Below are positions 1 to 64,000 of a stretch of 64,000 nucleotides of DNA, in pieces (positions within the stretch are counted from its first letter, which is position 1; every line of letters begins with the position of its first letter). The notes beneath the pieces are model-generated. The model was given only the letters and a program-made list of their open reading frames with translations, did no database searches and had not been told where the DNA came from. Source of the stretch: Clostridiales bacterium (GTDB taxonomy: Bacteria > Actinomycetota > Coriobacteriia > Anaerosomatales > SLCP01); NCBI GenBank assembly GCA_018333995.1, contig JAGXSG010000007.1:62001-126000 (forward strand). Direction: 5' to 3'. The position numbers and the translations under genes are program-made.

Positions 1-1
1 C

Positions 2-136
2 CTCGGCTTCGTGGGCCGCGTGATGGCCGGGCTACTCGGGTTCCTCGCTGTTGTGGTGGTCGCGGCACTTACAGCGTACTTCCTCGACCAGTACTTTGGG
101 TGGGGGCTGCTCGATGTGGTTACCGGTGCGCGATAG
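2..136 (+). CDS. C-terminal end of an unidentified membrane protein (partial)
   Basis: The reading frame is open from the window edge to a TAG at 134-136 and gives 44 residues. They hold one strongly hydrophobic stretch (about residues 8-30, rich in Val, Ala and Leu) followed by a short polar tail ending TGAR. This would suit the last membrane helix of a chain-length regulator or another glycan-assembly membrane protein, given the flippase gene 170 bases downstream, but nothing in the fragment identifies the family. The N-terminus lies outside the window. The 170 bases up to the next gene are more AT-rich and show no clear feature. Confidence 0.5.
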   Translation, partial: LGFVGRVMAGLLGFLAVVVVAALTAYFLDQYFGWGLLDVVTGAR

Positions 137-306
137 CGTGCATTGGCGAAGAGTGGGTGCCGGACTCGGTTTGCACTCTTCCGAGCGGTGGTTGATTTGT
201 GACACGGTTTGGCTGGTTGCGTCAAAGGTTGCCATTCCTCTTATCTTGATGCTAAGAGCAGCCACACTTTTGGCCAGTGGCATTTTGGTTGAACGAGCCG
301 ATCATC

Positions 307-1731
307 ATGTTGCTACGGCACGCTAGCCAGTACCTGATTATCCGCCTACTGACCGGCCTTTTCGGGTTCGCGGGGCTTGCGGTATATACACGCTTGCTGT
401 CGCCTGCCCAGTACGGTAGCTATACCCTGGTGATTGCGGCAGTTGGTCTCGGTAATGCGGTGCTGTTCCACTGGATGCGTGCGGCGTTGCTCCGGTTCCA
501 CCCAGCAGCTGGACAAGAGCTTAAGGATCTTGCCTCTACTACCTTAGGTGCCTTCATACTGCTCGTCGTAATGACGGGTGTAGCGGGAGCCGGGTCTGCT
601 TTCTTCGTTCTGGACTCTCAAATTCGTCAATTGATCATGATTGGCATTCCGTTGCTCTGGGCGATGGCATGGATGGAAACCGTGCTCACGCTGAGTCGGA
701 TTCAGCTCAGGCCGATGCGGTACGGCCTACTGTCTGTCGCGAAGAGCGCATCTGCACTTCTTCTAGGAGCGGTCGGTGTTCTGGTATTTGAACTTGGCGA
801 GCTCGGCCCGTTGCTTGGCTTGCTGGTTGCGGCTCTCTTGTTTGGTGCCGCAGGACTACGAGACTCGACATGGCAAGTGAGGCCGCGCCTGAATCGACAA
901 TGGCTTGCAAGGACACTGAGATACGGTTGGCCGCTTACAGCTACGTTTGCTCTTGTATTCGTAATCAGCGCATCTGATCGGTTCTTGATTGCAGCGCTAC
1001 TGACCACCGCTGACGCCGGTGTCTACGCGCCGGCTTACGACCTTGCGAATCAGACGCTTACATCTCTGATGGTTGTAGTGAATCTAGCTGCGTATCCTCT
1101 TGCACTCAAGGCACTTGAAGCAGAAGGCGTAATAGCAGCACGTGATCAATTGCGGAACAATGCTACGTTGTTGCTGGCTGTTGGGTTGCCTGCGTGCATC
1201 GGCCTTATCCTTCTCTCTCCCAATATTTCGGCGGTACTCCTAGGTGAGGAGTTTCGCGAAGCAGCAAGTGTATTGTTGCCGCTGGTTACGGTTGCTACCT
1301 TCTTGTCAGGAGTGAGATCGTACTACTTCGATCTAGCATTTCAGATGGGCCACCGGACCATCGGTCAGCTGTGGGTGATGCTACCGGCCGCTATGGCTAA
1401 CGTATTGTTGAATCTATGGTGGATTCCTTTGCACGGGCTTGTTGGTGCCGCGTGGGCTACTGTGGTTAGCTACGGTCTTGCGCTGCTCTTGAGTATCTTC
1501 CTCGGCAGAAGGGCTTTCGTGCTGGGATTCCCGTGGCATGATGCAAGCAAGGTGTTGATAGCTGCTGGAGGGATGGCTATCGCGGTCGCCCAGGTTTCGG
1601 ACCAGTTGGGTGTCGTAGCGCTACTGGGCCAAGTGGCTCTAGGGGGCATTGTGTATGGCGGGTTGGTCATTCTCCTGAATGTCGCGAATTGCCGTGAACG
1701 GCTTTCGTGCAGCCTCGGAGGGTTGTCTTGA
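307..1731 (+). CDS. polysaccharide/lipid-linked oligosaccharide flippase (Wzx-type, MOP superfamily)
   Basis: This 474-residue protein is hydrophobic almost throughout, with about 12-14 membrane segments, the size and look of Wzx/polysaccharide-synthase flippases that move undecaprenyl-linked repeat units across the membrane. The N-terminus (LLTGLFGFAGLAVYTRLLSP) carries the family's loop after the first helix, in which a conserved Arg-Leu-Leu precedes a polar segment. A GTG at 277 in the same frame would add ten residues; ATG 307 puts Met just ahead of the first amphipathic stretch and is preferred. The stop overlaps the TTG start of the next glycosyltransferase by two bases. Base composition is clearly AT-richer than from 7.4 kb onwards, as in the next five genes, which suggests an acquired, variable glycan block. 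Substrate unknown. Confidence 0.85.
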   Translation: MLLRHASQYLIIRLLTGLFGFAGLAVYTRLLSPAQYGSYTLVIAAVGLGNAVLFHWMRAALLRFHPAAGQELKDLASTTLGAFILLVVMTGVAGAGSAFFVLDSQIRQLIMIGIPLLWAMAWMETVLTLSRIQLRPMRYGLLSVAKSASALLLGAVGVLVFELGELGPLLGLLVAALLFGAAGLRDSTWQVRPRLNRQWLARTLRYGWPLTATFALVFVISASDRFLIAALLTTADAGVYAPAYDLANQTLTSLMVVVNLAAYPLALKALEAEGVIAARDQLRNNATLLLAVGLPACIGLILLSPNISAVLLGEEFREAASVLLPLVTVATFLSGVRSYYFDLAFQMGHRTIGQLWVMLPAAMANVLLNLWWIPLHGLVGAAWATVVSYGLALLLSIFLGRRAFVLGFPWHDASKVLIAAGGMAIAVAQVSDQLGVVALLGQVALGGIVYGGLVILLNVANCRERLSCSLGGLS

Positions 1732-2822
1732 GTGAGCGGATAGCGATCTACATCCCCTCGCTTCGCGGCGGAGGCGCGGAACGGGTCATTGTTGGCCTCG
1801 CAAATGCCTTCGCGGATGCTGGGCACAAGGTCGACTTGGTTCTCGTTCGGGCAGAAGGCCCCTACATTGACCAAGTTGCAGAGAATGTCAGGGTTGTAGA
1901 TCTGGGTGCATCTAGGGTGGCCTTAAGTCTACCAATGCTGGTGCAGTATCTGCGCCGCGAGCGTCCGGCCGCGATGCTCTCCGCGCTAGGGCATGCAAAT
2001 GTCATCGCTGTTGTAGCTCGCAACATGGCTCGGGTCCCTTTGCGGCTGGTTGTTTCTGAGCACAGCACCGTGTCCGTTGCGGAGAAAAGCGCAAAGAGTG
2101 TCCCTGCGCGAGTAGTCAAGGTCATGCGCAAGCTCGCCTACTCGTATGCTGATGTCGTTGTTGCGGTTTCTCAGGGTGTAGCAGACGACCTTGTGGACTC
2201 AACAGGGGTCCCGCGGGATAGAGTGCATGTGATTTACAACCCTGTGGTAACCCCCACGCTTGTTGAGATGTGTCAACAGTCTATTGATGATCCGTGGTTC
2301 GGTCCGAGTTCCCCTCCGGTGATCTTGGGCGCTGGCCGATTGACCTTAGCCAAGGATTTCGAGAATCTGATTCGTGCATTTGCGCAGGTGCGCAGCAAGC
2401 GGGCTTGCCGGCTCATGATTCTTGGGGAGGGGGAATTGCGGCAAGAGTTGGAAAAACTCGCCTCAGACCTGGGTGTTCGATCTGACCTGGCGATGCCAGG
2501 CTTCGTCGTCAATCCGTATGCATACATGAAGAGAGCCTCAGTGTTCGTGCTGTCGTCAAGGTGGGAGGGCTTGCCGTCCGTGTTGATTGAGGCACTGGCG
2601 TGCGGATGTTCTGTCGTGAGCACCGATTGCCCGAGTGGTCCAGCGGAGATCCTGGAAGGAGGGCGCTGGGGGAGGCTAGTTCCGCCAGGGGACCCGGATG
2701 CACTTGCGAGCGAGATACTTGCCGCATTGATTGAGACCCCCTCAGACGACTTCGACATTCGGTCGTACACGGCTGGGGTATCGGCTGAGCGCTACATAGC
2801 GCTACTTCTGGGTCAATCATGA
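1728..2822 (+). CDS. glycosyltransferase family 4
   Basis: A cytoplasmic retaining GT-B glycosyltransferase of 364 residues that would add one sugar to the lipid-linked repeat unit. The N-terminal domain begins IYIPSLRGGGAERV, the glycine-rich acceptor-side loop of GT4 enzymes. The C-terminal nucleotide-sugar domain has the E-x7-E signature (WEGLPSVLIEALACG, about residues 279-293). The start is decided by the ribosome binding site: GGAGGG at 1717-1722 sits five bases before TTG 1728, and that TTG overlaps the flippase stop (TTGA). A GTG at 1707 would give seven more residues but has no such site. It overlaps the next gene by ATGA. Donor and acceptor cannot be told from sequence. Confidence 0.88.
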   Translation: MSERIAIYIPSLRGGGAERVIVGLANAFADAGHKVDLVLVRAEGPYIDQVAENVRVVDLGASRVALSLPMLVQYLRRERPAAMLSALGHANVIAVVARNMARVPLRLVVSEHSTVSVAEKSAKSVPARVVKVMRKLAYSYADVVVAVSQGVADDLVDSTGVPRDRVHVIYNPVVTPTLVEMCQQSIDDPWFGPSSPPVILGAGRLTLAKDFENLIRAFAQVRSKRACRLMILGEGELRQELEKLASDLGVRSDLAMPGFVVNPYAYMKRASVFVLSSRWEGLPSVLIEALACGCSVVSTDCPSGPAEILEGGRWGRLVPPGDPDALASEILAALIETPSDDFDIRSYTAGVSAERYIALLLGQS

Positions 2823-3976
2823 GCAGGATTGCATTCGGGGCTTTGTGTGTGTACGCGTTCGTGGTTCCCTGGGAAAACATGGTCATAATCCCGGGTCTAG
2901 GGACCGTTGCAAGAATGGTTGGTCTGGGGGTGTTTACAATAGGGCTCCTTGCGCTATTGGCGACGGGAAGAATCCGTGTGCACCGCCATCTTGTGTGGGG
3001 ACTAGTGTTCGTACTCTGGAGTTGGGTCAGTCTCTTCTGGAGTATTCATCCGGCAATCACGGTTTCGATGGCGTTCACATATACCCAGTTGCTCATCGCT
3101 TCTGTGCTTGTTGTCCTGTACGTCGCTGATCAGGCGAGACTCGAGGCGTTGATGTTTGCATATGTTCTCGGTTCGTGGGTTTCAGCCCTTGGAACACTTG
3201 CTGCTTTCGTCGAAGGAACACAGGTAGTGTACGCGCGGTATGCAGCAATAGGTTTCGATCCTAACGACTTGGCAGTCTACTTGAATGTCGCCATTGTCAT
3301 AGGCTGGTATGTTGGTGGGCGCAGCGGAGGCGTCATGAGACTTCTTTGCTGGGGGGTGATTCCTGTTGCGTTCCTTGCCGTCTTTCTGACCGGTTCTCGC
3401 TTAGGAGTGCTTGTTAGCGGGATGATCATCGCATGGGTCTTGTTGACTGGTATTGGGCTTGGTCGACGCTGGCGGTCCTGGGCTCCCGTATTGTTGGTCG
3501 CTCTGGCCTCTCTCTTCGTGGTTGATCTCGCGCATGACGGCTTCACTCGGGCAGCGACCATTCCTTACGAGATCCGCTCAGGAACGCTCGGAAATCGCAT
3601 CCCAATCTGGAACGCAGGCCTGGAGGGTTTCTGGAATCGTCCGCTTATTGGCTTTGGTACCGGCACATTTCCATTTGTGGCCGAAAGGCTACTGGGGGGA
3701 TTCCACTCAGCTCACAACGCCTTCTTGTCAGTCGCGGTCGGCGGCGGGGTTGTCGGTCTGCTTCTTTGGGTGGGGCTGGCTGCTTCGGCCCTTGGGCAGC
3801 GCTGTTTGTTGAGAGGCCCTTCTCGCGCCTACTGGGTTCTACTGGGAGCAGTTCTCGTAGTCAGCTCCTTCATTCTCAACCTTGAGGCGAGAAAGGTGAC
3901 CTGGTTAGTGTTGTCCATGGCAGCGGCTGGCGGATCTTTGTGTGTGACTGTTCCCAAGGGCACCGAGCGCCCATGA
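2819..3976 (+). CDS. O-antigen polymerase/ligase-like membrane protein (Wzy/WaaL family)
   Basis: A 385-residue integral membrane protein with about ten membrane segments. One large periplasmic or extracellular loop (about residues 235-310) contains the Wzy_C-type stretch NRPLIGFGTGTFPFV followed by HSAHNAFL, the His/Asn motif shared by O-antigen ligases and polymerases. The likely role is joining repeat units at the outer face of the membrane, or transferring them to an acceptor, after flipping by the upstream Wzx. Polymerase and ligase cannot be separated by sequence reading alone. The start ATG 2819 overlaps the previous stop (ATGA) and the end overlaps the next gene in the same way, so the block is translationally coupled. 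Confidence 0.8.
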   Translation: MSRIAFGALCVYAFVVPWENMVIIPGLGTVARMVGLGVFTIGLLALLATGRIRVHRHLVWGLVFVLWSWVSLFWSIHPAITVSMAFTYTQLLIASVLVVLYVADQARLEALMFAYVLGSWVSALGTLAAFVEGTQVVYARYAAIGFDPNDLAVYLNVAIVIGWYVGGRSGGVMRLLCWGVIPVAFLAVFLTGSRLGVLVSGMIIAWVLLTGIGLGRRWRSWAPVLLVALASLFVVDLAHDGFTRAATIPYEIRSGTLGNRIPIWNAGLEGFWNRPLIGFGTGTFPFVAERLLGGFHSAHNAFLSVAVGGGVVGLLLWVGLAASALGQRCLLRGPSRAYWVLLGAVLVVSSFILNLEARKVTWLVLSMAAAGGSLCVTVPKGTERP

Positions 3977-5097
3977 AGGTTCTGCACGTAATCACGGGAC
4001 TGAACGACGGGGGTGCAGAGTCAGCTCTGTATCGACTCATTATCGCCAGCAATCCAGAAGCTCATGTTGTAGTGTCTCTGATGGATGAAGGGAAATACGG
4101 TCGGCTGCTTGAGCGAGCCGGCAGCGTCGTGCATTGCTTGAGAATGCGAAAAGGGCGTTTGCGTGTGGATGCGCCCCTTCGTCTCTGGAAGATTATGCGA
4201 GCTGAGAAGCCTGACGTGGTGCAGACTTGGATGTACCATGCTGACCTAATTGGAGGGATTGTTGCGAAGGCTGCGGGCATTCGCCGCGTATGTTGGGGGG
4301 TGCACCATGCGCGCCTCGACAAATCAACCTCTTCTCGTGCAACACGCATGATCGCGCGGTTGAATGCAGTCCTCTCCTACGTCGTGCCTTCCACAATCAT
4401 CTGTTGCGCCCAGAGTGCGCTTGATGCGCATCGGGACATAGGCTTCGCGTCTGACAAGATGATTGTTGTTCCGAACGGCTATAATCTGCAGCATTTTGCC
4501 CCAAGTGAGGCAGCTAGGGAGCGACTGCGAACAAATTGGGGCGTGGACGAAAAGGCAGCCGTGCTGGGCATGGTCGGCAGGTTACACCCAGACAAAGACC
4601 ATGAGAACCTGCTTCAAGCACTTTCCGCCCTCGCGCGAAGAGGGGTTGTGTTCACGTGTGTCCTAGTCGGGAACGGCCTGGACTCAGCCAACCGTGGTAT
4701 TCAAGAGCGGCTAGCAGCATGGAATGTCAATGACAGTGTGATGCTGTTGGGCAGACAAGAAGACATTCCAGCCGTCATGAACGCAATCGACATCCATGTG
4801 CTCTCATCGCGGACCGAAGCATTTCCTAATGTCATCTGTGAGGCAATGGCGTGTGGCACCCCATGTGTGACTACCGCTGTTGGCGACGCTCGAACCATTG
4901 TTGGCCAGACTGGCTGGGTTGTCCCCCCGCGAGATTCAGATGCTCTAGCTGATGCGATTGTGTCCGCTATCGAACTGATGAAGCGTGATAGCGATTGGAC
5001 TCGCCGCAAATTTGAGTGCCGAGGAGTGATCGTGCAGCGTTACGACATCAAAGATATGGTCCAATCCTATCGCGCTGCATGGAGCGAGCAGGTGTAA
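3973..5097 (+). CDS. glycosyltransferase family 4
   Basis: A second GT4 enzyme of 374 residues. It begins MKVLHVITGLNDGGAESALY, the typical GGAE acceptor loop, and carries the E-x7-E donor-site motif in SRTEAFPNVICEAMACGTP. The last 40 residues form the helix that crosses back to the N-terminal domain. It starts at the ATG that overlaps the polymerase stop (ATGA); an in-frame GTG 33 bases upstream lies inside the polymerase gene and is not needed. It is predicted to work on the cytoplasmic side on the same glycan as its neighbours. After its stop comes a 128-base gap, the first sizeable break in the cluster. Confidence 0.87.
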   Translation: MKVLHVITGLNDGGAESALYRLIIASNPEAHVVVSLMDEGKYGRLLERAGSVVHCLRMRKGRLRVDAPLRLWKIMRAEKPDVVQTWMYHADLIGGIVAKAAGIRRVCWGVHHARLDKSTSSRATRMIARLNAVLSYVVPSTIICCAQSALDAHRDIGFASDKMIVVPNGYNLQHFAPSEAARERLRTNWGVDEKAAVLGMVGRLHPDKDHENLLQALSALARRGVVFTCVLVGNGLDSANRGIQERLAAWNVNDSVMLLGRQEDIPAVMNAIDIHVLSSRTEAFPNVICEAMACGTPCVTTAVGDARTIVGQTGWVVPPRDSDALADAIVSAIELMKRDSDWTRRKFECRGVIVQRYDIKDMVQSYRAAWSEQV

Positions 5098-5225
5098 TTG
5101 TCGATGAAAGTGGTGATGCGGCGACGGTTGAGGATGAACTACTTATCGCGAACGAGCGGCACTGAGATATTTCTGTCGGGCACGGGAGAGTGGTCACGGG
5201 CTCTTGGACAACGAGGGAGAACTGC

Positions 5226-6188
5226 ATGAGTCGATCGACAGTGCTCGTTACCGGCGGTGCAGGATTCATTGGATCCAACATTGTTGATGGATTGTTAGCT
5301 AGGGATCTGTACCGTGTCCGGGTACTTGACAACTTCGCCACCGGGCGGCGTGAGAACCTCACGCACTGCCTGGGTGACATTGAGCTGATTGAGGGAGACA
5401 TCAGGGATCTCGAAACGGTCGAGGAGGCTGTTGCCGGCGTCGACATGGTTCTTCATCAGGCGGCCTTGCCATCGGTTCCCCGGTCGATTAAGGCGCCGGT
5501 GACGACCAACGATGTGAACGTCGGCGGTACGCTGAAACTGATGAGTGCGGCACACAAGGCGGGTGTGCGTCGGGTCGTACTCGCATCCTCTTCTTCGGTC
5601 TACGGGGACGGAGAGCAGCTCCCTAAGCATGAGGGCATGACCCCAAACCCTCGGTCACCGTATGCGGTGTCGAAACTTACATGCGAGCACTATACCCGTG
5701 TTTTTTCAGAGATCTACGGTATGGAAACACTAGCCATCCGCTACTTCAACGTATTCGGACCCCGCCAGGACCCGACTTCGCAGTACTCGGGTGTCATCGC
5801 CAAGTTCATGACTGCCGCACTCGAAGGAGAGCCATTCACTGTCCATGGAGACGGCACGCAGGCGAGAGACTTCACCTTTGTCGAGAATGTAGTGCGAGCG
5901 AACTTGCTTGCACTGGAAGCCGATAGCCTCGACGGGGCGGTGGTTAATGTCGCATGTGGCGTTCGAATCTCACTGCTTGAGCTCATTGAATCTCTGATTT
6001 CCCTTACCTCACACACAGGGGAGACCCGCTTTCTTGACGAGAGGGTTGGCGATGTTCGGTTTTCGCACGCCGCTATTGAACGCGCAAAGACCGTGCTCGG
6101 CTATGAGCCCTCAGTTTGCTTTAAGGATGGCTTGAGCCGGACGCTTGAGTGGTACGCAACGAACTGCCAGGTTAGGCCGACACGGTGA
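5226..6188 (+). CDS. UDP-sugar 4-epimerase, SDR family (UDP-GlcNAc/UDP-Glc 4-epimerase type)
   Basis: An extended short-chain dehydrogenase of 320 residues. The Rossmann motif GGAGFIGSN follows the start, the SSSVYG strand carries the catalytic Ser/Thr region, and YAVSK gives the catalytic Tyr-x3-Lys. The segment ALPSVPRSI resembles the WbpP/TviC group, which epimerises N-acetylated UDP-hexoses, so a UDP-GalNAc- or UDP-Gal-forming role is likely. ATG 5226 is preferred over GTG 5190 because GGGAGA lies seven bases upstream and the Rossmann strand begins at once. The stop overlaps the GTG of the next glycosyltransferase (GTGA). A separate GalE homologue lies at 19.1 kb, so the two probably differ in substrate. 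Confidence 0.85.
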   Translation: MSRSTVLVTGGAGFIGSNIVDGLLARDLYRVRVLDNFATGRRENLTHCLGDIELIEGDIRDLETVEEAVAGVDMVLHQAALPSVPRSIKAPVTTNDVNVGGTLKLMSAAHKAGVRRVVLASSSSVYGDGEQLPKHEGMTPNPRSPYAVSKLTCEHYTRVFSEIYGMETLAIRYFNVFGPRQDPTSQYSGVIAKFMTAALEGEPFTVHGDGTQARDFTFVENVVRANLLALEADSLDGAVVNVACGVRISLLELIESLISLTSHTGETRFLDERVGDVRFSHAAIERAKTVLGYEPSVCFKDGLSRTLEWYATNCQVRPTR

Positions 6189-7411
6189 CCGAACCCAATG
6201 ATTCGAAACCTCAGCCGCCGCTAGCTCGGGGCCAAGACAGCTCGGTTATTTCAATATCGGGGCCAAAGCTTCTTTACTGTGTAACTGTTCCAATGAGCGC
6301 CGCAACACTACTTCGTGGCCAGATGGCCTACTTCGTGGAGCGGGGATGGGCCGTGCATCTCGCATGTGCGCCCGGCGCTGAGCTGTCTGCTGTTGCTGCA
6401 CGTGAGGGAGTCGTGGTGCACGAGATCCCGATGTGTCGAGAGGTGTCAGTACTGCGCGACATGCGCTCGCTTTGCGCAATGCTGTCGCTCATTCGCAGCA
6501 TACAGCCCGACGTCGTCAACGCAGGAACGCCTAAGGCAGGACTCATCGGGATGATATCGGCTTACCTGCTGCGGGTGAAAGGCCGGGTCTACGTGATGCG
6601 CGGTCTTCGCTTAGAAGGAGCCAAGGGAATCAAGCGGGCCGTTCTCGCGATGACGGAACGAATTTCATGTAGTTGCGCCAGTGTTGTCATCTGTGTAAGC
6701 CATAGCCTTCGTAGCGAAGCGGTTGCATCAGGAGTGGTTGCGGAGCGGAAGGCGCACGTTATTGGGGCGGGTAGCAGCAATGGTGTCGACTGTGCTCGAT
6801 TCACTGTGGACACTTGTACGTCTGACCTCGTTCAGTCGATGCGAACGGAGCTGGATCTTCCTGAAGGTACCCCAACGGTCGGTTTCGTTGGACGACTGAC
6901 AAGAGACAAGGGTGCGGTCGAGTTGCTTGAGGCTTTTGATCATCTGTACTCCGAAGACCACTCAAGGCGACTGCTCATCGTAGGGGAGGTGGAGCGTCAG
7001 GATGCCTTGCCTTCCCAGACGATGCGGATGCTTCAGCGCCATGAAGGCATAATCAGAGTGGGATTAGTAGATGAGACGGCACCTTACTACCAGTTGATGT
7101 GTGTACTGTGTTTACCGACCCATCGAGAAGGCTTCCCTAACGCCCCACTCGAGGCTGCCGCCTCAGGAATACCAACCGTCACCACGACTGCGACCGGCGC
7201 TCGTGATGCTGTCGTCGATGGTGAAACGGGGCTTGTCGTTTCGCCAGGCGATTCCGAGGAGTTGACTGTTGCACTTCGCTTGATGTTGGAGAATCCCGAC
7301 CGAGCGCGCTCTATGGGAGAATCGGCCCGGAGGCGCGTTGTCGAGGAGTTCGCTCAGGCACGCATTTGGACCGGGCTTGAGGCAATCTATCGAGAAGTAC
7401 TGGAAGCCTGA
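6185..7411 (+). CDS. glycosyltransferase family 4
   Basis: The third GT4 enzyme, 408 residues, is longer at its N-terminus than the other two because about 27 polar residues precede the first strand (KLLYCVTVP). The donor-site motif is HREGFPNAPLEAAASGIP (E-x7-E), followed by the GETGLVV turn. The first domain resembles the PglA/CapJ kind of GT4 acting early on undecaprenyl-PP-linked sugars, which would fit its place directly before the phosphoglycosyl transferase. That placement is inference. The start GTG overlaps the epimerase stop (GTGA). It is the last gene of the AT-richer block; the next gene has the backbone base composition. Confidence 0.85.
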   Translation: MTEPNDSKPQPPLARGQDSSVISISGPKLLYCVTVPMSAATLLRGQMAYFVERGWAVHLACAPGAELSAVAAREGVVVHEIPMCREVSVLRDMRSLCAMLSLIRSIQPDVVNAGTPKAGLIGMISAYLLRVKGRVYVMRGLRLEGAKGIKRAVLAMTERISCSCASVVICVSHSLRSEAVASGVVAERKAHVIGAGSSNGVDCARFTVDTCTSDLVQSMRTELDLPEGTPTVGFVGRLTRDKGAVELLEAFDHLYSEDHSRRLLIVGEVERQDALPSQTMRMLQRHEGIIRVGLVDETAPYYQLMCVLCLPTHREGFPNAPLEAAASGIPTVTTTATGARDAVVDGETGLVVSPGDSEELTVALRLMLENPDRARSMGESARRRVVEEFAQARIWTGLEAIYREVLEA

Positions 7412-7424
7412 ACACCGGTAACCC

Positions 7425-8054
7425 GTGGAGCACAAGGTGAACTCGACTATGAAGCGCCTCCTGGACACAGTGCTCGTCGCTATCGGCCTACTGTTGCTCA
7501 GTCCGCTGCTGTTGGCCCTGATGTTTCTAGTTCGTCTACGACTCGGCTCCCCCGTACTTTTCGTCCAAGAGCGTCCAGGCAAGAACGGCCGCCTCTTTCG
7601 CATGTACAAGTTCCGCACGATGACGAGCGAGAGGGGTCCTGACGGCGTACTGCTTCCCGATGCGGAGCGCCTCACGCGCCTCGGGCGCTTCTTGCGCTCC
7701 ACCTCACTGGACGAACTTCCTGAGCTTTGGAACGTGCTCAGGGGCGATATGAGTCTGGTCGGGCCTCGGCCGCTACTGCCCGAGTATCTGGACCGCTACA
7801 CACCCGAGCAGGCACGTCGGCACGAAGTCCGTCCGGGCATCACCGGCTGGGCGCAGGTCAACGGGCGCAATGCACTATCATGGGACGAGCGGCTGGCTCT
7901 AGACGTGTGGTACGTCGACAACCGGTCGTTCATGCTTGACATGAAGATTCTCTGGATGACGGCAGGACAAGTGCTTTCGCTGCGGGGCGTAAACGCCGAG
8001 GGACACGCGACGATGCCTGAGTTCCGTGGGAGTGACGAGCGTGCTAGCGAGTAA
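7425..8054 (+). CDS. monotopic phosphoglycosyl transferase (PglC-like sugar transferase)
   Basis: Transfers a sugar phosphate from a UDP-sugar to undecaprenyl phosphate, the first membrane step of glycan assembly. At 209 residues it is the minimal PglC-type form. One hydrophobic re-entrant helix (about residues 13-34) is followed by RLGSPVLFVQERPGKNG and then MYKFRTM. The catalytic Asp-Glu pair lies in STSLDELPELWNVL, followed by GDMSLVGPRPLLPEY and RPGITGWAQVNGRN, all hallmarks of the bacterial sugar transferase family. GTG 7425 and ATG 7449 are both possible starts; the eight extra residues are polar. With the next three genes it makes a PglC-D-E-F set, so UDP-diacetylbacillosamine or a close relative is the likely substrate. 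Confidence 0.9.
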   Translation: MEHKVNSTMKRLLDTVLVAIGLLLLSPLLLALMFLVRLRLGSPVLFVQERPGKNGRLFRMYKFRTMTSERGPDGVLLPDAERLTRLGRFLRSTSLDELPELWNVLRGDMSLVGPRPLLPEYLDRYTPEQARRHEVRPGITGWAQVNGRNALSWDERLALDVWYVDNRSFMLDMKILWMTAGQVLSLRGVNAEGHATMPEFRGSDERASE

Positions 8055-8093
8055 GACGATGGAACAGTCGGGCTACCGAGGGGTGCAACTGGC

Positions 8094-8711
8094 GTGAGGA
8101 TCGCGGTGATTGGTGCTGGAGGGCACTCCAAAGAGGTCGCGGACCTCATCGTGGCGTGCGGACACAGCCTCGCTGGGTTCCAGGACGACGCAATGAGAGG
8201 CGTGCATGAGCCCACGGGCGCTCCTGTCGTTCCTGACGTTGTGAAGATCAAGTTCGATGGTCTCACGATAGCGATAGGCGAAGTCACCGCACGGCGGCGC
8301 GTGCACGATTCCCTCGCTCATGCGGATCTTCTGGTTTCGCTCGCGCATCCCTCGGCAAGTCTTAGTCCTTACGCGAGCATCGGCAGGGGCGTGCAGACAA
8401 TGCAGAACGTCGTTGTCAACGCTGGCGCAAAGGTCGCAGACAACGTCATCTTGAACGTGGGATGTCTCGTTGCCCACGACAGCGTTGTAGGTGCCCACTG
8501 TCACATCGCTCCAGGTGTGCTGCTTCTGGGCGGCTGTTCAGTGGGGGAGGCGAGCTTCTGTGGCGCGGGGGCGGTAGTGTTACCGGGCGTACGCGTCGGT
8601 GCGGGATGCACGATCGGTGCGGGTGCGGTCGTTACCGCGGATGTGCCCGATGGCGCTACTGCGGTCGGCGTTCCCGCGCGTGTCATCGCGGTGGATGATG
8701 ATGCCCAGTAG
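8094..8711 (+). CDS. PglD/NeuD-type sugar O/N-acetyltransferase
   Basis: A 205-residue acetyl-CoA-dependent acyltransferase with two parts. A Rossmann-like N-terminal domain that binds the UDP-sugar begins IAVIGAGGHSKEVADL; a left-handed beta-helix of hexapeptide repeats follows (about residues 85-195). The catalytic His region reads VAHDSVVGAHCHIAPG, matching the PglD/NeuD active site. In the bacillosamine pathway this enzyme acetylates the C4 amine of UDP-4-amino-4,6-dideoxy-GlcNAc. The GTG start lies 40 bases after the sugar transferase stop. The 3' end overlaps the aminotransferase start by 11 bases. Some family members act on sialic or legionaminic acids, but no such genes lie here. Confidence 0.87.
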   Translation: MRIAVIGAGGHSKEVADLIVACGHSLAGFQDDAMRGVHEPTGAPVVPDVVKIKFDGLTIAIGEVTARRRVHDSLAHADLLVSLAHPSASLSPYASIGRGVQTMQNVVVNAGAKVADNVILNVGCLVAHDSVVGAHCHIAPGVLLLGGCSVGEASFCGAGAVVLPGVRVGAGCTIGAGAVVTADVPDGATAVGVPARVIAVDDDAQ

Positions 8712-9879
8712 CTGGCCCACATTCGGTCCTGACGAGATCGGCGCCGCGCAAGCGGTGTTGCGCTCGGGCCGCGTCAACTACTGGACCGGCGGCCAGGGTC
8801 GCGCGTTCGAGAAGGAGTTCGCGGCCTACCTGGGCGTGAAGCACGCGATTACGCTTGCCAACGGCACCGTGGCGCTCGAGCTGGCGCTGCGTGCTTTCGG
8901 CATAGGGCCGGGTGACGATGTCGTGGTGCCCGCACGCACCTTCATCGGGACGGCGACCGCGGTCGTTGCGGTGGGCGCTCGGCCGCTGGTGGCCGATGTC
9001 GATGCGGACTCTGGAGTGGTGACGGCCGAGACGCTCGGCGAGGCGATGACGTCGGACACGAAGGCGGTCATTGTCGTGCACCTCGGCGGGTGGCCGTGCG
9101 ATATGAGCGCGATCATGGCGCTTGCACGGGAACGGGACGTGAAGGTCATCGAGGACTGCGCGCAGGCGCATGGCGCGCGGTGGCAGGGGCGTTTGGTGGG
9201 AAGTTTTGGACATGCGTCGGCGTTCTCGTTTTGTCAGGACAAGATCATGACCACGTGTGGTGAGGGCGGGATGCTCGTCAGCGACGACGAGAACGTCTGG
9301 CGCAGCGCGTGGGAGTACAAGGACCATGGACGTGACTTCGACGCCATGCGGGCCGCAACGGCCAAGCCGGGATTTGAGTTCAAGTGGCTCATCGGCTCGT
9401 TTGGCACGAACTGGCGAATGACCGAGGTGCAGGCGGCGGTGGGACGCGTGCAGATTCGCAAGCTCGGGCAGTGGGTTGCAGACCGCAGGCACAACGCGGC
9501 CGTGCTCGACGAAGCACTGGCGAAGGTGCCGGGTCTGCGAGTCGCGGTGCCGCCCGCCAGTGCCTACCACGCATACTACAAGTACTACGCGTACGTCAGG
9601 CCGGAGGCGCTGCTGCCCGGGTGGGATCGTTCGCGTATACTCGATGAGGTCAACGCGCGAGGCGTCGTCCTCACGCAGGGATCGTGCCCGGAAATCTATC
9701 TCGAGCGCGCGTTCGTGGAGCGGGGCTGGGGTCCGGCGGAGCGCCTGCCCGTCGCCAGAGCGCTCGGCGAGACCTCGGTAATGTTGCAGGTGGATCCCAC
9801 GCTCACCAAAAACGACATGCGACATGCGGCTGACGTCATGGCGGACGTGATGCGTCAGGCGACAGAAGACGCGACCTAG
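8701..9879 (+). CDS. PLP-dependent sugar aminotransferase (DegT/DnrJ/EryC1, PglE-like)
   Basis: Converts a UDP-4-keto-6-deoxy-sugar to the 4-amino sugar with glutamate as amino donor. The 392-residue protein shows the usual fold markers: GRVNYWTGG near the start, ANGTVALELALRA binding the PLP phosphate, EDCAQAHGA contacting the ring, and the Schiff-base lysine in FSFCQDKIMTTCGEGG. Three in-frame ATGs lie at 8695, 8698 and 8701; GGTGG at 8690-8694 gives best spacing to 8701. It overlaps the acetyltransferase gene, as pglD/pglE-like pairs often do. The region has a longer open frame upstream (to 8599) that is just the acetyltransferase read in another frame. Confidence 0.88.
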   Translation: MPSSWPTFGPDEIGAAQAVLRSGRVNYWTGGQGRAFEKEFAAYLGVKHAITLANGTVALELALRAFGIGPGDDVVVPARTFIGTATAVVAVGARPLVADVDADSGVVTAETLGEAMTSDTKAVIVVHLGGWPCDMSAIMALARERDVKVIEDCAQAHGARWQGRLVGSFGHASAFSFCQDKIMTTCGEGGMLVSDDENVWRSAWEYKDHGRDFDAMRAATAKPGFEFKWLIGSFGTNWRMTEVQAAVGRVQIRKLGQWVADRRHNAAVLDEALAKVPGLRVAVPPASAYHAYYKYYAYVRPEALLPGWDRSRILDEVNARGVVLTQGSCPEIYLERAFVERGWGPAERLPVARALGETSVMLQVDPTLTKNDMRHAADVMADVMRQATEDAT

Positions 9880-9898
9880 CCGACGGGGGACCAAAGGA

Positions 9899-11815
9899 AT
9901 GCCGCAGGGGAACTGGCTTCTCAAGGCCAAGCAGCGGGTGCATACGTCGCGTCGCGTACAGATACTTATGTTGATGCTCGCCGATGCCACCGTTGTGGTG
10001 GTGGCCGTCGCGCTCGCGTACTTTGCGCGCTTCGAGGGCTCGGTACCCGAGGTGTTCAGGCGCTACCTGTGGGAGTACATGGCGGTAGCGGTCGTCGTGT
10101 TCATCGGCATGTTGCTGCTAAACGGCCTCTACAATATGGTGCTGCGGCACGTCGGCGTGTACGCGATAGCGCGATTGACGTTGGCGGTGGGGCTCGCGAT
10201 GGCCGTGTTGTTCGCGCTCAATGTCGCTCTCACGCCGATCCAAGGCACGAGGCTCGTACCGTTTGGAGTCGTGTTCATCACGGGGGTCATCGCGTTTGTG
10301 GGACTTGGCGCTTTGCGGACCATGGGGCGCCTGTGGGTGGTCATGAGTCAGGCGGGCATGCGCAGCGGTACGCGGGTACTCATCGTGGGCGCGGGTGACG
10401 CCGGCTCACTTCTGCTGCGCGACATCGAGAATCGGCCCGACCTTGGCATGTACGTGGTGGGCTTCGTTGACGACGACCCGCGAAAGCACGGCATGACTGT
10501 GCACGCGGCGCGTATCCTCGGTCCGATATCGGCGCTCGAAGAGGTTGTCCGGGAGCATGGCGTCGACGAGATATTTGTCGCCATCCCATCGCTTACGCCT
10601 GCGCGCAAGCGTGAAGTGCTCGACCTGTGTACGCGTGCGGGCGTAAAGACGCGTATCATCCCCGGATTCGTGGTCGAAGAGCAGTTCAAGGGATTGAGTG
10701 ACCTGCACCAGGTGACTGTGGACGACCTCCTCGGCAGGGAGCCGGTCGAGATCGACGTTGAGCTCATATCGAGTACGCTCACCGGCAAGGTGGTGGCGGT
10801 GACGGGGGCCGCCGGATCGATTGGTTCAGAGCTGTGCCGCCAGATCGTCAAGATGCAGCCTGAGCGATTGCTCCTGCTCGAGATCGACGAGTCGCGCCTC
10901 TACGAGATGTACCTCGAGATCGAGGCGACGTGGCCGGGTGTCGCGCGTATGCACATCTGCGACGTGCGCGACGACCGCAAGATCGACCGCATCTTCGCTG
11001 CGACGCCACCCGGCGTCGTCTTTCACGCGGCGGCCTACAAGCACGTTCCGCTCATGGAGGCCGAGCCCGCTGAAGCCGTGCGGGCGAACGTGATCGGCAC
11101 GATGAACGTGCTTGCTGCGTGCGCGCACCACGAGGTGGAGCACTTCGTGCTCATCTCCACTGACAAGGCGGTCGAGCCCCGCAACGTCATGGGCGCCACC
11201 AAGGCCGTCGCCGAACGCGTCATGCTCGAGGCGGCCCGCAACGGTCTGCGCGCGACTGCGGTGCGTTTTGGCAACGTGCTTGGCTCGCGAGGCAGCGTTG
11301 TTCCGATATTCGAGGAGCAGCTTCGCAACGGAAGGCCTGTTCGCGTCACCCACCCGGACGCCACGCGATACTTCATGACCATTCCGGAGGCGGCTCGGCT
11401 CGTCTTGCAGGCCCAAGCGATGAGCGACGGAGGCGACATCTTCGTGCTCGAGATGGGCGAGCCGGTGAAGATCGTCGAACTGGCGCGTCGCATGATTGTA
11501 CTGAGCGGCGTGCCAACCACGATTGAGTTCACAGGCTTGCGCCCTGGAGAGAAGCTGCATGAGATCCTCGTGCAGCCCGATGGTGATCTCTTGCCCACCG
11601 AGTGTCCCGCTGTGGTGCGACTGAGCTGTCTGCCGTGGATAAACGGGGAGTTATCTGGCCGCATCGCGACGCTCGCGCGCGAGGCGCGTATCGGCGACGA
11701 CGCTGGGGTGTTGGTGCCGCTGCTGTGCGAGCTTGCCGCCGCCTCGATCGGGGAGCCGCTCGATGGGTGCGAGATGGAGGAGAACGCTCGGCGGCTTCGA
11801 GTACGGTCCTGGTGA
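9899..11815 (+). CDS. membrane-bound NDP-sugar 4,6-dehydratase (PglF/CapD/FlaA1-like)
   Basis: Makes the UDP-4-keto-6-deoxy sugar that feeds the aminotransferase. The 638-residue protein has about four N-terminal membrane helices (residues 20-135), a first Rossmann domain (VLIVGAGDAGSLLLRDI, about 160-275) and a catalytic SDR domain starting VVAVTGAAGSIGSE at about 297. The SDR domain shows the long-form dehydratase traits: HAAAYKHVPLMEAEP, STDKAVEP, and MGATK where ordinary SDRs have Tyr-x3-Lys; the Met in place of Tyr is normal for PglF/WbpM. The length matches the family. The gene starts 19 bases after the aminotransferase stop and closes the glycan locus. Confidence 0.92.
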   Translation: MPQGNWLLKAKQRVHTSRRVQILMLMLADATVVVVAVALAYFARFEGSVPEVFRRYLWEYMAVAVVVFIGMLLLNGLYNMVLRHVGVYAIARLTLAVGLAMAVLFALNVALTPIQGTRLVPFGVVFITGVIAFVGLGALRTMGRLWVVMSQAGMRSGTRVLIVGAGDAGSLLLRDIENRPDLGMYVVGFVDDDPRKHGMTVHAARILGPISALEEVVREHGVDEIFVAIPSLTPARKREVLDLCTRAGVKTRIIPGFVVEEQFKGLSDLHQVTVDDLLGREPVEIDVELISSTLTGKVVAVTGAAGSIGSELCRQIVKMQPERLLLLEIDESRLYEMYLEIEATWPGVARMHICDVRDDRKIDRIFAATPPGVVFHAAAYKHVPLMEAEPAEAVRANVIGTMNVLAACAHHEVEHFVLISTDKAVEPRNVMGATKAVAERVMLEAARNGLRATAVRFGNVLGSRGSVVPIFEEQLRNGRPVRVTHPDATRYFMTIPEAARLVLQAQAMSDGGDIFVLEMGEPVKIVELARRMIVLSGVPTTIEFTGLRPGEKLHEILVQPDGDLLPTECPAVVRLSCLPWINGELSGRIATLAREARIGDDAGVLVPLLCELAAASIGEPLDGCEMEENARRLRVRSW

Positions 11816-11929
11816 GGCAACTCGGCTGCTTGCGTCCCACCCACCCGAACGCTACCCTGGGGCATTCACAGGAACCGGCCGACACGGGCCGGATGCGCGC
11901 TGACCATGGTGCCGGAGGGAGTCTGTCCA

Positions 11930-12877
11930 ATGCTCATGTATCTTTCGGCCGCCGCAGGCCTGGTGTTGCTGTTCGGCGGCGGCGAGTTCCTCGTGCGCGG
12001 CGCGGTCCTGATCGCGCGGCGCTTCGGACTCTCTTCGCTCCTTATAGGAATGACAGTCGTCGCGTGGTGCACATCCGCACCCGAGCTCATCGTAAGCTTG
12101 AGCGCCGCGCTTGAAGGCGCGTCTGATATCGCTGTCGGCAACATAGTTGGCAGCAACATCTTCAACATCCTCGTGGTGCTCGGTGTCTCCGCGGTCATCA
12201 CCCCTATACTCGTGAACCCGCGCGCGTTGAGACGTGACACTGCGGTGATGCTGGCCTCGGCGCTTGCGCTTGCGCTCATCGTCGTCACGGGTGATATCGG
12301 ACGGATTCCCGCCGCCCTGCTGCTTCTCGGCCTGGGCGTTTACGTAGTGTTCTCGTACCGGTCGGAGGTGCGCAATCCTTCGCTCCCATCGGCTGCCTAT
12401 CATGAGCACGGGGCGGACGACGTACCTGCCACCGGTTCCCCGCTTGCAGGAGCCGCTTTCCTGATAGGGGGCCTTGCTGCACTCGTCATCGGCTCGAGGC
12501 TCCTCGTGGACGGGGCATCGGAGATCGCTCGCAATTACGGCGTGCCCGAAGCAGTGATCGGACTGAGCCTTGTTGCGGCCGGTACGTCCCTGCCTGAACT
12601 GGCGACGAGCATAGTGGCCGCCATTCGCCGCCATCCCGACGTGGCGGTGGGCAACGTTGTGGGCAGCAACATCTTCAATATCCTCGGGATTCTCGGCGTG
12701 ACCGGGCTCGTGAGTCCTATGGTGGTCGCCGAGCAGATCGCATCGATCGATGTGTGGATCATGGTGGGGACGTCGCTCCTCTTGGCGCCTCTGCTCGTCT
12801 GGCGCGGAAACGTAGGCCGCAGCGTCGGGCTCGTCTTCATCGCCGCGTACGTTGGCTACCTGGTGTTCCTGTTCTAG
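11930..12877 (+). CDS. Ca2+/Na+ antiporter of the CaCA family (YrbG-like)
   Basis: An inner-membrane cation exchanger of 315 residues with about ten helices and the two inverted alpha-repeats that form the ion path. Repeat 1 reads TSAPELIVSLSA with GSNIFNI; repeat 2 reads TSLPELATSIVA with GSNIFNI. The acidic residue in each TS-PEL motif is the expected ion ligand. The first repeat has WCTSAPEL where GTSAPEL is usual, a small departure. GGAGGG at 11914-11919 favours ATG 11930 over ATG 11906, which itself overlaps that site. It stands alone between the glycan locus and the toxin-antitoxin region. Ion specificity (Ca2+/Na+ or H+) cannot be read from sequence. Confidence 0.88.
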   Translation: MLMYLSAAAGLVLLFGGGEFLVRGAVLIARRFGLSSLLIGMTVVAWCTSAPELIVSLSAALEGASDIAVGNIVGSNIFNILVVLGVSAVITPILVNPRALRRDTAVMLASALALALIVVTGDIGRIPAALLLLGLGVYVVFSYRSEVRNPSLPSAAYHEHGADDVPATGSPLAGAAFLIGGLAALVIGSRLLVDGASEIARNYGVPEAVIGLSLVAAGTSLPELATSIVAAIRRHPDVAVGNVVGSNIFNILGILGVTGLVSPMVVAEQIASIDVWIMVGTSLLLAPLLVWRGNVGRSVGLVFIAAYVGYLVFLF

Positions 12878-12915
12878 GGAGCGCCCCAGCGAAGTCCCCT
12901 GTCGGTGCCGCCCGC

Positions 12916-12927
12916 TATACTCGGACC
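12916..12927 (+). promoter_or_regulatory. -10 box of a probable leaderless promoter with no intact gene behind it
   Basis: TATACT at 12916-12921 is followed six bases later by ATG 12928, the same spacing seen before abiEi, the RelE-like toxin and the ABC-F gene in this window. The frame from 12928 runs only ten codons and stops at 12958-12960, exactly where the truncated mqsA copy begins. The promoter may therefore have lost its gene. No convincing -35 is seen. Confidence 0.35.
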
Positions 12928-12958
12928 ATGGGGCGACCGTCTGGCTCCAACCTACATT

Positions 12959-13085
12959 GAGCTGAGGATGGCCTCGGTCTCACTCAGGGTGATCTCGAAC
13001 GACTGCTTGGCGTGGGAGAGAAGACTGTGGGCCGTACCGCAAGGGCTGACGTATCTCACGCGCCAACTCCTTCCATCTTGCGTGT
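12959..13085 (+). pseudogene. internally deleted second copy of the mqsA 3' end
   Basis: This stretch matches 15362-15607 nearly base for base, from GAGCTGAGGATG to CTTGCGTGT, but lacks 118 bases. The gap falls exactly between two copies of GGGCCGT that flank the missing segment in the intact copy (15433-15439 and 15551-15557), so it looks like deletion between 7-base repeats. One further single-base indel near 12970 shifts the frame. It carries the helix-turn-helix codons of mqsA and its 3' flank, but no start or zinc-finger part, so it cannot make antitoxin. The rest of the 323-base gap between the antiporter gene and abiEi (12878-13200) holds the lone -10 box before it and the abiE operator after it. 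Confidence 0.8.
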
Positions 13086-13160
13086 GTCGCCGTCTGACTC
13101 GTCTTCCTGTGGCTGAACTGGCGGTACTCGCGCGCGATGAAGCCTACTGTGGAGCGTGAG

Positions 13161-13206
13161 TTTCATGGCATGAACTTACCACATATGGTAACCTATTGCC
13201 ATGAAA
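13161..13206 (+). promoter_or_regulatory. 46-bp palindromic abiE operator overlapping promoter and start codon
   Basis: Two 23-base half-sites face each other around 13183/13184. TTTCATGGCA (13161-13170) is the exact reverse complement of TGCCATGAAA (13197-13206), and TTACCA (13176-13181) of TGGTAA (13186-13191); 18 of 23 positions pair. The right arm includes the abiEi start codon. A TAnnnT -10 box (TAACCT, 13189-13194) lies inside it, six bases before the ATG. AbiEi antitoxins are known to repress their own operon through inverted repeats in the promoter; this is the obvious site. Confidence 0.75.
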
Positions 13207-13839
13207 CGCGAAGAACTCCTGGCGATAGTGGGCGACGAGCCTGTCTTCACGACGGGCATGCTCCTCGGCCCCGGTTCAGACGTCCGCAATGTGCACAAGC
13301 AGTTGTCCCGCTGGACGTCCGACGGGTTCGTGGTGCAGCTGCGGCGTGGCGTGTACGCGCTGTCGGAGCCGTACCGGCGCACAGAGCCTCATCCCTACGA
13401 GGTCTCGAACACGTTGGTGCCCGGTTCGTACGTGAGTCTCGAGACCGTGCTCGCCGATGCCGGACTGATCCCGGAAGCGGTCTTCGTCACGACAGCGTTA
13501 ACCACCGGCAGGCAAGCATCTCGTAAGACGCCGTTTGGTACGTTCGTGTATCACCATGTGAAGGAGTCGCTGTTCTGGGGATACGAACACGTGGAGCTTT
13601 CCGGCGGCAGGTTTGCGTTCGTGGCGACGCCGGAAAAGGCGCTCCTCGACCTGGCGTACCTGCGAACCGGCTCCAACAATCCCGCGTTCGCCCGTGAACT
13701 GCGACTGCAGCACCTCGACGAGATCGACGCATCGAGACTCATGGAGCACGCGGAGAGATTCGCGAGCCCCAAGGTGGCACGCTTCGCGGCGAACGTGGTC
13801 GGTCTCGCGTGGATCGAGCGAGAGGAGTTCACAGAGTGA
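13201..13839 (+). CDS. abiEi: AbiEi-type antitoxin and transcriptional repressor
   Basis: A 212-residue protein of the AbiEi family, the antitoxin of a type IV toxin-antitoxin/abortive infection system. The N-terminal winged helix (about residues 1-75) includes NVHKQLSRWTSDGFVVQLRRGVY, the AbiEi_4-like DNA-binding unit; the C-terminal domain holds PEKALLDLAYLRTG, a typical block of the family. It would repress its own operon and neutralise the toxin without direct contact. The ATG lies six bases after a -10 box and has no ribosome binding site, so the mRNA is probably leaderless. The stop overlaps the toxin's GTG start (GTGA), the usual coupling for this pair. Confidence 0.87.
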   Translation: MKREELLAIVGDEPVFTTGMLLGPGSDVRNVHKQLSRWTSDGFVVQLRRGVYALSEPYRRTEPHPYEVSNTLVPGSYVSLETVLADAGLIPEAVFVTTALTTGRQASRKTPFGTFVYHHVKESLFWGYEHVELSGGRFAFVATPEKALLDLAYLRTGSNNPAFARELRLQHLDEIDASRLMEHAERFASPKVARFAANVVGLAWIEREEFTE

Positions 13840-14663
13840 AGGAGTACCTGGCGAGTGTCGTCAGCGGGGTTCCTCGGCAGGCGGCGACCAACGTGATGCG
13901 TGAGTATCTGCAGGCGCGGGTACTCCAAACGTTGCAGGACCGAGGTGCCTGGGAGTACCTCGCCTTCCACGGCGGCACCGCGTTGCGGTTCCTCTACGCG
14001 ATCCCCCGGTTCTCGGAAGATCTCGACTTCGCTCTGGAGGTAGATGCCGCGAAGTACGACTTCACGGCGCTGCTTGAGGCGGTGCGCACGCGGTTCGAGC
14101 GCGAGGCGTATAACGTGACCTTGAAGGTTGCCACCAAGACCACCGTCAACAAGGCGTTCGTCCGCTTCGTAGGGCTCGAACACGAGCTGGGACTCAGTCC
14201 GCAACGGGACAAGACGTTCTCGGTCAAGATCGAAGTGGATACCAACCCGCCGGCTGGTGCCGTCGTCGAGGTCACGACGGTGCGCAGGTACGCGACACTC
14301 AGGCTTGCTCACCACGATCGCTCATCGCTCCTCGCCGGCAAGATCGCCGCGTTGCTCCTGCGAGAATGGATCAAGGGCAGGGACGTCTACGACCTTGTGT
14401 GGTACCTGAGCGACCCAAGCTGGCCGGAACCCAATGAGGTGTTGCTCGCCAACGCGTGCGTGCAGGCGGGTCGGACGGAGCTTGCGCACGAGGGCGCGTG
14501 GAGGTCTGCTCTGTACGCGAGGATGAGGGAGGCGCCGTGGGACCACGTGCTCACCGATGTCGAGCGCTTTCTCGAGCGCGACGCCGACCGCTGGATGCTC
14601 GAGCGTGAGACCGTGCTCGGGGTGTTGAGGCAGCGAGGGGTGGGAGAGGGGCAAGAGGCGTAA
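13836..14663 (+). CDS. abiEii: AbiEii-type nucleotidyltransferase toxin
   Basis: A 275-residue nucleotidyltransferase-like toxin (DNA polymerase beta superfamily). The active-site loop FHGGTALRFLYAIPRFSEDLDFAL contains the GG-T/S turn and the D-x-D acidic pair; KIEVDTNP probably gives the third acidic residue, and REWIKGRDVYDLVWYL is the conserved helical block further on. Related AbiE toxins block growth by acting on tRNA (as in MenT enzymes) or by GTP binding; which applies here is not known. The start is the GTG overlapping the antitoxin stop; an in-frame codon 27 bases upstream lies inside abiEi. All active-site acidic residues are present, so the toxin looks intact. Confidence 0.87.
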   Translation: MKEYLASVVSGVPRQAATNVMREYLQARVLQTLQDRGAWEYLAFHGGTALRFLYAIPRFSEDLDFALEVDAAKYDFTALLEAVRTRFEREAYNVTLKVATKTTVNKAFVRFVGLEHELGLSPQRDKTFSVKIEVDTNPPAGAVVEVTTVRRYATLRLAHHDRSSLLAGKIAALLLREWIKGRDVYDLVWYLSDPSWPEPNEVLLANACVQAGRTELAHEGAWRSALYARMREAPWDHVLTDVERFLERDADRWMLERETVLGVLRQRGVGEGQEA

Positions 14664-14700
14664 GCGATTCTCGGCGGCGCTCTTCGCGTACCTATCCCTC

Positions 14701-14729
14701 TTGTGCGAAAAGGAATACCACGCTACTAT
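14701..14729 (+). promoter_or_regulatory. predicted promoter of mqsRA
   Basis: TTGTGC (14701-14706) and TACTAT (14724-14729) are 17 bases apart. Transcription would begin near 14736, which rules out the upstream TTG at 14701 as the toxin start and supports GTG 14773. Confidence 0.5.
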
Positions 14730-14772
14730 TGGGCGCGCGATCCCCTCTCGCTTGGCTGACGAGGGGTGTGGC

Positions 14773-15108
14773 GTGGCACATGCAGGGAAGCGTGAGAAGT
14801 TTGGCGCGCACTATCCGCTACGCGTGATACAAGAACGGATTGCAGAGGGTCACTACGTGATTCCTCGGCGGGTGCGACGATACATGGATCGGCGTGAGTG
14901 GACCGAAGCGGACTTGCGGGCATGTGTTCAGGCGCTCGATTCTTGCGACTTGCACAAGTCACAGGAGCACCTCGAACGCCCAGGTGTGTGGCTCGACATC
15001 TACCGGCCGACGTTCGATGGGTGTCGTCGCTATCTGAAACTCACGGAGACCGAGGACGGGCATAGTCTTGTGGTTCTAAGCTTCTGTGCTGATGGTGAAG
15101 CCCATTAA
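14773..15108 (+). CDS. mqsR: MqsR-family mRNA interferase toxin
   Basis: A 111-residue protein close in length to the 98-residue E. coli MqsR. The C-terminal half matches the family in order: WTEADLRACVQAL, then SCDLHKSQEHLERPGVWLDI, YRPTFDGCRRYLKLT and LVVLSFCADGEAH. In E. coli the same places read SDFYKS, WQDVYRP, YLKI and LIVSFKEK. MqsR is a RelE-fold ribonuclease cutting mRNA at GCU; the Lys, Arg and Tyr of YLK and YRP are the expected active-site side. GAGGGG at 14761-14766 and the promoter upstream fix GTG 14773 as start. The antitoxin gene follows ten bases after the stop. Unlike most type II pairs, toxin first is the normal order for MqsRA. Confidence 0.82.
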   Translation: MAHAGKREKFGAHYPLRVIQERIAEGHYVIPRRVRRYMDRREWTEADLRACVQALDSCDLHKSQEHLERPGVWLDIYRPTFDGCRRYLKLTETEDGHSLVVLSFCADGEAH

Positions 15109-15118
15109 GGGGTGTGAC

Positions 15119-15571
15119 ATGGCGACAATGACGGTGGGTCCGGCGTGTCCGATCTGTGGCGCGCGGTCGATCGTTTCGACAAGCGAACCAGTGACGGTCG
15201 AACTGCGCACGGGCCGCTACACGGTCAGCGGGTTCGACTACGAGCGCTGCACCGCGTGCGCAGAGGAATTCCATCCAGCGGGTCAGACGGATGCGATACG
15301 GGCGGCAGCTTCCAAGCTCGCGCGCGAGGAAGCGGGCCTTCTTCGCCCCGACGAAATCCGCGAGCTGAGGATGAACCTCGGTCTCACTCAGGGTGATCTC
15401 GAACGACTGCTTGGCGTGGGAGAGAAGACCGTGGGCCGTTGGGAGCGCGGCCTCTTCGTTCAGAGCAAGACCGCCGACACGCTCATGAGGCTGCTTCGAG
15501 CGCATCCGGAGCTGGTAGGGGAGACTGGCTTCGTCGCGCGCGAGGGACGCGGGCCGTACCGCAAGGGCTGA
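15119..15571 (+). CDS. mqsA: MqsA-family antitoxin (zinc finger plus helix-turn-helix)
   Basis: A 150-residue antitoxin with two domains. The N-terminal domain has CPICG and CTACAEEF, two pairs of cysteines that bind structural zinc and, in MqsA, hold the toxin. The C-terminal XRE-type helix-turn-helix is LGLTQGDLERLLGVGEKTVGRWERG, which binds the operon's operator as a dimer. ATG 15119 is set by AGGGGTG just upstream, partly overlapping the toxin stop region; ATG 15086 would begin inside mqsR. The 3' part of this gene and 36 bases downstream recur, with a 118-base deletion, at 12959-13085. Which of the two copies is ancestral is unclear. Confidence 0.85.
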   Translation: MATMTVGPACPICGARSIVSTSEPVTVELRTGRYTVSGFDYERCTACAEEFHPAGQTDAIRAAASKLAREEAGLLRPDEIRELRMNLGLTQGDLERLLGVGEKTVGRWERGLFVQSKTADTLMRLLRAHPELVGETGFVAREGRGPYRKG

Positions 15572-15607
15572 CGTATCTCACGCCCCAACTCCTTCCATCT
15601 TGCGTGT
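15362..15607 (+). repeat. intact member of the direct-repeat pair that brackets the abiE-mqsRA region
   Basis: Same orientation as 12959-13085 and alike except for the 118-base gap, one indel and about three substitutions. It spans the second half of mqsA and its 3' flank up to CTTGCGTGT. The sequence after each copy is unrelated, so the repeat has sharp right ends at 13085 and 15607. Between 15572 and 15726 there is otherwise only a short AT-rich stretch that probably holds the promoter of the next gene. Confidence 0.8.
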
Positions 15608-15726
15608 AGTGTTCAGTGCGGGGTGTCGGCAGCCTGGACGATGTCAGAGCGCTCCGGTAGGGTAGAGTAGATTGAGGGCGCGCCATACGCCGTGCGCGAG
15701 GGTTCGGATGGAGGGGAGTGAGGGGA

Positions 15727-17943
15727 ATGGCTCGCTCGAAGCGAGATAGTATCTTTTCCGTCGTTGCGCGCGGGCTGCTGTGTGCCGCTCTGGTTGTGAC
15801 TGTGGTGCCTGCGGTTGCGCCCGCGGTTGCGTCGCAAAGTGTTGTCGCGGGTGAGTCCGCCGTCGGCGTAAAGCAGGCGCGTCTCGCAGACGCTTTGGTG
15901 CGGGATGACTTGACGGGTGGTATGACCGCTCTTTCGGTGCCCGAGTTCTCCTCGGCGGTGCCGATAGGCCCTGGCGCAACGGTCGGCTTGCTCGCCGCGG
16001 ACGAGGCCTCGGACGTTTACAGCATTACTCTCAGTGCCGATCAGCGCGTCGCGATCGAGCTTACCGGTGTGTCGGGTACGAACTTCGACCTCTACCTTTA
16101 CCGGCAACCTCACTCCTTGGGCGTTGTTGCTTCCTCTTTGCTCGACGCGTATCCCGAGCGCATCGTCTACGACGTGCGCGCGCCGCACGCGGGGACGTAC
16201 TACGTTGTAGTCGAGCGATTCTCAGGGATCGGCGCCTACACGCTCAACGTTGCTACCGCAGCGGCGCCTGTCTTAGGGCCCATTCACTCGATTCCTGGTG
16301 TGACGTACACACCGCCATCGGTGACCGGACAGCTCGATCGGGGAACCGAGCCCGATCACGTCTACGCGATCGAGGTGGCTGGCGGACAGCGCCTGTCGGT
16401 TGCCATGTCCGCTACCGGAGGAGATGCGGACGTATTTTTGTTCGGACCCGGTGCGACCGACGTCACGACCGACACCCCGGTCGCCGGAGCGGCGACACCG
16501 GACAATCCTGAGTTTCTCTTCTACGACGTGCCTCTCGGTGCTGGCGGCACGTACTACCTGAACGTGTGGGCGGCCTCAGGTTCGCCCTTGTATGAACTCT
16601 CGGCAACCGTTGCGCCCACGCCTGCTCCCGGTGCCGAGGCAGAGATTCCCGGGGTCGCCGTGAGCGCCTCGCCCGTGGTGAACGCGTTGGGTAGCACCGG
16701 GGCCACGTATGTCTACGCGCTGCCCGCCGCCCTCGTTGGCGAGCGCATCACGCTCTCGCTTTCGGGTGAGAGCACCACAGACTTCGACCTTCGCTTGTTC
16801 GCGCCTGGCACTGCGTCGGTTCACACCGGTTTGCCGGTCGCGCAAAGCAGGCTCCCATACTATCCTGACGTGATCACATATGATGTTCCGGTAGGCGCAG
16901 GCGGCGTCTACTACGTTCAGGTTAGCTCGTTTCGTGGCGCTGGTGCGTTTGCTCTCACGTGGTCGATTGGCCCGCGCACGCACGCCTCGGTGCAGCGCCT
17001 CTCAGGACAGGATCGTTACTTAACCGCCGTCGATATCTCGCGCAAAACGTTTGCAGCGGGGTCGTGTGAGACAGTCATTCTCGCGACGGGTGCTGACTTC
17101 CCCGACGCCCTTGCTGCGTCTGGTCTTGCCGGAGCGTACGGCTCTCCGGTACTGCTTACCCCGCGCACGGGTCTGCCTGCTGAAGTCCTCGCTGAGATGA
17201 CCCGTCTTGGTGCGAAGAGGGTTCTCATCATCGGGGGTACCTCGGCAGTAGGTGCGGACGTCGAGACGGCGCTGAGAAGCGAGTTTGGCCGTGTCAACGT
17301 CGAACGCGTCTGGGGTTCTGATCGCTTTGCGACTGCAGCTGCCGTCGCTTCGGCGACGATCGCGGAAGTCAACCGCGCGGGACTCGACTGGAACGGTATC
17401 GCGTTCATCGTCCGTCACGATGGTTTCGCTGATGCGCTCGCGGTTGCTCCGCTTGCCTACGCACGCAAGATTCCGGTGCTCATGACACGTCCGCTCGGTC
17501 CCCTCAGTTCCAGCACACGCACGGCGCTTACCTCTATCAAAGCCGAAGAGGCCCTCATGGTTGGCGGAACAGCGGCCATCGCCGATTCGGTCGCCACGGA
17601 GCTTAGAGGTGTTACTGGCATCCAGCGGGTCGACCGTATCGGCGGCAAGGATCGATTCGAGACTGCGGCAAAGGTTGCCGAGTACGCGCTCAGGTTTCAC
17701 TGGGCTGACACCGGCGTAGTAGGGGTAGCAACTGGCCGCGGCTTCGCCGACGCGCTTTCCGGCGGCTCGTCTGCCGGTGCGGCTGGCGGTGTCCTGCTGC
17801 TAACCAACACCGGCTCGCTACCAGTGCCGAGCTCGGGCTTCCTGCAGACACACCGTCACCGGATTAACGCCGTACATGTGTACGGTGGCACGTCCGCGGT
17901 TTCCAACGACGTTGTCGACGAGATCTCACGCATCGCTCCGTAG
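15727..17943 (+). CDS. secreted protein with PPC-like domains and three CWB2 cell wall-binding repeats
   Basis: A 738-residue exported protein. It begins with a positively charged stretch and a hydrophobic signal segment (about residues 15-37) ending near AVASQS. Three related beta-sandwich units of the pre-peptidase C-terminal kind follow (about 65-175, 205-300, 310-415), each with YDVPxGAGGxYYxxV or a close variant. The last 320 residues are three CWB2 repeats, marked by RLSGQDRYLTAVDI, WGSDRFATAAAVA and IGGKDRFETAAKVAE and by FADALA and GGTxAV motifs; such triplets bind anionic wall polymers. No catalytic domain is seen, so an adhesive or structural surface role is likely. ATG 15727 has GAGGGG ten bases upstream; GTG 15718 also fits. 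It precedes wecB and galE, which supply glycan precursors. Confidence 0.85.
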   Translation: MARSKRDSIFSVVARGLLCAALVVTVVPAVAPAVASQSVVAGESAVGVKQARLADALVRDDLTGGMTALSVPEFSSAVPIGPGATVGLLAADEASDVYSITLSADQRVAIELTGVSGTNFDLYLYRQPHSLGVVASSLLDAYPERIVYDVRAPHAGTYYVVVERFSGIGAYTLNVATAAAPVLGPIHSIPGVTYTPPSVTGQLDRGTEPDHVYAIEVAGGQRLSVAMSATGGDADVFLFGPGATDVTTDTPVAGAATPDNPEFLFYDVPLGAGGTYYLNVWAASGSPLYELSATVAPTPAPGAEAEIPGVAVSASPVVNALGSTGATYVYALPAALVGERITLSLSGESTTDFDLRLFAPGTASVHTGLPVAQSRLPYYPDVITYDVPVGAGGVYYVQVSSFRGAGAFALTWSIGPRTHASVQRLSGQDRYLTAVDISRKTFAAGSCETVILATGADFPDALAASGLAGAYGSPVLLTPRTGLPAEVLAEMTRLGAKRVLIIGGTSAVGADVETALRSEFGRVNVERVWGSDRFATAAAVASATIAEVNRAGLDWNGIAFIVRHDGFADALAVAPLAYARKIPVLMTRPLGPLSSSTRTALTSIKAEEALMVGGTAAIADSVATELRGVTGIQRVDRIGGKDRFETAAKVAEYALRFHWADTGVVGVATGRGFADALSGGSSAGAAGGVLLLTNTGSLPVPSSGFLQTHRHRINAVHVYGGTSAVSNDVVDEISRIAP

Positions 17944-17991
17944 CGAACTGATACCATCGGTACTGCCAGTTGCCGTTACGAGAGGAATCAC

Positions 17992-19083
17992 ATGCGGCTG
18001 ATCGTCGTTGTCGGCGCGCGCCCCAACTTCATTAAGGTGGGACCGCTCATGCCCGCGTTTGCCTCGGCCGGGATTGAGGCGCGCCTCGCACACACCGGTC
18101 AACACTACGACGCCGCCATGAGCGACGTCTTCTTCACCGACCTCGATATCCCTGAGCCCACGTGGTTTCTCGGCGTAGGGTCGGGAACGCACGCGGTGCA
18201 GACTGGCAAGGCGATGATGGCGCTCGAGGAGCTCTTCATCGCCGAGAACCCCGATGCCGTCATGGTCGTGGGCGACGTGAACTCCACGCTCGCTGGAGCG
18301 CTTGCCGCGAGCAAGCTGCACATCCCGGTCGTCCACCTTGAGGCGGGTCTGCGTTCCGGCGACATGTCGATGCCCGAGGAGATCAACCGCCTCGTCGCCG
18401 ACCAGCTTTCCGCTATGCATCTCACGCCTGGGCGCGACGCCGACGATAACCTTGTGGCCGAAGGTGTAGAACGCCGCCGCATTCACTTTGTCGGCAACAT
18501 CATGGCCGAGAGCGTGCTTCGCAATGCCGTCCGGGTCGAAAGCCGCGAAGTGTGCCGCGGCTACGGGCTCGAGCCGGGATCCTACGTGCTCGCGACGGTG
18601 CACCGGCCGGAGAACACCGACCACCCCGAGCGGCTCGCCGCCATTGCGAGCGCGTTCATGGCGATAGAACTACCGGTGCTCTTTCCGGCACATCCGCGCA
18701 CGAAACCGCTGCTTGCCTTGGCTGGACTCACCGATGAGGCGCGCACGTACGTGGTTGACCCCGTTGGCTACCTCGACATGCTCGCGCTTCAGCGCGACGC
18801 TGCCGCTATCGTGACTGACTCTGGAGGTGTGCAGGAGGAGTCGTGTGTGCTCGGCACGCCGTGCGTGACCGTGCGACGCAACACTGAGCGCGGCATTACC
18901 GTCACCGTGGGCGCGAACCGGCTCGTGACCGCGGAGACGTCGGCGGTTCTCACCGGTATCGAAGATGCACTCGCCTCGTCGCGCGACTGGGAGCGCCCGG
19001 AGCGATGGGATAGTGAGGTCGCCGGGCGGGTGGTGGCAGCACTCCAGGGCGGCATAATTCCACTTCAGGGATTGGATGCTTGA
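17992..19083 (+). CDS. wecB: UDP-N-acetylglucosamine 2-epimerase, non-hydrolysing (WecB)
   Basis: Interconverts UDP-GlcNAc and UDP-ManNAc in the cytoplasm, supplying ManNAc for wall polymers or surface glycans. The 363-residue GT-B-fold enzyme shows GARPNFIKVGPLM at the N-terminus, HLEAGLRSGDMSMPEEINR with the catalytic acidic residues, ATVHRPENTD, and VTDSGGVQEESCVLGTPCVT with TERG in the UDP-binding C-terminal domain. These mark the non-hydrolysing form rather than NeuC. GAGAGGA precedes ATG 17992 by seven bases. The gene ends ten bases before galE, likely one transcript, and the pair lies after a CWB2 surface protein. Confidence 0.93.
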   Translation: MRLIVVVGARPNFIKVGPLMPAFASAGIEARLAHTGQHYDAAMSDVFFTDLDIPEPTWFLGVGSGTHAVQTGKAMMALEELFIAENPDAVMVVGDVNSTLAGALAASKLHIPVVHLEAGLRSGDMSMPEEINRLVADQLSAMHLTPGRDADDNLVAEGVERRRIHFVGNIMAESVLRNAVRVESREVCRGYGLEPGSYVLATVHRPENTDHPERLAAIASAFMAIELPVLFPAHPRTKPLLALAGLTDEARTYVVDPVGYLDMLALQRDAAAIVTDSGGVQEESCVLGTPCVTVRRNTERGITVTVGANRLVTAETSAVLTGIEDALASSRDWERPERWDSEVAGRVVAALQGGIIPLQGLDA

Positions 19084-19093
19084 TGTGGCGCGC

Positions 19094-20068
19094 ATGAGGA
19101 TCTGTGTCACTGGGGGCGCAGGCTACATCGGTTCGATCACCGCGCGTCACCTGATCGACTCCGGGCACGATGTCGTGGTGCTCGACTCACTGGTGCGTGG
19201 GCGCGCCGAGGCGGTCGACCCGCGCGCGCGATTCGTGCGTGGCGACATCGGCGACATTACCGCTCTCGACGACGCGCTACCCGGTTGCGACGCCGTGATG
19301 CACCTCGCGGGTCTCATCGAGGTTGCCGAGTCGCAGCGCGAGCCGGGTGCGTACTTCGACGTCAACACCGCTCGGCCGGTGCTCATGCTCGAAGCGATGA
19401 GACGCCACACCATCCCCGCCATTGTGTTTAGCTCCACAGCGGCGGTCTACGGCGAGCCCGAGAGCGTTCCCATCATCGAGGACGCCCCCACTCGGCCAAT
19501 CAACACCTACGGCGCCACTAAGCTCATGTTCGAGCAGATGCTTGACGCCTACGGAACCGCTCACGGAATCAGGTCTGTCCGCTTCCGGTACTTCAACGTC
19601 GCGGGCGCGTGGCCGGACGCCTCTCTCGGCGAGGCCCACGATCCTGAGACCCACATCATTCCGCGCATCTTGCAGGCCATGGGAAGCGGGCAACGCGAGT
19701 TCGAGGTATTTGGCGACGATTACTCCACGCCCGATGGCACGTGCGTCCGCGATTACATCCACGTGTGCGATCTTGCCGAGGCGCACCGTCTTGGCCTCGA
19801 ACACCTTCACGCCGGCGGTGATGGTGGCGTCTTCAACCTCGGCAACGGACAGGGCTACTCCAACCTCGAGGTGGTTCGCGCCTGCGCCGAGGTCACCGGA
19901 GTCGACATTGAAGTACGCACCGGGCCGAGGAGAGCGGGTGACCCGGCCGTGCTTGTCGCCTCGGCGGATCGTGCGCGTGCGGAACTCGGCTGGATACCGG
20001 CGCGCGGCGAGCTGCATACCATGATCGCCGACGCATGGCGGTGGCACAGCGTTAGCCCACAGCGTTAG
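19094..20068 (+). CDS. galE: UDP-glucose 4-epimerase (GalE)
   Basis: Interconverts UDP-Glc and UDP-Gal with tightly bound NAD. The 324-residue SDR enzyme has VTGGAGYIGS at the N-terminus, HLAGLIEVAESQREPGAYF, SSTAAVYGEPE, NTYGATKLMFE with the catalytic Tyr and Lys, RYFNVAGAWPD and RDYIHVCDLAEAH; this last set is typical of true GalE. ATG 19094 matches the normal family start; ATG 19076 would begin inside wecB. The last codons lie in a perfect 13-base tandem duplication that includes the stop codon, so the C-terminus (SVSPQR) may recently have changed. The tRNA-Val gene begins 61 bases later. Confidence 0.92.
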   Translation: MRICVTGGAGYIGSITARHLIDSGHDVVVLDSLVRGRAEAVDPRARFVRGDIGDITALDDALPGCDAVMHLAGLIEVAESQREPGAYFDVNTARPVLMLEAMRRHTIPAIVFSSTAAVYGEPESVPIIEDAPTRPINTYGATKLMFEQMLDAYGTAHGIRSVRFRYFNVAGAWPDASLGEAHDPETHIIPRILQAMGSGQREFEVFGDDYSTPDGTCVRDYIHVCDLAEAHRLGLEHLHAGGDGGVFNLGNGQGYSNLEVVRACAEVTGVDIEVRTGPRRAGDPAVLVASADRARAELGWIPARGELHTMIADAWRWHSVSPQR

Positions 20069-20070
20069 CC
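20045..20070 (+). repeat. perfect 13-bp tandem duplication at the galE stop
   Basis: CACAGCGTTAGCC occurs twice back to back (20045-20057, 20058-20070). The first copy is read in a frame without a stop and the second supplies the TAG, so the duplication alters the last few residues of GalE. Confidence 0.9.
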
Positions 20071-20072
20071 TC

Positions 20073-20100
20073 TGGAACTCACGTGTGGGAATGGTAGAAT
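20073..20100 (+). promoter_or_regulatory. possible promoter of the tRNA-Val gene
   Basis: TAGAAT at 20095-20100 is a good -10 box about 23 bases before the predicted start of the mature tRNA region. The best -35 candidate, TGGAAC at 20073-20078 with 16-base spacing, is weak. Confidence 0.4.
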
Positions 20101-20129
20101 GACTTTCGCCGCCAACGCGGCACCCAAGC

Positions 20130-20204
20130 GGGCGATTAACTCAGCGGGAGAGTGCTACCTTCACACGGTAGAAGTCACTGGTTCAAATCCAGTATCGCCC
20201 ACCA
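20130..20204 (+). tRNA. tRNA-Val (anticodon CAC)
   Basis: Acceptor stem GGGCGAT (20130-20136) pairs with ATCGCCC (20194-20200), followed by A and an encoded CCA (20202-20204). The D arm has AACTCAGCGGGAGAGT, the anticodon stem is CTACC/GGTAG around loop TTCACAC, giving anticodon CAC for the GUG codon, and the T arm is ACTGG-TTCAAAT-CCAGT. The 3' end begins a repeat that recurs at 24.25 kb, so this gene is the likely integration site of the island that follows. Confidence 0.95.
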
Positions 20205-20268
20205 TGGATCACAGTGCGCCCCTTCGGGGTCTCCGCGGAGATATTCGAAGGGGCGTTTTAGCTGGTAG
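20197..20268 (+). repeat. left copy of the island-flanking repeat (possible attL)
   Basis: Starts in the last bases of the tRNA (GCCCACCA) and runs through GATCACAGTGCGCCC, a hairpin and GCTGGTAG. The right copy at 24252-24336 has the same elements in the same order and orientation; differences are a few substitutions and two short insertions. The hairpin is kept in both, with base changes that mostly preserve pairing. Confidence 0.75.
20216..20259 (+). terminator. rho-independent terminator behind tRNA-Val
   Basis: GCGCCCCTTCG (20216-20226) pairs with CGAAGGGGCG plus T (20246-20256), with an inner TCTC/GAGA stem, followed by TTTTA. It would end the tRNA transcript. The same structure occurs in the right copy of the repeat. 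Confidence 0.7.
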
Positions 20269-20627
20269 GAGCCGATAGCGCAGTCGGTGAGCTCGGCGTT
20301 CAAAACTGCGGCATTGAGAAGGTGGCGCTTGCCTTCGGTGTCAGCTGTCGCGAACTGCGACCATGCGCTCGTCGCGGCCCTGGCTACCGCCTCGACCTGC
20401 CAGTAACGTTTATTTCGCAGACGACTCCTTGCGCCGCACGCCATGCGGGAGTTTCCAGGTGGGAAGGTCCATGAGAGCTTGGGCAGCACCCGACCACAGC
20501 CACGCTCGCCTTGACCCGAGAAGCACCCTGGTCACGCATGATCTTGTTGCCAGATGCTGTTATGCGGACTACGTACTCATCGTTAGTCAGATGACCCCGA
20601 AGGATTGACTAGTTGTAGCCTGTGGAA

Positions 20628-20633
20628 TACACT
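20628..20633 (+). promoter_or_regulatory. -10 box of a leaderless promoter for the RelE-like toxin
   Basis: TACACT lies exactly six bases before GTG 20640, the same TAnnnT-N6-start layout as abiEi and the ABC-F gene. It favours 20640 over GTG 20622 as the toxin start. Confidence 0.5.
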
Positions 20634-20639
20634 CGTCGT

Positions 20640-20942
20640 GTGATTGAGATTCGCAGAACAGACGAGTTCGACGAGTGGCTGGCGCGGCTCCGCGACGCCC
20701 AGGGCAGGCAGCGCATCCTCGCGCGGATCACCCGGCTCTCCTTCGGGAACCCCGGAGACGTGAAGCCGGTCGGCGATGGAGTGAGCGAGATGCGCGTCCC
20801 GCACGGCCCCGGGTACCGCGTGTACTTCACTCGGCGAGGCGAGCTGTTTGTGGTCTTGCTCATAGGCGGGGACAAGTCCTCGCAGGATAAGGACATCGCC
20901 AAGGCCAAGCAGTTGGCCGCCGGACTCGGAGAGGATGACTGA
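20640..20942 (+). CDS. RelE/ParE-superfamily toxin (HigB-like 'addiction module killer' family)
   Basis: A 100-residue toxin. The family pattern is clear: IEIRRTDEFDEWLARLRD, then ARITRLSFGNPGDVKPVGDGV, EMRVPHGPGYRVYF and LLIGGDKSSQDKDIAKAK. These belong to the COG3657-type group, always paired with a small HTH antidote encoded downstream; members are presumed ribosome-dependent mRNA interferases. GTG 20640 is chosen because it matches the family's usual start and has a -10 box six bases ahead; GTG 20622 adds six residues. The antidote gene begins two bases after its stop. It is the first gene of the island after the tRNA and recombinase relic. Confidence 0.85.
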   Translation: MIEIRRTDEFDEWLARLRDAQGRQRILARITRLSFGNPGDVKPVGDGVSEMRVPHGPGYRVYFTRRGELFVVLLIGGDKSSQDKDIAKAKQLAAGLGEDD

Positions 20943-20943
20943 G

Positions 20944-21234
20944 ATGGCGCACACGAAGACGAAGCTGTTCGACGCAGTCGACTACCTCAAGACCGAAGAC
21001 GATATGATCGGCTACCTTGAGGCCGCGTTCGAGGAAGACGATCCACGTGTGGTTGCGGCTGCTCTCGGCGACATCGCCCGGGCCAAAGGAATGAGCCAGG
21101 TGGCGCGCGAGGCCGGACTGGGGCGCGAGTCGCTCTATAGGTCGCTCTCTGCTGAGGGTAACCCTGAGCTCGGCACGATCATGAAGGTCATGCGCTCACT
21201 AGGACTGAGTCTCCACGCTCGTAGGTGCGCTTAG
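20944..21234 (+). CDS. HigA-like HTH antitoxin (addiction module antidote protein)
   Basis: The 96-residue partner of the preceding toxin. It begins KTKLFDAVDYLKTEDDMIGYLEAAFEE, the region expected to wrap the toxin, and continues with an XRE-type helix-turn-helix (ALGDIARAKGMSQVAREAGL, then GRESLYRSLS). The end, GTIMKVMRSLGLSLHARR, closes the HTH fold. This antidote family normally follows its toxin, as here. ATG 20944 has GGAGAGG nine bases upstream; ATG 20935 overlaps the toxin stop and lies too close to that site. It probably represses its own promoter at 20.63 kb. Confidence 0.87.
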   Translation: MAHTKTKLFDAVDYLKTEDDMIGYLEAAFEEDDPRVVAAALGDIARAKGMSQVAREAGLGRESLYRSLSAEGNPELGTIMKVMRSLGLSLHARRCA

Positions 21235-21372
21235 CCGTCAATGACTAACAAAGGCATCGACGCAGACAAACCGGTCGTGTGAGGTATTCGCGACTTGGAA
21301 TCCAGGCGTGGCCGGATTGCTGGTCATACCTAGCACGTTGGACATGCAAGAGACTGGGCACCACCGCAGCTA

Positions 21373-21395
21373 CGATGTATACTCACGATGTACAT
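21373..21395 (+). promoter_or_regulatory. vapBC promoter with direct-repeat operator
   Basis: The -10 box TATACT (21378-21383) is straddled by two CGATGTA repeats (21373-21379, 21386-21392) 13 bases apart, and ATGTACAT (21388-21395) is a small palindrome. Such short repeats at about one-turn spacing are typical targets of ribbon-helix-helix antitoxins, so autoregulation by VapB is likely. The 140 bases before it show nothing else. Confidence 0.5.
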
Positions 21396-21411
21396 TCATC
21401 GGAGGTGCATC

Positions 21412-21666
21412 ATGCGGCGAACTCAGATCTACCTTACGGATCGTGAGCAGAAGGCGGTCAAGGCGATCGCGCGACGCCTGGGCACGACCCAGAGCGAAGT
21501 GATTCGCACAGCAGTCGACCGGTTCATCGACCGCGAGAGTTCGGCGGGTCGGCTCGATTTGATTCGCAGCGCGAAAGGACTGTGGAGGGATCGCCAGGAC
21601 TTGCTTGACGCAGATGCTTTGCGAAGCGAGTGGGATCGGCTGGATGCTGGGGCTGACCGCTCATGA
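21412..21666 (+). CDS. vapB: VapB-type ribbon-helix-helix antitoxin
   Basis: An 84-residue antitoxin. The N-terminal ribbon-helix-helix is RRTQIYLTDREQKAVKAIAR followed by RLGTTQSEVIRTAVDRFI, which dimerises and binds DNA. The C-terminal tail, with GLWRDRQDLLDADALRSEWDR, has the Trp/Arg-rich pattern that sits in the VapC active site. ATG 21412 follows GGAGGTG at six bases. The stop overlaps the toxin start (ATGA). Its leader (GGAGGTGCATCATG) is shared almost exactly with the Phd and MntA antitoxin genes of this island. Confidence 0.88.
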   Translation: MRRTQIYLTDREQKAVKAIARRLGTTQSEVIRTAVDRFIDRESSAGRLDLIRSAKGLWRDRQDLLDADALRSEWDRLDAGADRS

Positions 21667-22052
21667 CGACGAAGCGCCTCCTTCTCGACACTGATGTGAT
21701 CATTGAGTACCTGCGCGGGCGCGACGAGGCGATCCGGTACGTGGAATCCCTGGAAGACGAACTGTACGTCTCGGCGATCACGGTGGCGGAGTTGTACTCG
21801 GGCGCGAAAGGCATCGATGAGGAGGAGGCGCTCGAGCGGTTCCTCGACGCGTTCGAGGTCATCCCGGTTGACCGGGCGCTCGCCCGTCTCGGAGGTATCT
21901 GCAGACAGCGCTACCGACCGGCCCACGGCACCGGACTCGCTGATGCGATTGTCGCCGCATCGGCCGATTCCGTTGGTGCGGTGCTCGTGACGTTCAACAA
22001 GCGACATTTCTCCATGATGAAGGACGTGGTCGTTCCGTACAGTCGCAGTTGA
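21663..22052 (+). CDS. vapC: VapC-type PIN-domain ribonuclease toxin
   Basis: A 129-residue PIN-domain endoribonuclease. The metal-binding acidic residues are in place: LLLDTDVIIEYL near residue 9, VSAITVAELYSGA with the Glu near residue 43, GTGLADAIVAASA with the Asp, and LVTFNKRHF in the last strand. VapC toxins cut initiator tRNA or rRNA; the target here is unknown. It starts four bases within the end of vapB and should be co-translated. The active site is complete, so the module looks functional. From 22053 to 22223 there is no recognisable gene. Confidence 0.9.
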   Translation: MTTKRLLLDTDVIIEYLRGRDEAIRYVESLEDELYVSAITVAELYSGAKGIDEEEALERFLDAFEVIPVDRALARLGGICRQRYRPAHGTGLADAIVAASADSVGAVLVTFNKRHFSMMKDVVVPYSRS

Positions 22053-22223
22053 GTGATGTCGAACACGCGCATCAGGCCTGCGCGCACGAGAGTGGCAGGC
22101 AGAATGGTTGTAACCCGAGGGCACCCTCTGAGCCCGCCACTGATCTGGCCGCGGCTGCAGGTCAAGCCTAATGCGTTCGACTACACCAGCGGACGAGCTG
22201 TTGCGAAGGATAGGTGAGCGATC

Positions 22224-22457
22224 ATGAGTACCATCAGTCTGCGTCTGCCCGAGTCGCTGCACAACAAGGTGCGCGAACTCGCAAAAGAAGAGAACGTCTC
22301 GATCAACCAGCTCATCACTACCGCGCTCGCGGAGAAGATGGCGGCGCTCATGACGGTCGCGTACCTCGAAGAGCGCGCTACCAGTGGTGACCGGGCTAAG
22401 TTCGAGCGCGCCATGGGCAAGGTTTGCGATGTCGAGCCGGATGAAGCAGACGTCTGA
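22224..22457 (+). CDS. orphan ribbon-helix-helix antitoxin (HicB-like family)
   Basis: A 77-residue protein beginning STISLRLPESLHNKVRELAK, a clear ribbon-helix-helix, continuing with NVSINQLITTALAEKMAAL and ending EERATSGDRAKFERAMGKV, then a short acidic tail. Relatives are antitoxins normally followed at once by a toxin gene, often a PIN protein. Here the next 191 bases contain no open frame of that kind, and the next gene starts a different module. ATG 22224 is preceded by TAGGTGAG. It may be what remains after loss of its toxin, or it may act on another module's toxin. Confidence 0.75.
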   Translation: MSTISLRLPESLHNKVRELAKEENVSINQLITTALAEKMAALMTVAYLEERATSGDRAKFERAMGKVCDVEPDEADV

Positions 22458-22596
22458 TCAGTAGAACAAGCATCAGCGGGCGGCAGCGCGCGCGGGAATC
22501 AAGCCTGCGGGTGGGCCACCGCTCACTCGCCGCGCGTTAGCGACACGAGTAATTCGAGTCCGGACGCGCGAGACTCCCGTAAGCGAACGCGCTCTC

Positions 22597-22625
22597 TTGA
22601 CGTGAGTCACCATCGTGTACACAAT
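22597..22625 (+). promoter_or_regulatory. phd-PIN promoter with TGTACA operator core
   Basis: TTGACG (22597-22602) and CACAAT (22620-22625) are 17 bases apart. The palindrome GTGTACAC (22615-22622) overlaps the -10 box. TGTACA is the known core of operators bound by YefM/Phd-type antitoxins, so repression by the encoded antitoxin fits. The bases from 22458 to this site hold no other recognisable feature. Confidence 0.6.
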
Positions 22626-22648
22626 AGTGTCACGATTGGAGGCACATC

Positions 22649-22936
22649 ATGAAGTTCATCAGCGTCCGGGATCTCCGCGGAAAGTCTGCTGACATCTGGC
22701 GCGACCTGCCGGATGAGCGCGAGATGGTCGTCACCAGCAATGGGCGACCCGTCGCCATATTGGCAGCGGTCAACGAGTCCAACCTGGAAGAGTCACTCGC
22801 GGCGTTTCGTCAGGCACGCGCTGTCGATGCGGTTGCCGCTATGCAGCGTCGCTCGGTTGCCCGCGGAACAGATGCGCTGTCCCAAGCTGAGATCGACGCG
22901 GAGGTAGCTGCGGTCCGCAAGGCCCGTGTCCGTTGA
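22649..22936 (+). CDS. Phd/YefM-family antitoxin
   Basis: A 95-residue antitoxin whose N-terminal DNA-binding domain reads MKFISVRDLRGKSADIW, then EREMVVTSNGRPVAILA, the Phd/YefM fold signature. The C-terminal half (EESLAAFRQARAVDAVAAMQ onwards) is helical and charged, as expected for the toxin-binding tail that is disordered when free. GGAGG at 22639-22643 precedes ATG 22649. The stop overlaps the PIN toxin's TTG start (TTGA). The promoter upstream contains the TGTACA core that YefM/Phd proteins recognise. Confidence 0.87.
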   Translation: MKFISVRDLRGKSADIWRDLPDEREMVVTSNGRPVAILAAVNESNLEESLAAFRQARAVDAVAAMQRRSVARGTDALSQAEIDAEVAAVRKARVR

Positions 22937-23358
22937 GGATAGTGCTCGACACCAACGTGCTCGTCTCCGGGCTCCTCTCTCCATTCGGCCCTCCCGGTGA
23001 GATCGTCCGCATGGTGTCTTCTGGCGCGGTGACCCTGTGTCTCGATGCCCGCATACTCGCAGAGTACGACGAGGTCCTCGCAAGACCGAGGTTCGGCTTC
23101 GAGCCTGATGCGGTCGCTGCGCTGCTCGACTACATCGTCTTTGCCGGTGAGATCGCCGCTCCACAGCTGCTCGCCGCGCGCCTTCCGGACCCCGACGATG
23201 AACCGTTCCTTGAAGTCGCCTTGGCTTGCGGCGCTGACTGTCTGGTCACGGGGAACCTGGCGCACTTCCCCCCACAGTCCCGCTGCGGCGTGTCGGTGGC
23301 GTCGCCAGCAGAATTCGTTGAGCGGGTCCGCCTCGGGGGGTCAACGCGAGACACCTAA
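22933..23358 (+). CDS. PIN-domain toxin, COG1569 type
   Basis: A 141-residue PIN-fold protein of the 'putative toxin component PIN family' group, distinct from classical VapC. It starts RIVLDTNVLVSGLLSPFGPP, the family hallmark, and has DARILAEYDEVLARPRF, then RLPDPDDEPFLEVALACGAD and LVTGNLAHFP. The Asp residues of LDTN and DPDDEPF and the Glu of LAEYDEV are the expected metal ligands. The start is a TTG overlapping the antitoxin stop; no other start fits without losing the first strand. It pairs with the Phd-type antitoxin, a common combination. From 23359 to 23472 nothing is recognised. Confidence 0.87.
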   Translation: MRIVLDTNVLVSGLLSPFGPPGEIVRMVSSGAVTLCLDARILAEYDEVLARPRFGFEPDAVAALLDYIVFAGEIAAPQLLAARLPDPDDEPFLEVALACGADCLVTGNLAHFPPQSRCGVSVASPAEFVERVRLGGSTRDT

Positions 23359-23472
23359 CCCGCGCATCCACCGCGACAAACCGCGACGATGGCGTCTGTT
23401 GCGCGCATCTTGGCGTCGCTCTTCGCCCAAGAGCGTTTGACCGTCCTTAAGGAGAGTATTTCAGGCTCGCGC

Positions 23473-23502
23473 TTGGCACCGCTCGTGAATCGCGGGTAGG
23501 AT
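23473..23502 (+). promoter_or_regulatory. predicted promoter of the mntA-hepT pair
   Basis: TTGGCA (23473-23478) and TAGGAT (23497-23502) with 18-base spacing lie just upstream of the ribosome binding site GGAGGT (23510-23515). Confidence 0.45.
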
Positions 23503-23520
23503 TCCTCTTGGAGGTACATC

Positions 23521-23829
23521 ATGGTCGCAGCCATCGAAGACAAGCGCGAGGCGATAGCCGCTCTGTGTCGCAAGTACGGAGTCGTCCGCATGGACGTCTT
23601 CGGCTCAGTGCTGCGCGATGACTATGATCCCGGCAAGAGTGACGTCGATTTGCTCGTCGATTTCGAGGCGCGTGATCCGTATGCGCTTGCGGAGGCGTAC
23701 TTCGCCATGCTCGGTGAACTGCGTGAGATGTTCGGTGGCCCTGTCGACCTTGTGATGTCTGGCGCCATCAAGAATCCATATATCCTTGCGGATATCGAGG
23801 CGTCGAAGCAGGTGTTGTATGCGGCGTAG
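23521..23829 (+). CDS. mntA: MntA-type minimal nucleotidyltransferase antitoxin
   Basis: A 102-residue minimal nucleotidyltransferase. The active site is FGSVLRDDYDPGKSDVDLLV: the GS-x3-R turn and the D-x-D pair, with a third acidic residue in GGPVDLVMS. In the well-studied MntA-HepT pair this enzyme adds AMP to a tyrosine near the toxin's active site and so silences it (type VII toxin-antitoxin). ATG 23521 follows GGAGGT at five bases, with the leader shared with vapB and phd. Its last 11 bases overlap the HEPN toxin start. Confidence 0.88.
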   Translation: MVAAIEDKREAIAALCRKYGVVRMDVFGSVLRDDYDPGKSDVDLLVDFEARDPYALAEAYFAMLGELREMFGGPVDLVMSGAIKNPYILADIEASKQVLYAA

Positions 23830-24172
23830 CGCGCTCGCCTATCTGCGGGATATCGTCGATGCATGCGATTCCGTCGTGGCTACGCTCAGCGGCGTGGACG
23901 TTGAGGCGTACCTTGCCAACCGCACGATCCGCTCTGCAGTGGAGCGCGAGTTCACGATCATCGGCGAGGCCGTGAACGCCATCTCTCGACAGAACCCGGA
24001 GTTGGCAGGCCAGATCTCCAACGCACGCAAGATCGTGGGATTTCGCAATCAACTCGTGCACGACTACATCGCGATCAGAGACGAGGTTGTCTGGGCGATC
24101 GCGCAGCATGACGCTCCGGTGCTTCGCGAGGAGTGCCGCGCGTTGATTGATGATCTGGAGCGGGCGGACTAA
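23819..24172 (+). CDS. hepT: HepT-type HEPN-domain ribonuclease toxin
   Basis: A 117-residue all-helical HEPN protein. The catalytic R-x4-H motif is GFRNQLVHDY near residues 80-88; the Tyr after the His lies where MntA places AMP in known pairs. Dimers of such proteins form an RNA-cutting site at the helix interface. ATG 23819 overlaps mntA by 11 bases; an earlier in-frame ATG at 23786 would lie deep inside mntA. This is the last gene of the island before the right flanking repeat. Motif and length (about 115 residues is usual) suggest it is intact. Confidence 0.88.
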   Translation: MRRSALAYLRDIVDACDSVVATLSGVDVEAYLANRTIRSAVEREFTIIGEAVNAISRQNPELAGQISNARKIVGFRNQLVHDYIAIRDEVVWAIAQHDAPVLREECRALIDDLERAD

Positions 24173-24251
24173 CCAGTAGTTCAACCCGACTCGCTTCGCT
24201 AGCGGCTCAACTCACTGACGCCTACGCACCGTTCGAAGCGCGTCGACCACG

Positions 24252-24336
24252 GCCCACCACCACCGATCACAGTGCGCCCTTTCGGACTCTCCGCCGAGAG
24301 CCTTCGAAGGGGCGCTTTAGCGTAACTCCCTGGTAG
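24252..24336 (+). repeat. right copy of the island-flanking repeat (possible attR)
   Basis: GCCCACCA (24252-24259), GATCACAGTGCGCCC, the same hairpin and TGGTAG (24331-24336) follow the order seen at 20197-20268. Relative to the left copy it has three extra bases before GATCAC and nine before TGGTAG. On the minus strand it still encodes LKRPFE, the motif at the end of the recombinase relic. The tRNA body is not repeated, only its last eight bases. The 80 bases between hepT and this copy show nothing recognisable. Confidence 0.75.
24274..24318 (+). terminator. rho-independent terminator ending the island
   Basis: GCGCCCTTTCG (24274-24284) pairs with CGAAGGGGCGC (24305-24315) with one G-T wobble and an inner CTCTC/GAGAG stem, followed by TTTAG. 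It would stop island transcripts before the ABC-F promoter. Confidence 0.65.
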
Positions 24337-24339
24337 ACT
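24334..24339 (+). promoter_or_regulatory. -10 box of a leaderless promoter for the ABC-F gene
   Basis: TAGACT ends six bases before GTG 24346, so transcription would begin at or next to the start codon; no ribosome binding site is present. The box overlaps the end of the right island repeat. Confidence 0.5.
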
Positions 24340-24345
24340 GTCACC

Positions 24346-26307
24346 GTGATCATCTCTGTTGACTCCGTTACCAAGACCTTTGGCGCGCGCGTCCTGTTCG
24401 AGGGGGCGTCGCTGCGTGTCGGCGCGCGCGACAGGGTCGCCCTTCTGGGTCACAACGGATCCGGGAAGACGACGTTGCTCGAGATCATCGCAGGTCAGCA
24501 GAGCCCTGACAGCGGTACTGTCACCAGGGCAAAGGACGTGGTGATCGGCTACCTTACACAGGAAGCGATCGAGATATCGGGGCGCACCGTCCTTGAAGAA
24601 GCGCTAACGGCCGCGTCTGGCGTCACCACCCTTGAACACCGTCTCACCCTCCTTGAGAGCGAGATCGCCGAGACCCCCGCCGGTTCGGCGCAAGAGCGGT
24701 TGCTCGCTGAATACGGTGCGGCGCGCGAGCGGTTCGAACATCAGGGCGGCTACACCATCGAGCCGCGTGCGAGAGCGGTTCTCACCGGTCTCGGATTTAA
24801 GGAGCGCGACCTTTCCCGCATGGCCGAGGAGTTCTCGGGTGGCTGGCTCATGCGGCTCGCGCTAGCAAGGATGCTTCTGGCGACCCCCGATCTCCTTCTC
24901 CTCGACGAGCCAACCAACCACCTCGACCTTGAAAGTGTCACGTGGCTCGAGACGTTTTTGCGCAGCTACGAGGGGGCCATCGTGATTGTCAGTCACGACC
25001 GCGCGTTTCTTGAGGGCCTTGTTGACCACGTCGCCGACATCGATCAGCGTCACGTCACAACGTACACAGGCACCTACCAGCGCTATCTAGACGCCAAGGC
25101 ACTCGCGCTTCAGCAACTCGAAGCGGCCTACCGCAAGCAACAACGCGAAATCGCGCATATGGAAAGATTTGTCGAGCGCTTCCGCGCGAAGAACACCAAA
25201 GCGACACAGGCTAAAGACAGGATAAAGAAGCTTGAGCGGATGGAGCGTATCGAGCTACCCGAGCAGCGACGCAGTGTGCGCTTTGCGTTTCCGCAACCAC
25301 CACGGACGGGAGACGAGGTGGTACGGCTTTCGGGGGTGCGCAAAGCCTACGGCGATAACGTCGTGTACGACTCTCTCGATCTGGCACTCTACCGTGGTGA
25401 CAAGGTTGCGCTCACCGGACCCAACGGTGCGGGAAAATCCACCCTTCTCAAGATGCTCGCCGACGTTCTCGCACCCGATGCGGGGGAGCGCGTCTGGGGC
25501 GTCAACGTAGATGTGGCCTACTTCGCCCAGCACCAGCTCGAGGCGCTCGATCCGGCCAAGAGGGTCTTCGACGAGCTCGATTCGGTGGCTCCCGGCTGGA
25601 CACAATCCGAGGTCAGACGGCTGCTCGGCACGTTCCTGTTCACTGGCGATGATGTTGACAAGAAGGTAGCGGTACTCTCGGGAGGGGAGCGGTGCAGATT
25701 GGCGCTGGCCAAGATGCTTGTGAAGCCCGCGCCGCTTCTGTGTCTCGATGAACCCACGAACCATCTCGACATCGCGTCGTCCGATGTGCTCGAAGCGGCG
25801 CTCAAGTCATTCGAGGGTACAATTGTCCTCATTACGCACGACCGGCACCTGATTAGGGCCGTGACGAACAAGATCGTCGACGTGCGTGATGGAACAGCCA
25901 CCGTGTACGATCGCGACTACGACGAGTTTCTGGCGGTGCGGGCGCGGATCGATGCGCAGGCAACTGACGTTGCTGGCGGCTCCGGACCTCCCCAGGCCGC
26001 AGCGCCTCCGTCCTTGCCCAAGTCGAAAGAACGCAAGCGGGAGGAAGCGGAGCACAGAAACCGCCGCTACCGGGAAACTCGTGACAGCCGGGCAGCCCTG
26101 GAGCGGGCCGAGCGCGAACTGGCGGCCTTGCAACATCGCCACGATCAGCTCGTCGCCCTGATGGCCGATCCCGCTTTCTACGAAGACGCAGGTGAGTTCA
26201 GTGTTGCAATGAGTGAGTACGCCGACATCAAGCCCCGGTTGGCCCAGGCGGAAGAGGCATGGATGATCGCTGCCGATGCTGTGGAGCGAGCCGACGCCGG
26301 GTCTTAA
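24346..26307 (+). CDS. ABC-F family ATPase (Uup/EttA-like, ribosome-associated)
   Basis: A 653-residue soluble protein with two ABC ATPase domains and no membrane part. Domain 1 has Walker [10 protein letters not shown] (about residue 36), signature [15 protein letters not shown] and Walker [14 protein letters not shown]. The linker (about 235-305) is the basic, helical P-site motif that enters the ribosome. Domain 2 has [24 protein letters not shown] and [13 protein letters not shown]. The C-terminus is a charged coiled coil (about 560-650), as in Uup. Such proteins help stalled or initiating ribosomes; some protect against antibiotics. The GTG start has no ribosome binding site and is placed by the adjacent -10 box. 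It stands alone, just beyond the island. Confidence 0.9.
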
Positions 26308-26367
26308 CCCCGCCCGTGATGCTCGCTCGGCCGTAACGTTGTGACGCCCTTCACCTGCGATAACCGT

Positions 26368-26427
26368 ACATTGTAACAATCTTTACAATGTTGTTTGGAT
26401 ATGCGATGATGCCGTCGGTCATCGCAT
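26368..26427 (+). promoter_or_regulatory. nuo operon control region: two perfect 9-bp inverted repeats
   Basis: ACATTGTAA (26368-26376) and TTACAATGT (26383-26391) face each other across six bases. ATGCGATGA (26401-26409) and TCATCGCAT (26419-26427) face each other across nine. The first looks like a repressor operator; its TTGTnnn-ACAA core recalls Rex redox-sensor sites but the spacing is not exact. The second could be a 5'-UTR hairpin or another operator. A possible -35 TTTACA (26382-26387) and -10 GATGAT (26405-26410) would place the first palindrome over the promoter. Confidence 0.55.
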
Positions 26428-26454
26428 GAAGAGTCAACACGGCAGGGGGCATTC

Positions 26455-26820
26455 GTGGAAGGGCCGTACGCCGACAGCGTACTGTTCGTAATCGGTTCAG
26501 CCACGGCAGCCGTCGTGTTTATCTTGGTTGTGTTCGCCGCCAACGCGCTACTCTCGCCGCGCAACCCCACCGCCCTTAAGGTTGAACCCTACGAGTGCGG
26601 AATGCCTCAGGCCGGCCATCCGTCAGCGCCCGTCCGCCTGCGTTTCACCGCGATCGCGCTGTTGCTTGTCATCTTCGATGCCGAAGCGGCGATGCTTTTT
26701 GCGGTCGCGAGCGGCCTCAGAGGAAGTCTTAGCGGCGTGGTCGCGGTTGGCGCGTTTGTAGTTCTTCTCGGAGTGGGCTTGCTCTACGCGTGGCGCAAAG
26801 GGGTGCTCACGTGGCGCTGA
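26455..26820 (+). CDS. nuoA: NADH-quinone oxidoreductase subunit A
   Basis: A 121-residue membrane subunit with three helices, the normal NuoA size. The conserved loop after helix 1 reads PYECGMPQAGHPSAPVRLRF, and helix 2 starts LLVIFDAEAAMLF with the acidic pair in the quinone-channel region. It is the first gene of the complex I operon, with AGGGGG a few bases before GTG 26455 and two inverted repeats further upstream. Its 3' end overlaps nuoB by ten bases. In typical NuoA the motif is FDVE; here it is FDAE, a mild variant. Confidence 0.92.
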   Translation: MEGPYADSVLFVIGSATAAVVFILVVFAANALLSPRNPTALKVEPYECGMPQAGHPSAPVRLRFTAIALLLVIFDAEAAMLFAVASGLRGSLSGVVAVGAFVVLLGVGLLYAWRKGVLTWR

Positions 26821-27410
26821 TCGACCGTCTTGGCAACGCCCTTGACCGCGGCTCCGGCGAGATCATTCTCACGAGCATGGATGCCGTGCTCGACTGGGCA
26901 CGCAAGACGTCGCTTTGGATGATGCCCATGGGAACGGCATGTTGCGCCATGGAGCTCATCGCCGCGTCGTTCAACAAGTTTGACTTCGACCGGCACGGCA
27001 CGTTTCCCCGTCCTGACCCGCGTCACACAGACGTCATGGTTGTCGCGGGCACGATCACCCGCAAAATGGCTCCGGCGGTCAAGCGTCTCTACGAGCAGAT
27101 GCCAGATCCTAAGTGGGTCATAGCGATGGGAAACTGCGCCGTTTCGGGCGGAATCTTCTACTACGATTCCTACTCGGTGGTGCGCGGCGTTGACGAGATC
27201 CTCCCTGTCGACGTGCACGTGGTGGGCTGCCCGCCACGTCCCGAGTCGCTTCAAGACGCGGTGTTGCGCTTGCGCGAGATCATAGCGACTGAGTCGATTG
27301 CCCCGGGCGCTCGGTACGACCGCCCGCTGAGTCTCCCGGGCGGCCCCTGCAGCACGGGCCACGACGCATCAGGTGACGAACCGTCCAGTAAGTGTGGTGG
27401 CGTTGGATGA
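26811..27410 (+). CDS. nuoB: NADH-quinone oxidoreductase subunit B (cluster N2)
   Basis: A 199-residue peripheral-arm subunit that binds cluster N2, the electron donor to quinone. All four cysteine ligands are present: the adjacent pair in [12 protein letters not shown], one in MGNCAVSGG and one in VGCPPRPE. An amphipathic N-terminal part is followed by the [15 protein letters not shown] strand. GTG 26811 lies inside the end of nuoA; GTG 26790 in the same frame is too far inside. The C-terminal tail after the fold (about 35 residues, Gly/Ser-rich) is longer than in many NuoB. It overlaps nuoC by ATGA. Confidence 0.94.
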
Positions 27411-27868
27411 ACATTTCCGATCTTCGCGACCACCTGTGCGCGACGTTTCCTGATCTGTGTCCGCTGTTCTCGATCGAATTCGATGACGGTGTGATCACTG
27501 TCGAGCGGGACGCGCTCTACGCTGCCGCCTCAAACTTGCTGGAGTTTGGGTTCGAGCGGCTCGGGATGATAACCGCCGTCGATCGCGGTGAGTTCTTCGA
27601 GTATGTGAATCGTCTCCACTCCCAGTCGCTGTCGGCCTCAATCTCGCTCAAGTGCGCTCTTCCCCGCCAAGACGCAAGGGTCGCGTCCCTCACTTCGCTC
27701 TGGCCCGCCGCGAACTGGCACGAGCGCGAGACGTATGACCTGTTTGGGATCGTCTTCGAGGGTCATCCCGATCTGCGCAGGATCTTGCTGCCCGATGAGT
27801 GGGAGGGCCACCCGCTTCGCAAGGACTACCACGATGAGCGTGTCATCAAACGACCCGACTACATCTGA
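27407..27868 (+). CDS. nuoC: NADH-quinone oxidoreductase subunit C
   Basis: A 153-residue 30-kDa-type subunit that caps NuoB and NuoD in the connecting part of the peripheral arm. The signature is near the C-terminus: [20 protein letters not shown], followed by [19 protein letters not shown]. It is encoded separately from nuoD; the two are not fused. ATG 27407 overlaps the nuoB stop. The first 40 residues are variable, as usual. A 21-base gap with a strong ribosome binding site (AAAGGAGGG) separates it from nuoD. Confidence 0.93.
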
Positions 27869-27889
27869 GGACGAGAAAGGAGGGCGTGC

Positions 27890-29035
27890 GTGCCTCTCGG
27901 CGTGGAAAGCAGGCGTAACGTAGAGACTGCCGACGGGAGCTTCACCGAGGAGCTCGTTGTCAACATCGGTCCGTCGCACCCCTCCACGCATGGGGTGTGC
28001 CGTGTCGTCGTGCATCTCGACGGCGAGATCGTGACACGCGCCGAGCCGATTATCGGCTATCTGCACCGCGGCATCGAGAAGATGGCCGAGAACCGCACCT
28101 ACCTCCAGGTCGTCCCGCTTACCGACCGTCTCGACTACGTGGGCTCGATGTACTCGAACTGGGCGTACTGCCGGGCGGTCGAACGGCTCGCTGGTATCCG
28201 TGTCCCGGAGCGCGGAGAGTACCTGCGCGTCATCGTGTGCGAGATGCAGCGGATAGCGAGCCACATGATGGCGCTCGGCTCCATGGGCGCCGACACGGGC
28301 GCGTTTACGTTTTTCATCTACGCATTCGACCAGAGGGAACGGATCGTAGAGTTGTTCGAGGAGCTCTGCGGCGCGCGGCTCACATACAACTACGTACGCC
28401 CCGGCGGCGTGGCGTCCGATCTTCCCGAGGGCTGGACGAGCCGCCTTCTTGAATTCACCACGGCGCACCGCAGCGCGCTCGGCGAGCTCGATCGCTTGTA
28501 CTTTGGCAACGCCATCGCGCGGGGGCGCCTGAAGGGCGTTGGCGTGCTCGACGCGAGCGACGCGATCGCGTGGGGCGCCACCGGGCCGGTTGCCCGAGGC
28601 TCCGGTGTCAACTGGGACTTACGCAAGCACGATCCGTACTCGGTTTATCCGCGGTTCGATTTTGACGTGCCTACTGGCACAAACGGAGACGCCTACGATC
28701 GCGCCCGCGTACGCCTGTTCGAGTGTTACGAGTCGTGCCGGATCATCGAACAGGCCCTTGCGCAGATGCAGCCAGGCCCGTGCAGCGCGGAGGGTCTACC
28801 GCGACTGCTCGCCCCTCGTCCTGGTGAGGCGTACGACCACATCGAGTCGGCGCGCGGCACTCTCGGCGTCTACCTTGTCTCCGACGGTTCCACGCGGCCC
28901 CACCGCATGAAGGTGTGCTCACCGGCTTTCTCCAACCTCGCCCTGTTGCCGCTGCTTGCCGAGGGCCACCTGCTTTCAGACCTTGTCGTCGTACTCGGAA
29001 GCCTCGACCCGGTATTCGGGGAGGTGGACCGGTGA
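27890..29035 (+). CDS. nuoD: NADH-quinone oxidoreductase subunit D (49-kDa, quinone site)
   Basis: A 381-residue subunit of the [NiFe]-hydrogenase large-subunit family that forms most of the quinone pocket. The N-terminal NIGPSHPSTHGVCRVVVHLDG has the conserved His residues; HRGIEKMAENRTY, DRLDYVGSMYSNWAYCRAVE and YNYVRPGGVASDLP follow the family order. The C-terminal end lacks the CxxC nickel ligands of hydrogenases, so this is a complex I subunit and not a hydrogenase. GTG 27890 is fixed by AAAGGAGGG five bases upstream. The stop overlaps nuoH (GTGA). Confidence 0.94.
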   Translation: MPLGVESRRNVETADGSFTEELVVNIGPSHPSTHGVCRVVVHLDGEIVTRAEPIIGYLHRGIEKMAENRTYLQVVPLTDRLDYVGSMYSNWAYCRAVERLAGIRVPERGEYLRVIVCEMQRIASHMMALGSMGADTGAFTFFIYAFDQRERIVELFEELCGARLTYNYVRPGGVASDLPEGWTSRLLEFTTAHRSALGELDRLYFGNAIARGRLKGVGVLDASDAIAWGATGPVARGSGVNWDLRKHDPYSVYPRFDFDVPTGTNGDAYDRARVRLFECYESCRIIEQALAQMQPGPCSAEGLPRLLAPRPGEAYDHIESARGTLGVYLVSDGSTRPHRMKVCSPAFSNLALLPLLAEGHLLSDLVVVLGSLDPVFGEVDR

Positions 29036-29982
29036 GCGGATTGGTGTGGGGCGTTGTGTGGGGCTTTGCTGCTTCGCTGCTCATCGCGCTCGCCGCCCTT
29101 CTTGGCGTGTGGTGGGAGCGCAAAGTTTCCGGCGCCATTCAGATGCGAATAGGTCCGCAGGAGCTTGGCCCGGCGGGCTTGCTGCAGACGCTCGCCGACA
29201 CGGTGAAGCTCGTCTTGAAGGAGGACATCACGCCGAGGGCTGCGGATGTCACCATCTTTCGCATAGCGCCGCTCATCGTGTTCGCACCGGTAGCGATGTC
29301 ACTCCTGGTTGTTCCGTACGCCCAGGGCTTCGCTCCGCTCGACACGGGCGTCGGCGTACTGTTCTTCATGGCCGTGCCGGCAGTATCCGTGATCGGAGTG
29401 CTGCTCGCAGGGTGGTCGTCGCGAAACACGTACGCCACCATCGGAGGTATCCGCGCCGCGGCGCAGATGATCTCGTATGAGCTTCCGCGCACGCTGTCAG
29501 TTCTCCCGCTCGTGCTGCTAGCCGGTTCCCTTCGCCCGCTCGACATCGTGGATGCGTGGCGGTGGTGGTGGATCCCACTGCTCACCATAGCCTTCGTCGT
29601 CTACCTCATCTCTTCACTAGCCGAGCTCAACCGCGGCCCCTTCGACCTGCCGGAAGCAGAGTCTGAGCTTGTGGCGGGTTACTTCGCGGACTACTCGGGG
29701 ATCCGCTGGGCGATCTTCATGATGGCCGAGTACGGCGGACTGTTGGCGGCATCGGTGTTTGGAGCGGCGCTCTTCCTCGGCCCGTTTTCGTTGCTGCCGG
29801 GCGCTGCGGGGATCGCTCTGTTTGTCGTCTTTTCCGCAGCCATAGCCACCCTCATGGTGTGGACCAAGTGGACGTTTCCGCGGATGCGTCCCGACCAGCT
29901 CATGGGGCTTGCGTGGAAGGTGCTCACGCCGATGGCGCTCGTGCAGCTGGCCCTCGTGGGGGTGGTGCTCCCGTGGCTGTAG
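29032..29982 (+). CDS. nuoH: NADH-quinone oxidoreductase subunit H
   Basis: A 316-residue membrane subunit with eight helices linking the quinone cavity to the proton channels. The long acidic loop SLAELNRGPFDLPEAESELV and the following ADYSGIRWAIFMMAEY are the most conserved NuoH segments and all acidic residues are kept. Near the N-terminus, ERKVSGAIQMRIGPQELGP is the matrix-side loop. The start is GTG 29032, overlapping the nuoD stop; the longer open frame back to 28915 is nuoD in another frame. The 3' end overlaps the fused flavoprotein gene by about ten bases. Confidence 0.94.
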   Translation: MSGLVWGVVWGFAASLLIALAALLGVWWERKVSGAIQMRIGPQELGPAGLLQTLADTVKLVLKEDITPRAADVTIFRIAPLIVFAPVAMSLLVVPYAQGFAPLDTGVGVLFFMAVPAVSVIGVLLAGWSSRNTYATIGGIRAAAQMISYELPRTLSVLPLVLLAGSLRPLDIVDAWRWWWIPLLTIAFVVYLISSLAELNRGPFDLPEAESELVAGYFADYSGIRWAIFMMAEYGGLLAASVFGAALFLGPFSLLPGAAGIALFVVFSAAIATLMVWTKWTFPRMRPDQLMGLAWKVLTPMALVQLALVGVVLPWL

Positions 29983-32096
29983 GGGGTCGCTTCTCACGTG
30001 GAGGTGATGAGCCCGGCGCCCGGCTGAATGGCGGTGCCCGCCACCACGAAGTTGGCGCGCCCGATCGCACGCCGGACGTCGTGCCGATCACGGTGAGCGT
30101 CACCGACGACTTCTCCCCGGGCGTGACAGGATTCATCCAGAGGTGGCGCTCGCTCCTCGTCGGGTACGGGATCACAGGCCGCCGAGCGCTTGAGCCCGCT
30201 ACGACTCTTCGCTACCCCCATGAGAAGGTCACCATTTCCCCGCGATGGCGTGGAGCGCTCCGGCTACGAGGAATTCTGGGCCGCGACGAAATCGGCCTGC
30301 TCAAAGCGTCGCCACCCGTCTACAACGACCTCATCGACGAGCTCTACTCCGCTGACCGGCTCCCGCCATGCGTGGGAAACTGTCCTGCTAACGTAGACGC
30401 TCGCGGACAGGGCTATCTGCTCGCCGAGGGAAGGGCTGCCGAGGCGTACGAACTCGTCAGGGAGCGCAACATCTTGCCGGGTGTTCTTGGCAGGATATGT
30501 CACCACCCGTGCGAGACCGCGTGCCGCCGCAGCTACTACGACGAACCCGTCGCGATCAGGCCGCTGCACCGTCATGCGTACGAGGAGTTTGTCAAGGTCG
30601 CCGAGGAGCGGCTCACTTTGCTGCCGGTGACGCGCGAGGAGCGAGTCGCAATCATCGGCTCTGGACCGAGCGGACTCGCGGCGGCCTTTGACCTGATGAG
30701 CCTGGGCTACTCGGTGACTGTGTACGAGAAGGACAGCCACCCGGGAGGCGCGCTGTACTCGGGTGTTCCGGCGTACCGACTGCCACGGGAAATCTTGCTC
30801 GGAGAGATCGAATATTTGGTGAGGCTGGGCCTCGAGCTGAAACTCGGTATCGAGGTGGGTACCGACGTTCCCATCGACTACCTCATGGGCGAGTACGACG
30901 CTGTTCTCATCGCTGCGGGTCTTCAGGAGAGCCGGATCATTCCCCTTCCTGGCAGCGATGCGACCGGCGTGGAGGGCGCCCTGCCGTTCCTCAAGGCCGC
31001 CAACTGGAAGGGCGATGCCGGGGTAAAGGGCCAGCGCGTCTTGGTGATCGGCGGCGGCAATGTCGCCGTGGATGTCGCGAGATGCGCTGTCCGCACGGGA
31101 GCCGCTGAGGTGCGTCTGGCATGTCTCGAGGCAGATGATGAGATGCCGTGCCATCCGTGGGAGATCGAGGAAGCGCTCGACGAGGGTGTCATCGCGATGT
31201 GCTCTCTCGGCCCGGAAGAAGTACTCACGACATCCGGCGGGCTCGTTAGGGGGATGAGGATGCGGGAGTGCCTCGGGGTGTTCGACGCCGCTGGTCGCTT
31301 TGCGCCGCGATTTGGCGAGGGATATACCGATATCGCGTGTGACGTCGTGGTGTTCGCGGTTGGTCAGGCTCCCGCGCTCGCCGATCTGGTCGCGGGATCA
31401 GACCTCAGACTGACCGAGCGTGGGCTGCTGCCGGTCGACGGGACGCTGTTTACCACCTCGCATCCAGGCGTATTCGCGTGCGGCGAGGTCGTGACGGGAC
31501 CCGGAAGCGCGATCGGATCGATCGCGACCGGTCACGAAGCGGCGATCTCGATCCATCGCCACTTGCGTGGCGAGGACCTGCGCGCTGAGCGCACGTTGCG
31601 TCCGGTGCCGCTCTACTCGGCGTATCAGAAGGCCACTCTCGCAGGCGTGGAGAGCTCCCGCTTGCGAGCGGTGATGCCCATGGCCCGTGCCGAGGAGCGT
31701 GCGAAGGACTTTCGACCCATCGAACTTGGCTTCACGCATCTCGAGGCGCTGAACGAAGCCGCCCGGTGTTTGCGATGCCAATCCGAGGTGTGCGTGGGCT
31801 GCACCTTCTGCGCGCGAACGTGTCCTGATTACGCCATCGAAGTTGACCGTATCGACGATCCTGGCGGCAGGTGCGTCACTCGCTACGATCTCGACCTGAC
31901 CAAGTGCTGCTTCTGCGGACTGTGCGCCGAGCAGTGTCCGACCGACGCTCTTGCGCATACCGGTAGCTACGAACTGACCTTCTACCACCGCGATCTTGCT
32001 GTCCTCGACCGCGACGAGATGCTCCGCGATGGCATCGGCACCCGGGTCACGGGGCGTGACGCTGTGTGTCACGAGGCCAGAAAGGCCGGATCATGA
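29973..32096 (+). CDS. NuoI-like subunit with an inserted GltD-type Fe-S/FAD/NAD(P)H oxidoreductase module
   Basis: A 707-residue protein in the nuoI position. Residues about 54-98 (YGITGRRALEP, LRYPHEK, SPRWRGALRL) match the membrane-side N-terminus of NuoI. Then comes a complete GltD/NfnB-like module: N-terminal Fe-S domain (C133, C137, C176, C180, C184), FAD site VAIIGSGPSGLAAAF (from about 225) and NAD(P)H site VIGGGNVAVDVARCAV. From about 599 the NuoI ferredoxin resumes: CVGCTFCARTCP (607-617), CCFCGLCAEQCPTDA (645-655) and the NuoI-like tail SYELTFYHRDLAVLDRDEML. It would oxidise NAD(P)H on FAD and pass electrons through its clusters to N2 on NuoB. The operon has no nuoE, F or G. GTG 29973 overlaps the nuoH stop; GTG 30081, just before the NuoI part, is a serious alternative and would drop 36 Gly/Arg-rich residues. 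Confidence 0.85.
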   Translation: MAVGGRFSRGGDEPGARLNGGARHHEVGAPDRTPDVVPITVSVTDDFSPGVTGFIQRWRSLLVGYGITGRRALEPATTLRYPHEKVTISPRWRGALRLRGILGRDEIGLLKASPPVYNDLIDELYSADRLPPCVGNCPANVDARGQGYLLAEGRAAEAYELVRERNILPGVLGRICHHPCETACRRSYYDEPVAIRPLHRHAYEEFVKVAEERLTLLPVTREERVAIIGSGPSGLAAAFDLMSLGYSVTVYEKDSHPGGALYSGVPAYRLPREILLGEIEYLVRLGLELKLGIEVGTDVPIDYLMGEYDAVLIAAGLQESRIIPLPGSDATGVEGALPFLKAANWKGDAGVKGQRVLVIGGGNVAVDVARCAVRTGAAEVRLACLEADDEMPCHPWEIEEALDEGVIAMCSLGPEEVLTTSGGLVRGMRMRECLGVFDAAGRFAPRFGEGYTDIACDVVVFAVGQAPALADLVAGSDLRLTERGLLPVDGTLFTTSHPGVFACGEVVTGPGSAIGSIATGHEAAISIHRHLRGEDLRAERTLRPVPLYSAYQKATLAGVESSRLRAVMPMARAEERAKDFRPIELGFTHLEALNEAARCLRCQSEVCVGCTFCARTCPDYAIEVDRIDDPGGRCVTRYDLDLTKCCFCGLCAEQCPTDALAHTGSYELTFYHRDLAVLDRDEMLRDGIGTRVTGRDAVCHEARKAGS

Positions 32097-32587
32097 CGGG
32101 AGACGCGATCGTGTATGCCGTTCTTGCCGGCGTCGCCATTGCCGGAGGACTCATCACGGTGTTCACCCGGGACATCACGCGAATGATGATCGGGCTCGGC
32201 GCGTTTCTTCTGGCACTCGCCGGCTTCTTCGTCTATTGGGGTGCGGTGTTTCTGGGCGCGGTACAGCTGTTTGTCTATGTTGGCGGCGTGCTCGTGCTGT
32301 TTGTCTTTGCCATCATGCTCGTGCATCGGGGCTCCGACGGCTCACCTCGGCTTGAAACCAGACACGACGTCGCCGCGCTCACCGTCGCCGGCGGGGTGTT
32401 TTTCATGGTTGTCTCGACACTTCAAGACGTCGCTCCCCGCGGCGTGGAAGGCGCGATTGACTCTGACACCGACAGGATCGCCGAGGTGTTCCTTGGTCCG
32501 ATGCTCACCCACTTTGAGATGGCTGGCGTGCTGCTGCTGGCAGTTCTTGTCGCGGTGGTTGTGATTGTGGGCGGGAGGGAGAAGTGA
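32093..32587 (+). CDS. nuoJ: NADH-quinone oxidoreductase subunit J
   Basis: A 164-residue membrane subunit with five predicted helices. The third helix GAVQLFVYVGGVLVLFVFAI carries the conserved Tyr-Val-Gly-Gly that forms the pi-bulge helix seen to move during complex I turnover. ATG 32093 overlaps the stop of the fused flavoprotein gene (ATGA). The stop overlaps nuoK by GTGA. The loop between helices 3 and 4 is short and the C-terminus ends on a charged GGREK, within normal limits for the family. Confidence 0.92.
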   Translation: MTGDAIVYAVLAGVAIAGGLITVFTRDITRMMIGLGAFLLALAGFFVYWGAVFLGAVQLFVYVGGVLVLFVFAIMLVHRGSDGSPRLETRHDVAALTVAGGVFFMVVSTLQDVAPRGVEGAIDSDTDRIAEVFLGPMLTHFEMAGVLLLAVLVAVVVIVGGREK

Positions 32588-32898
32588 GCCTCCTCGTAGT
32601 GTCGATGTTGCTGTTCTCAGTCGGGCTCTATGGAGTGCTGACCCGCCGAGACCTTGTGGCTGTGCTGGCGTCCATTGAGGTGATGCTCGGCTCGGCGACA
32701 CTCCTGTTGATCGGGATGGCGGCATCGAGCGCGCCTATCGCCGATCTTGATCTGGCGGGCGCGCGGATCGAAGTCACCGCAATGCTGATCATCGTGCTGG
32801 CCGCCGCCGAGGCGGCGATAGGCCTCGCGCTCGTCGTGGCTGTAGCCCGGCGTTTCCGGTCAACGAACATCGATGAGCTCACTGGGTTGGGAGGGTAG
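32584..32898 (+). CDS. nuoK: NADH-quinone oxidoreductase subunit K
   Basis: A 104-residue subunit with three helices. The two buried glutamates of the proton path are present: one in VLASIEVMLGSATLLL and one in IVLAAAEAAIGLALVV. It begins at the GTG overlapping the nuoJ stop. The C-terminal tail (RRFRSTNIDELTGLGG) is usual for the family. A ribosome binding site for nuoL (GGGAGGG) lies over its stop codon. Confidence 0.93.
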   Translation: MSLLVVSMLLFSVGLYGVLTRRDLVAVLASIEVMLGSATLLLIGMAASSAPIADLDLAGARIEVTAMLIIVLAAAEAAIGLALVVAVARRFRSTNIDELTGLGG

Positions 32899-32899
32899 C

Positions 32900-34732
32900 G
32901 TGGAGGCGCTCGTGACACACGGATGGAGCGTGGTCGCCGTTCCGGTAGCCGTCGCGTGCGCCGTTGCGCTTGCGGGACGCAGACTCGGCAGGGGTGTTGC
33001 GTTGCTCGCATCTCTCGCCCCAGCGTGGGTGCTGGCGACCGGCGTCTCAGCGGCGTTGTTCGCGCCTGTTGGAGGCGAGGGGGCGATCGGTGCAGGGGCG
33101 CTTCCTTGGCTTGGCGTAGGACTCGATGTGGGCTGGGCGATAGACGGGCTTGCGACCGTCATGCTCTGCCTGGTGGGCATCGTCGCGCTGCTCGTCATTG
33201 TGTTCTCCGATGGGTACCTTGCGCTCGCCGAGGCGCGTCCACGCTATTTCGCGCTACTCGCGCTGTTCACCGGAGCGATGTCGTTACTCGTGATCGCTGA
33301 CGGATTTCTCGGCCTGTTTATCGGGTGGGAGCTCGTAGGGGCGTGCTCATACCTGCTCATCGGCTACTGGTTTACCAAAGCCGAGGCGGCCTCTGCGGCA
33401 ATGAAGGCATTCCTCACGACGCGCGTCGGCGATGTCGGTCTCTTGATCGCCCTTGCGGTGCTCTTCGCCGAAGTGGGCGATTTGTCGTTTGCGGCTGTGG
33501 CCGCCGCTGTTCCTCGGATGGCTCCCGAGACCGTGACCGTGGTTGCGCTGCTGCTGCTGGCGGGTGCCGTAGGCAAGTCCGCGCAGTTCCCGCTGCACAT
33601 CTGGCTGCCTGACGCGATGGAGGGTCCGACCCCTGTCTCCGCGCTCATACACGCGGCGACGATGGTGGCGGCAGGCGTGTTCCTGCTCGCGCGGGCGTGG
33701 CCGCTGTTGGGCGCTTCTGAGGTAGCGCTCATGGCGACCTTGGCGGCGGGAGTCGTTACGGCGGTCCTCGCCGCCGCGGCGGCGTGTGCGCAAAGTGACA
33801 TCAAGAAGATGCTCGCCTACTCGACGATAAGCCAACTCGGCTTCATGTTCGCCGCCATCGGTGCCGGCGCATGGGCCGCCGCGATCTTCCATCTAGTAAC
33901 CCACGCCTCATTCAAAGCGCTGCTCTTCCTTGGCGCCGGAAGCGTGATCCACTCTACTGGTACCCAAGAGATGCGACACGCTGGCGGGATCGCTCGGCTG
34001 ATGCCGCTCACGGCCGTGACGTGGTTCGTGGGCGCAGCGGCGCTCGCGGGCGTCCCTCCGTTCGCTGGCTTTTTCAGTAAGGACAAGATCCTGGACGCTG
34101 TGTGGGGCTTTGACGCAGTGTGGGGCGCCGCGCTTTTCGCGGCGAGTGCGCTTACCGCGCTCTATATCACTCGCGCCACGGTGCTCGTCTTCTTTGGCGC
34201 GTATCGCGGGCACGGGTCTCCGCACGAGGGCGGGTTGCGGATGCGTGGCCCGCTTGTCGCGCTCGCCGTTCTTGCGGCCATCCTTGGATTTGCAGGTGGC
34301 CCGGTCTTCGCGCTCATCGGCGGAGGCGCGGCTGAACTCGACCTCGCGATCGCCGCCGCCGCAACGACGTTCGCGGTGACCGGCGGCGTGATAGGGATGC
34401 TTTTCGCGCGCCGCTCCCTTGTGAGGGGCGAGGTAGTGCACCCGCCCTCACACGCTGGCCTCTCCAGTTGGGCGCGCTCGGGTTTTGGCTGGGACACGCT
34501 GGTCGCCGCTATGATCACTCGGCCCGCCGCGGCGGTAGTCCAACTACTGGACCGGAGGATCGATCGCGGCGTCATCGACCGCATTGCCGAGGGCGCTGGG
34601 ACGGCCTCTCGCGTTGTGGGTAGCGGATTTTCTGCGCTGCAGTCCGGCGACGGACAGTGGTACGCCACGATGACGGGCGCTGGCGCTGTTGCTCTGCTCA
34701 CGCTCGTCGCGCTCATCGGAAGGGGGCTCTAA
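32900..34732 (+). CDS. nuoL: NADH-quinone oxidoreductase subunit L (antiporter-like)
   Basis: A 610-residue antiporter-like subunit at the far end of the membrane arm, with about 16 helices plus the long lateral helix expected near the C-terminus. Conserved features are GWELVGACSYLLIGYW with the key Glu, the Lys helix AGAVGKSAQFPLHIWLPDAMEGPTPVSALIHAATMV (split here by the broken helix), KKMLAYSTISQLGFM, and VTHASFKALLFLGAGSVIHST. GTG 32900 has GGGAGGG five bases upstream; ATG 32873 lies inside nuoK. It overlaps nothing and nuoM follows four bases after its stop. Confidence 0.93.
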   Translation: MEALVTHGWSVVAVPVAVACAVALAGRRLGRGVALLASLAPAWVLATGVSAALFAPVGGEGAIGAGALPWLGVGLDVGWAIDGLATVMLCLVGIVALLVIVFSDGYLALAEARPRYFALLALFTGAMSLLVIADGFLGLFIGWELVGACSYLLIGYWFTKAEAASAAMKAFLTTRVGDVGLLIALAVLFAEVGDLSFAAVAAAVPRMAPETVTVVALLLLAGAVGKSAQFPLHIWLPDAMEGPTPVSALIHAATMVAAGVFLLARAWPLLGASEVALMATLAAGVVTAVLAAAAACAQSDIKKMLAYSTISQLGFMFAAIGAGAWAAAIFHLVTHASFKALLFLGAGSVIHSTGTQEMRHAGGIARLMPLTAVTWFVGAAALAGVPPFAGFFSKDKILDAVWGFDAVWGAALFAASALTALYITRATVLVFFGAYRGHGSPHEGGLRMRGPLVALAVLAAILGFAGGPVFALIGGGAAELDLAIAAAATTFAVTGGVIGMLFARRSLVRGEVVHPPSHAGLSSWARSGFGWDTLVAAMITRPAAAVVQLLDRRIDRGVIDRIAEGAGTASRVVGSGFSALQSGDGQWYATMTGAGAVALLTLVALIGRGL

Positions 34733-34736
34733 GACC

Positions 34737-36182
34737 ATGCTCGCGGTCGATCTGTTGGTCTTACTCCCGCTCGCAGGCGCGATCGCGGTTGTGGTGATTG
34801 GCGCACGCGCGCCTCGTTTTGCGCGCGTGATCTCGCTGTGCGTGTCCTTTGGACCGGCGCTTCTGCTCGCCTCACTCGCGCCCCACTGGTTGCTTGATGG
34901 AACGGCTGTTGTGGGGACCGCGATACCGACCGACGCCTTTTCGTTCTGGTCGCTTCGCATCGACGGGATGAGCGCGCCGTTGCTTGCGCTTGGCGCCCTG
35001 CTCGGCCCGGTTGCGGTGCTTGCATCGTGGAATGTCGAGAAGCGGGCCGTCGCGCACCACGCGCTTCTGCTCGGCCTGCAAGCTGCGATAGCCGGCGTCT
35101 TTCTTGCCGCTGACATCGTGCTCCTCTATGTGTTTTGGGAGGCTGTGCTGATCCCGATGTACTTCCTCATCGGCGTGTGGGGCCACGAGGGGCGAAAGCA
35201 CGCCGCGATGAAGTTCTTCATCTACACCTTCGCGGGGAGCGCCCTCATGCTTGTCGGCATTCTTGTCGCGATTTTCCAGACGGGCCAGACCTCGATTGAA
35301 GCCATTGTCGGATCGGCCGGGAGCATCTCCGATCCGGCACTTGTGTTTTGGCTGATCGCCGCGGGCATGCTCGTGAAGATTCCCGCCGTCCCGCTGCATA
35401 CGTGGCTTGCCGACGCCCATGTGGAGGCGCCGACAGCCGGTTCCATCCTGCTTGCGGGCCTTCTGCTCAAGATGGGCGGATATGGTTTCATGCGTGTCGC
35501 GATCCCGATCGCGCCAGACGTGTTTATCGACGCGCGTGGGGCACTCGCCATCCTCGGCGGCATTGGAATCGTGTACGGGGCATCCCTCGCGTTCGCGCAG
35601 ATTGATTTGAAGCGCCTCATTGCGCTATCGAGCGTTTCGCACATGGGATTCGTGCTTCTTGCCATCTCATCTGGGACCGAGAACGGCTATCTCGCCGCCA
35701 TGCTTGTCATGGTGAGTCACGGCCTCATCGCGCCTCTGCTCTTCCTGCTCGCCGGGCAGCTCTACGAGCGAACCGGGACCCGTAGCATGGAGCGCTTCGG
35801 AGGTCTTGGCGTCACCATGCCGAGGTGGGCTGCGCTCTTCACGTTTGGCGCGCTTGCCTCACTTGGACTGCCAGGACTTTCCGGCTTTCCCGGGGAGCTG
35901 CTTGCGCTGGTCTCCGCGTTTGGCGCGTGGTCGTACTGGATGGCGCCGGCCGCTGCGGGAGTTGTGCTGGCGGCCGCGTACAACCTTCGCGCGGTTCGCG
36001 AGACGGTTTGGGGTCAGGCGAGCGGGGAGTGGAGCGGGATTGCCGATGTCGGCGTTCGCGATCTTGCTGGCACGCTTCTTCTCGGCGTTGCGATAGTCGC
36101 TGTGGGGGTGTGGCCAGGTGTTGTCACAGGTGCCACTGGCGATGTCTTCCGAGTGCTCGCGTCGATGACGGCGGGTGGATGA
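34737..36182 (+). CDS. nuoM: NADH-quinone oxidoreductase subunit M (antiporter-like)
   Basis: A 481-residue antiporter-like subunit with about 14 helices. The channel residues are visible in VLLYVFWEAVLIPMYFLIG (Glu), AGMLVKIPAVPLHTWLADAH (Lys and His), LLKMGGYGFMRVAIP and KRLIALSSVSHMGFVLLAI. ATG 34737 lies four bases beyond the nuoL stop; the open frame extends back to 34689 inside nuoL but without reason to use it. The end overlaps nuoN by eight bases if nuoN begins at GTG 36175. Confidence 0.93.
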   Translation: MLAVDLLVLLPLAGAIAVVVIGARAPRFARVISLCVSFGPALLLASLAPHWLLDGTAVVGTAIPTDAFSFWSLRIDGMSAPLLALGALLGPVAVLASWNVEKRAVAHHALLLGLQAAIAGVFLAADIVLLYVFWEAVLIPMYFLIGVWGHEGRKHAAMKFFIYTFAGSALMLVGILVAIFQTGQTSIEAIVGSAGSISDPALVFWLIAAGMLVKIPAVPLHTWLADAHVEAPTAGSILLAGLLLKMGGYGFMRVAIPIAPDVFIDARGALAILGGIGIVYGASLAFAQIDLKRLIALSSVSHMGFVLLAISSGTENGYLAAMLVMVSHGLIAPLLFLLAGQLYERTGTRSMERFGGLGVTMPRWAALFTFGALASLGLPGLSGFPGELLALVSAFGAWSYWMAPAAAGVVLAAAYNLRAVRETVWGQASGEWSGIADVGVRDLAGTLLLGVAIVAVGVWPGVVTGATGDVFRVLASMTAGG

Positions 36183-37656
36183 CGTGGAGCAGGTAGCTCT
36201 CATCACGGTTTTCGCTCCGCATATTGCCGCCACGGCGGCGGCCGTCATCGCGTTGGTGTTTGACGCGTTTTCGCGGCGTGGACTTGCGGTAGCGGCCTGC
36301 GCCACGGGTCTTGCCGTCGCCGCGGCACTGTCCGCGCTCGCCGTGGCGCGTCCGGGCTCACTTTCCGGCGACATTGCTGTGAGCGGAGCGGGATTCTCGG
36401 CAGTGGGCACCGTCGTGTTCGCAACAGGCGCGGTGGTGATGCTTGGATCGTGGCGATACTTCACATCCGCCGAGATGGGCGGAGGGCTTGCCGCGCTCGC
36501 CACCGTTGCGCTCGCCGCCGCGGCCGCGCTCTCACACGCTGCTGATCTGCTGATTGTGTTGATTTGCCTGGAGGTGATGGCGGTCGCGAGTTACGCGCTT
36601 GTGTGGTCCGCCCGGACGCCAGCATCCACGGAAGCCGCGATCAAGTTCTTTATCCAAGGCGCGGTCGCGACCGGACTGTTCGTGCTCGGTCTGGCGGTAT
36701 TGTTTGGGTTGTATGGAGCGTCGACGTCGTACGTATCGCTCAACGTCCAGACCCGCGAGATCTCCGGTCAAGGCGTCACCACCGCGTTCGCGCTCCTCGT
36801 AGCGGCTTTCTCCTACAAGCTCGGGGCGTTTCCGTTCCATTCGTGGGCACCTGACGCGTTTGAAAGCGCGCCACCGCACGCCTCGGCGTTGCTGGCGGGC
36901 ATACCTAAACTCGCCGCTGGCGTCGCGATGATGCTGCTATTCCCGCTCGCGGTCTTCTCGCATGTCAACCCAGTGATCTACCTCTGGGTGTTTGGTGCGC
37001 TCGCTGCCGGTTCGATGGCGTTCGGGGTCTTTGGCGGCCTCGTGCAACGTTCCTACACCAGGATGCTTGGGTATTCGGGCGTCGCACACGTTGGCTTCGC
37101 GCTGATTGCGCTCGCAACCGGTCCTCAGGCGATGAACGCGCTAGCGGCGATGCTCATCTTCTACGCGATCGCCGCCGCTGGCGCGTATCTGGCCGCAGGA
37201 TGCGTGCGGGCGTTGCGTCCGGCGTGGGACGGATCGATCGAGGGGATGGCGGGTATTGGCCGCCAGAGCCCGTTGCTCGGGTTCGCCCTTACAATCGCGC
37301 TCTTCTCCCTCGTTGGGATGCCGCTCACCGCCGGGTTCTGGGGTAAATTCCTGCTGCTTGGAGTAGCGGTGTCCGCCGGTCTGTGGTGGCTTGCGCTCAT
37401 CGGCGTGATCGCGTCCGTAGTGTCGTTTGGCTACTACGGCGCGGTGCTGAAGGCGATTTACTTCTCGGCGTCATCCGGTGATGCAGGGAATGCTGGCGAC
37501 GCCGGCGATGCTGAGGCGCTAGTCTGCGAGACAGCCTGTCCTGATAGACCCGCGCTTGCCGCGCTGTTCGTGCTGTCTTTTCTGCTGCTGGCGGCCGGCA
37601 TCGTTCCGCTCGCCACTGGGCTCAGCTGGATAGTCAGGACCCTCACATTTGTCTGA
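36175..37656 (+). CDS. nuoN: NADH-quinone oxidoreductase subunit N (antiporter-like)
   Basis: A 493-residue antiporter-like subunit with about 14 helices and the last gene of the operon. Signatures are LLIVLICLEVMAVASYALV (Glu), SYKLGAFPFHSWAPDAFESAPPHASALLAG (Lys/His helix, in two parts), LGYSGVAHVGFALIA and GMPLTAGFWGKF. Two GTGs, 36175 and 36184, can start it; both overlap or abut the nuoM stop. An unusual short insertion rich in Gly, Asp and Ala (GDAGNAGDAGDAE) interrupts the loop before the last helix, which looks like local codon-repeat expansion. Confidence 0.92.
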   Translation: MDDVEQVALITVFAPHIAATAAAVIALVFDAFSRRGLAVAACATGLAVAAALSALAVARPGSLSGDIAVSGAGFSAVGTVVFATGAVVMLGSWRYFTSAEMGGGLAALATVALAAAAALSHAADLLIVLICLEVMAVASYALVWSARTPASTEAAIKFFIQGAVATGLFVLGLAVLFGLYGASTSYVSLNVQTREISGQGVTTAFALLVAAFSYKLGAFPFHSWAPDAFESAPPHASALLAGIPKLAAGVAMMLLFPLAVFSHVNPVIYLWVFGALAAGSMAFGVFGGLVQRSYTRMLGYSGVAHVGFALIALATGPQAMNALAAMLIFYAIAAAGAYLAAGCVRALRPAWDGSIEGMAGIGRQSPLLGFALTIALFSLVGMPLTAGFWGKFLLLGVAVSAGLWWLALIGVIASVVSFGYYGAVLKAIYFSASSGDAGNAGDAGDAEALVCETACPDRPALAALFVLSFLLLAAGIVPLATGLSWIVRTLTFV

Positions 37657-37719
37657 CTGAAATAGGTTTTGAAGTGGCAATTTCCCCAGCGGTTCGCGCT
37701 CAGTTTCACGAAATTTTCC

Positions 37720-37748
37720 TTGCACCTGCCGGAGTGTCGCATTACAAT
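37720..37748 (+). promoter_or_regulatory. strong sigma-70-type promoter in the nuoN-flgM gap
   Basis: TTGCAC (37720-37725) and TACAAT (37743-37748) are separated by exactly 17 bases, the best consensus promoter in the window. Transcription would begin near 37755, directly before two hairpins. Confidence 0.65.
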
Positions 37749-37754
37749 GTCGTT

Positions 37755-37821
37755 GTGTTGCATGCGAATGCAACCCCTTACCCCTGAGCCTCAAGGTGCC
37801 GGCCTTGGGGCTCAACCTTTT
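37755..37821 (+). ncRNA. candidate small RNA of about 67 nt with C-rich single-stranded region
   Basis: From the predicted start, the RNA would form hairpin 1 (GTTGCAT/ATGCAAC with GCGA loop, 37757-37774), an unpaired C-rich stretch CCCTTACCCCT (37775-37785), and hairpin 2, which is the terminator. This is the layout of small RNAs that pair with Shine-Dalgarno sequences through C-rich unpaired segments. It could instead be a leader that attenuates transcription into flgM. No known RNA family is recognised. The remaining bases of the 302-base gap (37657-37958) hold the sigma-28-like box further on. Confidence 0.4.
37786..37821 (+). terminator. rho-independent terminator
   Basis: GAGCCTCAAGG (37786-37796) pairs with CCTTGGGGCTC (37803-37813) over 11 pairs with one wobble, loop TGCCGG, followed by AACC and TTTT (37818-37821). 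It would end both the nuo operon and the candidate small RNA. Confidence 0.65.
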
Positions 37822-37940
37822 CTGAGCACATCGCTCAAGCCGTGCGGCTCTACTCCAGACACCCAGCCCGCTGACGATGAAAAACCATCCGATTCATAAG
37901 ATATTCATACGGGTTAAGGGTCAAGAAGTTACTGCGCAAA

Positions 37941-37948
37941 GCCGATAC
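37941..37948 (+). promoter_or_regulatory. possible sigma-28 (FliA/SigD) -10 box before the flgM-like gene
   Basis: GCCGATAC matches seven of eight bases of the sigma-28 -10 consensus GCCGATAA. The -35 candidate 15 bases upstream, CAAG, is a poor match to TAAA. The box lies ten bases before ATG 37959, so the mRNA would be nearly leaderless. Confidence 0.35.
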
Positions 37949-37958
37949 GTACCACAGT

Positions 37959-38213
37959 ATGAAAATTTCACGCGAACAAGTCGGGCACGCCGCCCGCTAC
38001 CTGCAAACATCGTCTGGCGCACGGGACACACAAGCGTCGCGCGAGATATCCCCCCAGCTACTTGAGCGTCTTCAAAAACACCTGGAGTCGCTACCTGATT
38101 ACCGCGAGGACCGGATCGAGTCGGCTCGAATGCTGATAGAGGGGCCGCTCCCGCCGCCTCAGGTGATTGCCGAGAGTATGCTCGGCCGGATCATCTCCGA
38201 CAGCATTCGTTAA
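37959..38213 (+). CDS. FlgM-like anti-sigma-28 factor
   Basis: An 84-residue protein. It starts MKISREQV, as FlgM proteins do, has a polar and probably disordered first half, and then the FlgM core: SPQLLERLQKHLESLPDYRE, DRIESARMLIEGP and QVIAESMLGRIISD; the place of the family's IAEKML motif is taken by IAESML. FlgM binds and holds the flagellar sigma factor until it is exported. No flagellar gene lies in the window; the next genes are a YggT-like protein and PilB, so it may regulate type IV pili or a distant flagellar regulon. There is no ribosome binding site; see the sigma-28-like box upstream. Confidence 0.65.
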   Translation: MKISREQVGHAARYLQTSSGARDTQASREISPQLLERLQKHLESLPDYREDRIESARMLIEGPLPPPQVIAESMLGRIISDSIR

Positions 38214-38306
38214 TCGGCGTACGCCCTTCGAGCGAGGTGGTCACACGTCCTCGCAACCCGCATAATCGGCGTAGACACACGTGACCCGTGAACGAGACGA
38301 GGGCCT

Positions 38307-38594
38307 GTGAGCGTTGATGGCGCCACCCGCACGATTCTAAACATCGCCGCCAACGTGGTTTTACTCCTCGCGATCGCACTTATCGCGCGAGTCGTGATCG
38401 CGTTCTTTGGAGTGCTTGCCGCGACCGACCTGGGAAGTGTGGTCGTGGAGCTGACGGAGTACGTGACCCCACCGCTGGGCGTCACCTCGCCGCGTACTCC
38501 GTACGGCGGCGTTTTCGACTCCGACGCGGCGATCACCGCCGTGGCGCTCCTGTTAATCGAGTGGATACTGAGTGTCGTCCGGTGGCGGGGGTGA
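38307..38594 (+). CDS. small membrane protein, YggT-like
   Basis: A 95-residue protein with two membrane helices (about residues 11-37 and 70-91). The loop between them, VELTEYVTPPLGVTSPRTPYGGVFDSDAAI, fits the YggT pattern of an LTEP-like start, a Pro-rich turn and a conserved FDxS before the second helix. Only one of the usual two repeats is present. YggT proteins have no firmly known role; some are linked to cell division or osmotic stress. The GTG start is preceded by GAGGG at nine bases. It lies between flgM and pilB, nine bases from the latter, so co-transcription is likely. The family call is tentative. Confidence 0.5.
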   Translation: MSVDGATRTILNIAANVVLLLAIALIARVVIAFFGVLAATDLGSVVVELTEYVTPPLGVTSPRTPYGGVFDSDAAITAVALLLIEWILSVVRWRG

Positions 38595-38602
38595 CGGCCT
38601 AG

Positions 38603-40282
38603 GTGACGTACACACGTGAGAGACTCGGCGAGATCCTCGTGAACTCGGGCCTCGTTTCGATGGAGGACATGAGCGCCGCGCTTGCCGAGCAGCTCAGACT
38701 TGGCGGGAAGCTTGGCCAGATCCTCGTCGACATGGGCGTGGCGAGCGAGGAACAGATCGCTGACACGCTCGCTCTTCAGAAAGGGTACGAGTACGTTGAC
38801 CTCACCACGTACCGGGTAGACCGCTCGGCCGCGAGCCTCCTGCCCGCACGTGTTGCGCTCATGCGGCACGTTGTCCCCATCGAGTTGCGCGACGGCGCGC
38901 TCGTGCTCGCGATGGCGGACCCCCTCGACATCGAGACCGCTGACGAGGTGGAGGTCCGGACAGGGTATCGCGTCGTTCCCGTCGTTGCGTCTCCATCCCA
39001 CATCCGCTACGCGATAGAGAAGTACATCTCGGCCGCAGACGCGTTCCAGGGCGTGGTGGACGCAGTCGAGGACGCCGAATCGGTGAGGGCCGAGGCGGAC
39101 ACGCAGGTCCTTGTTGGCGGGGAGGACGTTCCGATCGTCCGTCTCGTCAACCAGCTTATACGAGAGGCGGTACTCGAGCGGGCGAGCGACATACACATCG
39201 AGCCAGGGATAAGCGGTGTTCGAGTCCGCTACCGGGTCGACGGTGTGCTCCACGAGGTCATGTCGCTCCCGCTGGCGGCGCGTGCGGGGATTACAAGCCG
39301 GATCAAGATCATGGCCGAGATGGACATCGCGGAGCGTCGCCGGCCCCAAGACGGCAAGATCGCGCTCAGGATCGAAGAACGTCCGATCGACTTGCGTGTC
39401 GCAGGCGTTCCAACGCCCTTTGGTGAGAGTCTCGTCATACGCATACTCAACGCCGAGTTCTCGTTTCACTCCCTGACCGACCTCGGAATGAACACCACCC
39501 ACCTCGAAACACTCTCTGACCTCCTCACCCGTCCGTACGGTGCCCTCCTTGTCTCTGGTCCCACCGGTTCGGGCAAGTCCACGACGATGTACGCCGCGCT
39601 CCAGAAGCTCAACGACCCGTCGCGCAAGATCATCACGATCGAAGAACCGGTCGAGTACCAGATGACTGGCGTCACACAGATTGGCGTCAACACCAAGATC
39701 GGACTGACCTTCGCGAGCGGTCTTAGGACGGTGCTGCGCTCCGATCCCGACATCGTGATGGTCGGTGAGATCAGGGATCCAGAGACAGCTGAGATCGCCA
39801 TCCGGGCGGCGCTTACCGGGCACCTCGTCCTCTCGTCGATCCACACCAACGATGCGCCCTCGGCGCTGACGCGCCTTGTCGACATGGGCGTGCCCACTTA
39901 CATCACCGGCTCGTCCCTTCTCGGCGTGATCGCTCAGCGACTCGCGCGTAAGCTTTGCGAGGCGTGCAAGCGCCCGGTGAAGCTCGATGCGGCGGAGATC
40001 GCGGCCGCCGGCTTTGACAAGCGGGAGGCCGCTGACCTCACTGTGTACGAACCGGTGGGCTGCGCACAGTGCGGGGACTCCGGATACCGCGGGCGAATGG
40101 GACTCTTCGAGGTCATGCACATCGATGAGAGCCTGACCCGGCTCTTCATGACGAATGCTCCCGCTGACCAGCTTCGGACTCTTGCGATAAAGAGGGGGAT
40201 GGTCACGTTGCGCAGGGACGCGCTCGACAAGGTTGCGGCCGGGCACACGAGTCTTGCTGAGGTAGCAAGGGTTGTGATGTGA
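38603..40282 (+). CDS. pilB: type IV pilus/type II secretion assembly ATPase (PilB/GspE)
   Basis: A 559-residue cytoplasmic hexameric ATPase that drives pilus extension or secretion. The N-terminal domain (about 1-150, MshEN type) has LGEILVNSGLVSMEDM and GGKLGQILVDMGVASEEQI repeats, which in some homologues bind c-di-GMP. The core has RASDIHIEP (Asp box region), Walker A VSGPTGSGKSTTMYA, the Asp box TIEEPVEYQM, Walker B DPDIVMVGEIRDPETAE and the His box TGHLVLSSIHTNDA. Near the end, CEACK and CAQCGDSGYRGR form the four-cysteine zinc site of GspE/PilB. No pilT, pilC or pilin gene follows in the window. The stop overlaps deoB (GTGA). Confidence 0.92.
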   Translation: MTYTRERLGEILVNSGLVSMEDMSAALAEQLRLGGKLGQILVDMGVASEEQIADTLALQKGYEYVDLTTYRVDRSAASLLPARVALMRHVVPIELRDGALVLAMADPLDIETADEVEVRTGYRVVPVVASPSHIRYAIEKYISAADAFQGVVDAVEDAESVRAEADTQVLVGGEDVPIVRLVNQLIREAVLERASDIHIEPGISGVRVRYRVDGVLHEVMSLPLAARAGITSRIKIMAEMDIAERRRPQDGKIALRIEERPIDLRVAGVPTPFGESLVIRILNAEFSFHSLTDLGMNTTHLETLSDLLTRPYGALLVSGPTGSGKSTTMYAALQKLNDPSRKIITIEEPVEYQMTGVTQIGVNTKIGLTFASGLRTVLRSDPDIVMVGEIRDPETAEIAIRAALTGHLVLSSIHTNDAPSALTRLVDMGVPTYITGSSLLGVIAQRLARKLCEACKRPVKLDAAEIAAAGFDKREAADLTVYEPVGCAQCGDSGYRGRMGLFEVMHIDESLTRLFMTNAPADQLRTLAIKRGMVTLRRDALDKVAAGHTSLAEVARVVM

Positions 40283-41499
40283 CAGTGCGAAGAGACCCGC
40301 GCGCGGTCGTGCTCGTGCTCGACAGCGTGGGCGTCGGCGCGTTGCCCGACGCTCACCTCTACGGAGATGAAGGCGCGAACACGCTTGCGAACACCGCTCG
40401 CGCGGCAGGCGGGCTCAACATGCCTAACCTCGGCGCGATGGGGCTTGGCAACGTGACAGAGATTCTTGGCGTGCCGCGGCGTTCAAGGGCACTCGCGTCG
40501 TGGGGACGCAACGCTGAGGCGAGTGCGGGCAAAGACACCACCACGGGTCATTGGGAGATGATGGGACTCCACCTCACGCAGCCGTTTCCCACGTACCCGC
40601 AAGGTTTTCCAGTCGCGGTGATGGACGCCTTCACACGTGAGACCGGGGAAGGGTGGCTCGGCAACACTCCGGCCAGCGGGACGGCGATCATACAAGAGCT
40701 TGGCGATGAACACGTGAGGACAGGCAAGCCGATCGTCTACACATCGGCCGACTCAGTCTTCCAGATTGCCGCGCACGAGGATGTGATCAGCGTCGAGCGG
40801 CTCTACGAGATGTGTTCTATCGCTCGAGAAGCGGTGTGCGTGGGTGAACACGCGGTTGGACGCGTCATCGCACGACCCTTCATCGGGCCTGATCCGGCAG
40901 GCGCCTATGTGCGGACTCACCGCCGCCGGGACTTCGCGGTGGCGCCCTTCGAGCCCACCGTCCTCGATCGCCTCGCTGATAGAGGAATCGTGTCGTACGG
41001 GATCGGCAAGATAGGGGAGATCTTCGCGTGGCAGGGGATATGCGAAAGCCCTCATTCTGAGGACAACATGCACGGATTCGACAACCTCATCGAGCGCGTC
41101 GCGTCTCTCACCCCGGGTTTTGTCTTTGCCAACCTTGTTGACTTCGACATGATCTGGGGACACCGCAACGACGCCGAGGGCTACGCTCGCGGCCTCGAAG
41201 CGGTCGATGCAAGGATCCCCGAGCTCCTTGACGCGATGATCGACGGCGACCTGCTCATAATCACCGCCGATCACGGGTGTGACCCGACCATGCCGTCAAC
41301 CGACCACAGCCGGGAGTACACTCCAGTTATCGCCAAGGTCAAGGGTGTCGATTCCGGTGTCGACCTAGGGGTGAGGTCGACGTTTTCCGACGTCGGTGAG
41401 ACAGTGCTCGACTTTTACGGTCTTGCGGGCGCGTGCGGGCGCGGGAGATCGTTTCTCGCCGACGTGCTGCACGCGCCCGACACGAAAGGAGCATCGTGA
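40279..41499 (+). CDS. deoB: phosphopentomutase
   Basis: Interconverts ribose- or deoxyribose-1-phosphate and the 5-phosphate in nucleoside catabolism. The 406-residue enzyme belongs to the alkaline phosphatase superfamily: VLVLDSVGVGALPDA holds the first metal-binding Asp, GKDTTTGHWEMMG the catalytic Thr, and ITADHGCDPTMPSTDHSREYTPV the second set of metal ligands. The length is normal (390-410). It overlaps pilB and the next gene, deoA, by four bases each, so three genes of unrelated function are translationally linked. deoB-deoA is a common pair. Confidence 0.95.
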   Translation: MTVRRDPRAVVLVLDSVGVGALPDAHLYGDEGANTLANTARAAGGLNMPNLGAMGLGNVTEILGVPRRSRALASWGRNAEASAGKDTTTGHWEMMGLHLTQPFPTYPQGFPVAVMDAFTRETGEGWLGNTPASGTAIIQELGDEHVRTGKPIVYTSADSVFQIAAHEDVISVERLYEMCSIAREAVCVGEHAVGRVIARPFIGPDPAGAYVRTHRRRDFAVAPFEPTVLDRLADRGIVSYGIGKIGEIFAWQGICESPHSEDNMHGFDNLIERVASLTPGFVFANLVDFDMIWGHRNDAEGYARGLEAVDARIPELLDAMIDGDLLIITADHGCDPTMPSTDHSREYTPVIAKVKGVDSGVDLGVRSTFSDVGETVLDFYGLAGACGRGRSFLADVLHAPDTKGAS

Positions 41500-42794
41500 C
41501 GTTCGAGCAGCTCATCGCATCAAAGCGTGACGGCGCGGAACACACTCCCGAGCAGATTGAGCGGATCGTCTCGGCGTTTGCGACAGGCCAGATGCCCGAC
41601 TACCAGATGAGCGCGTGGCTAATGGCCGCGCTCTTGAACGGGCTTACCGCCGATGAGACCGTAGCGCTGACCGGTGCGATGGTGCGCTCGGGGCGCGTGG
41701 TCGACCTTTCGGAGATTCACGGTGTGAAGGTCGACAAGCACTCGACGGGGGGTGTGGCCGATACGACAACCCTGGTGGTCGCCCCGCTCGTCGCTGCTCT
41801 CGGCGTTCCTGTCGCCAAGATGAGCGGGCGCGGACTTGGGCACACGGGAGGTACCCTCGACAAACTCGAGGCGATACCCGGGATGCGTGTCGAACTTGAC
41901 GCCGAGGAGTTCATCGAGCAGGTGCGTGAGGTTGGAATAGCCGTCATTGCTCAATCGCCCGACATCGACCCGGCCGACAAGAAGATGTACGCCCTCCGGG
42001 ATGTCACCGCGACAGTGCCGTCCATCCCGCTTATCGTGGGCTCGATCATCTCTAAGAAGATAGCGGGTGGGGCCGATGCGATCCTTCTCGACGTGAAGGT
42101 CGGGTCGGGCGCCTTCATGAAGACGATCAAAGACGCCGAGGCGCTCGCGGATGCGCTCGTGCGCACAGGAGAGGCACTTGGCAAGCAGGTACACTCGGTG
42201 ATGACCGGGATGGATCAGCCGCTTGGCACGGCGGTGGGTAACGCGCTTGAAGTCGCTGAAGCGATAAGGACGCTCAAAGGTGAGGGACCGCCGGACCTGA
42301 CCGAGGTATGCCTTGCGTTGACGGGCAAGATGGCCCTGCTCGGCGGTGTGGCAGCCGATGAGCGCGAGGGACGCGCCATGGCCGAGCGCGCACTGCGATC
42401 CGGTGAAGGCGTTCGAGTGATGACGCGCTGGATTGCGGCTCAGGGCGGTGATCCCTACATCGTTGAGAACCCGGAACGCCTGCCTCGCGCATGGGTGACG
42501 CACGAGGTCCGCGCGACACGCGCCGGATACGTGACAGCCACAAACGCCGAGGCGATCGGTCGTGCGGCGATGCTCGCGGGCGCAGGCCGGGCGACCCCCA
42601 CGGACGTGATCGACCCGGCTGCGGGGCTCGTGCTTGAGCCACGCATCGGAGATGCGGTCGAGCGCGGCGAGCGTATCGCGACCGTACACGCCGCGACGGA
42701 CGCTCGGTGCGCTGAGGCTGAAGCGATGCTGCTCTCGGCGATCACCATCAGCGATGTGAGGACCGAGCCGCCACCGCTCTTTCTTAAGGGGTAG
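41496..42794 (+). CDS. deoA: thymidine/pyrimidine-nucleoside phosphorylase
   Basis: Splits pyrimidine nucleosides with phosphate to base and (deoxy)ribose-1-phosphate, which deoB then isomerises. The 432-residue protein has the helical alpha domain (residues 1-75), the phosphate-binding Gly-rich loop KVDKHSTGGVADTTTLV, KMSGRGLGHTGGTLDKLEAI, KMYALRDVTATVPSIPLI and the Lys/Asp-rich SKKIAGGADAILLDVKVG. The length suits Gram-positive pyrimidine-nucleoside phosphorylase (433) or DeoA (440); the two are hard to tell apart by eye. GTG 41496 overlaps the deoB stop. Confidence 0.92.
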   Translation: MTFEQLIASKRDGAEHTPEQIERIVSAFATGQMPDYQMSAWLMAALLNGLTADETVALTGAMVRSGRVVDLSEIHGVKVDKHSTGGVADTTTLVVAPLVAALGVPVAKMSGRGLGHTGGTLDKLEAIPGMRVELDAEEFIEQVREVGIAVIAQSPDIDPADKKMYALRDVTATVPSIPLIVGSIISKKIAGGADAILLDVKVGSGAFMKTIKDAEALADALVRTGEALGKQVHSVMTGMDQPLGTAVGNALEVAEAIRTLKGEGPPDLTEVCLALTGKMALLGGVAADEREGRAMAERALRSGEGVRVMTRWIAAQGGDPYIVENPERLPRAWVTHEVRATRAGYVTATNAEAIGRAAMLAGAGRATPTDVIDPAAGLVLEPRIGDAVERGERIATVHAATDARCAEAEAMLLSAITISDVRTEPPPLFLKG

Positions 42795-42804
42795 GAGCCG
42801 TACC

Positions 42805-45444
42805 GTGCAACTCGTGGTGGGACACGCAAACCCGGATTTCGACGCATACGCCGCGACGGTCGCGGCCGCGAAGCTCTTCCCGGGGTCTCGCGGCGTGTTT
42901 CTCGGCACCCAAAACGCCAACGTGCGTGCGTTTCACAACTTGCACGAGGACTTTCTCGACTTCGTCGATTTGCGCGGACTTGATCTCGGGGCGGTCGAGC
43001 GTCTCATCGTCGTCGACACGCGCGATCCCGCGCGGATTGGTGAGCTGGGGAAGGTAGCGCTCAGGCCAGGGGTAGATGTCATCGTCTACGACCATCATCC
43101 GCCCGCTGAAGGCGATCTTGAAGGGGTGGACGATCGCAGTCTTGAAGTTGGCGCCACGACTTCGATACTCGTGCACGAGATCCACCGGCAGGCCATAGCG
43201 CTTGCCCCACTGGAAGCTTCCTTACTGCTTCTCGGCATCCACGAGGACACCGGATCGCTCACCTACCCCAATGCCACGGCCTACGACGCGGAGGCCGTCG
43301 CCTATCTGATGGCCGCTGGCGCCGACATGGAGGTGCTCAACCAGTTCCTCATGCGCACCCTCGACCCGCAGCAAAGCGCGCTGCTCGACCAGCTCACCGC
43401 TTCACTTCAGGTGTGGGATGTGAACGGTCAACGGATTGCGGTAGGCACCGCCCACGCCGAGGAGTACGTGGACTCGGCGAGCGTGCTCACTCACTACATC
43501 GTCGAAGACATGGGACACCGGGTGGCGATCGCGATAGTGGGTATGGCCGAGCGCGTGCAGGTGGTGGCGCGCAGCAGGGTCCACGGGGTCGATGTTGGCG
43601 AGGTGATGGCTCGGATCGGCGGCGGCGGACATCCGCAGGCGGCCTCCGCGGCTATGCGCGACGTGCCGGTCGCCGAAGCGATTGAGCGGATCCGTGAGGC
43701 GCTGCACGCTTGCGTCAGACCTCCGCTGCGAGCCAAGGACATCGCTTCAAGCCCGGTAAGGTTCGTGCCTCCTGGCGCAACCATGGCCGAGGCGTTCGAG
43801 ATCATGTCGCGGTGGGGACACGGCGGGTTGCCCGTGCTTGAGGATGCGACGATCGTTGGCATCGTCACTCGGAAGGACGTCGACAAGGCAGCGCGCCACA
43901 ACCTCTCACACGCGCCTGTGCGCGGTTTCATGGCACGGGACATCGTGACAATCCATCCCGACGCTGATCTTGTCTCCATCGAGCGGCTCCTTGCGACCAA
44001 GGGCATCGGACGTCTGCCGGTTGTCGCTGACGGCGACATCATCGGTATCGTCACCCGCAAAGACCTTTTGCGCGCTGAGCATGGGGAGGAGTATCTCGAC
44101 CGCCGGGTTCCGCAGGCTCGCGCCCGCTCGACGCAGCGCTTCCTGTCCTCAATCGAATCGTTGTTGCCCGAAGAGGCGACCGGTTCGCTGCGTGTCCTCG
44201 GCCGTCTGGGAGACGAGCGAGGTGTTCGCGTACACGCTGTAGGTGGGTTCGTCAGAGACATGTTGCTCGGCCGCCAAAACCTCGACATCGACGTAGTCGT
44301 CGAAGGCGATGGCGTCACCTTCGCGCAGGAGGCCGCGGCGCGTCTCGGTGCGCGGGTGAAAATACACCGGCGCTTCGGTACTGCGGTTGTCGTGGTGTCC
44401 AAGCGCCTGTACGTGGATGTGACGAGCGCTCGCACCGAGTACTACACGCGTCCCGGTGCGCTGCCAACGGTAGAGCGGTCCTCGCTCAGGCAAGACCTGT
44501 TCCGGCGCGACTTCACGGTAAACGCGATCGCGGCGTGCGTGAACGCCGAGTGTTTCGGGGCCATCGCCGACCCGTTTGGCGGTTTGCGCGATCTGGAGCG
44601 CAAAACGCTGCGCGTATTACACTCGCTTTCCTTTGTCGAAGACCCCACACGCGTGCTGCGCGCGGCCCGCTTTGAGGAGCGCTTCGGATTCAAGATGGAC
44701 GGAGCGACCGAGGAGCTCGCCCGTCGTACGGTTGAGATGGGCGTGATCGATGAAGTCTCGGGCGCGCGGATCCGCGAGGAGATGCTTGACATCATCGATG
44801 AGGACTCTCCAGCAACCGTGTTCGTGCGCCTCGATGATCTCGGGGTACTCGGCGTGTTTGTGCCTGACGGGACCGAGAGTCACCGGGTGATCGACGGGTT
44901 GTACGCCACTGAGCGCGCGTATCGCGCGGTCGCTGACGCCTTCAGCAAGACGCCCCGCCGCCGTGTCGCGCTCGTCGCCTCGCTCGTCGCTGGCTGCGGA
45001 CGTCAGAACGCAGAGCGATGGCTCAAGTACATGAGGTTCGGCCGAGAGTACGGCCTTCCCGCGCTTGAGCTTGCCGAGAGGGCCGACTTTCTTGGAAGGC
45101 GGCTCAAAGATCGCCGCAAGATGCGTGACTCGCGACTCTACCGATTGCTCGAACCGGTCCCTGACGAAGCGCTCGTGTACCTGTGGGGCGTGGGAGGCAC
45201 GCTGGCACGGGAGCGTATCGAGCGGTTTGTTCGCGTTTTGGCGCGGCTCAAGCCTGGCGTGAGTGGCGCGGATCTCATAGAGATGGGACTGCCGCCATCG
45301 GCGGTGTTCTCGGGTATACTCGCGCAAGCGCTCAACGCCCGGCTCGACGGAATCGTCGTTGGCAGGGACGACGAGCTTGCCCATCTGCGACGCCTTGTGT
45401 CCCGCGCGACCGAGAGACATGGTGTCCCGATCGCCGAGAAGTAG
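42805..45444 (+). CDS. DHH-DHHA1-CBS-tRNA nucleotidyltransferase fusion
   Basis: An 879-residue multidomain protein. Residues 1-150 are a DHH phosphoesterase (VGHANPDFDAYAAT and VYDHHPP), about 180-300 the DHHA1 substrate domain with GGGGHPQAAS, and about 305-425 two CBS domains (LPVLEDATIVGIVTRKD, LPVVADGDIIGIVTRKD) that usually sense adenine nucleotides. From about 460 comes a class II nucleotidyltransferase head (VHAVGGFVRDMLLGR, then LDIDVVVEGDG with the catalytic Asp pair), RRDFTVNAIA and the RNA-binding helical part. Similar fusions in some deep bacteria are A-adding or CCA-adding enzymes with an oligoribonuclease-like partner. It may both build and trim tRNA or mRNA 3' ends. It could be the only CCA enzyme, as the window shows no other. 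Confidence 0.88.
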   Translation: MQLVVGHANPDFDAYAATVAAAKLFPGSRGVFLGTQNANVRAFHNLHEDFLDFVDLRGLDLGAVERLIVVDTRDPARIGELGKVALRPGVDVIVYDHHPPAEGDLEGVDDRSLEVGATTSILVHEIHRQAIALAPLEASLLLLGIHEDTGSLTYPNATAYDAEAVAYLMAAGADMEVLNQFLMRTLDPQQSALLDQLTASLQVWDVNGQRIAVGTAHAEEYVDSASVLTHYIVEDMGHRVAIAIVGMAERVQVVARSRVHGVDVGEVMARIGGGGHPQAASAAMRDVPVAEAIERIREALHACVRPPLRAKDIASSPVRFVPPGATMAEAFEIMSRWGHGGLPVLEDATIVGIVTRKDVDKAARHNLSHAPVRGFMARDIVTIHPDADLVSIERLLATKGIGRLPVVADGDIIGIVTRKDLLRAEHGEEYLDRRVPQARARSTQRFLSSIESLLPEEATGSLRVLGRLGDERGVRVHAVGGFVRDMLLGRQNLDIDVVVEGDGVTFAQEAAARLGARVKIHRRFGTAVVVVSKRLYVDVTSARTEYYTRPGALPTVERSSLRQDLFRRDFTVNAIAACVNAECFGAIADPFGGLRDLERKTLRVLHSLSFVEDPTRVLRAARFEERFGFKMDGATEELARRTVEMGVIDEVSGARIREEMLDIIDEDSPATVFVRLDDLGVLGVFVPDGTESHRVIDGLYATERAYRAVADAFSKTPRRRVALVASLVAGCGRQNAERWLKYMRFGREYGLPALELAERADFLGRRLKDRRKMRDSRLYRLLEPVPDEALVYLWGVGGTLARERIERFVRVLARLKPGVSGADLIEMGLPPSAVFSGILAQALNARLDGIVVGRDDELAHLRRLVSRATERHGVPIAEK

Positions 45445-45455
45445 GAGCCCTGTCA

Positions 45456-46088
45456 GTGGACCTTACCCAGATTGCCATTCGGTTTGCCGTGCTCGTGCCC
45501 GCCATCGTCATCCATGAGGTCGCTCACGGGTGGATGGCGTACCTGCTTGGCGATTCGACCGCCAAGGACAAGGGACGTTTGAGCCTCAATCCCGTGCGTC
45601 ACATCGACCCGTGGGGAACCCTGCTCCTTCCCCTAATCATGGTCGCTATCTTTGGGTTTGCGTTTGGATACGCCAAGCCGGTTCCCATCAACCCGAATCG
45701 GTTCAAGAACTACCGTCAAGGCTTGTTCCTGACTGGAATCGCCGGACCGGCATCGAACCTGATCATGGCCGCGATCGCGGGGATGCTCTTTCGCATGTCC
45801 GACGCCGGGATCGTGAGCTACGTCTTGCTCATGTTCGCGTTCATGAATCTCGCTCTCATGTTCTTCAACCTCATCCCGCTTCCGCCGCTCGACGGGTCGC
45901 GGGTGTTGCCTCTCTTTCTTTCGGATCGGGGAATGGACATCTACGACCAGGTCGAGCGCTACGGGTTCGTCATCCTCATAGCCGGCCTCTGGCTTCTTCC
46001 GGAGTTTCTCGGGTTCGATCCTCTCGGCTGGTATATGGGAGTAACCACCGTGCCGCTAACCGAGCTGTTCACGGGACTTAGTTTCTGA
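45456..46088 (+). CDS. site-2 protease family zinc metalloprotease (M50, YwhC-like)
   Basis: A 210-residue membrane protein with about six helices. The zinc site is HEVAHGW in the first helix and the third ligand lies in NLIPLPPLDGSRVL, the family's NPDG-like motif. It is the short, PDZ-free form found near scpAB and trpS in many Gram-positives; its substrate is unknown. GTG 45456 follows AGGAG by eight bases; the open frame back to 45183 is the fusion gene in another frame. It probably shares an operon with the DHH-CBS gene 11 bases upstream. Confidence 0.87.
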   Translation: MDLTQIAIRFAVLVPAIVIHEVAHGWMAYLLGDSTAKDKGRLSLNPVRHIDPWGTLLLPLIMVAIFGFAFGYAKPVPINPNRFKNYRQGLFLTGIAGPASNLIMAAIAGMLFRMSDAGIVSYVLLMFAFMNLALMFFNLIPLPPLDGSRVLPLFLSDRGMDIYDQVERYGFVILIAGLWLLPEFLGFDPLGWYMGVTTVPLTELFTGLSF

Positions 46089-46126
46089 AAGCGGCTCGTA
46101 GCCGCCTCGCGCCGCGTCAACTGCGC

Positions 46127-46132
46127 TACAAT
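46127..46132 (+). promoter_or_regulatory. probable -10 box upstream of trpS
   Basis: TACAAT, 62 bases before ATG 46195. No good -35 is seen at 16-18 bases. The leader between them is GC-rich and shows no Trp codon run or T-box pattern. Confidence 0.35.
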
Positions 46133-46194
46133 CCCAACGACGTGAGAGCGCGCCGTCACACGGTGCGGCCGCAAGCGAGAAGCGAGACGAACCG

Positions 46195-47196
46195 ATGACC
46201 AAGAAGCGCGTACTGACCGGGTACAGGCCGACGGGCAAACTCCACCTCGGCCACTGGTTTGGCAACCTGCAAAACATGCTCACGCTCCAAGACGACTACG
46301 ACGCGTTTTACTTCATCGCCGATTGGCACGCCCTGACGAGCGATTGGGCGGATACGACGCGTGTTCGCCGGTTCACTGAGGAGATGGTGCTCGATTGGTG
46401 CGCGGCCGGACTCGATCCGCAGCGCTGTACGATCTACCGTCAGTCCGACGTTCCCGAGGTAGCTGAGCTTACGCTTTACTTCTCGATGGTGACCCCCATG
46501 CCGTGGCTCGAGCGCGTTCCAAGCTATAAGGAACAGCGCGAGCAGGTTACCGACAAGGATCTCGGCAACTTGGGCTTTTTCATGTATCCGCTCCTTCAAG
46601 CGGCAGACATCACGATCGTGCTTGCTGATGTCGTGCCGGTTGGTGAAGACCAGCTACCGCATCTCGAGCTTACGCGCGAGGTGGTTCGGCGTTTCAACAA
46701 CACCTACGGCGCCTACCTGGTCGAGCCTCAGGCGCTCATCGCCAAAGAAGGCGCGCGCGTTCCCGGTACCGACGGCAGGAAGATGAGCAAGTCATACGGC
46801 AACGCCATCTTCCTTTCTGACTCGGCAGAAGAGATCGAAAGCAAGGTGCGCGGGATGATCACCGATCCAGCGCGCAAGCTAAAAACCGATCCGGGCGATC
46901 CGGACATCTGTCCGCTCCATCAGATCCACAAGCTCGTCTCGAGCGATCCGGCGGACATTGCCGAGTGGGACGCGTGCTGCCGTGCCGCGGAGTGCGGTTG
47001 CGTCGCACACAAGAAGAAGATGGCCGCCGATCTCATCGAGTATCTCGGCGAATTCAGGGCACGCCGCGCTGAGCTCGCGGCACGGCCCGGATTCGCGTGG
47101 GAAGTGCTTGAGGCAGGCGCCGCGAAGGCGCGTCCCGTGACACGCGAGGTTGTCGAGGCGTGCCGCCGTCTTGTTCGCATCGACGACGGCGCATAG
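46195..47196 (+). CDS. trpS: tryptophanyl-tRNA synthetase
   Basis: A 333-residue class I synthetase that charges tRNA-Trp. The HIGH-type motif is GYRPTGKLHLGHWFGNL, the KMSKS motif is GRKMSKSYGNAI, and GEDQLPHLELTREV matches the Trp-pocket region. The length is that of bacterial TrpS. ATG 46195 is preceded by GAGACGA. The segment CCRAAECGCVAHKKKMA carries three cysteines in the C-terminal helical part, as in some TrpS that may bind a metal. It precedes scpA by nine bases after the stop. Confidence 0.95.
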   Translation: MTKKRVLTGYRPTGKLHLGHWFGNLQNMLTLQDDYDAFYFIADWHALTSDWADTTRVRRFTEEMVLDWCAAGLDPQRCTIYRQSDVPEVAELTLYFSMVTPMPWLERVPSYKEQREQVTDKDLGNLGFFMYPLLQAADITIVLADVVPVGEDQLPHLELTREVVRRFNNTYGAYLVEPQALIAKEGARVPGTDGRKMSKSYGNAIFLSDSAEEIESKVRGMITDPARKLKTDPGDPDICPLHQIHKLVSSDPADIAEWDACCRAAECGCVAHKKKMAADLIEYLGEFRARRAELAARPGFAWEVLEAGAAKARPVTREVVEACRRLVRIDDGA

Positions 47197-47205
47197 GGTT
47201 TTCTC

Positions 47206-47991
47206 GTGGGCTACCGGGTCAAGACTGATGCGTTTGAGGGGCCGTTTGACCTGCTACTGCACCTCGTAAGCCGTCACAAGGTCGATGTGCGGACAATCTC
47301 GATCACTGAAGTTACCGGTCAGTACCTCGAGTACGTGGAGCGCTTCCGTGATCTCGACCTCGATGTGGCGAGCGACTTCCTCCTCATCGCCGCGACGCTT
47401 CTTGAGATCAAGGCGGCCGCTTTGCTCCCCGCCGAGGAACACTACGCGGGTGACGAGATCGATGACCTCTCACCTGAGGAAGCCCGCGAACTGCTTGTAG
47501 CGCGTCTGCTCGCATACAGGCAGTTCAAGAGTGTCGCCGCCGAGCTTGCCGCCCGTATGGAAGCGGAGGGTCGCACGCACCCGCGTCAGGCTGGTCTCGA
47601 AGATCGATTCCTCGGATTGATGCCGGACTTCCTCGACGGCTTTACGCTTCGCGGGTTCGCGGTCATCTGTGCGGACCTGATCTACAAGCGCGAAGTGTTC
47701 CTCCTGCACGCGGAGCACGTCGCGGCCGCTCCCATTAGCCTCGAGCTGCACACGGAGAGCGTTTCGCGCACCCTCGCATCGAGGGGCTCGGCCCGTTTCA
47801 CCGAGCTGCTCGGTGAGGGAGCTACACCCGAGACCATCGTCGTAACCCTGCTGGCGATTCTCGAGCTCTACAAGCGCGGACGGGTGGACCTGCGTCAGGA
47901 CCGCTTGTTCGACGACATCCTTGTCATCGCATGCTTAGACGGCGTGGTCGCTTCGTCACCGCCGCACGCACGGACCCCGGAGGTGCCATGA
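47206..47991 (+). CDS. scpA: segregation and condensation protein A
   Basis: The kleisin of the SMC-ScpAB condensin complex, 261 residues. The N-terminal motif is DAFEGPFDLLLHLVSRHKVD, which binds the SMC neck, and the C-terminal winged helix (about 195-245) would bind the SMC cap. The middle is acidic and helical, the part that holds an ScpB dimer. The GTG start lies nine bases after trpS. It overlaps scpB by ATGA, the usual arrangement for this pair. Confidence 0.93.
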   Translation: MGYRVKTDAFEGPFDLLLHLVSRHKVDVRTISITEVTGQYLEYVERFRDLDLDVASDFLLIAATLLEIKAAALLPAEEHYAGDEIDDLSPEEARELLVARLLAYRQFKSVAAELAARMEAEGRTHPRQAGLEDRFLGLMPDFLDGFTLRGFAVICADLIYKREVFLLHAEHVAAAPISLELHTESVSRTLASRGSARFTELLGEGATPETIVVTLLAILELYKRGRVDLRQDRLFDDILVIACLDGVVASSPPHARTPEVP

Positions 47992-48659
47992 TGGAATCGC
48001 TCGATCCCGTTGTTAGGGGCGCGGTCGAAGCGTTGCTCTTCGTCTCGGATGAACCCGTCTCAACTGCCACGATAGCTCAGATCCTCGAAGTGCCGCACGC
48101 GGTCGTCTCCTCGACGCTTGCGGCGATCGCCGAAGAGTACCGGGCCGAAGAACGTGGATTTCAGCTACGCGAAGTCGCGGGAGGATGGCGTCTCTACACG
48201 CACCCCGCGTACCACGATCATATCGAGCGCTACGTCTTGTCGTGGGACACCCGCCGCCTGTCGCAAGCGGCGCTCGAGGCCCTCGCGGTCATCGCGTACC
48301 ACCAACCGGTCACTCGCGCTGGAGTGAACGCTGTACGCGGCGTCAACAGCGAGGCGGTGATCTCGTCGTTGATCGAGAAGGGTCTCGTGCGTGAGATGGG
48401 ACGCAATCCAGACGCGGGCAACGCGATCCTCTTTGGCACGACACGAACCTTCCTAGAGAAGTTCGGTTTGAAGGATCTCTCGGCCCTCCCTCCCCTTGAG
48501 GATTTCGCCCCCGACCCCCGAGTCGAAGAGCGGATACGGGAACGACTTGGGACTCCCACCTTTGGTGCGCCGGTGACGGAGGAGGACGAACCCGGGACCG
48601 AAGATGTAGAGTTTTCGTCTCCAAGTGAGCAAGATGACGACGTAATGAGAATCGACTAG
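47988..48659 (+). CDS. scpB: segregation and condensation protein B
   Basis: The 223-residue ScpB partner of ScpA, built of two winged-helix domains. Motifs are VRGAVEALLFVSDEPVS at the start, LREVAGGWRLYTHPAY, and LSQAALEALAVIAYHQPVTR with RGVNSEAVISSLIEKGLV, the most conserved block of the family. The C-terminal 50 residues are acidic and likely disordered. ATG 47988 overlaps scpA; ATG 47991 is equally possible. A ribosome binding site for rluB (AGGAGG) overlaps its stop. Confidence 0.93.
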   Translation: MMESLDPVVRGAVEALLFVSDEPVSTATIAQILEVPHAVVSSTLAAIAEEYRAEERGFQLREVAGGWRLYTHPAYHDHIERYVLSWDTRRLSQAALEALAVIAYHQPVTRAGVNAVRGVNSEAVISSLIEKGLVREMGRNPDAGNAILFGTTRTFLEKFGLKDLSALPPLEDFAPDPRVEERIRERLGTPTFGAPVTEEDEPGTEDVEFSSPSEQDDDVMRID

Positions 48660-48672
48660 GAGGCGTGTCCCT

Positions 48673-49458
48673 TTGGCCGAGCGGATCGTCCCGATGCGCC
48701 TTCAGCGATTTCTCGCGCGCGCCGGTGTCGCGTCGCGGCGGGGGAGCGAGGACCTCATGACCGCCGGACGCGTCACGGTAAACGGTGTGGTAGTGACCCA
48801 GCTCGGCGCAAAGGTCGATCCGCTTACCGACATCGTGGCCCTCGATGGCAAAACCGTCTCGCTTGAGGCCGAGCCGACATACGTCATGTTAAACAAGCCC
48901 GCGGGTGTCATCACGACAATGGACGATCCGCAGGGGCGTCCGTCCGTGGCCGGACTCGTGCCGCGCGAGCCGGCGGGCCTTTTCCCGGTGGGCAGGCTTG
49001 ACCGGGACACGACTGGCCTGTTGTTCTTCACGACCGACGGCGATCTCGCGCACTGGCTGATGCATCCGCGCTATCACGTCGAGAAGATCTATCTAGCGAG
49101 CGTCCAGGGCGCTCCTGATGAGGAGGCGCTGGCGCGACTACGTCAAGGAGTCGAACTTGACGACGGCCCCACCGCGCCCGCTCGCGTTCGCGCGATCGAC
49201 ATCGCATGTACGCAATCGTGTGTCGAGATCGCCATCCGGGAGGGACGCAACCGTCAGGTGCGCCGCATGTTCGAGGCGATCGGCCACACGGTTCTCTCGC
49301 TTAAGAGAATCTCGTTTGGGCCGCTTCATCTTGGTGATCTTGCCGTTGGGTCCTATCGGGTTCTCACGGCCGATGAAGTCGTGCTTCTGAAGAGTTCAGC
49401 ACACGACGGCGTCGCAGGCCAGACCGTGAAGGGCGGTGACGTGTGGCCCTCGTCGTGA
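48673..49458 (+). CDS. rluB: ribosomal large-subunit pseudouridine synthase (RluB/RsuA family)
   Basis: Turns a specific uridine in 23S rRNA to pseudouridine. The 261-residue enzyme has an N-terminal S4 RNA-binding domain (RLQRFLARAGVASRRGSEDL) and the RsuA-family catalytic domain, with the active Asp in PVGRLDRDTTGLLFFTTDGD. REGRNRQVRRMFEAIGH is the family's C-terminal motif. TTG 48673 is chosen because AGGAGG at 48659-48664 is eight bases upstream; the ATG at 48694 would have no such site. It sits after scpAB, a very common order in Gram-positives, and overlaps cobU by 16 bases. Confidence 0.92.
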   Translation: MAERIVPMRLQRFLARAGVASRRGSEDLMTAGRVTVNGVVVTQLGAKVDPLTDIVALDGKTVSLEAEPTYVMLNKPAGVITTMDDPQGRPSVAGLVPREPAGLFPVGRLDRDTTGLLFFTTDGDLAHWLMHPRYHVEKIYLASVQGAPDEEALARLRQGVELDDGPTAPARVRAIDIACTQSCVEIAIREGRNRQVRRMFEAIGHTVLSLKRISFGPLHLGDLAVGSYRVLTADEVVLLKSSAHDGVAGQTVKGGDVWPSS

Positions 49459-50024
49459 TCACGGGAGGAGCGCGTAGCGGCAAATCCGCTGCTGCCCAGC
49501 GCCTCGCGGAGTCCCGTCAGGCGGCGGGAGATCGTGTGGTGACTGTCGTGTTCGCGGATGGGGACTCTGACCAGGAGATGGCCGCGCGGATTGCACACCA
49601 TCGCGCTTTGCGGCCCCCTGAGTTCGCCGTCATCGAGGCGGGTGACGCGACAACCTGGCGCGGTGAGATTCCCACAGACGCCCTTCTCGTTATCGACTGC
49701 CTCGGTACGCTCGCCGCACGGCTCATGGATGAGTTGCCCGTAGCCCTCGACGATGACCCCGCCGGGTTCGAAGCAGCGTTCGACGCGGCGCTCAATGAGA
49801 CGATATCTTGGGTCGTGTGCCGAGCGGGAGACACGATCGTTGTCACCAACGAAGTTGGCTCGGGGGTGGTTCCCGCCTATGCGAGCGGACGGGTGTTTCG
49901 AGATTGCCTTGGCCGAGCCGGTGTGACGCTCGTACGGGTTGCCGATGCCGCCTACCTCGCGGTGGCCGGCAGGTTGATCGATCTTACCGCCGCGCCGTGC
50001 GAGCTTTCGTGGCCAAGTGAGTGA
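49443..50024 (+). CDS. cobU: adenosylcobinamide kinase / adenosylcobinamide-phosphate guanylyltransferase
   Basis: Phosphorylates adenosylcobinamide and attaches GMP, the first step of nucleotide-loop assembly of vitamin B12. The 193-residue protein begins LVVITGGARSGKSAAAQRLA, a P-loop typical of CobU, and contains IAHHRALRP with the His that carries the GMP, then LLVIDCLGTLAARL and VVTNEVGSGVVP. It starts inside the end of rluB and overlaps cobS by eight bases. No cobalamin riboswitch is seen upstream, because the start lies in rluB. Confidence 0.92.
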   Translation: MALVVITGGARSGKSAAAQRLAESRQAAGDRVVTVVFADGDSDQEMAARIAHHRALRPPEFAVIEAGDATTWRGEIPTDALLVIDCLGTLAARLMDELPVALDDDPAGFEAAFDAALNETISWVVCRAGDTIVVTNEVGSGVVPAYASGRVFRDCLGRAGVTLVRVADAAYLAVAGRLIDLTAAPCELSWPSE

Positions 50025-50883
50025 GCGCCTTGTGAACGAAACGAAGGCAGCTAAAGTTTCGCCGCCGTCACGTCCATTTCGCGATGCAGCGTTAGCGCTC
50101 ACGTTGCTCACCGTCGCGCCCCTTCGCACGCGCCTCCAACCTGAGTCGCGACCCGATGTCGCAGGGTGGTTCCCTCTTGCCGGAGCGTTGCTCGGCGTGA
50201 TGGCTGGCGTGATCGTGCTTTTGGCGGAGGTGCTCGCGAATGCGGCGGTGCATGCGGAAGCGCGCGGTGATGTGGCCGTTTCGCTCGCATGGCCGCTTGC
50301 CGCGTGTATCCTCGGCGCGTGGGCGCTCGCCACAAGGTTCTTGCACTGGGATGGTCTCGCGGACACCGCGGATGGGATCGGTGGAGGAGAGACAACCGAA
50401 GAACGGCTCGAGATAATGAAGGACAGCGCGATCGGCGCGTTTGGCGCCGTTTCGATTGTTCTTGTCGCCTTAGCTCAGAGCGCGGCTATCGCCACCATTC
50501 TCGCTTCCGGGAACTTGGCGCTCGAGCTGAAGCTCGCCTTCGTGGCAATCGTCCCCGTTATTGGACGCCTCTCCGCCACGTTCGCATGCTGGTTCGGCGT
50601 TCCTGCGCGACCGGGTGGGCTCGGTTCGTCCGTGATCGGTCGTCCCCGTGTTGCCGGCGTTGCCGGGACGGTGAGTGTCCTTTTCGCCTGCGGTGTCGTA
50701 CTTCTCCACTACGGCGGAGCTACCGGACTCGGCTGGTTACTCTTTGGCGTGCTTGTGGCCGCTTCTGTGGGACACGTGCTTGCCACACGAGCCGGGGGAG
50801 TGACAGGCGACGTCATGGGCGCGAGCATACTCGTTACAGAGGCGCTCATCTTGCTGGCAGCGACGATGGTGGTGGTGACGTGA
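50017..50883 (+). CDS. cobS: adenosylcobinamide-GDP ribazoletransferase (cobalamin synthase)
   Basis: Joins adenosylcobinamide-GDP to alpha-ribazole (phosphate) in the membrane. The 288-residue protein has about seven helices and the family core HWDGLADTADGIGGG with the acidic metal-binding residues, followed by RLEIMKDSAIGAFGAVSIVL. PDVAGWFPLAGALLG near the N-terminus is also typical. Two start codons lie close together (GTG 50017 and GTG 50032); the first keeps the overlap with cobU. The stop overlaps the phosphatase gene by GTGA. Confidence 0.92.
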   Translation: MSERLVNETKAAKVSPPSRPFRDAALALTLLTVAPLRTRLQPESRPDVAGWFPLAGALLGVMAGVIVLLAEVLANAAVHAEARGDVAVSLAWPLAACILGAWALATRFLHWDGLADTADGIGGGETTEERLEIMKDSAIGAFGAVSIVLVALAQSAAIATILASGNLALELKLAFVAIVPVIGRLSATFACWFGVPARPGGLGSSVIGRPRVAGVAGTVSVLFACGVVLLHYGGATGLGWLLFGVLVAASVGHVLATRAGGVTGDVMGASILVTEALILLAATMVVVT

Positions 50884-51470
50884 GTACCGATGTCCGATTC
50901 CTGCTGGTCAGGCATCCCGAAACAGTCGCGAACGTGGAAGGCAGATACGTCGGCCGAGGTAACACGCCGTTTACCGAGCGCGGGAACATTCAGGCGACCC
51001 TGCTCGCCGAACACATCGTCTCGTTCCGGCCTGCCGCGCTGTACACAAGTCCCCTCAGACGCGCCCGTGTGGTCGCCGAGCAGGCCTCCGTACGCCTCGG
51101 AGTCGATCCGATCGTCGATGTGCGCTTCACCGAGCTTGACTTCGGGCTTGCCGAGGGACTCACGTACGCTGAGACGTCCGAGCGGGGTGTGCAGTTTGAC
51201 TTTGCGTCGCCGGACGCGCCGGTGGCCATTGGCGGAGAGTCTCGCAACGAGATATACGACCGCGTCGCCAGAACGCTCGATGCGGTCCCTCACGCGTTCG
51301 ATCGCGTGGCCATCGTCACGCACGGCGGGGTGTTTCGTTCCGCCATAGCCCACCTCCTTGGACTGCCACGCCAAGCGATCTGGTCGTTTCACATACAAAA
51401 CGGATCGGTGGCCGAGATCCGCGTGCTTGACGGGCACGGAATGGTCGAGGAGTTCCGCACGATCGGGTAA
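50880..51470 (+). CDS. histidine phosphatase, probable alpha-ribazole phosphatase (CobC-like)
   Basis: A 196-residue histidine-phosphatase-fold enzyme. The catalytic motif is LLVRHPETVANVEGRYVG (RHPET where RHGET is usual, Pro replacing Gly), with TSPLRRARVVAEQ, the acidic region FTELDFGLAEGLT and the second catalytic His in AIVTHGGVFRSAIAHLL. Its place directly after cobS, with a GTGA overlap, makes removal of phosphate from alpha-ribazole-5'-phosphate or from cobalamin phosphate the likely role. A general phosphoglycerate-mutase-like phosphatase is the alternative. Between its stop and hisC, 106 bases show only a weak -10-like CACAAT. Confidence 0.85.
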   Translation: MSTDVRFLLVRHPETVANVEGRYVGRGNTPFTERGNIQATLLAEHIVSFRPAALYTSPLRRARVVAEQASVRLGVDPIVDVRFTELDFGLAEGLTYAETSERGVQFDFASPDAPVAIGGESRNEIYDRVARTLDAVPHAFDRVAIVTHGGVFRSAIAHLLGLPRQAIWSFHIQNGSVAEIRVLDGHGMVEEFRTIG

Positions 51471-51576
51471 CCCTGGCGGCGTACATCTCGCGGCTGGCGC
51501 GGCCTTGTCGCACGTTCGCGCACCTGCCACAATCCTAGTCCACGGTAGGCGGGTGCGCCGCAACGCAGGGGAGCGC

Positions 51577-52677
51577 ATGGACTGGGAGACGGCGATACGC
51601 GCAGAGCTCGAACCGATGGTGCCGTACGCACCTGGCTTGCGGGTGAGCGAAGTTCGCGAGCGCTCCGGCAAAGACAGGATCCTCAAACTTTCGAGCAACG
51701 AGCACCCGTGCGGACCGTTTCCCTCGGCGATTAGAGCGATGGAGGCCGTGCTGCCTCGTCTCAACCGCTATCCAGATGGCGCGGCGCGCGCTTTACGCCG
51801 TGAGCTGTGCGCCCGCCTCACTGTCGCCGATGAGAACCTCGTTGTTGGCAGCGGTTCCAACGAGCTCATCCGTCTCATCGCCCAGGCGTTCATCCGCCCA
51901 GGTGACGAGGTTGTTTTCGCGTGGCCGAGTTTTGTCGTCTACCCGATGGTGACTCAGATGTTCGGCGGCACGGCAGTCAAGGTGCCACTTGCTCACGGTG
52001 AGGTTCATGACCTTGAGGCGATGGCCGCCGCGATCACCGAACGCACCCGCATCGTGTTCTTGTGCAATCCCAACAATCCCACCGGTACGATCTATGATCG
52101 CCAGTCGTTTGAGGCGTTTTTGACTCGTCTCCCCGCGCATGTGATGCTCATTGTCGACGAGGCGTACTTTGAGTTCGTTGATGATCCCGAATACCCTGAC
52201 GGCCTAGCCTACTTCGACGGGAAACGCCCGATCGCGGTGTTGCGGACGTTCTCGAAGATCTACTCTCTCGCGGGCGCTCGTATCGGATACGGTGTCGTTC
52301 CCGCGCCGCTCGCCTCGGCGATACACAAGCTCCGTGAACCGTTCAACGTCAACACCGTGGCACAAGTCGCCGCGTTTTACTCGCTCGCCGATGAGGCCGA
52401 GGTCATCCGCCGCAAAGAGGAGAATCAGGAGCAGAAGACGTACCTCTATTCATGCTTCGACCGTCTCGGCATACCGTATGTCCCGTCCCAGACAAACTTC
52501 ATCTATGTGCATACGGACCGGCCGGTCGAAGCGTTCGATGCGCTCCTTTGCGAAGGGGTCATCGTTCGAGACTTCGGGACCGCGCCCGCGTTGCGGGTGG
52601 GGGTTGGTACCCCCGAAGACACCGCCACGACGGTAGCCGCCTTTCAAGCGGCCATCGACACTATGGGCGGCTGGTAG
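51577..52677 (+). CDS. hisC: histidinol-phosphate aminotransferase
   Basis: A 366-residue PLP enzyme of fold type I that makes histidinol phosphate and may also act on phenylpyruvate-type acids. ILKLSSNEHPCGPFPSAI near the N-terminus, VGSGSNELIRLIAQAF, FLCNPNNPTGTIYDR and the Schiff-base lysine in RTFSKIYSLAGARIGYGV are family markers. AGGGGAG just upstream favours ATG 51577; the frame is open to 51358, inside the phosphatase gene in another frame. No his operon is nearby, and tyrA and aroA follow, so a role in Tyr/Phe synthesis is likely. Confidence 0.92.
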   Translation: MDWETAIRAELEPMVPYAPGLRVSEVRERSGKDRILKLSSNEHPCGPFPSAIRAMEAVLPRLNRYPDGAARALRRELCARLTVADENLVVGSGSNELIRLIAQAFIRPGDEVVFAWPSFVVYPMVTQMFGGTAVKVPLAHGEVHDLEAMAAAITERTRIVFLCNPNNPTGTIYDRQSFEAFLTRLPAHVMLIVDEAYFEFVDDPEYPDGLAYFDGKRPIAVLRTFSKIYSLAGARIGYGVVPAPLASAIHKLREPFNVNTVAQVAAFYSLADEAEVIRRKEENQEQKTYLYSCFDRLGIPYVPSQTNFIYVHTDRPVEAFDALLCEGVIVRDFGTAPALRVGVGTPEDTATTVAAFQAAIDTMGGW

Positions 52678-52750
52678 CGACACTCGGATCTCGCCGATGC
52701 TGGAGGCTGACCGAAGCAGTCGCGTTAATCACGTGCCGGGAGGTGGGATC

Positions 52751-53887
52751 GTGCGTTTTCGTTCGATAGCGGTGATAGGTGTAGGGCTCATCGGGGGCTC
52801 GTTCGCGGCCGCGGCCAAACGTTTGGATAACCCGCCCACAGTTGTGGGGATTGACATCGACAAGAGAGCCCTCTCGTGGGCGTGTGACCACGGCGTCATC
52901 GACACCGCGTCCCTTCCGGATGGTTTGGGCACGCAAGCGTGGCTCGGAGAGGAAGGGGTCGACCTTGTCGTGCTCGCGACACCCGCTGCGCGCGCAGAGG
53001 AGTGGCTGCTTCGGCTCGGTTCTATGGGATACCGCGGGGTCGTGACCGATGTCGCATCGACAAAGAAGGGGATCGTGGATGCCGCCGAGCGTTACCTGAG
53101 ATCGGGCGCATCGTTTGTCGGTGGACACCCCATGGCAGGTTCAGAGCGTAGTGGCGTCGAGGCGTCCGACCCGAACCTGTTTGAAGGCGCGTACTACGTG
53201 CTGACGCCCACGGAGCGTACCGACATGGCCGCATTCCGCGGTGTGCACGCGCTTGTCTCCCAGTTTGGCTGTCGTGTCGTGTCGGTCGACGCGCACGCGC
53301 ACGACGACGTTGTCGCTATAGTCAGCCACGTCCCGCACGTCGCCGCCTCGGCGCTCGTAAACCTCGTCGCGCACCACGCGATTGGGCGATCCGACACCCT
53401 TCGCCTCGCGGCTGGCGGCTTCAAGGACACCACTCGAGTAGCGGCGGGCAGTCCCGAGTTGTGGACGGGCATCTGTCTTGACAACGCTCCCGCGGTCATC
53501 TCAGGGATCGGGGAGTTTTGCGATCAACTCGAGCGATTCACAACAGCGCTCCAAGCTGGAGACGTCGAGGCCACGCGGGCGTGGCTTGCCGAGGCTGCCG
53601 ACATCCGCCGTTCGCTTCCGGCCCAGTGGGTTCCGGCTACCGCGCAACTTACCGAGGTGGCCGTTCCGGTGCTCGACAGGCCAGGTGTAGTGGCCGAGGT
53701 GACCATGGCCGCAGGCAGACACGGCTGCAACATCGAGGGCATCGAGATCGATCATCGCTCGGAGGCGAGCGCGGATCTTCTCCTCGTTCTGACCGATGAG
53801 GGTGACATCGACGCCTTCGTTGCCGAACTTGTCGAGATCGGCTACTCGCCCCGGGTGGGCGCCATCGACATCCGCAAGGAGGGGTGA
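52751..53887 (+). CDS. tyrA: prephenate dehydrogenase with C-terminal ACT domain
   Basis: Oxidises prephenate to 4-hydroxyphenylpyruvate on the way to tyrosine. The 378-residue protein starts with a Rossmann fold (IAVIGVGLIGGSFAAAAKR), has GHPMAGSERSGVEA and the catalytic His region IVSHVPHVAASALV in the helical domain, and ends with an ACT regulatory domain (about 300-378, VPVLDRPGVVAEVTMAAGRH), suggesting feedback by an amino acid. GTG 52751 follows GGAGGTGG closely. aroA starts seven bases after the stop. Confidence 0.93.
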   Translation: MRFRSIAVIGVGLIGGSFAAAAKRLDNPPTVVGIDIDKRALSWACDHGVIDTASLPDGLGTQAWLGEEGVDLVVLATPAARAEEWLLRLGSMGYRGVVTDVASTKKGIVDAAERYLRSGASFVGGHPMAGSERSGVEASDPNLFEGAYYVLTPTERTDMAAFRGVHALVSQFGCRVVSVDAHAHDDVVAIVSHVPHVAASALVNLVAHHAIGRSDTLRLAAGGFKDTTRVAAGSPELWTGICLDNAPAVISGIGEFCDQLERFTTALQAGDVEATRAWLAEAADIRRSLPAQWVPATAQLTEVAVPVLDRPGVVAEVTMAAGRHGCNIEGIEIDHRSEASADLLLVLTDEGDIDAFVAELVEIGYSPRVGAIDIRKEG

Positions 53888-53893
53888 GGGTTC

Positions 53894-55210
53894 ATGCGTT
53901 TTTCACGTTTCGCCAGTGACAAGGGGCTTTCAGGCGTGCTTCGCGTCCCTGGTGATAAGTCCCTCTCTCACCGGGCGGTGCTCTTTTCGGCAATGGCAGA
54001 AGGGACGTCGGTTCTGTGCGGTCTTCTTGACAGTGCGGACGTCCGGTCGACCATAGACGCCTGCCAGATGCTCGGAGCGCGCGTAGAGGATCACGTGGCC
54101 CAAGATGGCTCGATTGAGGCGTCGGTCACCGGATGGGGGGCAACGGGTCCCGCGCGACCCTCAGGTCCGATCGACTGCGGGAACAGCGGCACTACGGCGC
54201 GCCTGTTGCTCGGCGTGATGGCTGGGTGGGATGTCGAGGTCACGCTCATAGGCGACGAGTCGCTCTCCCGGCGTCCGATGAGCAGGGTCACGTGGCCGCT
54301 TGCCCTGATGGGCGCGACGTGCGTAGCCACCGGGGGACACCTTCCCGTTACAATCCGTGGTGGAACGCTCGAACCGCTCGTGTACGAATCTCCCGTCGCG
54401 AGCGCTCAGGTCAAGACAGCGATACTGCTCGCCGGTATTCGTGCTAACGGACGCACAGTTGTCCGCGAACCTGCGCGGTCGCGAGATCACACAGAACGCC
54501 TGCTTCCCGCGTTCGGTGTGACGGTGGGAAGCGACTGGGACAGCAACTCCTCGTGGGTCGACGGTCCGGTGACACCGTCGGCCGCTTGTGTTCGCGTCCC
54601 TGGAGACCCCTCTTCGGCGGCGTTCATAGCTGTGGCCGCCGCACTCGTCCCGGGAAGCGAGGTCCGCATCGATGACGTCGCCCTGAACCCAACCCGTACA
54701 GGCTTCATAGAGGTGATGCGGCGCATGGGCGCATCGATCACAACGGTTCCTGACGCTGAGTACGGAGGAGAGCCCGCCGGTTCCATCACGGTTCGCCACT
54801 CGCCGCACCTGATGCCCACGATCGTTACCGCCGAGGAGGTTCCTTCGCTCGTCGACGAGATCCCCGTGCTCGCGCTCCTTGCGTCCGCCGCCGAGGGCGA
54901 GACCGTCTTTCTCGGCGTAGGTGAGTTGCGAGTCAAGGAATCCGACAGGCTTGCCGCCATTGTTGATGGCCTTCGCATTCTTGGAGTCGACGCCCGCGCC
55001 GAGAAAGACACGCTATACGTGCGGGGTCCAGCGCGACTCAAGGGCGGGGTCGTGCTCGACAGCATGGGTGATCACCGGCTCGCGATGGTGTGGGCGCTTG
55101 CGGGAATTGCGGCCGAGCAACCCGTTGAAGTGATCCGTTTCGACGCCGTTGAGGTGTCATACCCAGGATTTGCGCGGGACATCGCGGCACTTAGGGGGCT
55201 GGACCGGTAG
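53894..55210 (+). CDS. aroA: 3-phosphoshikimate 1-carboxyvinyltransferase (EPSP synthase)
   Basis: Adds enolpyruvate to shikimate-3-phosphate. The 438-residue enzyme has the two-domain inside-out barrel markers: PGDKSLSHRAVLFSAMAEGT, IDCGNSGTTARLLLGVMAGW, DESLSRRPMSRV and ELRVKESDRLAAI with the catalytic Glu/Asp pair near LVDEIPVLALLA. In the loop after GNSGT the Gly is followed by Thr-Thr, and the glyphosate-contact residues look like the common sensitive class, though this is a visual reading. The length is normal. cmk begins about 90 bases downstream. Confidence 0.95.
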   Translation: MRFSRFASDKGLSGVLRVPGDKSLSHRAVLFSAMAEGTSVLCGLLDSADVRSTIDACQMLGARVEDHVAQDGSIEASVTGWGATGPARPSGPIDCGNSGTTARLLLGVMAGWDVEVTLIGDESLSRRPMSRVTWPLALMGATCVATGGHLPVTIRGGTLEPLVYESPVASAQVKTAILLAGIRANGRTVVREPARSRDHTERLLPAFGVTVGSDWDSNSSWVDGPVTPSAACVRVPGDPSSAAFIAVAAALVPGSEVRIDDVALNPTRTGFIEVMRRMGASITTVPDAEYGGEPAGSITVRHSPHLMPTIVTAEEVPSLVDEIPVLALLASAAEGETVFLGVGELRVKESDRLAAIVDGLRILGVDARAEKDTLYVRGPARLKGGVVLDSMGDHRLAMVWALAGIAAEQPVEVIRFDAVEVSYPGFARDIAALRGLDR

Positions 55211-55301
55211 GAGAGGACGGCGTATGGGAACGCCAAGAGAACACGCGCCCTGGCGTGGTATGATTCGGCGGCCTTCCCACCTTTGGACGGACAGGACCAC
55301 G

Positions 55302-55976
55302 ATGATCGTCGCGATCGACGGCCCGGCTGCTTCGGGCAAATCGACCGTCGCCAAAATGCTCGCCACGGCCATCGGCGCGCACTACCTCGATACCGGAGCT
55401 ATGTACCGGGCGGTCGCCCTTGCCGCTCTCCAGAGTGGGATATCCCTCGATGACACGGAGGCCCTCACCCGTTTGTCCGCTGCACTCACTATCACCTTCG
55501 AGCACACCGGCGGCTCCCCGTTGCCGACAGCGGTGCTTCTTGACGGCGTAGACGTGACATCCGCGATTCGCACGCCAGAAGTTGATGCCGCCGTGAGCGC
55601 GGTCGCAAAGACGCCGGGCGTTCGCGCCATACTCGTCAGCCGTCAAAGACAGATCGCTTCAGCCGAGCCGGTGTTGGTCGCCGAGGGCCGCGACGTCGGC
55701 ACGGTCGTCTTCCCGCACGCCGCTGTTAAGGTCTTCCTCACCGCTTCTCCCCAAGAGCGAGCGAGAAGACGTCACGCCGAGATGACCGGCCGGGGTCATG
55801 CCGTAGAAAACGCTGATGTGCTCGCGGGCATCGCGAACCGCGATGAGGCGGACTCTACTCGCGACGCGTCTCCGCTCTTGATCGCCGCTGACGCCGTTGA
55901 ACTCGATACGACCGGGCTATCGGTTGCCCAAGTCGTCGCAAAGATCGCCTCCCTTGTGGAGGAGCGACACCGATGA
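55302..55976 (+). CDS. cmk: cytidylate kinase
   Basis: Phosphorylates CMP and dCMP. The 224-residue NMP kinase starts IVAIDGPAASGKSTVAKMLA (P-loop), continues HYLDTGAMYRAVAL, has VAEGRDVGTVVFPHAAVKVFL and the lid region ASPQERARRRHAEM. The frame is open back to 55149 inside aroA, but ATG 55302 places Met three residues before the first strand and follows AGGA at seven bases. A possible -10 box, TATGAT, lies at 55259-55264. The stop overlaps plsC (ATGA), as in many Gram-positive aroA-cmk-plsC clusters. Confidence 0.94.
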   Translation: MIVAIDGPAASGKSTVAKMLATAIGAHYLDTGAMYRAVALAALQSGISLDDTEALTRLSAALTITFEHTGGSPLPTAVLLDGVDVTSAIRTPEVDAAVSAVAKTPGVRAILVSRQRQIASAEPVLVAEGRDVGTVVFPHAAVKVFLTASPQERARRRHAEMTGRGHAVENADVLAGIANRDEADSTRDASPLLIAADAVELDTTGLSVAQVVAKIASLVEERHR

Positions 55977-56602
55977 AGTGGCTTATGGCGCGCATACTCA
56001 GGGCATCTGTCGCCAGGCTCGTCCTTGCGATCTACCGCACCCGTTTCATCGGCGCCCATCACGTGCCCGCGACCGGCGCCCTCATCGCTGGCAACCACGT
56101 TTCCTACCTCGACCCGGTGTTGTTGTGGTGTGGGGCCACTCGTCCGATCCACTTCATGGCAAAGGCCGATCTGTGGACCGTGCCAGTAGTGGGATGGGTG
56201 CTTCCGCGGCTATGGGCGATACCCGTACGTCGCGGAGAACCTGACAGGAGCGCGATTTCCAACGCCACTACCCTGCTTCAAGAGGGCAAACTCGTCGGCA
56301 TCTTTCCTGAAGGGACTCGGCACCGTGTTGCGGACGATTCTTTTGGAGAAGCCAACGAGGGGGTAGCCTTCATCGCGATGCGAGCAGATGTGCCGGTTAT
56401 CCCTGTAGGGATCGCAGGCACGGAAGCGGCAATGCCGCCTGGGACTCGGCTTCCCCGGTTTCCGCGAGTCACGTTCGTGTACGGTCCCCCCATCCATCCG
56501 GCCGCATTCGCCACCGGTGGACGAAAGGAGCGCGTATCCGCGATGACTGCCGCTATCATGGAGTCGATCGCCACGGCGCGTTCACAGGCGAGGGAGCGAT
56601 AG
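55973..56602 (+). CDS. plsC: 1-acylglycerol-3-phosphate O-acyltransferase
   Basis: Makes phosphatidic acid at the membrane. The 209-residue enzyme has the H-x4-D motif in IAGNHVSYLDPVLLW (about residue 41), the glycerophosphate-binding VGIFPEGTRHR, and FIAMRADVPVIPVGI. One N-terminal hydrophobic segment anchors it. It begins in the last codon of cmk. plsY and gpsA, which supply its substrate, lie 4-5 kb downstream, so three of the phospholipid start-up steps are in this neighbourhood. ispH follows two bases after the stop. Confidence 0.92.
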   Translation: MKWLMARILRASVARLVLAIYRTRFIGAHHVPATGALIAGNHVSYLDPVLLWCGATRPIHFMAKADLWTVPVVGWVLPRLWAIPVRRGEPDRSAISNATTLLQEGKLVGIFPEGTRHRVADDSFGEANEGVAFIAMRADVPVIPVGIAGTEAAMPPGTRLPRFPRVTFVYGPPIHPAAFATGGRKERVSAMTAAIMESIATARSQARER

Positions 56603-56604
56603 CG

Positions 56605-57438
56605 ATGCACGTCAAGGTGGCTCGGCACGCGGGCGTATGCTACGGCGTCGAGCGCGCGTTGCGACTTGCGCAAGAAGCCGCCGAGGGCCACGCGCGCGTA
56701 CTGACCCTCGGCCCGCTCATACACAACCCTCAGGCCGTTGCCGCACTAGAGGCGCGCGGCGTTCAGGTTGTACGAGAACTTGACGACGTCGATGACGGAA
56801 CCCTCGTCATCCGCTCGCACGGAGTCGAGCCCACGGTGATAGCCGCAGCCAAGGCGCGCGGGCTGAACGTGATCGATGCGACGTGTCCGTTCGTCAGCAA
56901 GGCGCACGACGCGGCTCGGCTTTTGCACGACGAAGGGTACATCGTCGTGATCGTAGGTGAGTCAGACCACCCCGAGGTAGCAGGGATTCGCGCACATGCG
57001 GGCGGCGGCGCGATCACCGTCCAGGAACCTTCTGAGGTGCCTGAACGGATGCGTCGCGGGAGAGTGGGAGTCGTCGTCCAGACCACACAGCCGCCCGCGC
57101 GTCTTTCGGCAGTGATAGAGGCGCTCTTGCCACGCGTTTCGGAGTTGCGCGTCTTTAACACGATCTGCTCGGCCACGACGCAACGCCAGAGCGCCGCCGA
57201 CACGCTTGCTCGAGAAGTCGACGTCATGGTCGTTGTCGGCGGTCACAACTCGGGCAACACGAGTCGCCTCGCCGAGATATCCGCAGCGGTCAACCCGCGC
57301 ACTTACCATGTGGAGACCGCCGAGGAGCTCGATCCCGCCTGGTTTGCAGGCGCTAACGTCGTTGGCGTGACGGCCGGCGCTTCGACCCCGGGCGAGCAGA
57401 TGCGTGGCGTGATAGCGGCCATCGAGTCACTTGGATAG
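56605..57438 (+). CDS. ispH: 4-hydroxy-3-methylbut-2-enyl diphosphate reductase
   Basis: The last step of the MEP isoprenoid pathway, giving IPP and DMAPP through a [4Fe-4S] cluster. The 277-residue protein shows the three conserved cysteines: GVCYGVERAL (C12), DATCPFVSKAH and FNTICSATTQRQ. Other markers are GPLIHNPQAV, IRSHGVEP with a substrate-binding His, and TAGASTPGEQ near the end. Its stop overlaps the next gene by eight bases if that begins at TTG 57431. The length is within the short bacterial form. Confidence 0.95.
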   Translation: MHVKVARHAGVCYGVERALRLAQEAAEGHARVLTLGPLIHNPQAVAALEARGVQVVRELDDVDDGTLVIRSHGVEPTVIAAAKARGLNVIDATCPFVSKAHDAARLLHDEGYIVVIVGESDHPEVAGIRAHAGGGAITVQEPSEVPERMRRGRVGVVVQTTQPPARLSAVIEALLPRVSELRVFNTICSATTQRQSAADTLAREVDVMVVVGGHNSGNTSRLAEISAAVNPRTYHVETAEELDPAWFAGANVVGVTAGASTPGEQMRGVIAAIESLG

Positions 57439-58813
57439 CGTAGTGGACGGCCGCCGTCGATACGGCATGGGCGCGGCGTGCGCTCAGGGCGCACTCGTAG
57501 CCGCGGTTGATCGCGGCTCTCCCGCGGCGCGCGCGGGGGTACGTGTCGGCGACATCATCGATCGTGCGAACGGGCACCTGCTTCGGGATCTTGTCGACTG
57601 GCTGTGGCATACGGACGGTCCGGCGGTCTCACTACTGCTACTGCGCCCCGATTCCGCAGGTGATTCATACGGGCGCACCGGTCTCGAACTTACTCGCGCG
57701 CCGGGAGAGGCGTGGGGAATCGAGTTTGCCGAGGTGGTCTTTGACGGCGTGCGCACCTGCGTCAACAGCTGCGCATTCTGCTTCATGTCGCAACTGCCCC
57801 CGGGGTTACGGCGCGCGCTCTACGTGCGCGATGACGACTACCGGCTCTCGTTTCTTCAGGGAAACTTCGTCACCTTGACCAATCTGGACGACACGGATGT
57901 GCGACGCATCGTACAGCGGCGTCTCTCGCCGCTGTACGTTTCGCTGCACGCGGTGACTCCACGCATTCGCGAACGTTTGGTGTGCGCTCGCGGGACCGAC
58001 CGCGCCCTTGAGGTGTTCGATACGCTCGTGGAGGCAGGTATTGAGACCCACGTGCAGATCGTTGCGGTCCCAGGCGTAAACGACCAAGACGAGCTCGACA
58101 CGACACTGTCGTGGCTCGCCGCGCGGGAAGGCGTGCGTTCGGTGGGTGTCGTCCCGCTCGGCTATACGGCGCACCAAGAGCGATACTCGGCTTCGTATGA
58201 AGACCGTGCCGCCGCGTCCGGTATGATCGAGCGTGTGCAGCCCTGGCAGTTGGCGATGCGCCAGCAAGACGGGGTGACGTGGGTATACCTCGCTGACGAG
58301 TTCTACCTCAACGCCTGTGCACCCTTCCCAAGTACCGAGTGGTACGACAGTTTCCCGCAGTACGAAAACGGCATCGGCATCGTTCCGGCGTTTGTCGAGG
58401 AGATGATCGAGCTTAAGGCGGAGTTCACGTCGGCGCTCCTTGCCATGCCAGAGACTGAGTCGGTGACGCTCGTGACAGGTGAGCTCGCCGCCTCCACACT
58501 CGCTGGTGCGCTGGAAGCTGTTGGCGGTGTTGGCAAGGTGCGCTTGCTGGCCACTCCAAATCGCCTGTTCGGGGGCAACGTTACCGTCGCCGGGCTGCTT
58601 ACCGGAACCGACATCGTTACTGCCATCGCCGCAGACGCGATGTGCGGCCAAACGGCCTACGTGGCCCCTGATGTGATGCTTAACGCAGACGGCGTGACCC
58701 TCGATGACATGACCGTTGAGGATATCCGTGCCGCGACGAATGGGACGGACGTGGCATTCGTCGATCCCCGGCCCGCAGGGTTGCTCGGCGCGTTGCGGCG
58801 GGCGGCGTGCTGA
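57431..58813 (+). CDS. PDZ-radical-SAM-DUF512 protein of unknown function
   Basis: A 460-residue protein of the group sometimes called Fe-S oxidoreductases related to NifB. An N-terminal PDZ-like domain (about 15-70, ALVAAVDRGSPAARAGVRVG) is followed by CVNSCAFCFMSQ, a C-x3-C-x2-C radical-SAM motif, then FLQGNFVTLTNL and SLHAVTPRIRERLV. The C-terminal DUF512 part includes YLADEFYLNA and GIGIVPAFVEEM. The substrate is unknown; the gene nearly always sits next to der, suggesting a link to ribosome assembly or membrane metabolism. TTG 57431 and GTG 57443 both fit the start. From 58814 to der there are 91 bases without a clear promoter. Confidence 0.87.
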   Translation: MDSVVDGRRRYGMGAACAQGALVAAVDRGSPAARAGVRVGDIIDRANGHLLRDLVDWLWHTDGPAVSLLLLRPDSAGDSYGRTGLELTRAPGEAWGIEFAEVVFDGVRTCVNSCAFCFMSQLPPGLRRALYVRDDDYRLSFLQGNFVTLTNLDDTDVRRIVQRRLSPLYVSLHAVTPRIRERLVCARGTDRALEVFDTLVEAGIETHVQIVAVPGVNDQDELDTTLSWLAAREGVRSVGVVPLGYTAHQERYSASYEDRAAASGMIERVQPWQLAMRQQDGVTWVYLADEFYLNACAPFPSTEWYDSFPQYENGIGIVPAFVEEMIELKAEFTSALLAMPETESVTLVTGELAASTLAGALEAVGGVGKVRLLATPNRLFGGNVTVAGLLTGTDIVTAIAADAMCGQTAYVAPDVMLNADGVTLDDMTVEDIRAATNGTDVAFVDPRPAGLLGALRRAAC

Positions 58814-58904
58814 TGGCGCAGGGTGCGTGGTATCGTGTAATGCCGCGGATCGTACTTGACGCGAGCCAGACCGCACACCCTTTGACCAGAATCCTGGTGA
58901 ACAC

Positions 58905-60215
58905 GTGGCCCTGCCAATTGTAGCTGTCGTCGGCCGACCCAACGTTGGGAAGTCGACCCTCGTCAATCGCATATCGCAGACCGGGGACGCAATAGTCCAC
59001 GAGGCTCGCGGCGTGACCCGGGATCGCTCCTATCACCGGGGCGACTGGAACGGCCGGGAGTTCATGCTCATCGACACCGGGGGCATCGAGACCGGCACGA
59101 ACGACCCGTTTGCCGAGTCGATCAAGGCCCAGGCGTTGGTCGCGACCCGGGAGGCGGACATCATTATCGCGCTCGTCGACGGCACCACTGGCGTCACTCC
59201 AGGTGACGAGGAGGTCGCACGGCTCCTCAAGCGCGCCAGACCTCCCGTCTTCCTCGTGGTGAACAAGATGGACACCCCCAACCGTGACGATGAGATTCAC
59301 GAGTTCTGGTCGCTCGGATTGGGGCAGCCGTGGCCCGTCTCGGCGACTCACGGTCACGGCACGGGTGATCTGCTAGACGCCGTGGTGGCCCTTCTGCCTG
59401 ACACTGAGCCGCATCAAGAGAGCGGCGCGATCGATGTGGCGATCATAGGCAAGCCTAACGCTGGCAAGTCCTCGCTGCTCAACCGTCTGACCGGAGTAGA
59501 CCGTGCGATCGTGAGCGAGACCGCAGGCACCACACGAGACACGCTCGACGTGCTGGTCGACCGCGGCGGCACGGCGTACCGTTTTGTTGACACCGCGGGT
59601 ATCCGGCGTAAGGCACGCATAGACCAAGACGTCGAGTACTACGGCTTTGTTCGCGCGATGCGCGCGATAGACCGGGCCGATGTGGCGCTGCTCGTGGTCG
59701 ACGCCACCGAGGGCATAACCGATCAGGACCAGCGAGTCGCCCGCTTTGCAGCCGAGCGAGGTTGCGGACTGATCATCGTTTTCAACAAGTGGGATATCGT
59801 CGACGGTCAGGAGTGGCGCGATGAGATTGAATACCAGCTCACTGACCGGCTCGGCTTCGTGAGTTACGCGCCCGTCGTGCGGGTGAGCGCGCTCACAGGT
59901 TTGCGCGCCAACAAGGTCTTCCAGGCGATCGACACCGCGTGGGAGGGGTACACTCGTGAAATCTCGACGAGCGCCCTAAACAGGGTTCTCACTGAGATGC
60001 GAGAGTTCGGCCACACGGTGACCAAAGGGCCGCGAACACTCCGCATCAACTACATGACACAAACACGCACGAAGCCACCGGGCTTCACGCTCTTTGCCAA
60101 TCACCCTTCGCTTGCCGACGACTCGTTCAGACGCTACGTGGAAAATCGTCTTAGGGATGCGTTCGACTTAACCGGCACACCTATCATGCTCAAGTTTAAG
60201 TCGAAGGACACCTGA
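58905..60215 (+). CDS. der: ribosome biogenesis GTPase Der (EngA)
   Basis: Essential GTPase that matures the 50S subunit. The 436-residue protein has two G domains in tandem, a trait unique to Der: GRPNVGKSTLVNRI with NKMD, and GKPNAGKSSLLNRL with NKWD. Switch regions carry DTGGI and DTAGIRRK. The C-terminal KH-like domain (about 355-436) includes KPPGFTLFANHP and RYVENRLRDAFDLTGTPI. GTG 58905 places the first strand two residues in. plsY follows 16 bases after the stop. Confidence 0.95.
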   Translation: MALPIVAVVGRPNVGKSTLVNRISQTGDAIVHEARGVTRDRSYHRGDWNGREFMLIDTGGIETGTNDPFAESIKAQALVATREADIIIALVDGTTGVTPGDEEVARLLKRARPPVFLVVNKMDTPNRDDEIHEFWSLGLGQPWPVSATHGHGTGDLLDAVVALLPDTEPHQESGAIDVAIIGKPNAGKSSLLNRLTGVDRAIVSETAGTTRDTLDVLVDRGGTAYRFVDTAGIRRKARIDQDVEYYGFVRAMRAIDRADVALLVVDATEGITDQDQRVARFAAERGCGLIIVFNKWDIVDGQEWRDEIEYQLTDRLGFVSYAPVVRVSALTGLRANKVFQAIDTAWEGYTREISTSALNRVLTEMREFGHTVTKGPRTLRINYMTQTRTKPPGFTLFANHPSLADDSFRRYVENRLRDAFDLTGTPIMLKFKSKDT

Positions 60216-60231
60216 TGGGCAGGGACACGAA

Positions 60232-60903
60232 ATGATTGATGAGGGCGCGATCCGGATCGCGGCCGGGGCGGTTACCGCGTACTTCATCGGCGCGATACCG
60301 TTCGCGCTCATCATTGGAAAACGCTACTACGGCGTAGACGTTCGCGAGCACGGTTCGGGAAACTTAGGCGCCACCAACGTGCTTCGAGTCCTTGGTGCGA
60401 GAGCGGCTCTTGCCACGTTCGCCCTCGACATCGCGAAGGGAGCGGCGGCTGTAGGACTCGGGATACTCTTCCATGCGGCCTATGTCTCGCCCTCGGCTTA
60501 CGACTGGGTCCTCTTAGGCACGATGCTTGCGGCGGTGCTCGGACACTCGTACTCGCCGTACGTGCGTTTTACTGGTGGTAAAGGTGTTGCCACGGCCGCC
60601 GGTGCGCTGCTTGTCGTCACTCCGCTCGCGTGGCCTGTCTTATTCGTGTCTTTCGTTCTTGTCGTCTACCTCACGCGTCTTGTGAGTCTCGGTTCCGTCA
60701 TCATCGCACTCCAGTTTCCGGTACTCGTTGTGCTCCTCTACGGTGACCGGCCCGCGCTCATCGTGTTGTCGCTCGTAACGGCCGCACTTGTGGTCTGGCG
60801 TCACCGGTCCAACATCGGCCGCATCATTCGCGGTCAAGAGGATAGAATCAGCGTTGGGAAGGGTGTCGCGACCGTACGGGAGCGGGAGGGGAAAGCGGAG
60901 TGA
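60232..60903 (+). CDS. plsY: acyl phosphate:glycerol-3-phosphate acyltransferase
   Basis: Acylates glycerol-3-phosphate with acyl-phosphate, the first step of phospholipid synthesis in most bacteria. The 223-residue membrane protein has about five to seven helices and the three PlsY motifs: HGSGNLGATNVLRVLG, FTGGKGVATAAGALL, and RHRSNIGRIIRGQE near the end. The C-terminus is about 20 residues longer than in Bacillus, with a charged tail. The stop overlaps gpsA (GTGA), whose product makes the substrate. Confidence 0.93.
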   Translation: MIDEGAIRIAAGAVTAYFIGAIPFALIIGKRYYGVDVREHGSGNLGATNVLRVLGARAALATFALDIAKGAAAVGLGILFHAAYVSPSAYDWVLLGTMLAAVLGHSYSPYVRFTGGKGVATAAGALLVVTPLAWPVLFVSFVLVVYLTRLVSLGSVIIALQFPVLVVLLYGDRPALIVLSLVTAALVVWRHRSNIGRIIRGQEDRISVGKGVATVREREGKAE

Positions 60904-61919
60904 AGCATGCGGCTGTGATCGGCGCAGGTTCGTGGGGGACGGCCATCGCATCTGTCCTCGGCGGCAAGGGTATATCAACCGCACTGTGGGCTCGATCGGC
61001 TGAGGTCGCCGACGCGCTCAACGCCGTGCGCCGCAACCCGCGCTACCTTACGGGTGTCGTCCTCCCGCCGGAAGTGTGGGCGACCACCGATGTCCAGCAG
61101 GCGTTGCGAGATGCCGAGATGGTCGTGTTAGCGACGCCGTCCAAGTCCATCCGTGAAGCCGCCGAGTCGATTCGCCCCTACTGGGACACGTCCACGCCGG
61201 TGGTCTCGCTCGCGAAGGGACTCGAGCGCGGCTCGCTGTATCGCATGACTGAGGTGCTCACCGATGTTCTCGGGCACCGCGAGATGTTTGCGGTGCTCTC
61301 AGGACCCAACCATGCCGAGGAGGTATCGGTCGGGATACCCTCTGCCACTGTCATCGCCGCGTACGATCAAAAGATCGGTGTCGCTTTGCGCTCGGCGTTC
61401 ATGACGTCATCGTTTCGGGCGTACACGAACCTTGACGTCGTGGGGGTGGAGCTTGCTGGCGCGTCCAAGAACGTTATCGCGGTTGCGGCTGGCATGTCTG
61501 ACGGCCTCGGTTTTGGCGACAACACCAAGGCCACACTCATGACAAGAGGACTTGCCGAGATGAGTCGGCTGGGCAAGGCGGCTGGCGCCAATCCGCTCAC
61601 GTACATGGGTCTGGCCGGGATGGGTGACCTCATCGCGACGTGCACGTCGCGTCACAGCCGCAACCGGGCGCTCGGCGAGCGGATCGCGCGGGGAGGAACG
61701 GTGGCCCAGTTCGAACGCGAGACGCATATGGTCGCGGAGGGTGCGGTGAGCTCAGCTACCGTCGACGAGCTCGGCGTGCGGCATGGCGTCGATATGCCGA
61801 TCACGCACCAGGTCCGCGCGATCGTTCACGACGGAGCCCCCCTGGCATCCGCCGCCGCGGCGCTGATGGGTCGCGACGCGACCGATGAGCTCCATGGTAT
61901 GGACCTGATCGACATCTGA
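60900..61919 (+). CDS. gpsA: glycerol-3-phosphate dehydrogenase [NAD(P)+]
   Basis: Reduces dihydroxyacetone phosphate to glycerol-3-phosphate for plsY. The 339-residue enzyme starts with AAVIGAGSWGTAIASVL, the dinucleotide fold, has VVSLAKGLERGSLYRMTEVL, LSGPNHAEEVSVGIPSATV and the catalytic Lys in GVELAGASKNVIAVAAG. GMGDLIATCTSRHSRNRALG is the family signature near residue 240. It starts on the plsY stop (GTGA). rpe follows 15 bases downstream with a GAGGAG ribosome binding site. Confidence 0.95.
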   Translation: MKHAAVIGAGSWGTAIASVLGGKGISTALWARSAEVADALNAVRRNPRYLTGVVLPPEVWATTDVQQALRDAEMVVLATPSKSIREAAESIRPYWDTSTPVVSLAKGLERGSLYRMTEVLTDVLGHREMFAVLSGPNHAEEVSVGIPSATVIAAYDQKIGVALRSAFMTSSFRAYTNLDVVGVELAGASKNVIAVAAGMSDGLGFGDNTKATLMTRGLAEMSRLGKAAGANPLTYMGLAGMGDLIATCTSRHSRNRALGERIARGGTVAQFERETHMVAEGAVSSATVDELGVRHGVDMPITHQVRAIVHDGAPLASAAAALMGRDATDELHGMDLIDI

Positions 61920-61934
61920 GGAGGAGAGGCACGC

Positions 61935-62609
61935 ATGCCGGAACGTGTCATGATGGCGCCGTCGATCCTCTCGGCGGACTTCACCGACCTTGGAGCGGCG
62001 GTACGCCTCGTGCAAGAGGCTGGCGCGGACTTCATTCACGTCGACGTGATGGACGGGCACTACGTACCCAACCTCACCATCGGGCCGCCGGTCGTCAAGG
62101 CGCTCAAACGCGTCGCCACCGTCCCGCTCGACGTCCACCTCATGATCTCCAACGCCGAGGTAAGCGTCGATCAGTATCTTGAAGCAGGCGCTGACTGGAT
62201 CACCGTGCACGTCGAGGCGTGCGAGCACCTCCACAGGATCGTGAGCCACATCCGCGCGTCTGGCGCGCACCCGGCGGTAAGTCTTAACCCCGCAACTCCA
62301 ATCGAGCACATTCGCGACGTGATCGCCGACGTTGACATGGTGCTTCTCATGAGCGTGAACCCTGGTTTTGGCGGACAGTCATTCATCCCGCGAACGACGC
62401 GACGCGTTCGCATGCTTGCGAACATGTGCGCCGAAGAAGGCGTTTTTCCGCTTATCCAGGTCGATGGAGGCATCGACCTGGCAACGGCGCCCCTCGTCGT
62501 GGCAGAGGGGGCGCGCGTGCTGGTGTCCGGAAGCGCGGTATTCTGTGCCGATGATCCGGCGCGCGCTCTCCGCGAGATCCGGCACGCGGCGGAATCGGCG
62601 ATCGTGTAG
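61935..62609 (+). CDS. rpe: ribulose-phosphate 3-epimerase
   Basis: Interconverts ribulose-5-phosphate and xylulose-5-phosphate; the product also feeds riboflavin synthesis, whose genes follow. The 224-residue TIM barrel shows MAPSILSADFTDLG at the start, HVDVMDGHYVPNLTIGPPVV with metal-binding His and Asp, VPLDVHLMISN, MSVNPGFGGQSFIP and VDGGIDLATA. GAGGAG lies eight bases before ATG 61935. A -10 box for the riboflavin genes follows its stop directly. Confidence 0.95.
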   Translation: MPERVMMAPSILSADFTDLGAAVRLVQEAGADFIHVDVMDGHYVPNLTIGPPVVKALKRVATVPLDVHLMISNAEVSVDQYLEAGADWITVHVEACEHLHRIVSHIRASGAHPAVSLNPATPIEHIRDVIADVDMVLLMSVNPGFGGQSFIPRTTRRVRMLANMCAEEGVFPLIQVDGGIDLATAPLVVAEGARVLVSGSAVFCADDPARALREIRHAAESAIV

Positions 62610-62615
62610 TACAAT
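62610..62615 (+). promoter_or_regulatory. probable -10 box of the riboflavin operon
   Basis: TACAAT directly after the rpe stop and about 15 bases before the FMN aptamer, where a riboswitch promoter is expected. No good -35 is visible at 16-18 bases. Confidence 0.5.
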
Positions 62616-62627
62616 CTGCACGCACTT

Positions 62628-62741
62628 TCTTCAGGGCGGGGTGAAAGTCCCCACCGGCGGTCAGAGCCCGCGAACCCCGAAAGGGGTCGACCCGGTTGAA
62701 TTCCGGGGCCGACAGTAACAGTCTGGATGGGAGAAGGAAGG
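62628..62741 (+). promoter_or_regulatory. FMN riboswitch (RFN element)
   Basis: The aptamer is plain: TCAGGGCGGGGTGAAAGTCC, then CCACCGGCGGTCAGAG, CCCGCGAA, a variable stem (CCCCGAAAGGGG), CCCGGTTGAATTCCGGGGCCGACAGTAACAGTCTGGATGGG in four blocks, and GAGAAGGAAGG. In this class FMN binding lowers expression of riboflavin genes. The ribD ribosome binding site (GGAAGG) lies just at the aptamer's 3' edge and no terminator hairpin with a T run follows, so control is probably at translation initiation. Confidence 0.95.
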
Positions 62742-62750
62742 AACGCGCGT

Positions 62751-63884
62751 ATGCGCCTGTTTTCTGACGTGTCGTCGACCGTTGCTGACCCGCACCTTCG
62801 CCGAGCGTACCAGCTCGCCGAGCGGGGACGCGGCAGGACCGCTCCCAATCCGATGGTGGGTTGCGTCTTGGTACGCGATGGCGTCGTCATCGGGGAGGGA
62901 TACCACGAGAGCGAAGGCGGCCCGCATGCCGAGATCGCGGCTCTGAGATCAGCTGGCCGCATGGCGCATGGCGCGGACGCATACGTCACCCTCGAACCAT
63001 GCGCACACCACGGTCGCACGCCACCATGCGCAGACGCGCTCATCGCCGCACGCGTGGCTCGCGTTTTCATCGGGATGCCAGACCCCACACCTCTTGCTCA
63101 GGGAGGAGCGCGACGTCTCGCTGAGGCAGGTGTTGAGGTCACGTTCGCCGATGATCCGGCTCCATTCGAAACGCTCAATGACCCATGGCTCACCCGTGTC
63201 GCGTCGGGATTGCCATGGGTCCAGGTGAAGGTCGCCTCATCTCTCGACGGCGCCCTCACGCTTGCGGATGGCATTCGTAGCGAGATCACAGGACCCGGAG
63301 GGCTGGCGGTGACGATGCGGCTGCGCGCTGCGGCCGACGCCGTGCTCGTAGGGGCGCGGACCGCCGAGATCGACAAGCCCACGCTCACGGTGCGCGACTC
63401 TGACGGAATCGACGCGCCGCACCAGCCACTGCGGATCGTACTCGCGCGCGATCACGTGCCAGCGATGGTGCCGCTGTTTGATGACGCTCGCGGTCCCGTT
63501 GCGCTCGCGTGTCATGCTCGGACCGCTGTGTCTGGGCCTCCCGAAACGGTCAGACTGCTGGAATACCTGCCCTCCGAGGGTGTCTCTGGCGCTTTGAAGG
63601 CGATAGCTCACTGCGGTGTCGATCGTTTGCTGGTCGAGGCTGGCCCCAGATTGCTCACTGCCTTGTGGGACGGGGACTTGATTGACGAGCTCGTTATCGT
63701 GCACGCCGGCGGCATGGCAGGCGTATCGGCTCCGGGTATGTATCTCGGAGACGTAGGGAATGTGGCCTCTAGACTCACGCGTCCTATGTACGCGGTTGAA
63801 TCCGGAGTGGCAGGCACTGATGCCGTAAGTGTGTGGAGACCTAAGGAGCGGCGCGAGGGTGTCGCAGGAAAGGAAGGTCGGTAG
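62751..63884 (+). CDS. ribD: bifunctional riboflavin deaminase/reductase
   Basis: Carries out the second and third steps of riboflavin synthesis. The 377-residue protein has an N-terminal deaminase domain (1-145) with zinc motif GGPHAEIAAL and PCAHHGRTPPCADAL, and a C-terminal NADPH-dependent reductase (about 150-370) with VQVKVASSLDGALTLADG and LVEAGPRLLTALWDGDLIDEL. ATG 62751 follows GGAAGG; the in-frame ATG at 62727 lies inside the riboswitch aptamer and is not used. It is the first gene behind the FMN riboswitch; ribE follows at once. Confidence 0.94.
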   Translation: MRLFSDVSSTVADPHLRRAYQLAERGRGRTAPNPMVGCVLVRDGVVIGEGYHESEGGPHAEIAALRSAGRMAHGADAYVTLEPCAHHGRTPPCADALIAARVARVFIGMPDPTPLAQGGARRLAEAGVEVTFADDPAPFETLNDPWLTRVASGLPWVQVKVASSLDGALTLADGIRSEITGPGGLAVTMRLRAAADAVLVGARTAEIDKPTLTVRDSDGIDAPHQPLRIVLARDHVPAMVPLFDDARGPVALACHARTAVSGPPETVRLLEYLPSEGVSGALKAIAHCGVDRLLVEAGPRLLTALWDGDLIDELVIVHAGGMAGVSAPGMYLGDVGNVASRLTRPMYAVESGVAGTDAVSVWRPKERREGVAGKEGR

Positions 63885-63889
63885 TCTCG

Positions 63890-64000
63890 ATGTTCACTGG
63901 TCTGGTCGAATCTGAAGGAATCATCACCCGGATCGAACGGGTCGCCGGTGGCGCTCGGCTTGAGGTGTATGCGCCGGAGTTTGGCCGGGATATGTCGATT
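63890..64000 (+). CDS. ribE: riboflavin synthase alpha subunit (partial)
   Basis: The first 37 codons are present. MFTGLVESEGIITRIERV is the typical start of the lumazine-protein-like barrel of riboflavin synthase, which dismutates two 6,7-dimethyl-8-ribityllumazine molecules. The gene runs off the window edge, five bases after the ribD stop. The operon presumably continues with ribBA and ribH outside. Confidence 0.93.
   Translation, partial: MFTGLVESEGIITRIERVAGGARLEVYAPEFGRDMSI

Follow-up and report, generated by a model that had tools for sequence, protein, structure and literature searches.

A conserved putative small RNA gene with an unpaired C-rich segment in the bacterial order Anaerosomatales

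Introduction

Several small RNAs of Gram-positive bacteria act through exposed cytosines. The C-rich regions of RoxS, FsrA and CsfG from Bacillus subtilis bind mRNA targets (PMC8216469), and the C-rich loops of the mycobacterial RNA B11/6C pair with ribosome binding sites (PMC10470900). Here we describe a locus from the Anaerosomatales, a widespread subsurface order that is mostly uncultured and from which two cultivated species have been described (PMC9686372). Its likeness to RoxS and 6C appears to be one of anatomy at best, and by the models tested it is a member of neither family.

The locus lies in a 64,000-nucleotide stretch of DNA, the whole of which is called the window below. We conclude that it is very probably an independent RNA gene of the order. 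Our best overall explanation, an independent small RNA gene whose C-rich strand pairs in trans, carries a probability of about 0.6.

Results

Anatomy of the locus

A preliminary description of the window had proposed a promoter, a capped hairpin, an unpaired C-rich segment and a terminator, together giving an RNA of about 67 nt. Reading the sequence and folding it located the promoter elements, the hairpin, the C-rich segment, the terminator and the RNA itself where they had been proposed. The features are as follows.

36175-37656, plus strand: nuoN, the upstream neighbour; assigned by synteny and a sub-cutoff score to the NCBIfam NuoN subfamily.
37720-37725, plus strand: -35 element TTGCAC, read directly; of 59 loci, about 57 keep TTG and 50 keep C at position 4.
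37743-37748, plus strand: -10 element TACAAT; among relatives T1 is kept in 58/59 loci, A2 in 58/59 and T6 in 59/59, with a spacing of 17 in 44/59.
37755-37821, plus strand: small RNA of about 67 nt with predicted ends; fold z-score -5.3; 60 of the 69 genomes searched in the order keep it.
37757-37774, plus strand: 5' hairpin of 7 bp with a GCGA loop (GTTGCAT-GCGA-ATGCAAC); 4 pairs changed on both sides, 97.6% of cells paired.
37774-37813, plus strand: ultraconserved 40-nt core; across 60 loci 33 of its 40 positions do not change, and pairwise identity averages 98%.
37775-37784, plus strand: unpaired C-rich segment CCCTTACCCC, the proposed seed; TACCCC is invariant in 60 loci, partly conditioned by the search pattern.
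37785-37814, plus strand: terminator hairpin with 12 conserved pairs, of which 10 never vary and 2 vary on one side; 100% of cells paired, arms and loop nearly invariant.
37818-37821, plus strand: terminator T tract TTTT, read in the sequence.
37921-37948, plus strand: sigma28-type promoter (TCAAG - 15 - GCCGATAC) that belongs to the flgM-like gene and not to the RNA; the same motif precedes the ATG in nearly all loci.
37959-38213, plus strand: flgM-like gene of 84 aa, in its own transcription unit; the best Pfam match is FlgM, below threshold.

The predicted RNA folds with a minimum free energy of -32.3 kcal/mol, compared with -18.1 +/- 2.7 for shuffled sequences, and none of 200 shuffles did as well. 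Within this fold the first base of CCCTTACCCC is unpaired with a probability of about 0.7 and the remaining bases with at least 0.8. The description of the hairpin as GNRA-like holds for the window, but the loop is not conserved: many relatives carry a shorter stem capped by UUCG. In 31 of 60 loci the positions equivalent to 37815-37830, right 3' of the terminator stem, hold C3-5, then 4-11 bases, then G3-5, a possible extra small hairpin of these relatives that the window lacks.

Distribution

Searching with the 131-bp region by blastn found the RNA in 53 of 61 relatives (44 of 48 good assemblies) at 88-100% identity, nearly always as a single copy, and the matched relatives span many families. 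A covariance model built from 40 loci recovered it in 60 of 69 Anaerosomatales genomes, again almost always once. The other 9 have no copy even when 3 mismatches are allowed, and four of them are at least 90% complete; these absences may reflect an assembly gap or true loss. One genome holds, about 17 kb from its intact RNA, a degenerate partial copy on the minus strand (L078 450-627; G008:C62:57522-57566) with 80% identity over 45 nt.

Outside the order, model searches were run with fast filters that very diverged relatives could escape. In the rest of the class Coriobacteriia they gave no convincing copy; the sole weak match (G233, 32 bits) looks like an unrelated terminator and was left uncounted. 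The wider phylum yielded chance matches alone, and two of these (L074 and L075) were read and discarded as such. An exact pattern searched over 85,000 species genomes hit 47 contigs, titled Coriobacteriia, Actinomycetes/Actinobacteria or Anaerosomatales. The naming of the order as Anaerosomatales follows these titles together with the established lineage (PMC9686372). Two matches with odd titles, Aeromicrobium (L110) and Slackia (L129), show the same gene order as the other loci and are probably mislabelled MAGs. The RNA is absent from the collections of viral contigs, plasmids and phages that were searched.

Rfam gave no family matching the locus up to an E-value of 5, and none matching five relatives up to 0.5, so we regard the RNA as a new family. 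Rfam 15 lacks this family, which exceeds the neighbouring proteins in conservation and is present in nearly all members of the order. The 6C model (RF01066) had zero matches in the genome of the window and one weak match in the order, at another locus. This sub-threshold sequence (L077 217-302; G025:C88:23016-23101) scores 39 bits against a cut-off of 47 and has two C-rich loops; it may represent a second C-rich small RNA in one Anaerosomatales genome. Elsewhere in the window an FMN riboswitch lies at 62623-62742 (114.5 bits).

Conservation of sequence and structure

The 40-nt core is almost frozen across many families, which implies many simultaneous constraints. Twenty of its fixed letters belonged to the pattern that fetched some of the 60 loci, and the core is just as invariant in the 40 loci found by blastn. 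The adjacent FlgM-like protein, in contrast, averages 48% identity, and the NuoN proteins of other loci are mostly 37-62% identical to that of the window.

The two hairpins have evolved differently. The 5' hairpin changes in sequence and in length while its pairing is kept: it has either 7 bp and a GCGA loop or 5 bp and a UUCG loop. In both forms the C-rich strand stays unpaired. Changes on both sides of a pair affect 11 cells, compared with 2.5 after shuffling, and only 1 of 500 shuffles equalled the four pairs so changed. The covariation that had been suggested as a check is thus present in this hairpin. Among 39 distinct sequences from many families the invariant pairs of the terminator stem stay fixed; the stem shows no covariation because it hardly varies. 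Terminators conserve pairing rather than sequence. Neither a terminator nor a seed would require two arms and a loop this close to invariant, and a simple model of seed plus terminator leaves their constancy unexplained.

Proposed action and target search

The -10 element mostly ends 9-10 nt 5' of the hairpin. A sigma70-type RNA polymerase, starting about 7 nt past this element, would therefore be predicted to begin the transcript 2-3 nt before the hairpin, which would then shield the 5' end of the RNA. Transcription would stop at the intrinsic terminator and release the 67-nt RNA. The exposed CCCTTACCCC could then act in trans as a pairing strand. Its likeliest partners would be G-rich stretches at mRNA start sites, where pairing would be expected to block ribosome binding, as C-rich small RNAs of other Gram-positives do.

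The anatomy makes such RsaE-like targeting of Shine-Dalgarno sequences plausible, and we lean modestly towards action of the C-rich strand by pairing with mRNAs. We scored the start regions of 1690 genes in a complete genome of the order (G019) and of 518 genes from 534 kb of the window's own genome against the real motif and 60 permuted motifs; genes came from a simple home-made caller, which may have misplaced some starts. Start regions are G-rich and bind the motif better than gene interiors do. In both gene sets their complementarity to the real motif was no better than to the permuted ones. The preliminary statement that many genes in the window have sites able to pair is true in a loose sense: start regions are rich in G, but the window's whole genome has a single full match to AGGGGTAAGGGG, the one antisense to the RNA.

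When 332 orthologue pairs were ranked jointly, the real motif came 3-10 among the 60 permutations for the top few pairs, and beyond these the ranking was not significant. The top candidates, adk and aroA, did not hold up in an independent check against other genomes. Sites comparable to that of adk are confined to the genome of the window, to G019 and the congeneric G030, and perhaps to G024; for aroA, the site is found in the genome of the window alone. The neighbouring genes nuoL/M/N, orf95, pilB and deoB gave no target signal. Two further leads were set aside: an 11-nt match in G019, located at the stop codon of dnaG immediately ahead of rpoD, has a chance expectation of about 1 per genome, and the recurrence of ACCTTGAGGC in the window is explained by Leu-Glu-Ala codons within genes. 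In Escherichia coli small RNAs are reported to be older than their binding sites (Peer and Margalit, PMC4114697), so the absence of conserved targets does not refute pairing with mRNAs.

A partner other than mRNA

The same results bear on another reading, that this is a housekeeping or protein-bound RNA. In that case a dedicated protein would recognise the invariant hairpin and the C-rich strand, or be titrated by the RNA, and the strand would be no mRNA seed. Conserved mRNA targets were not found, the RNA is a single-copy gene throughout the order, and a terminator with almost no covariation and fixed arms and loop would suit recognition by a protein. There is no candidate protein, though, and small RNAs that act by pairing are typically this short and expose a C-rich strand in this way. 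We consider this reading unlikely, while giving it appreciable weight. It is rather doubtful that the sequence of the stem is what a dedicated protein or the ribosome (e.g. at 16S helix 44) recognises. The RNA would then be no ordinary small RNA of seed and terminator but a housekeeping RNA specific to the order, with a new kind of function.

Pairing with 16S rRNA itself would have CCCCTTACC(C) bind the complementary 3' strand of helix 44 (GGGTAAGGGG), with the RNA acting on free or immature 30S subunits. The complement is perfect over 11 nt in G019, and GTAAGGGG occurs in all five Anaerosomatales 16S genes seen. But the same 16S sequence is found in many Coriobacteriales-type members of the class that lack the RNA, helix 44 is normally paired, and a match of 8-11 nt between a C-rich 11-mer and an rRNA operon is not improbable by chance (we estimate 0.1-0.3). 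We therefore think direct action on 16S rRNA highly improbable.

Promoter, neighbours and transcription unit

The promoter of the RNA is conserved at a fixed distance. The pattern TTGC-(16-19)-TAnAAT lies upstream of the hairpin in about 58 of 59 loci, and the mean match to the promoter is 7.8/12, compared with 6.4 +/- 0.1 in shuffled upstream regions. The proposal of a near-consensus promoter with 17-base spacing was correct in its spacing, but the elements themselves are further from consensus than had been thought (-35 3/6, -10 5/6; 8/12 letters), and a mechanical scan missed the promoter.

The gene order nuoL-nuoM-nuoN-RNA-flgM-orf95-pilB-deoB is widely kept. In most loci nuoN directly precedes the RNA on the same strand. 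The hairpin can end nuo transcripts, and one might take it for the nuo operon terminator, or a 3'UTR fragment of the nuoN mRNA, and nothing more. This is most improbable, as the stem, loop and C-rich strand are invariant in sequence, the RNA has its own conserved promoter in the gap, and it is retained where nuoN was not found upstream (L066, L108, L118 and L128).

Less credible still is that the RNA acts in cis on flgM, as a leader or attenuator whose hairpin would be a regulated terminator. The flgM-like gene does lie on the same strand, 100-270 nt 3' of the core, in most loci. Against this, nearly all loci have a sigma28-type promoter, T(C/T)AAG-N~15-GCCGATAC, at a distance of 5-13 nt, in most cases 7-11, from the flgM ATG that follows it, implying a flgM-like mRNA that would be nearly leaderless. 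This separate promoter also speaks, at the level of sequence, against read-through from the RNA into flgM as one mRNA, which had been named as a result that would refute the proposal. Furthermore, the DNA between the RNA and flgM is unconserved, the MFE and centroid structures showed no alternative antiterminator fold, and the RNA is retained where flgM is replaced or was not found (L098, L116 and L119). Two of these loci (L116 and L119) encode a different-looking 64-aa protein in place of the flgM-like gene and keep the sigma28-type promoter.

A side observation concerns G019 (L133-L245) at 866835-868049, 866373-866711, 863853-865328 and 634189, and the window at 37921-38213. Here sigma28-type promoters (TCAAG-N-GCCGATA) precede pilC-like, prepilin-like and adjacent genes as well as the flgM-like gene. 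A sigma factor of the FliA/WhiG type is also encoded. The Anaerosomatales are described as non-motile, with pili-like appendages (PMC9686372). From these sequences, a FliA/FlgM circuit seems to be used for type IV pili in this order.

Finally, a 76-aa ORF crosses the core in the window (frame ..PLTPEPQGAGLGA..), but a small peptide can be dismissed, because the third positions of its codons vary as little as the first two, a nonsynonymous change is among the few seen, one locus (L037) has an in-frame stop and changes in hairpin length shift the upstream frame.

Discussion

The RNA is intergenic, has its own promoter and terminator and contains no conserved ORF. Its own conserved promoter, the separate promoter of flgM and its persistence without nuoN or flgM make it an independent gene rather than a leader or a mere nuo terminator. 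The preliminary description of a small RNA gene is borne out by conservation across the order, a covarying 5' hairpin, the fixed-distance promoter and a conserved terminator; neither the hairpins nor the promoter proved to be lost in relatives.

An RNA with a nearly unchanging core in nearly every member of the order must do an important job, probably the regulation of messenger RNAs by base pairing. Finding its partner would reveal either a regulon at the core of this order or a function that is unfamiliar for an RNA, and since type strains exist the question is experimentally accessible.

Three known kinds of element invite comparison. With RsaE/RoxS (and FsrA and CsfG) of the Bacillales it shares the form of a short Gram-positive RNA that leaves a C-rich segment unpaired and ends in an intrinsic terminator. 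It differs in having no Rfam match, a single C-rich segment in the window copy and a near-invariant terminator stem, and it comes from a different phylum and gene context. Like 6C RNA/B11 (RF01066) it is an Actinomycetota small RNA with a C-rich unpaired stretch, but 6C consists of two hairpins with C6 runs in their loops, whereas here the C-rich run links two hairpins. An ordinary intrinsic terminator would share the GC-rich stem-loop followed by TTTT; in this RNA the sequence of the stem itself is nearly fixed, with 10 of 12 pairs invariant.
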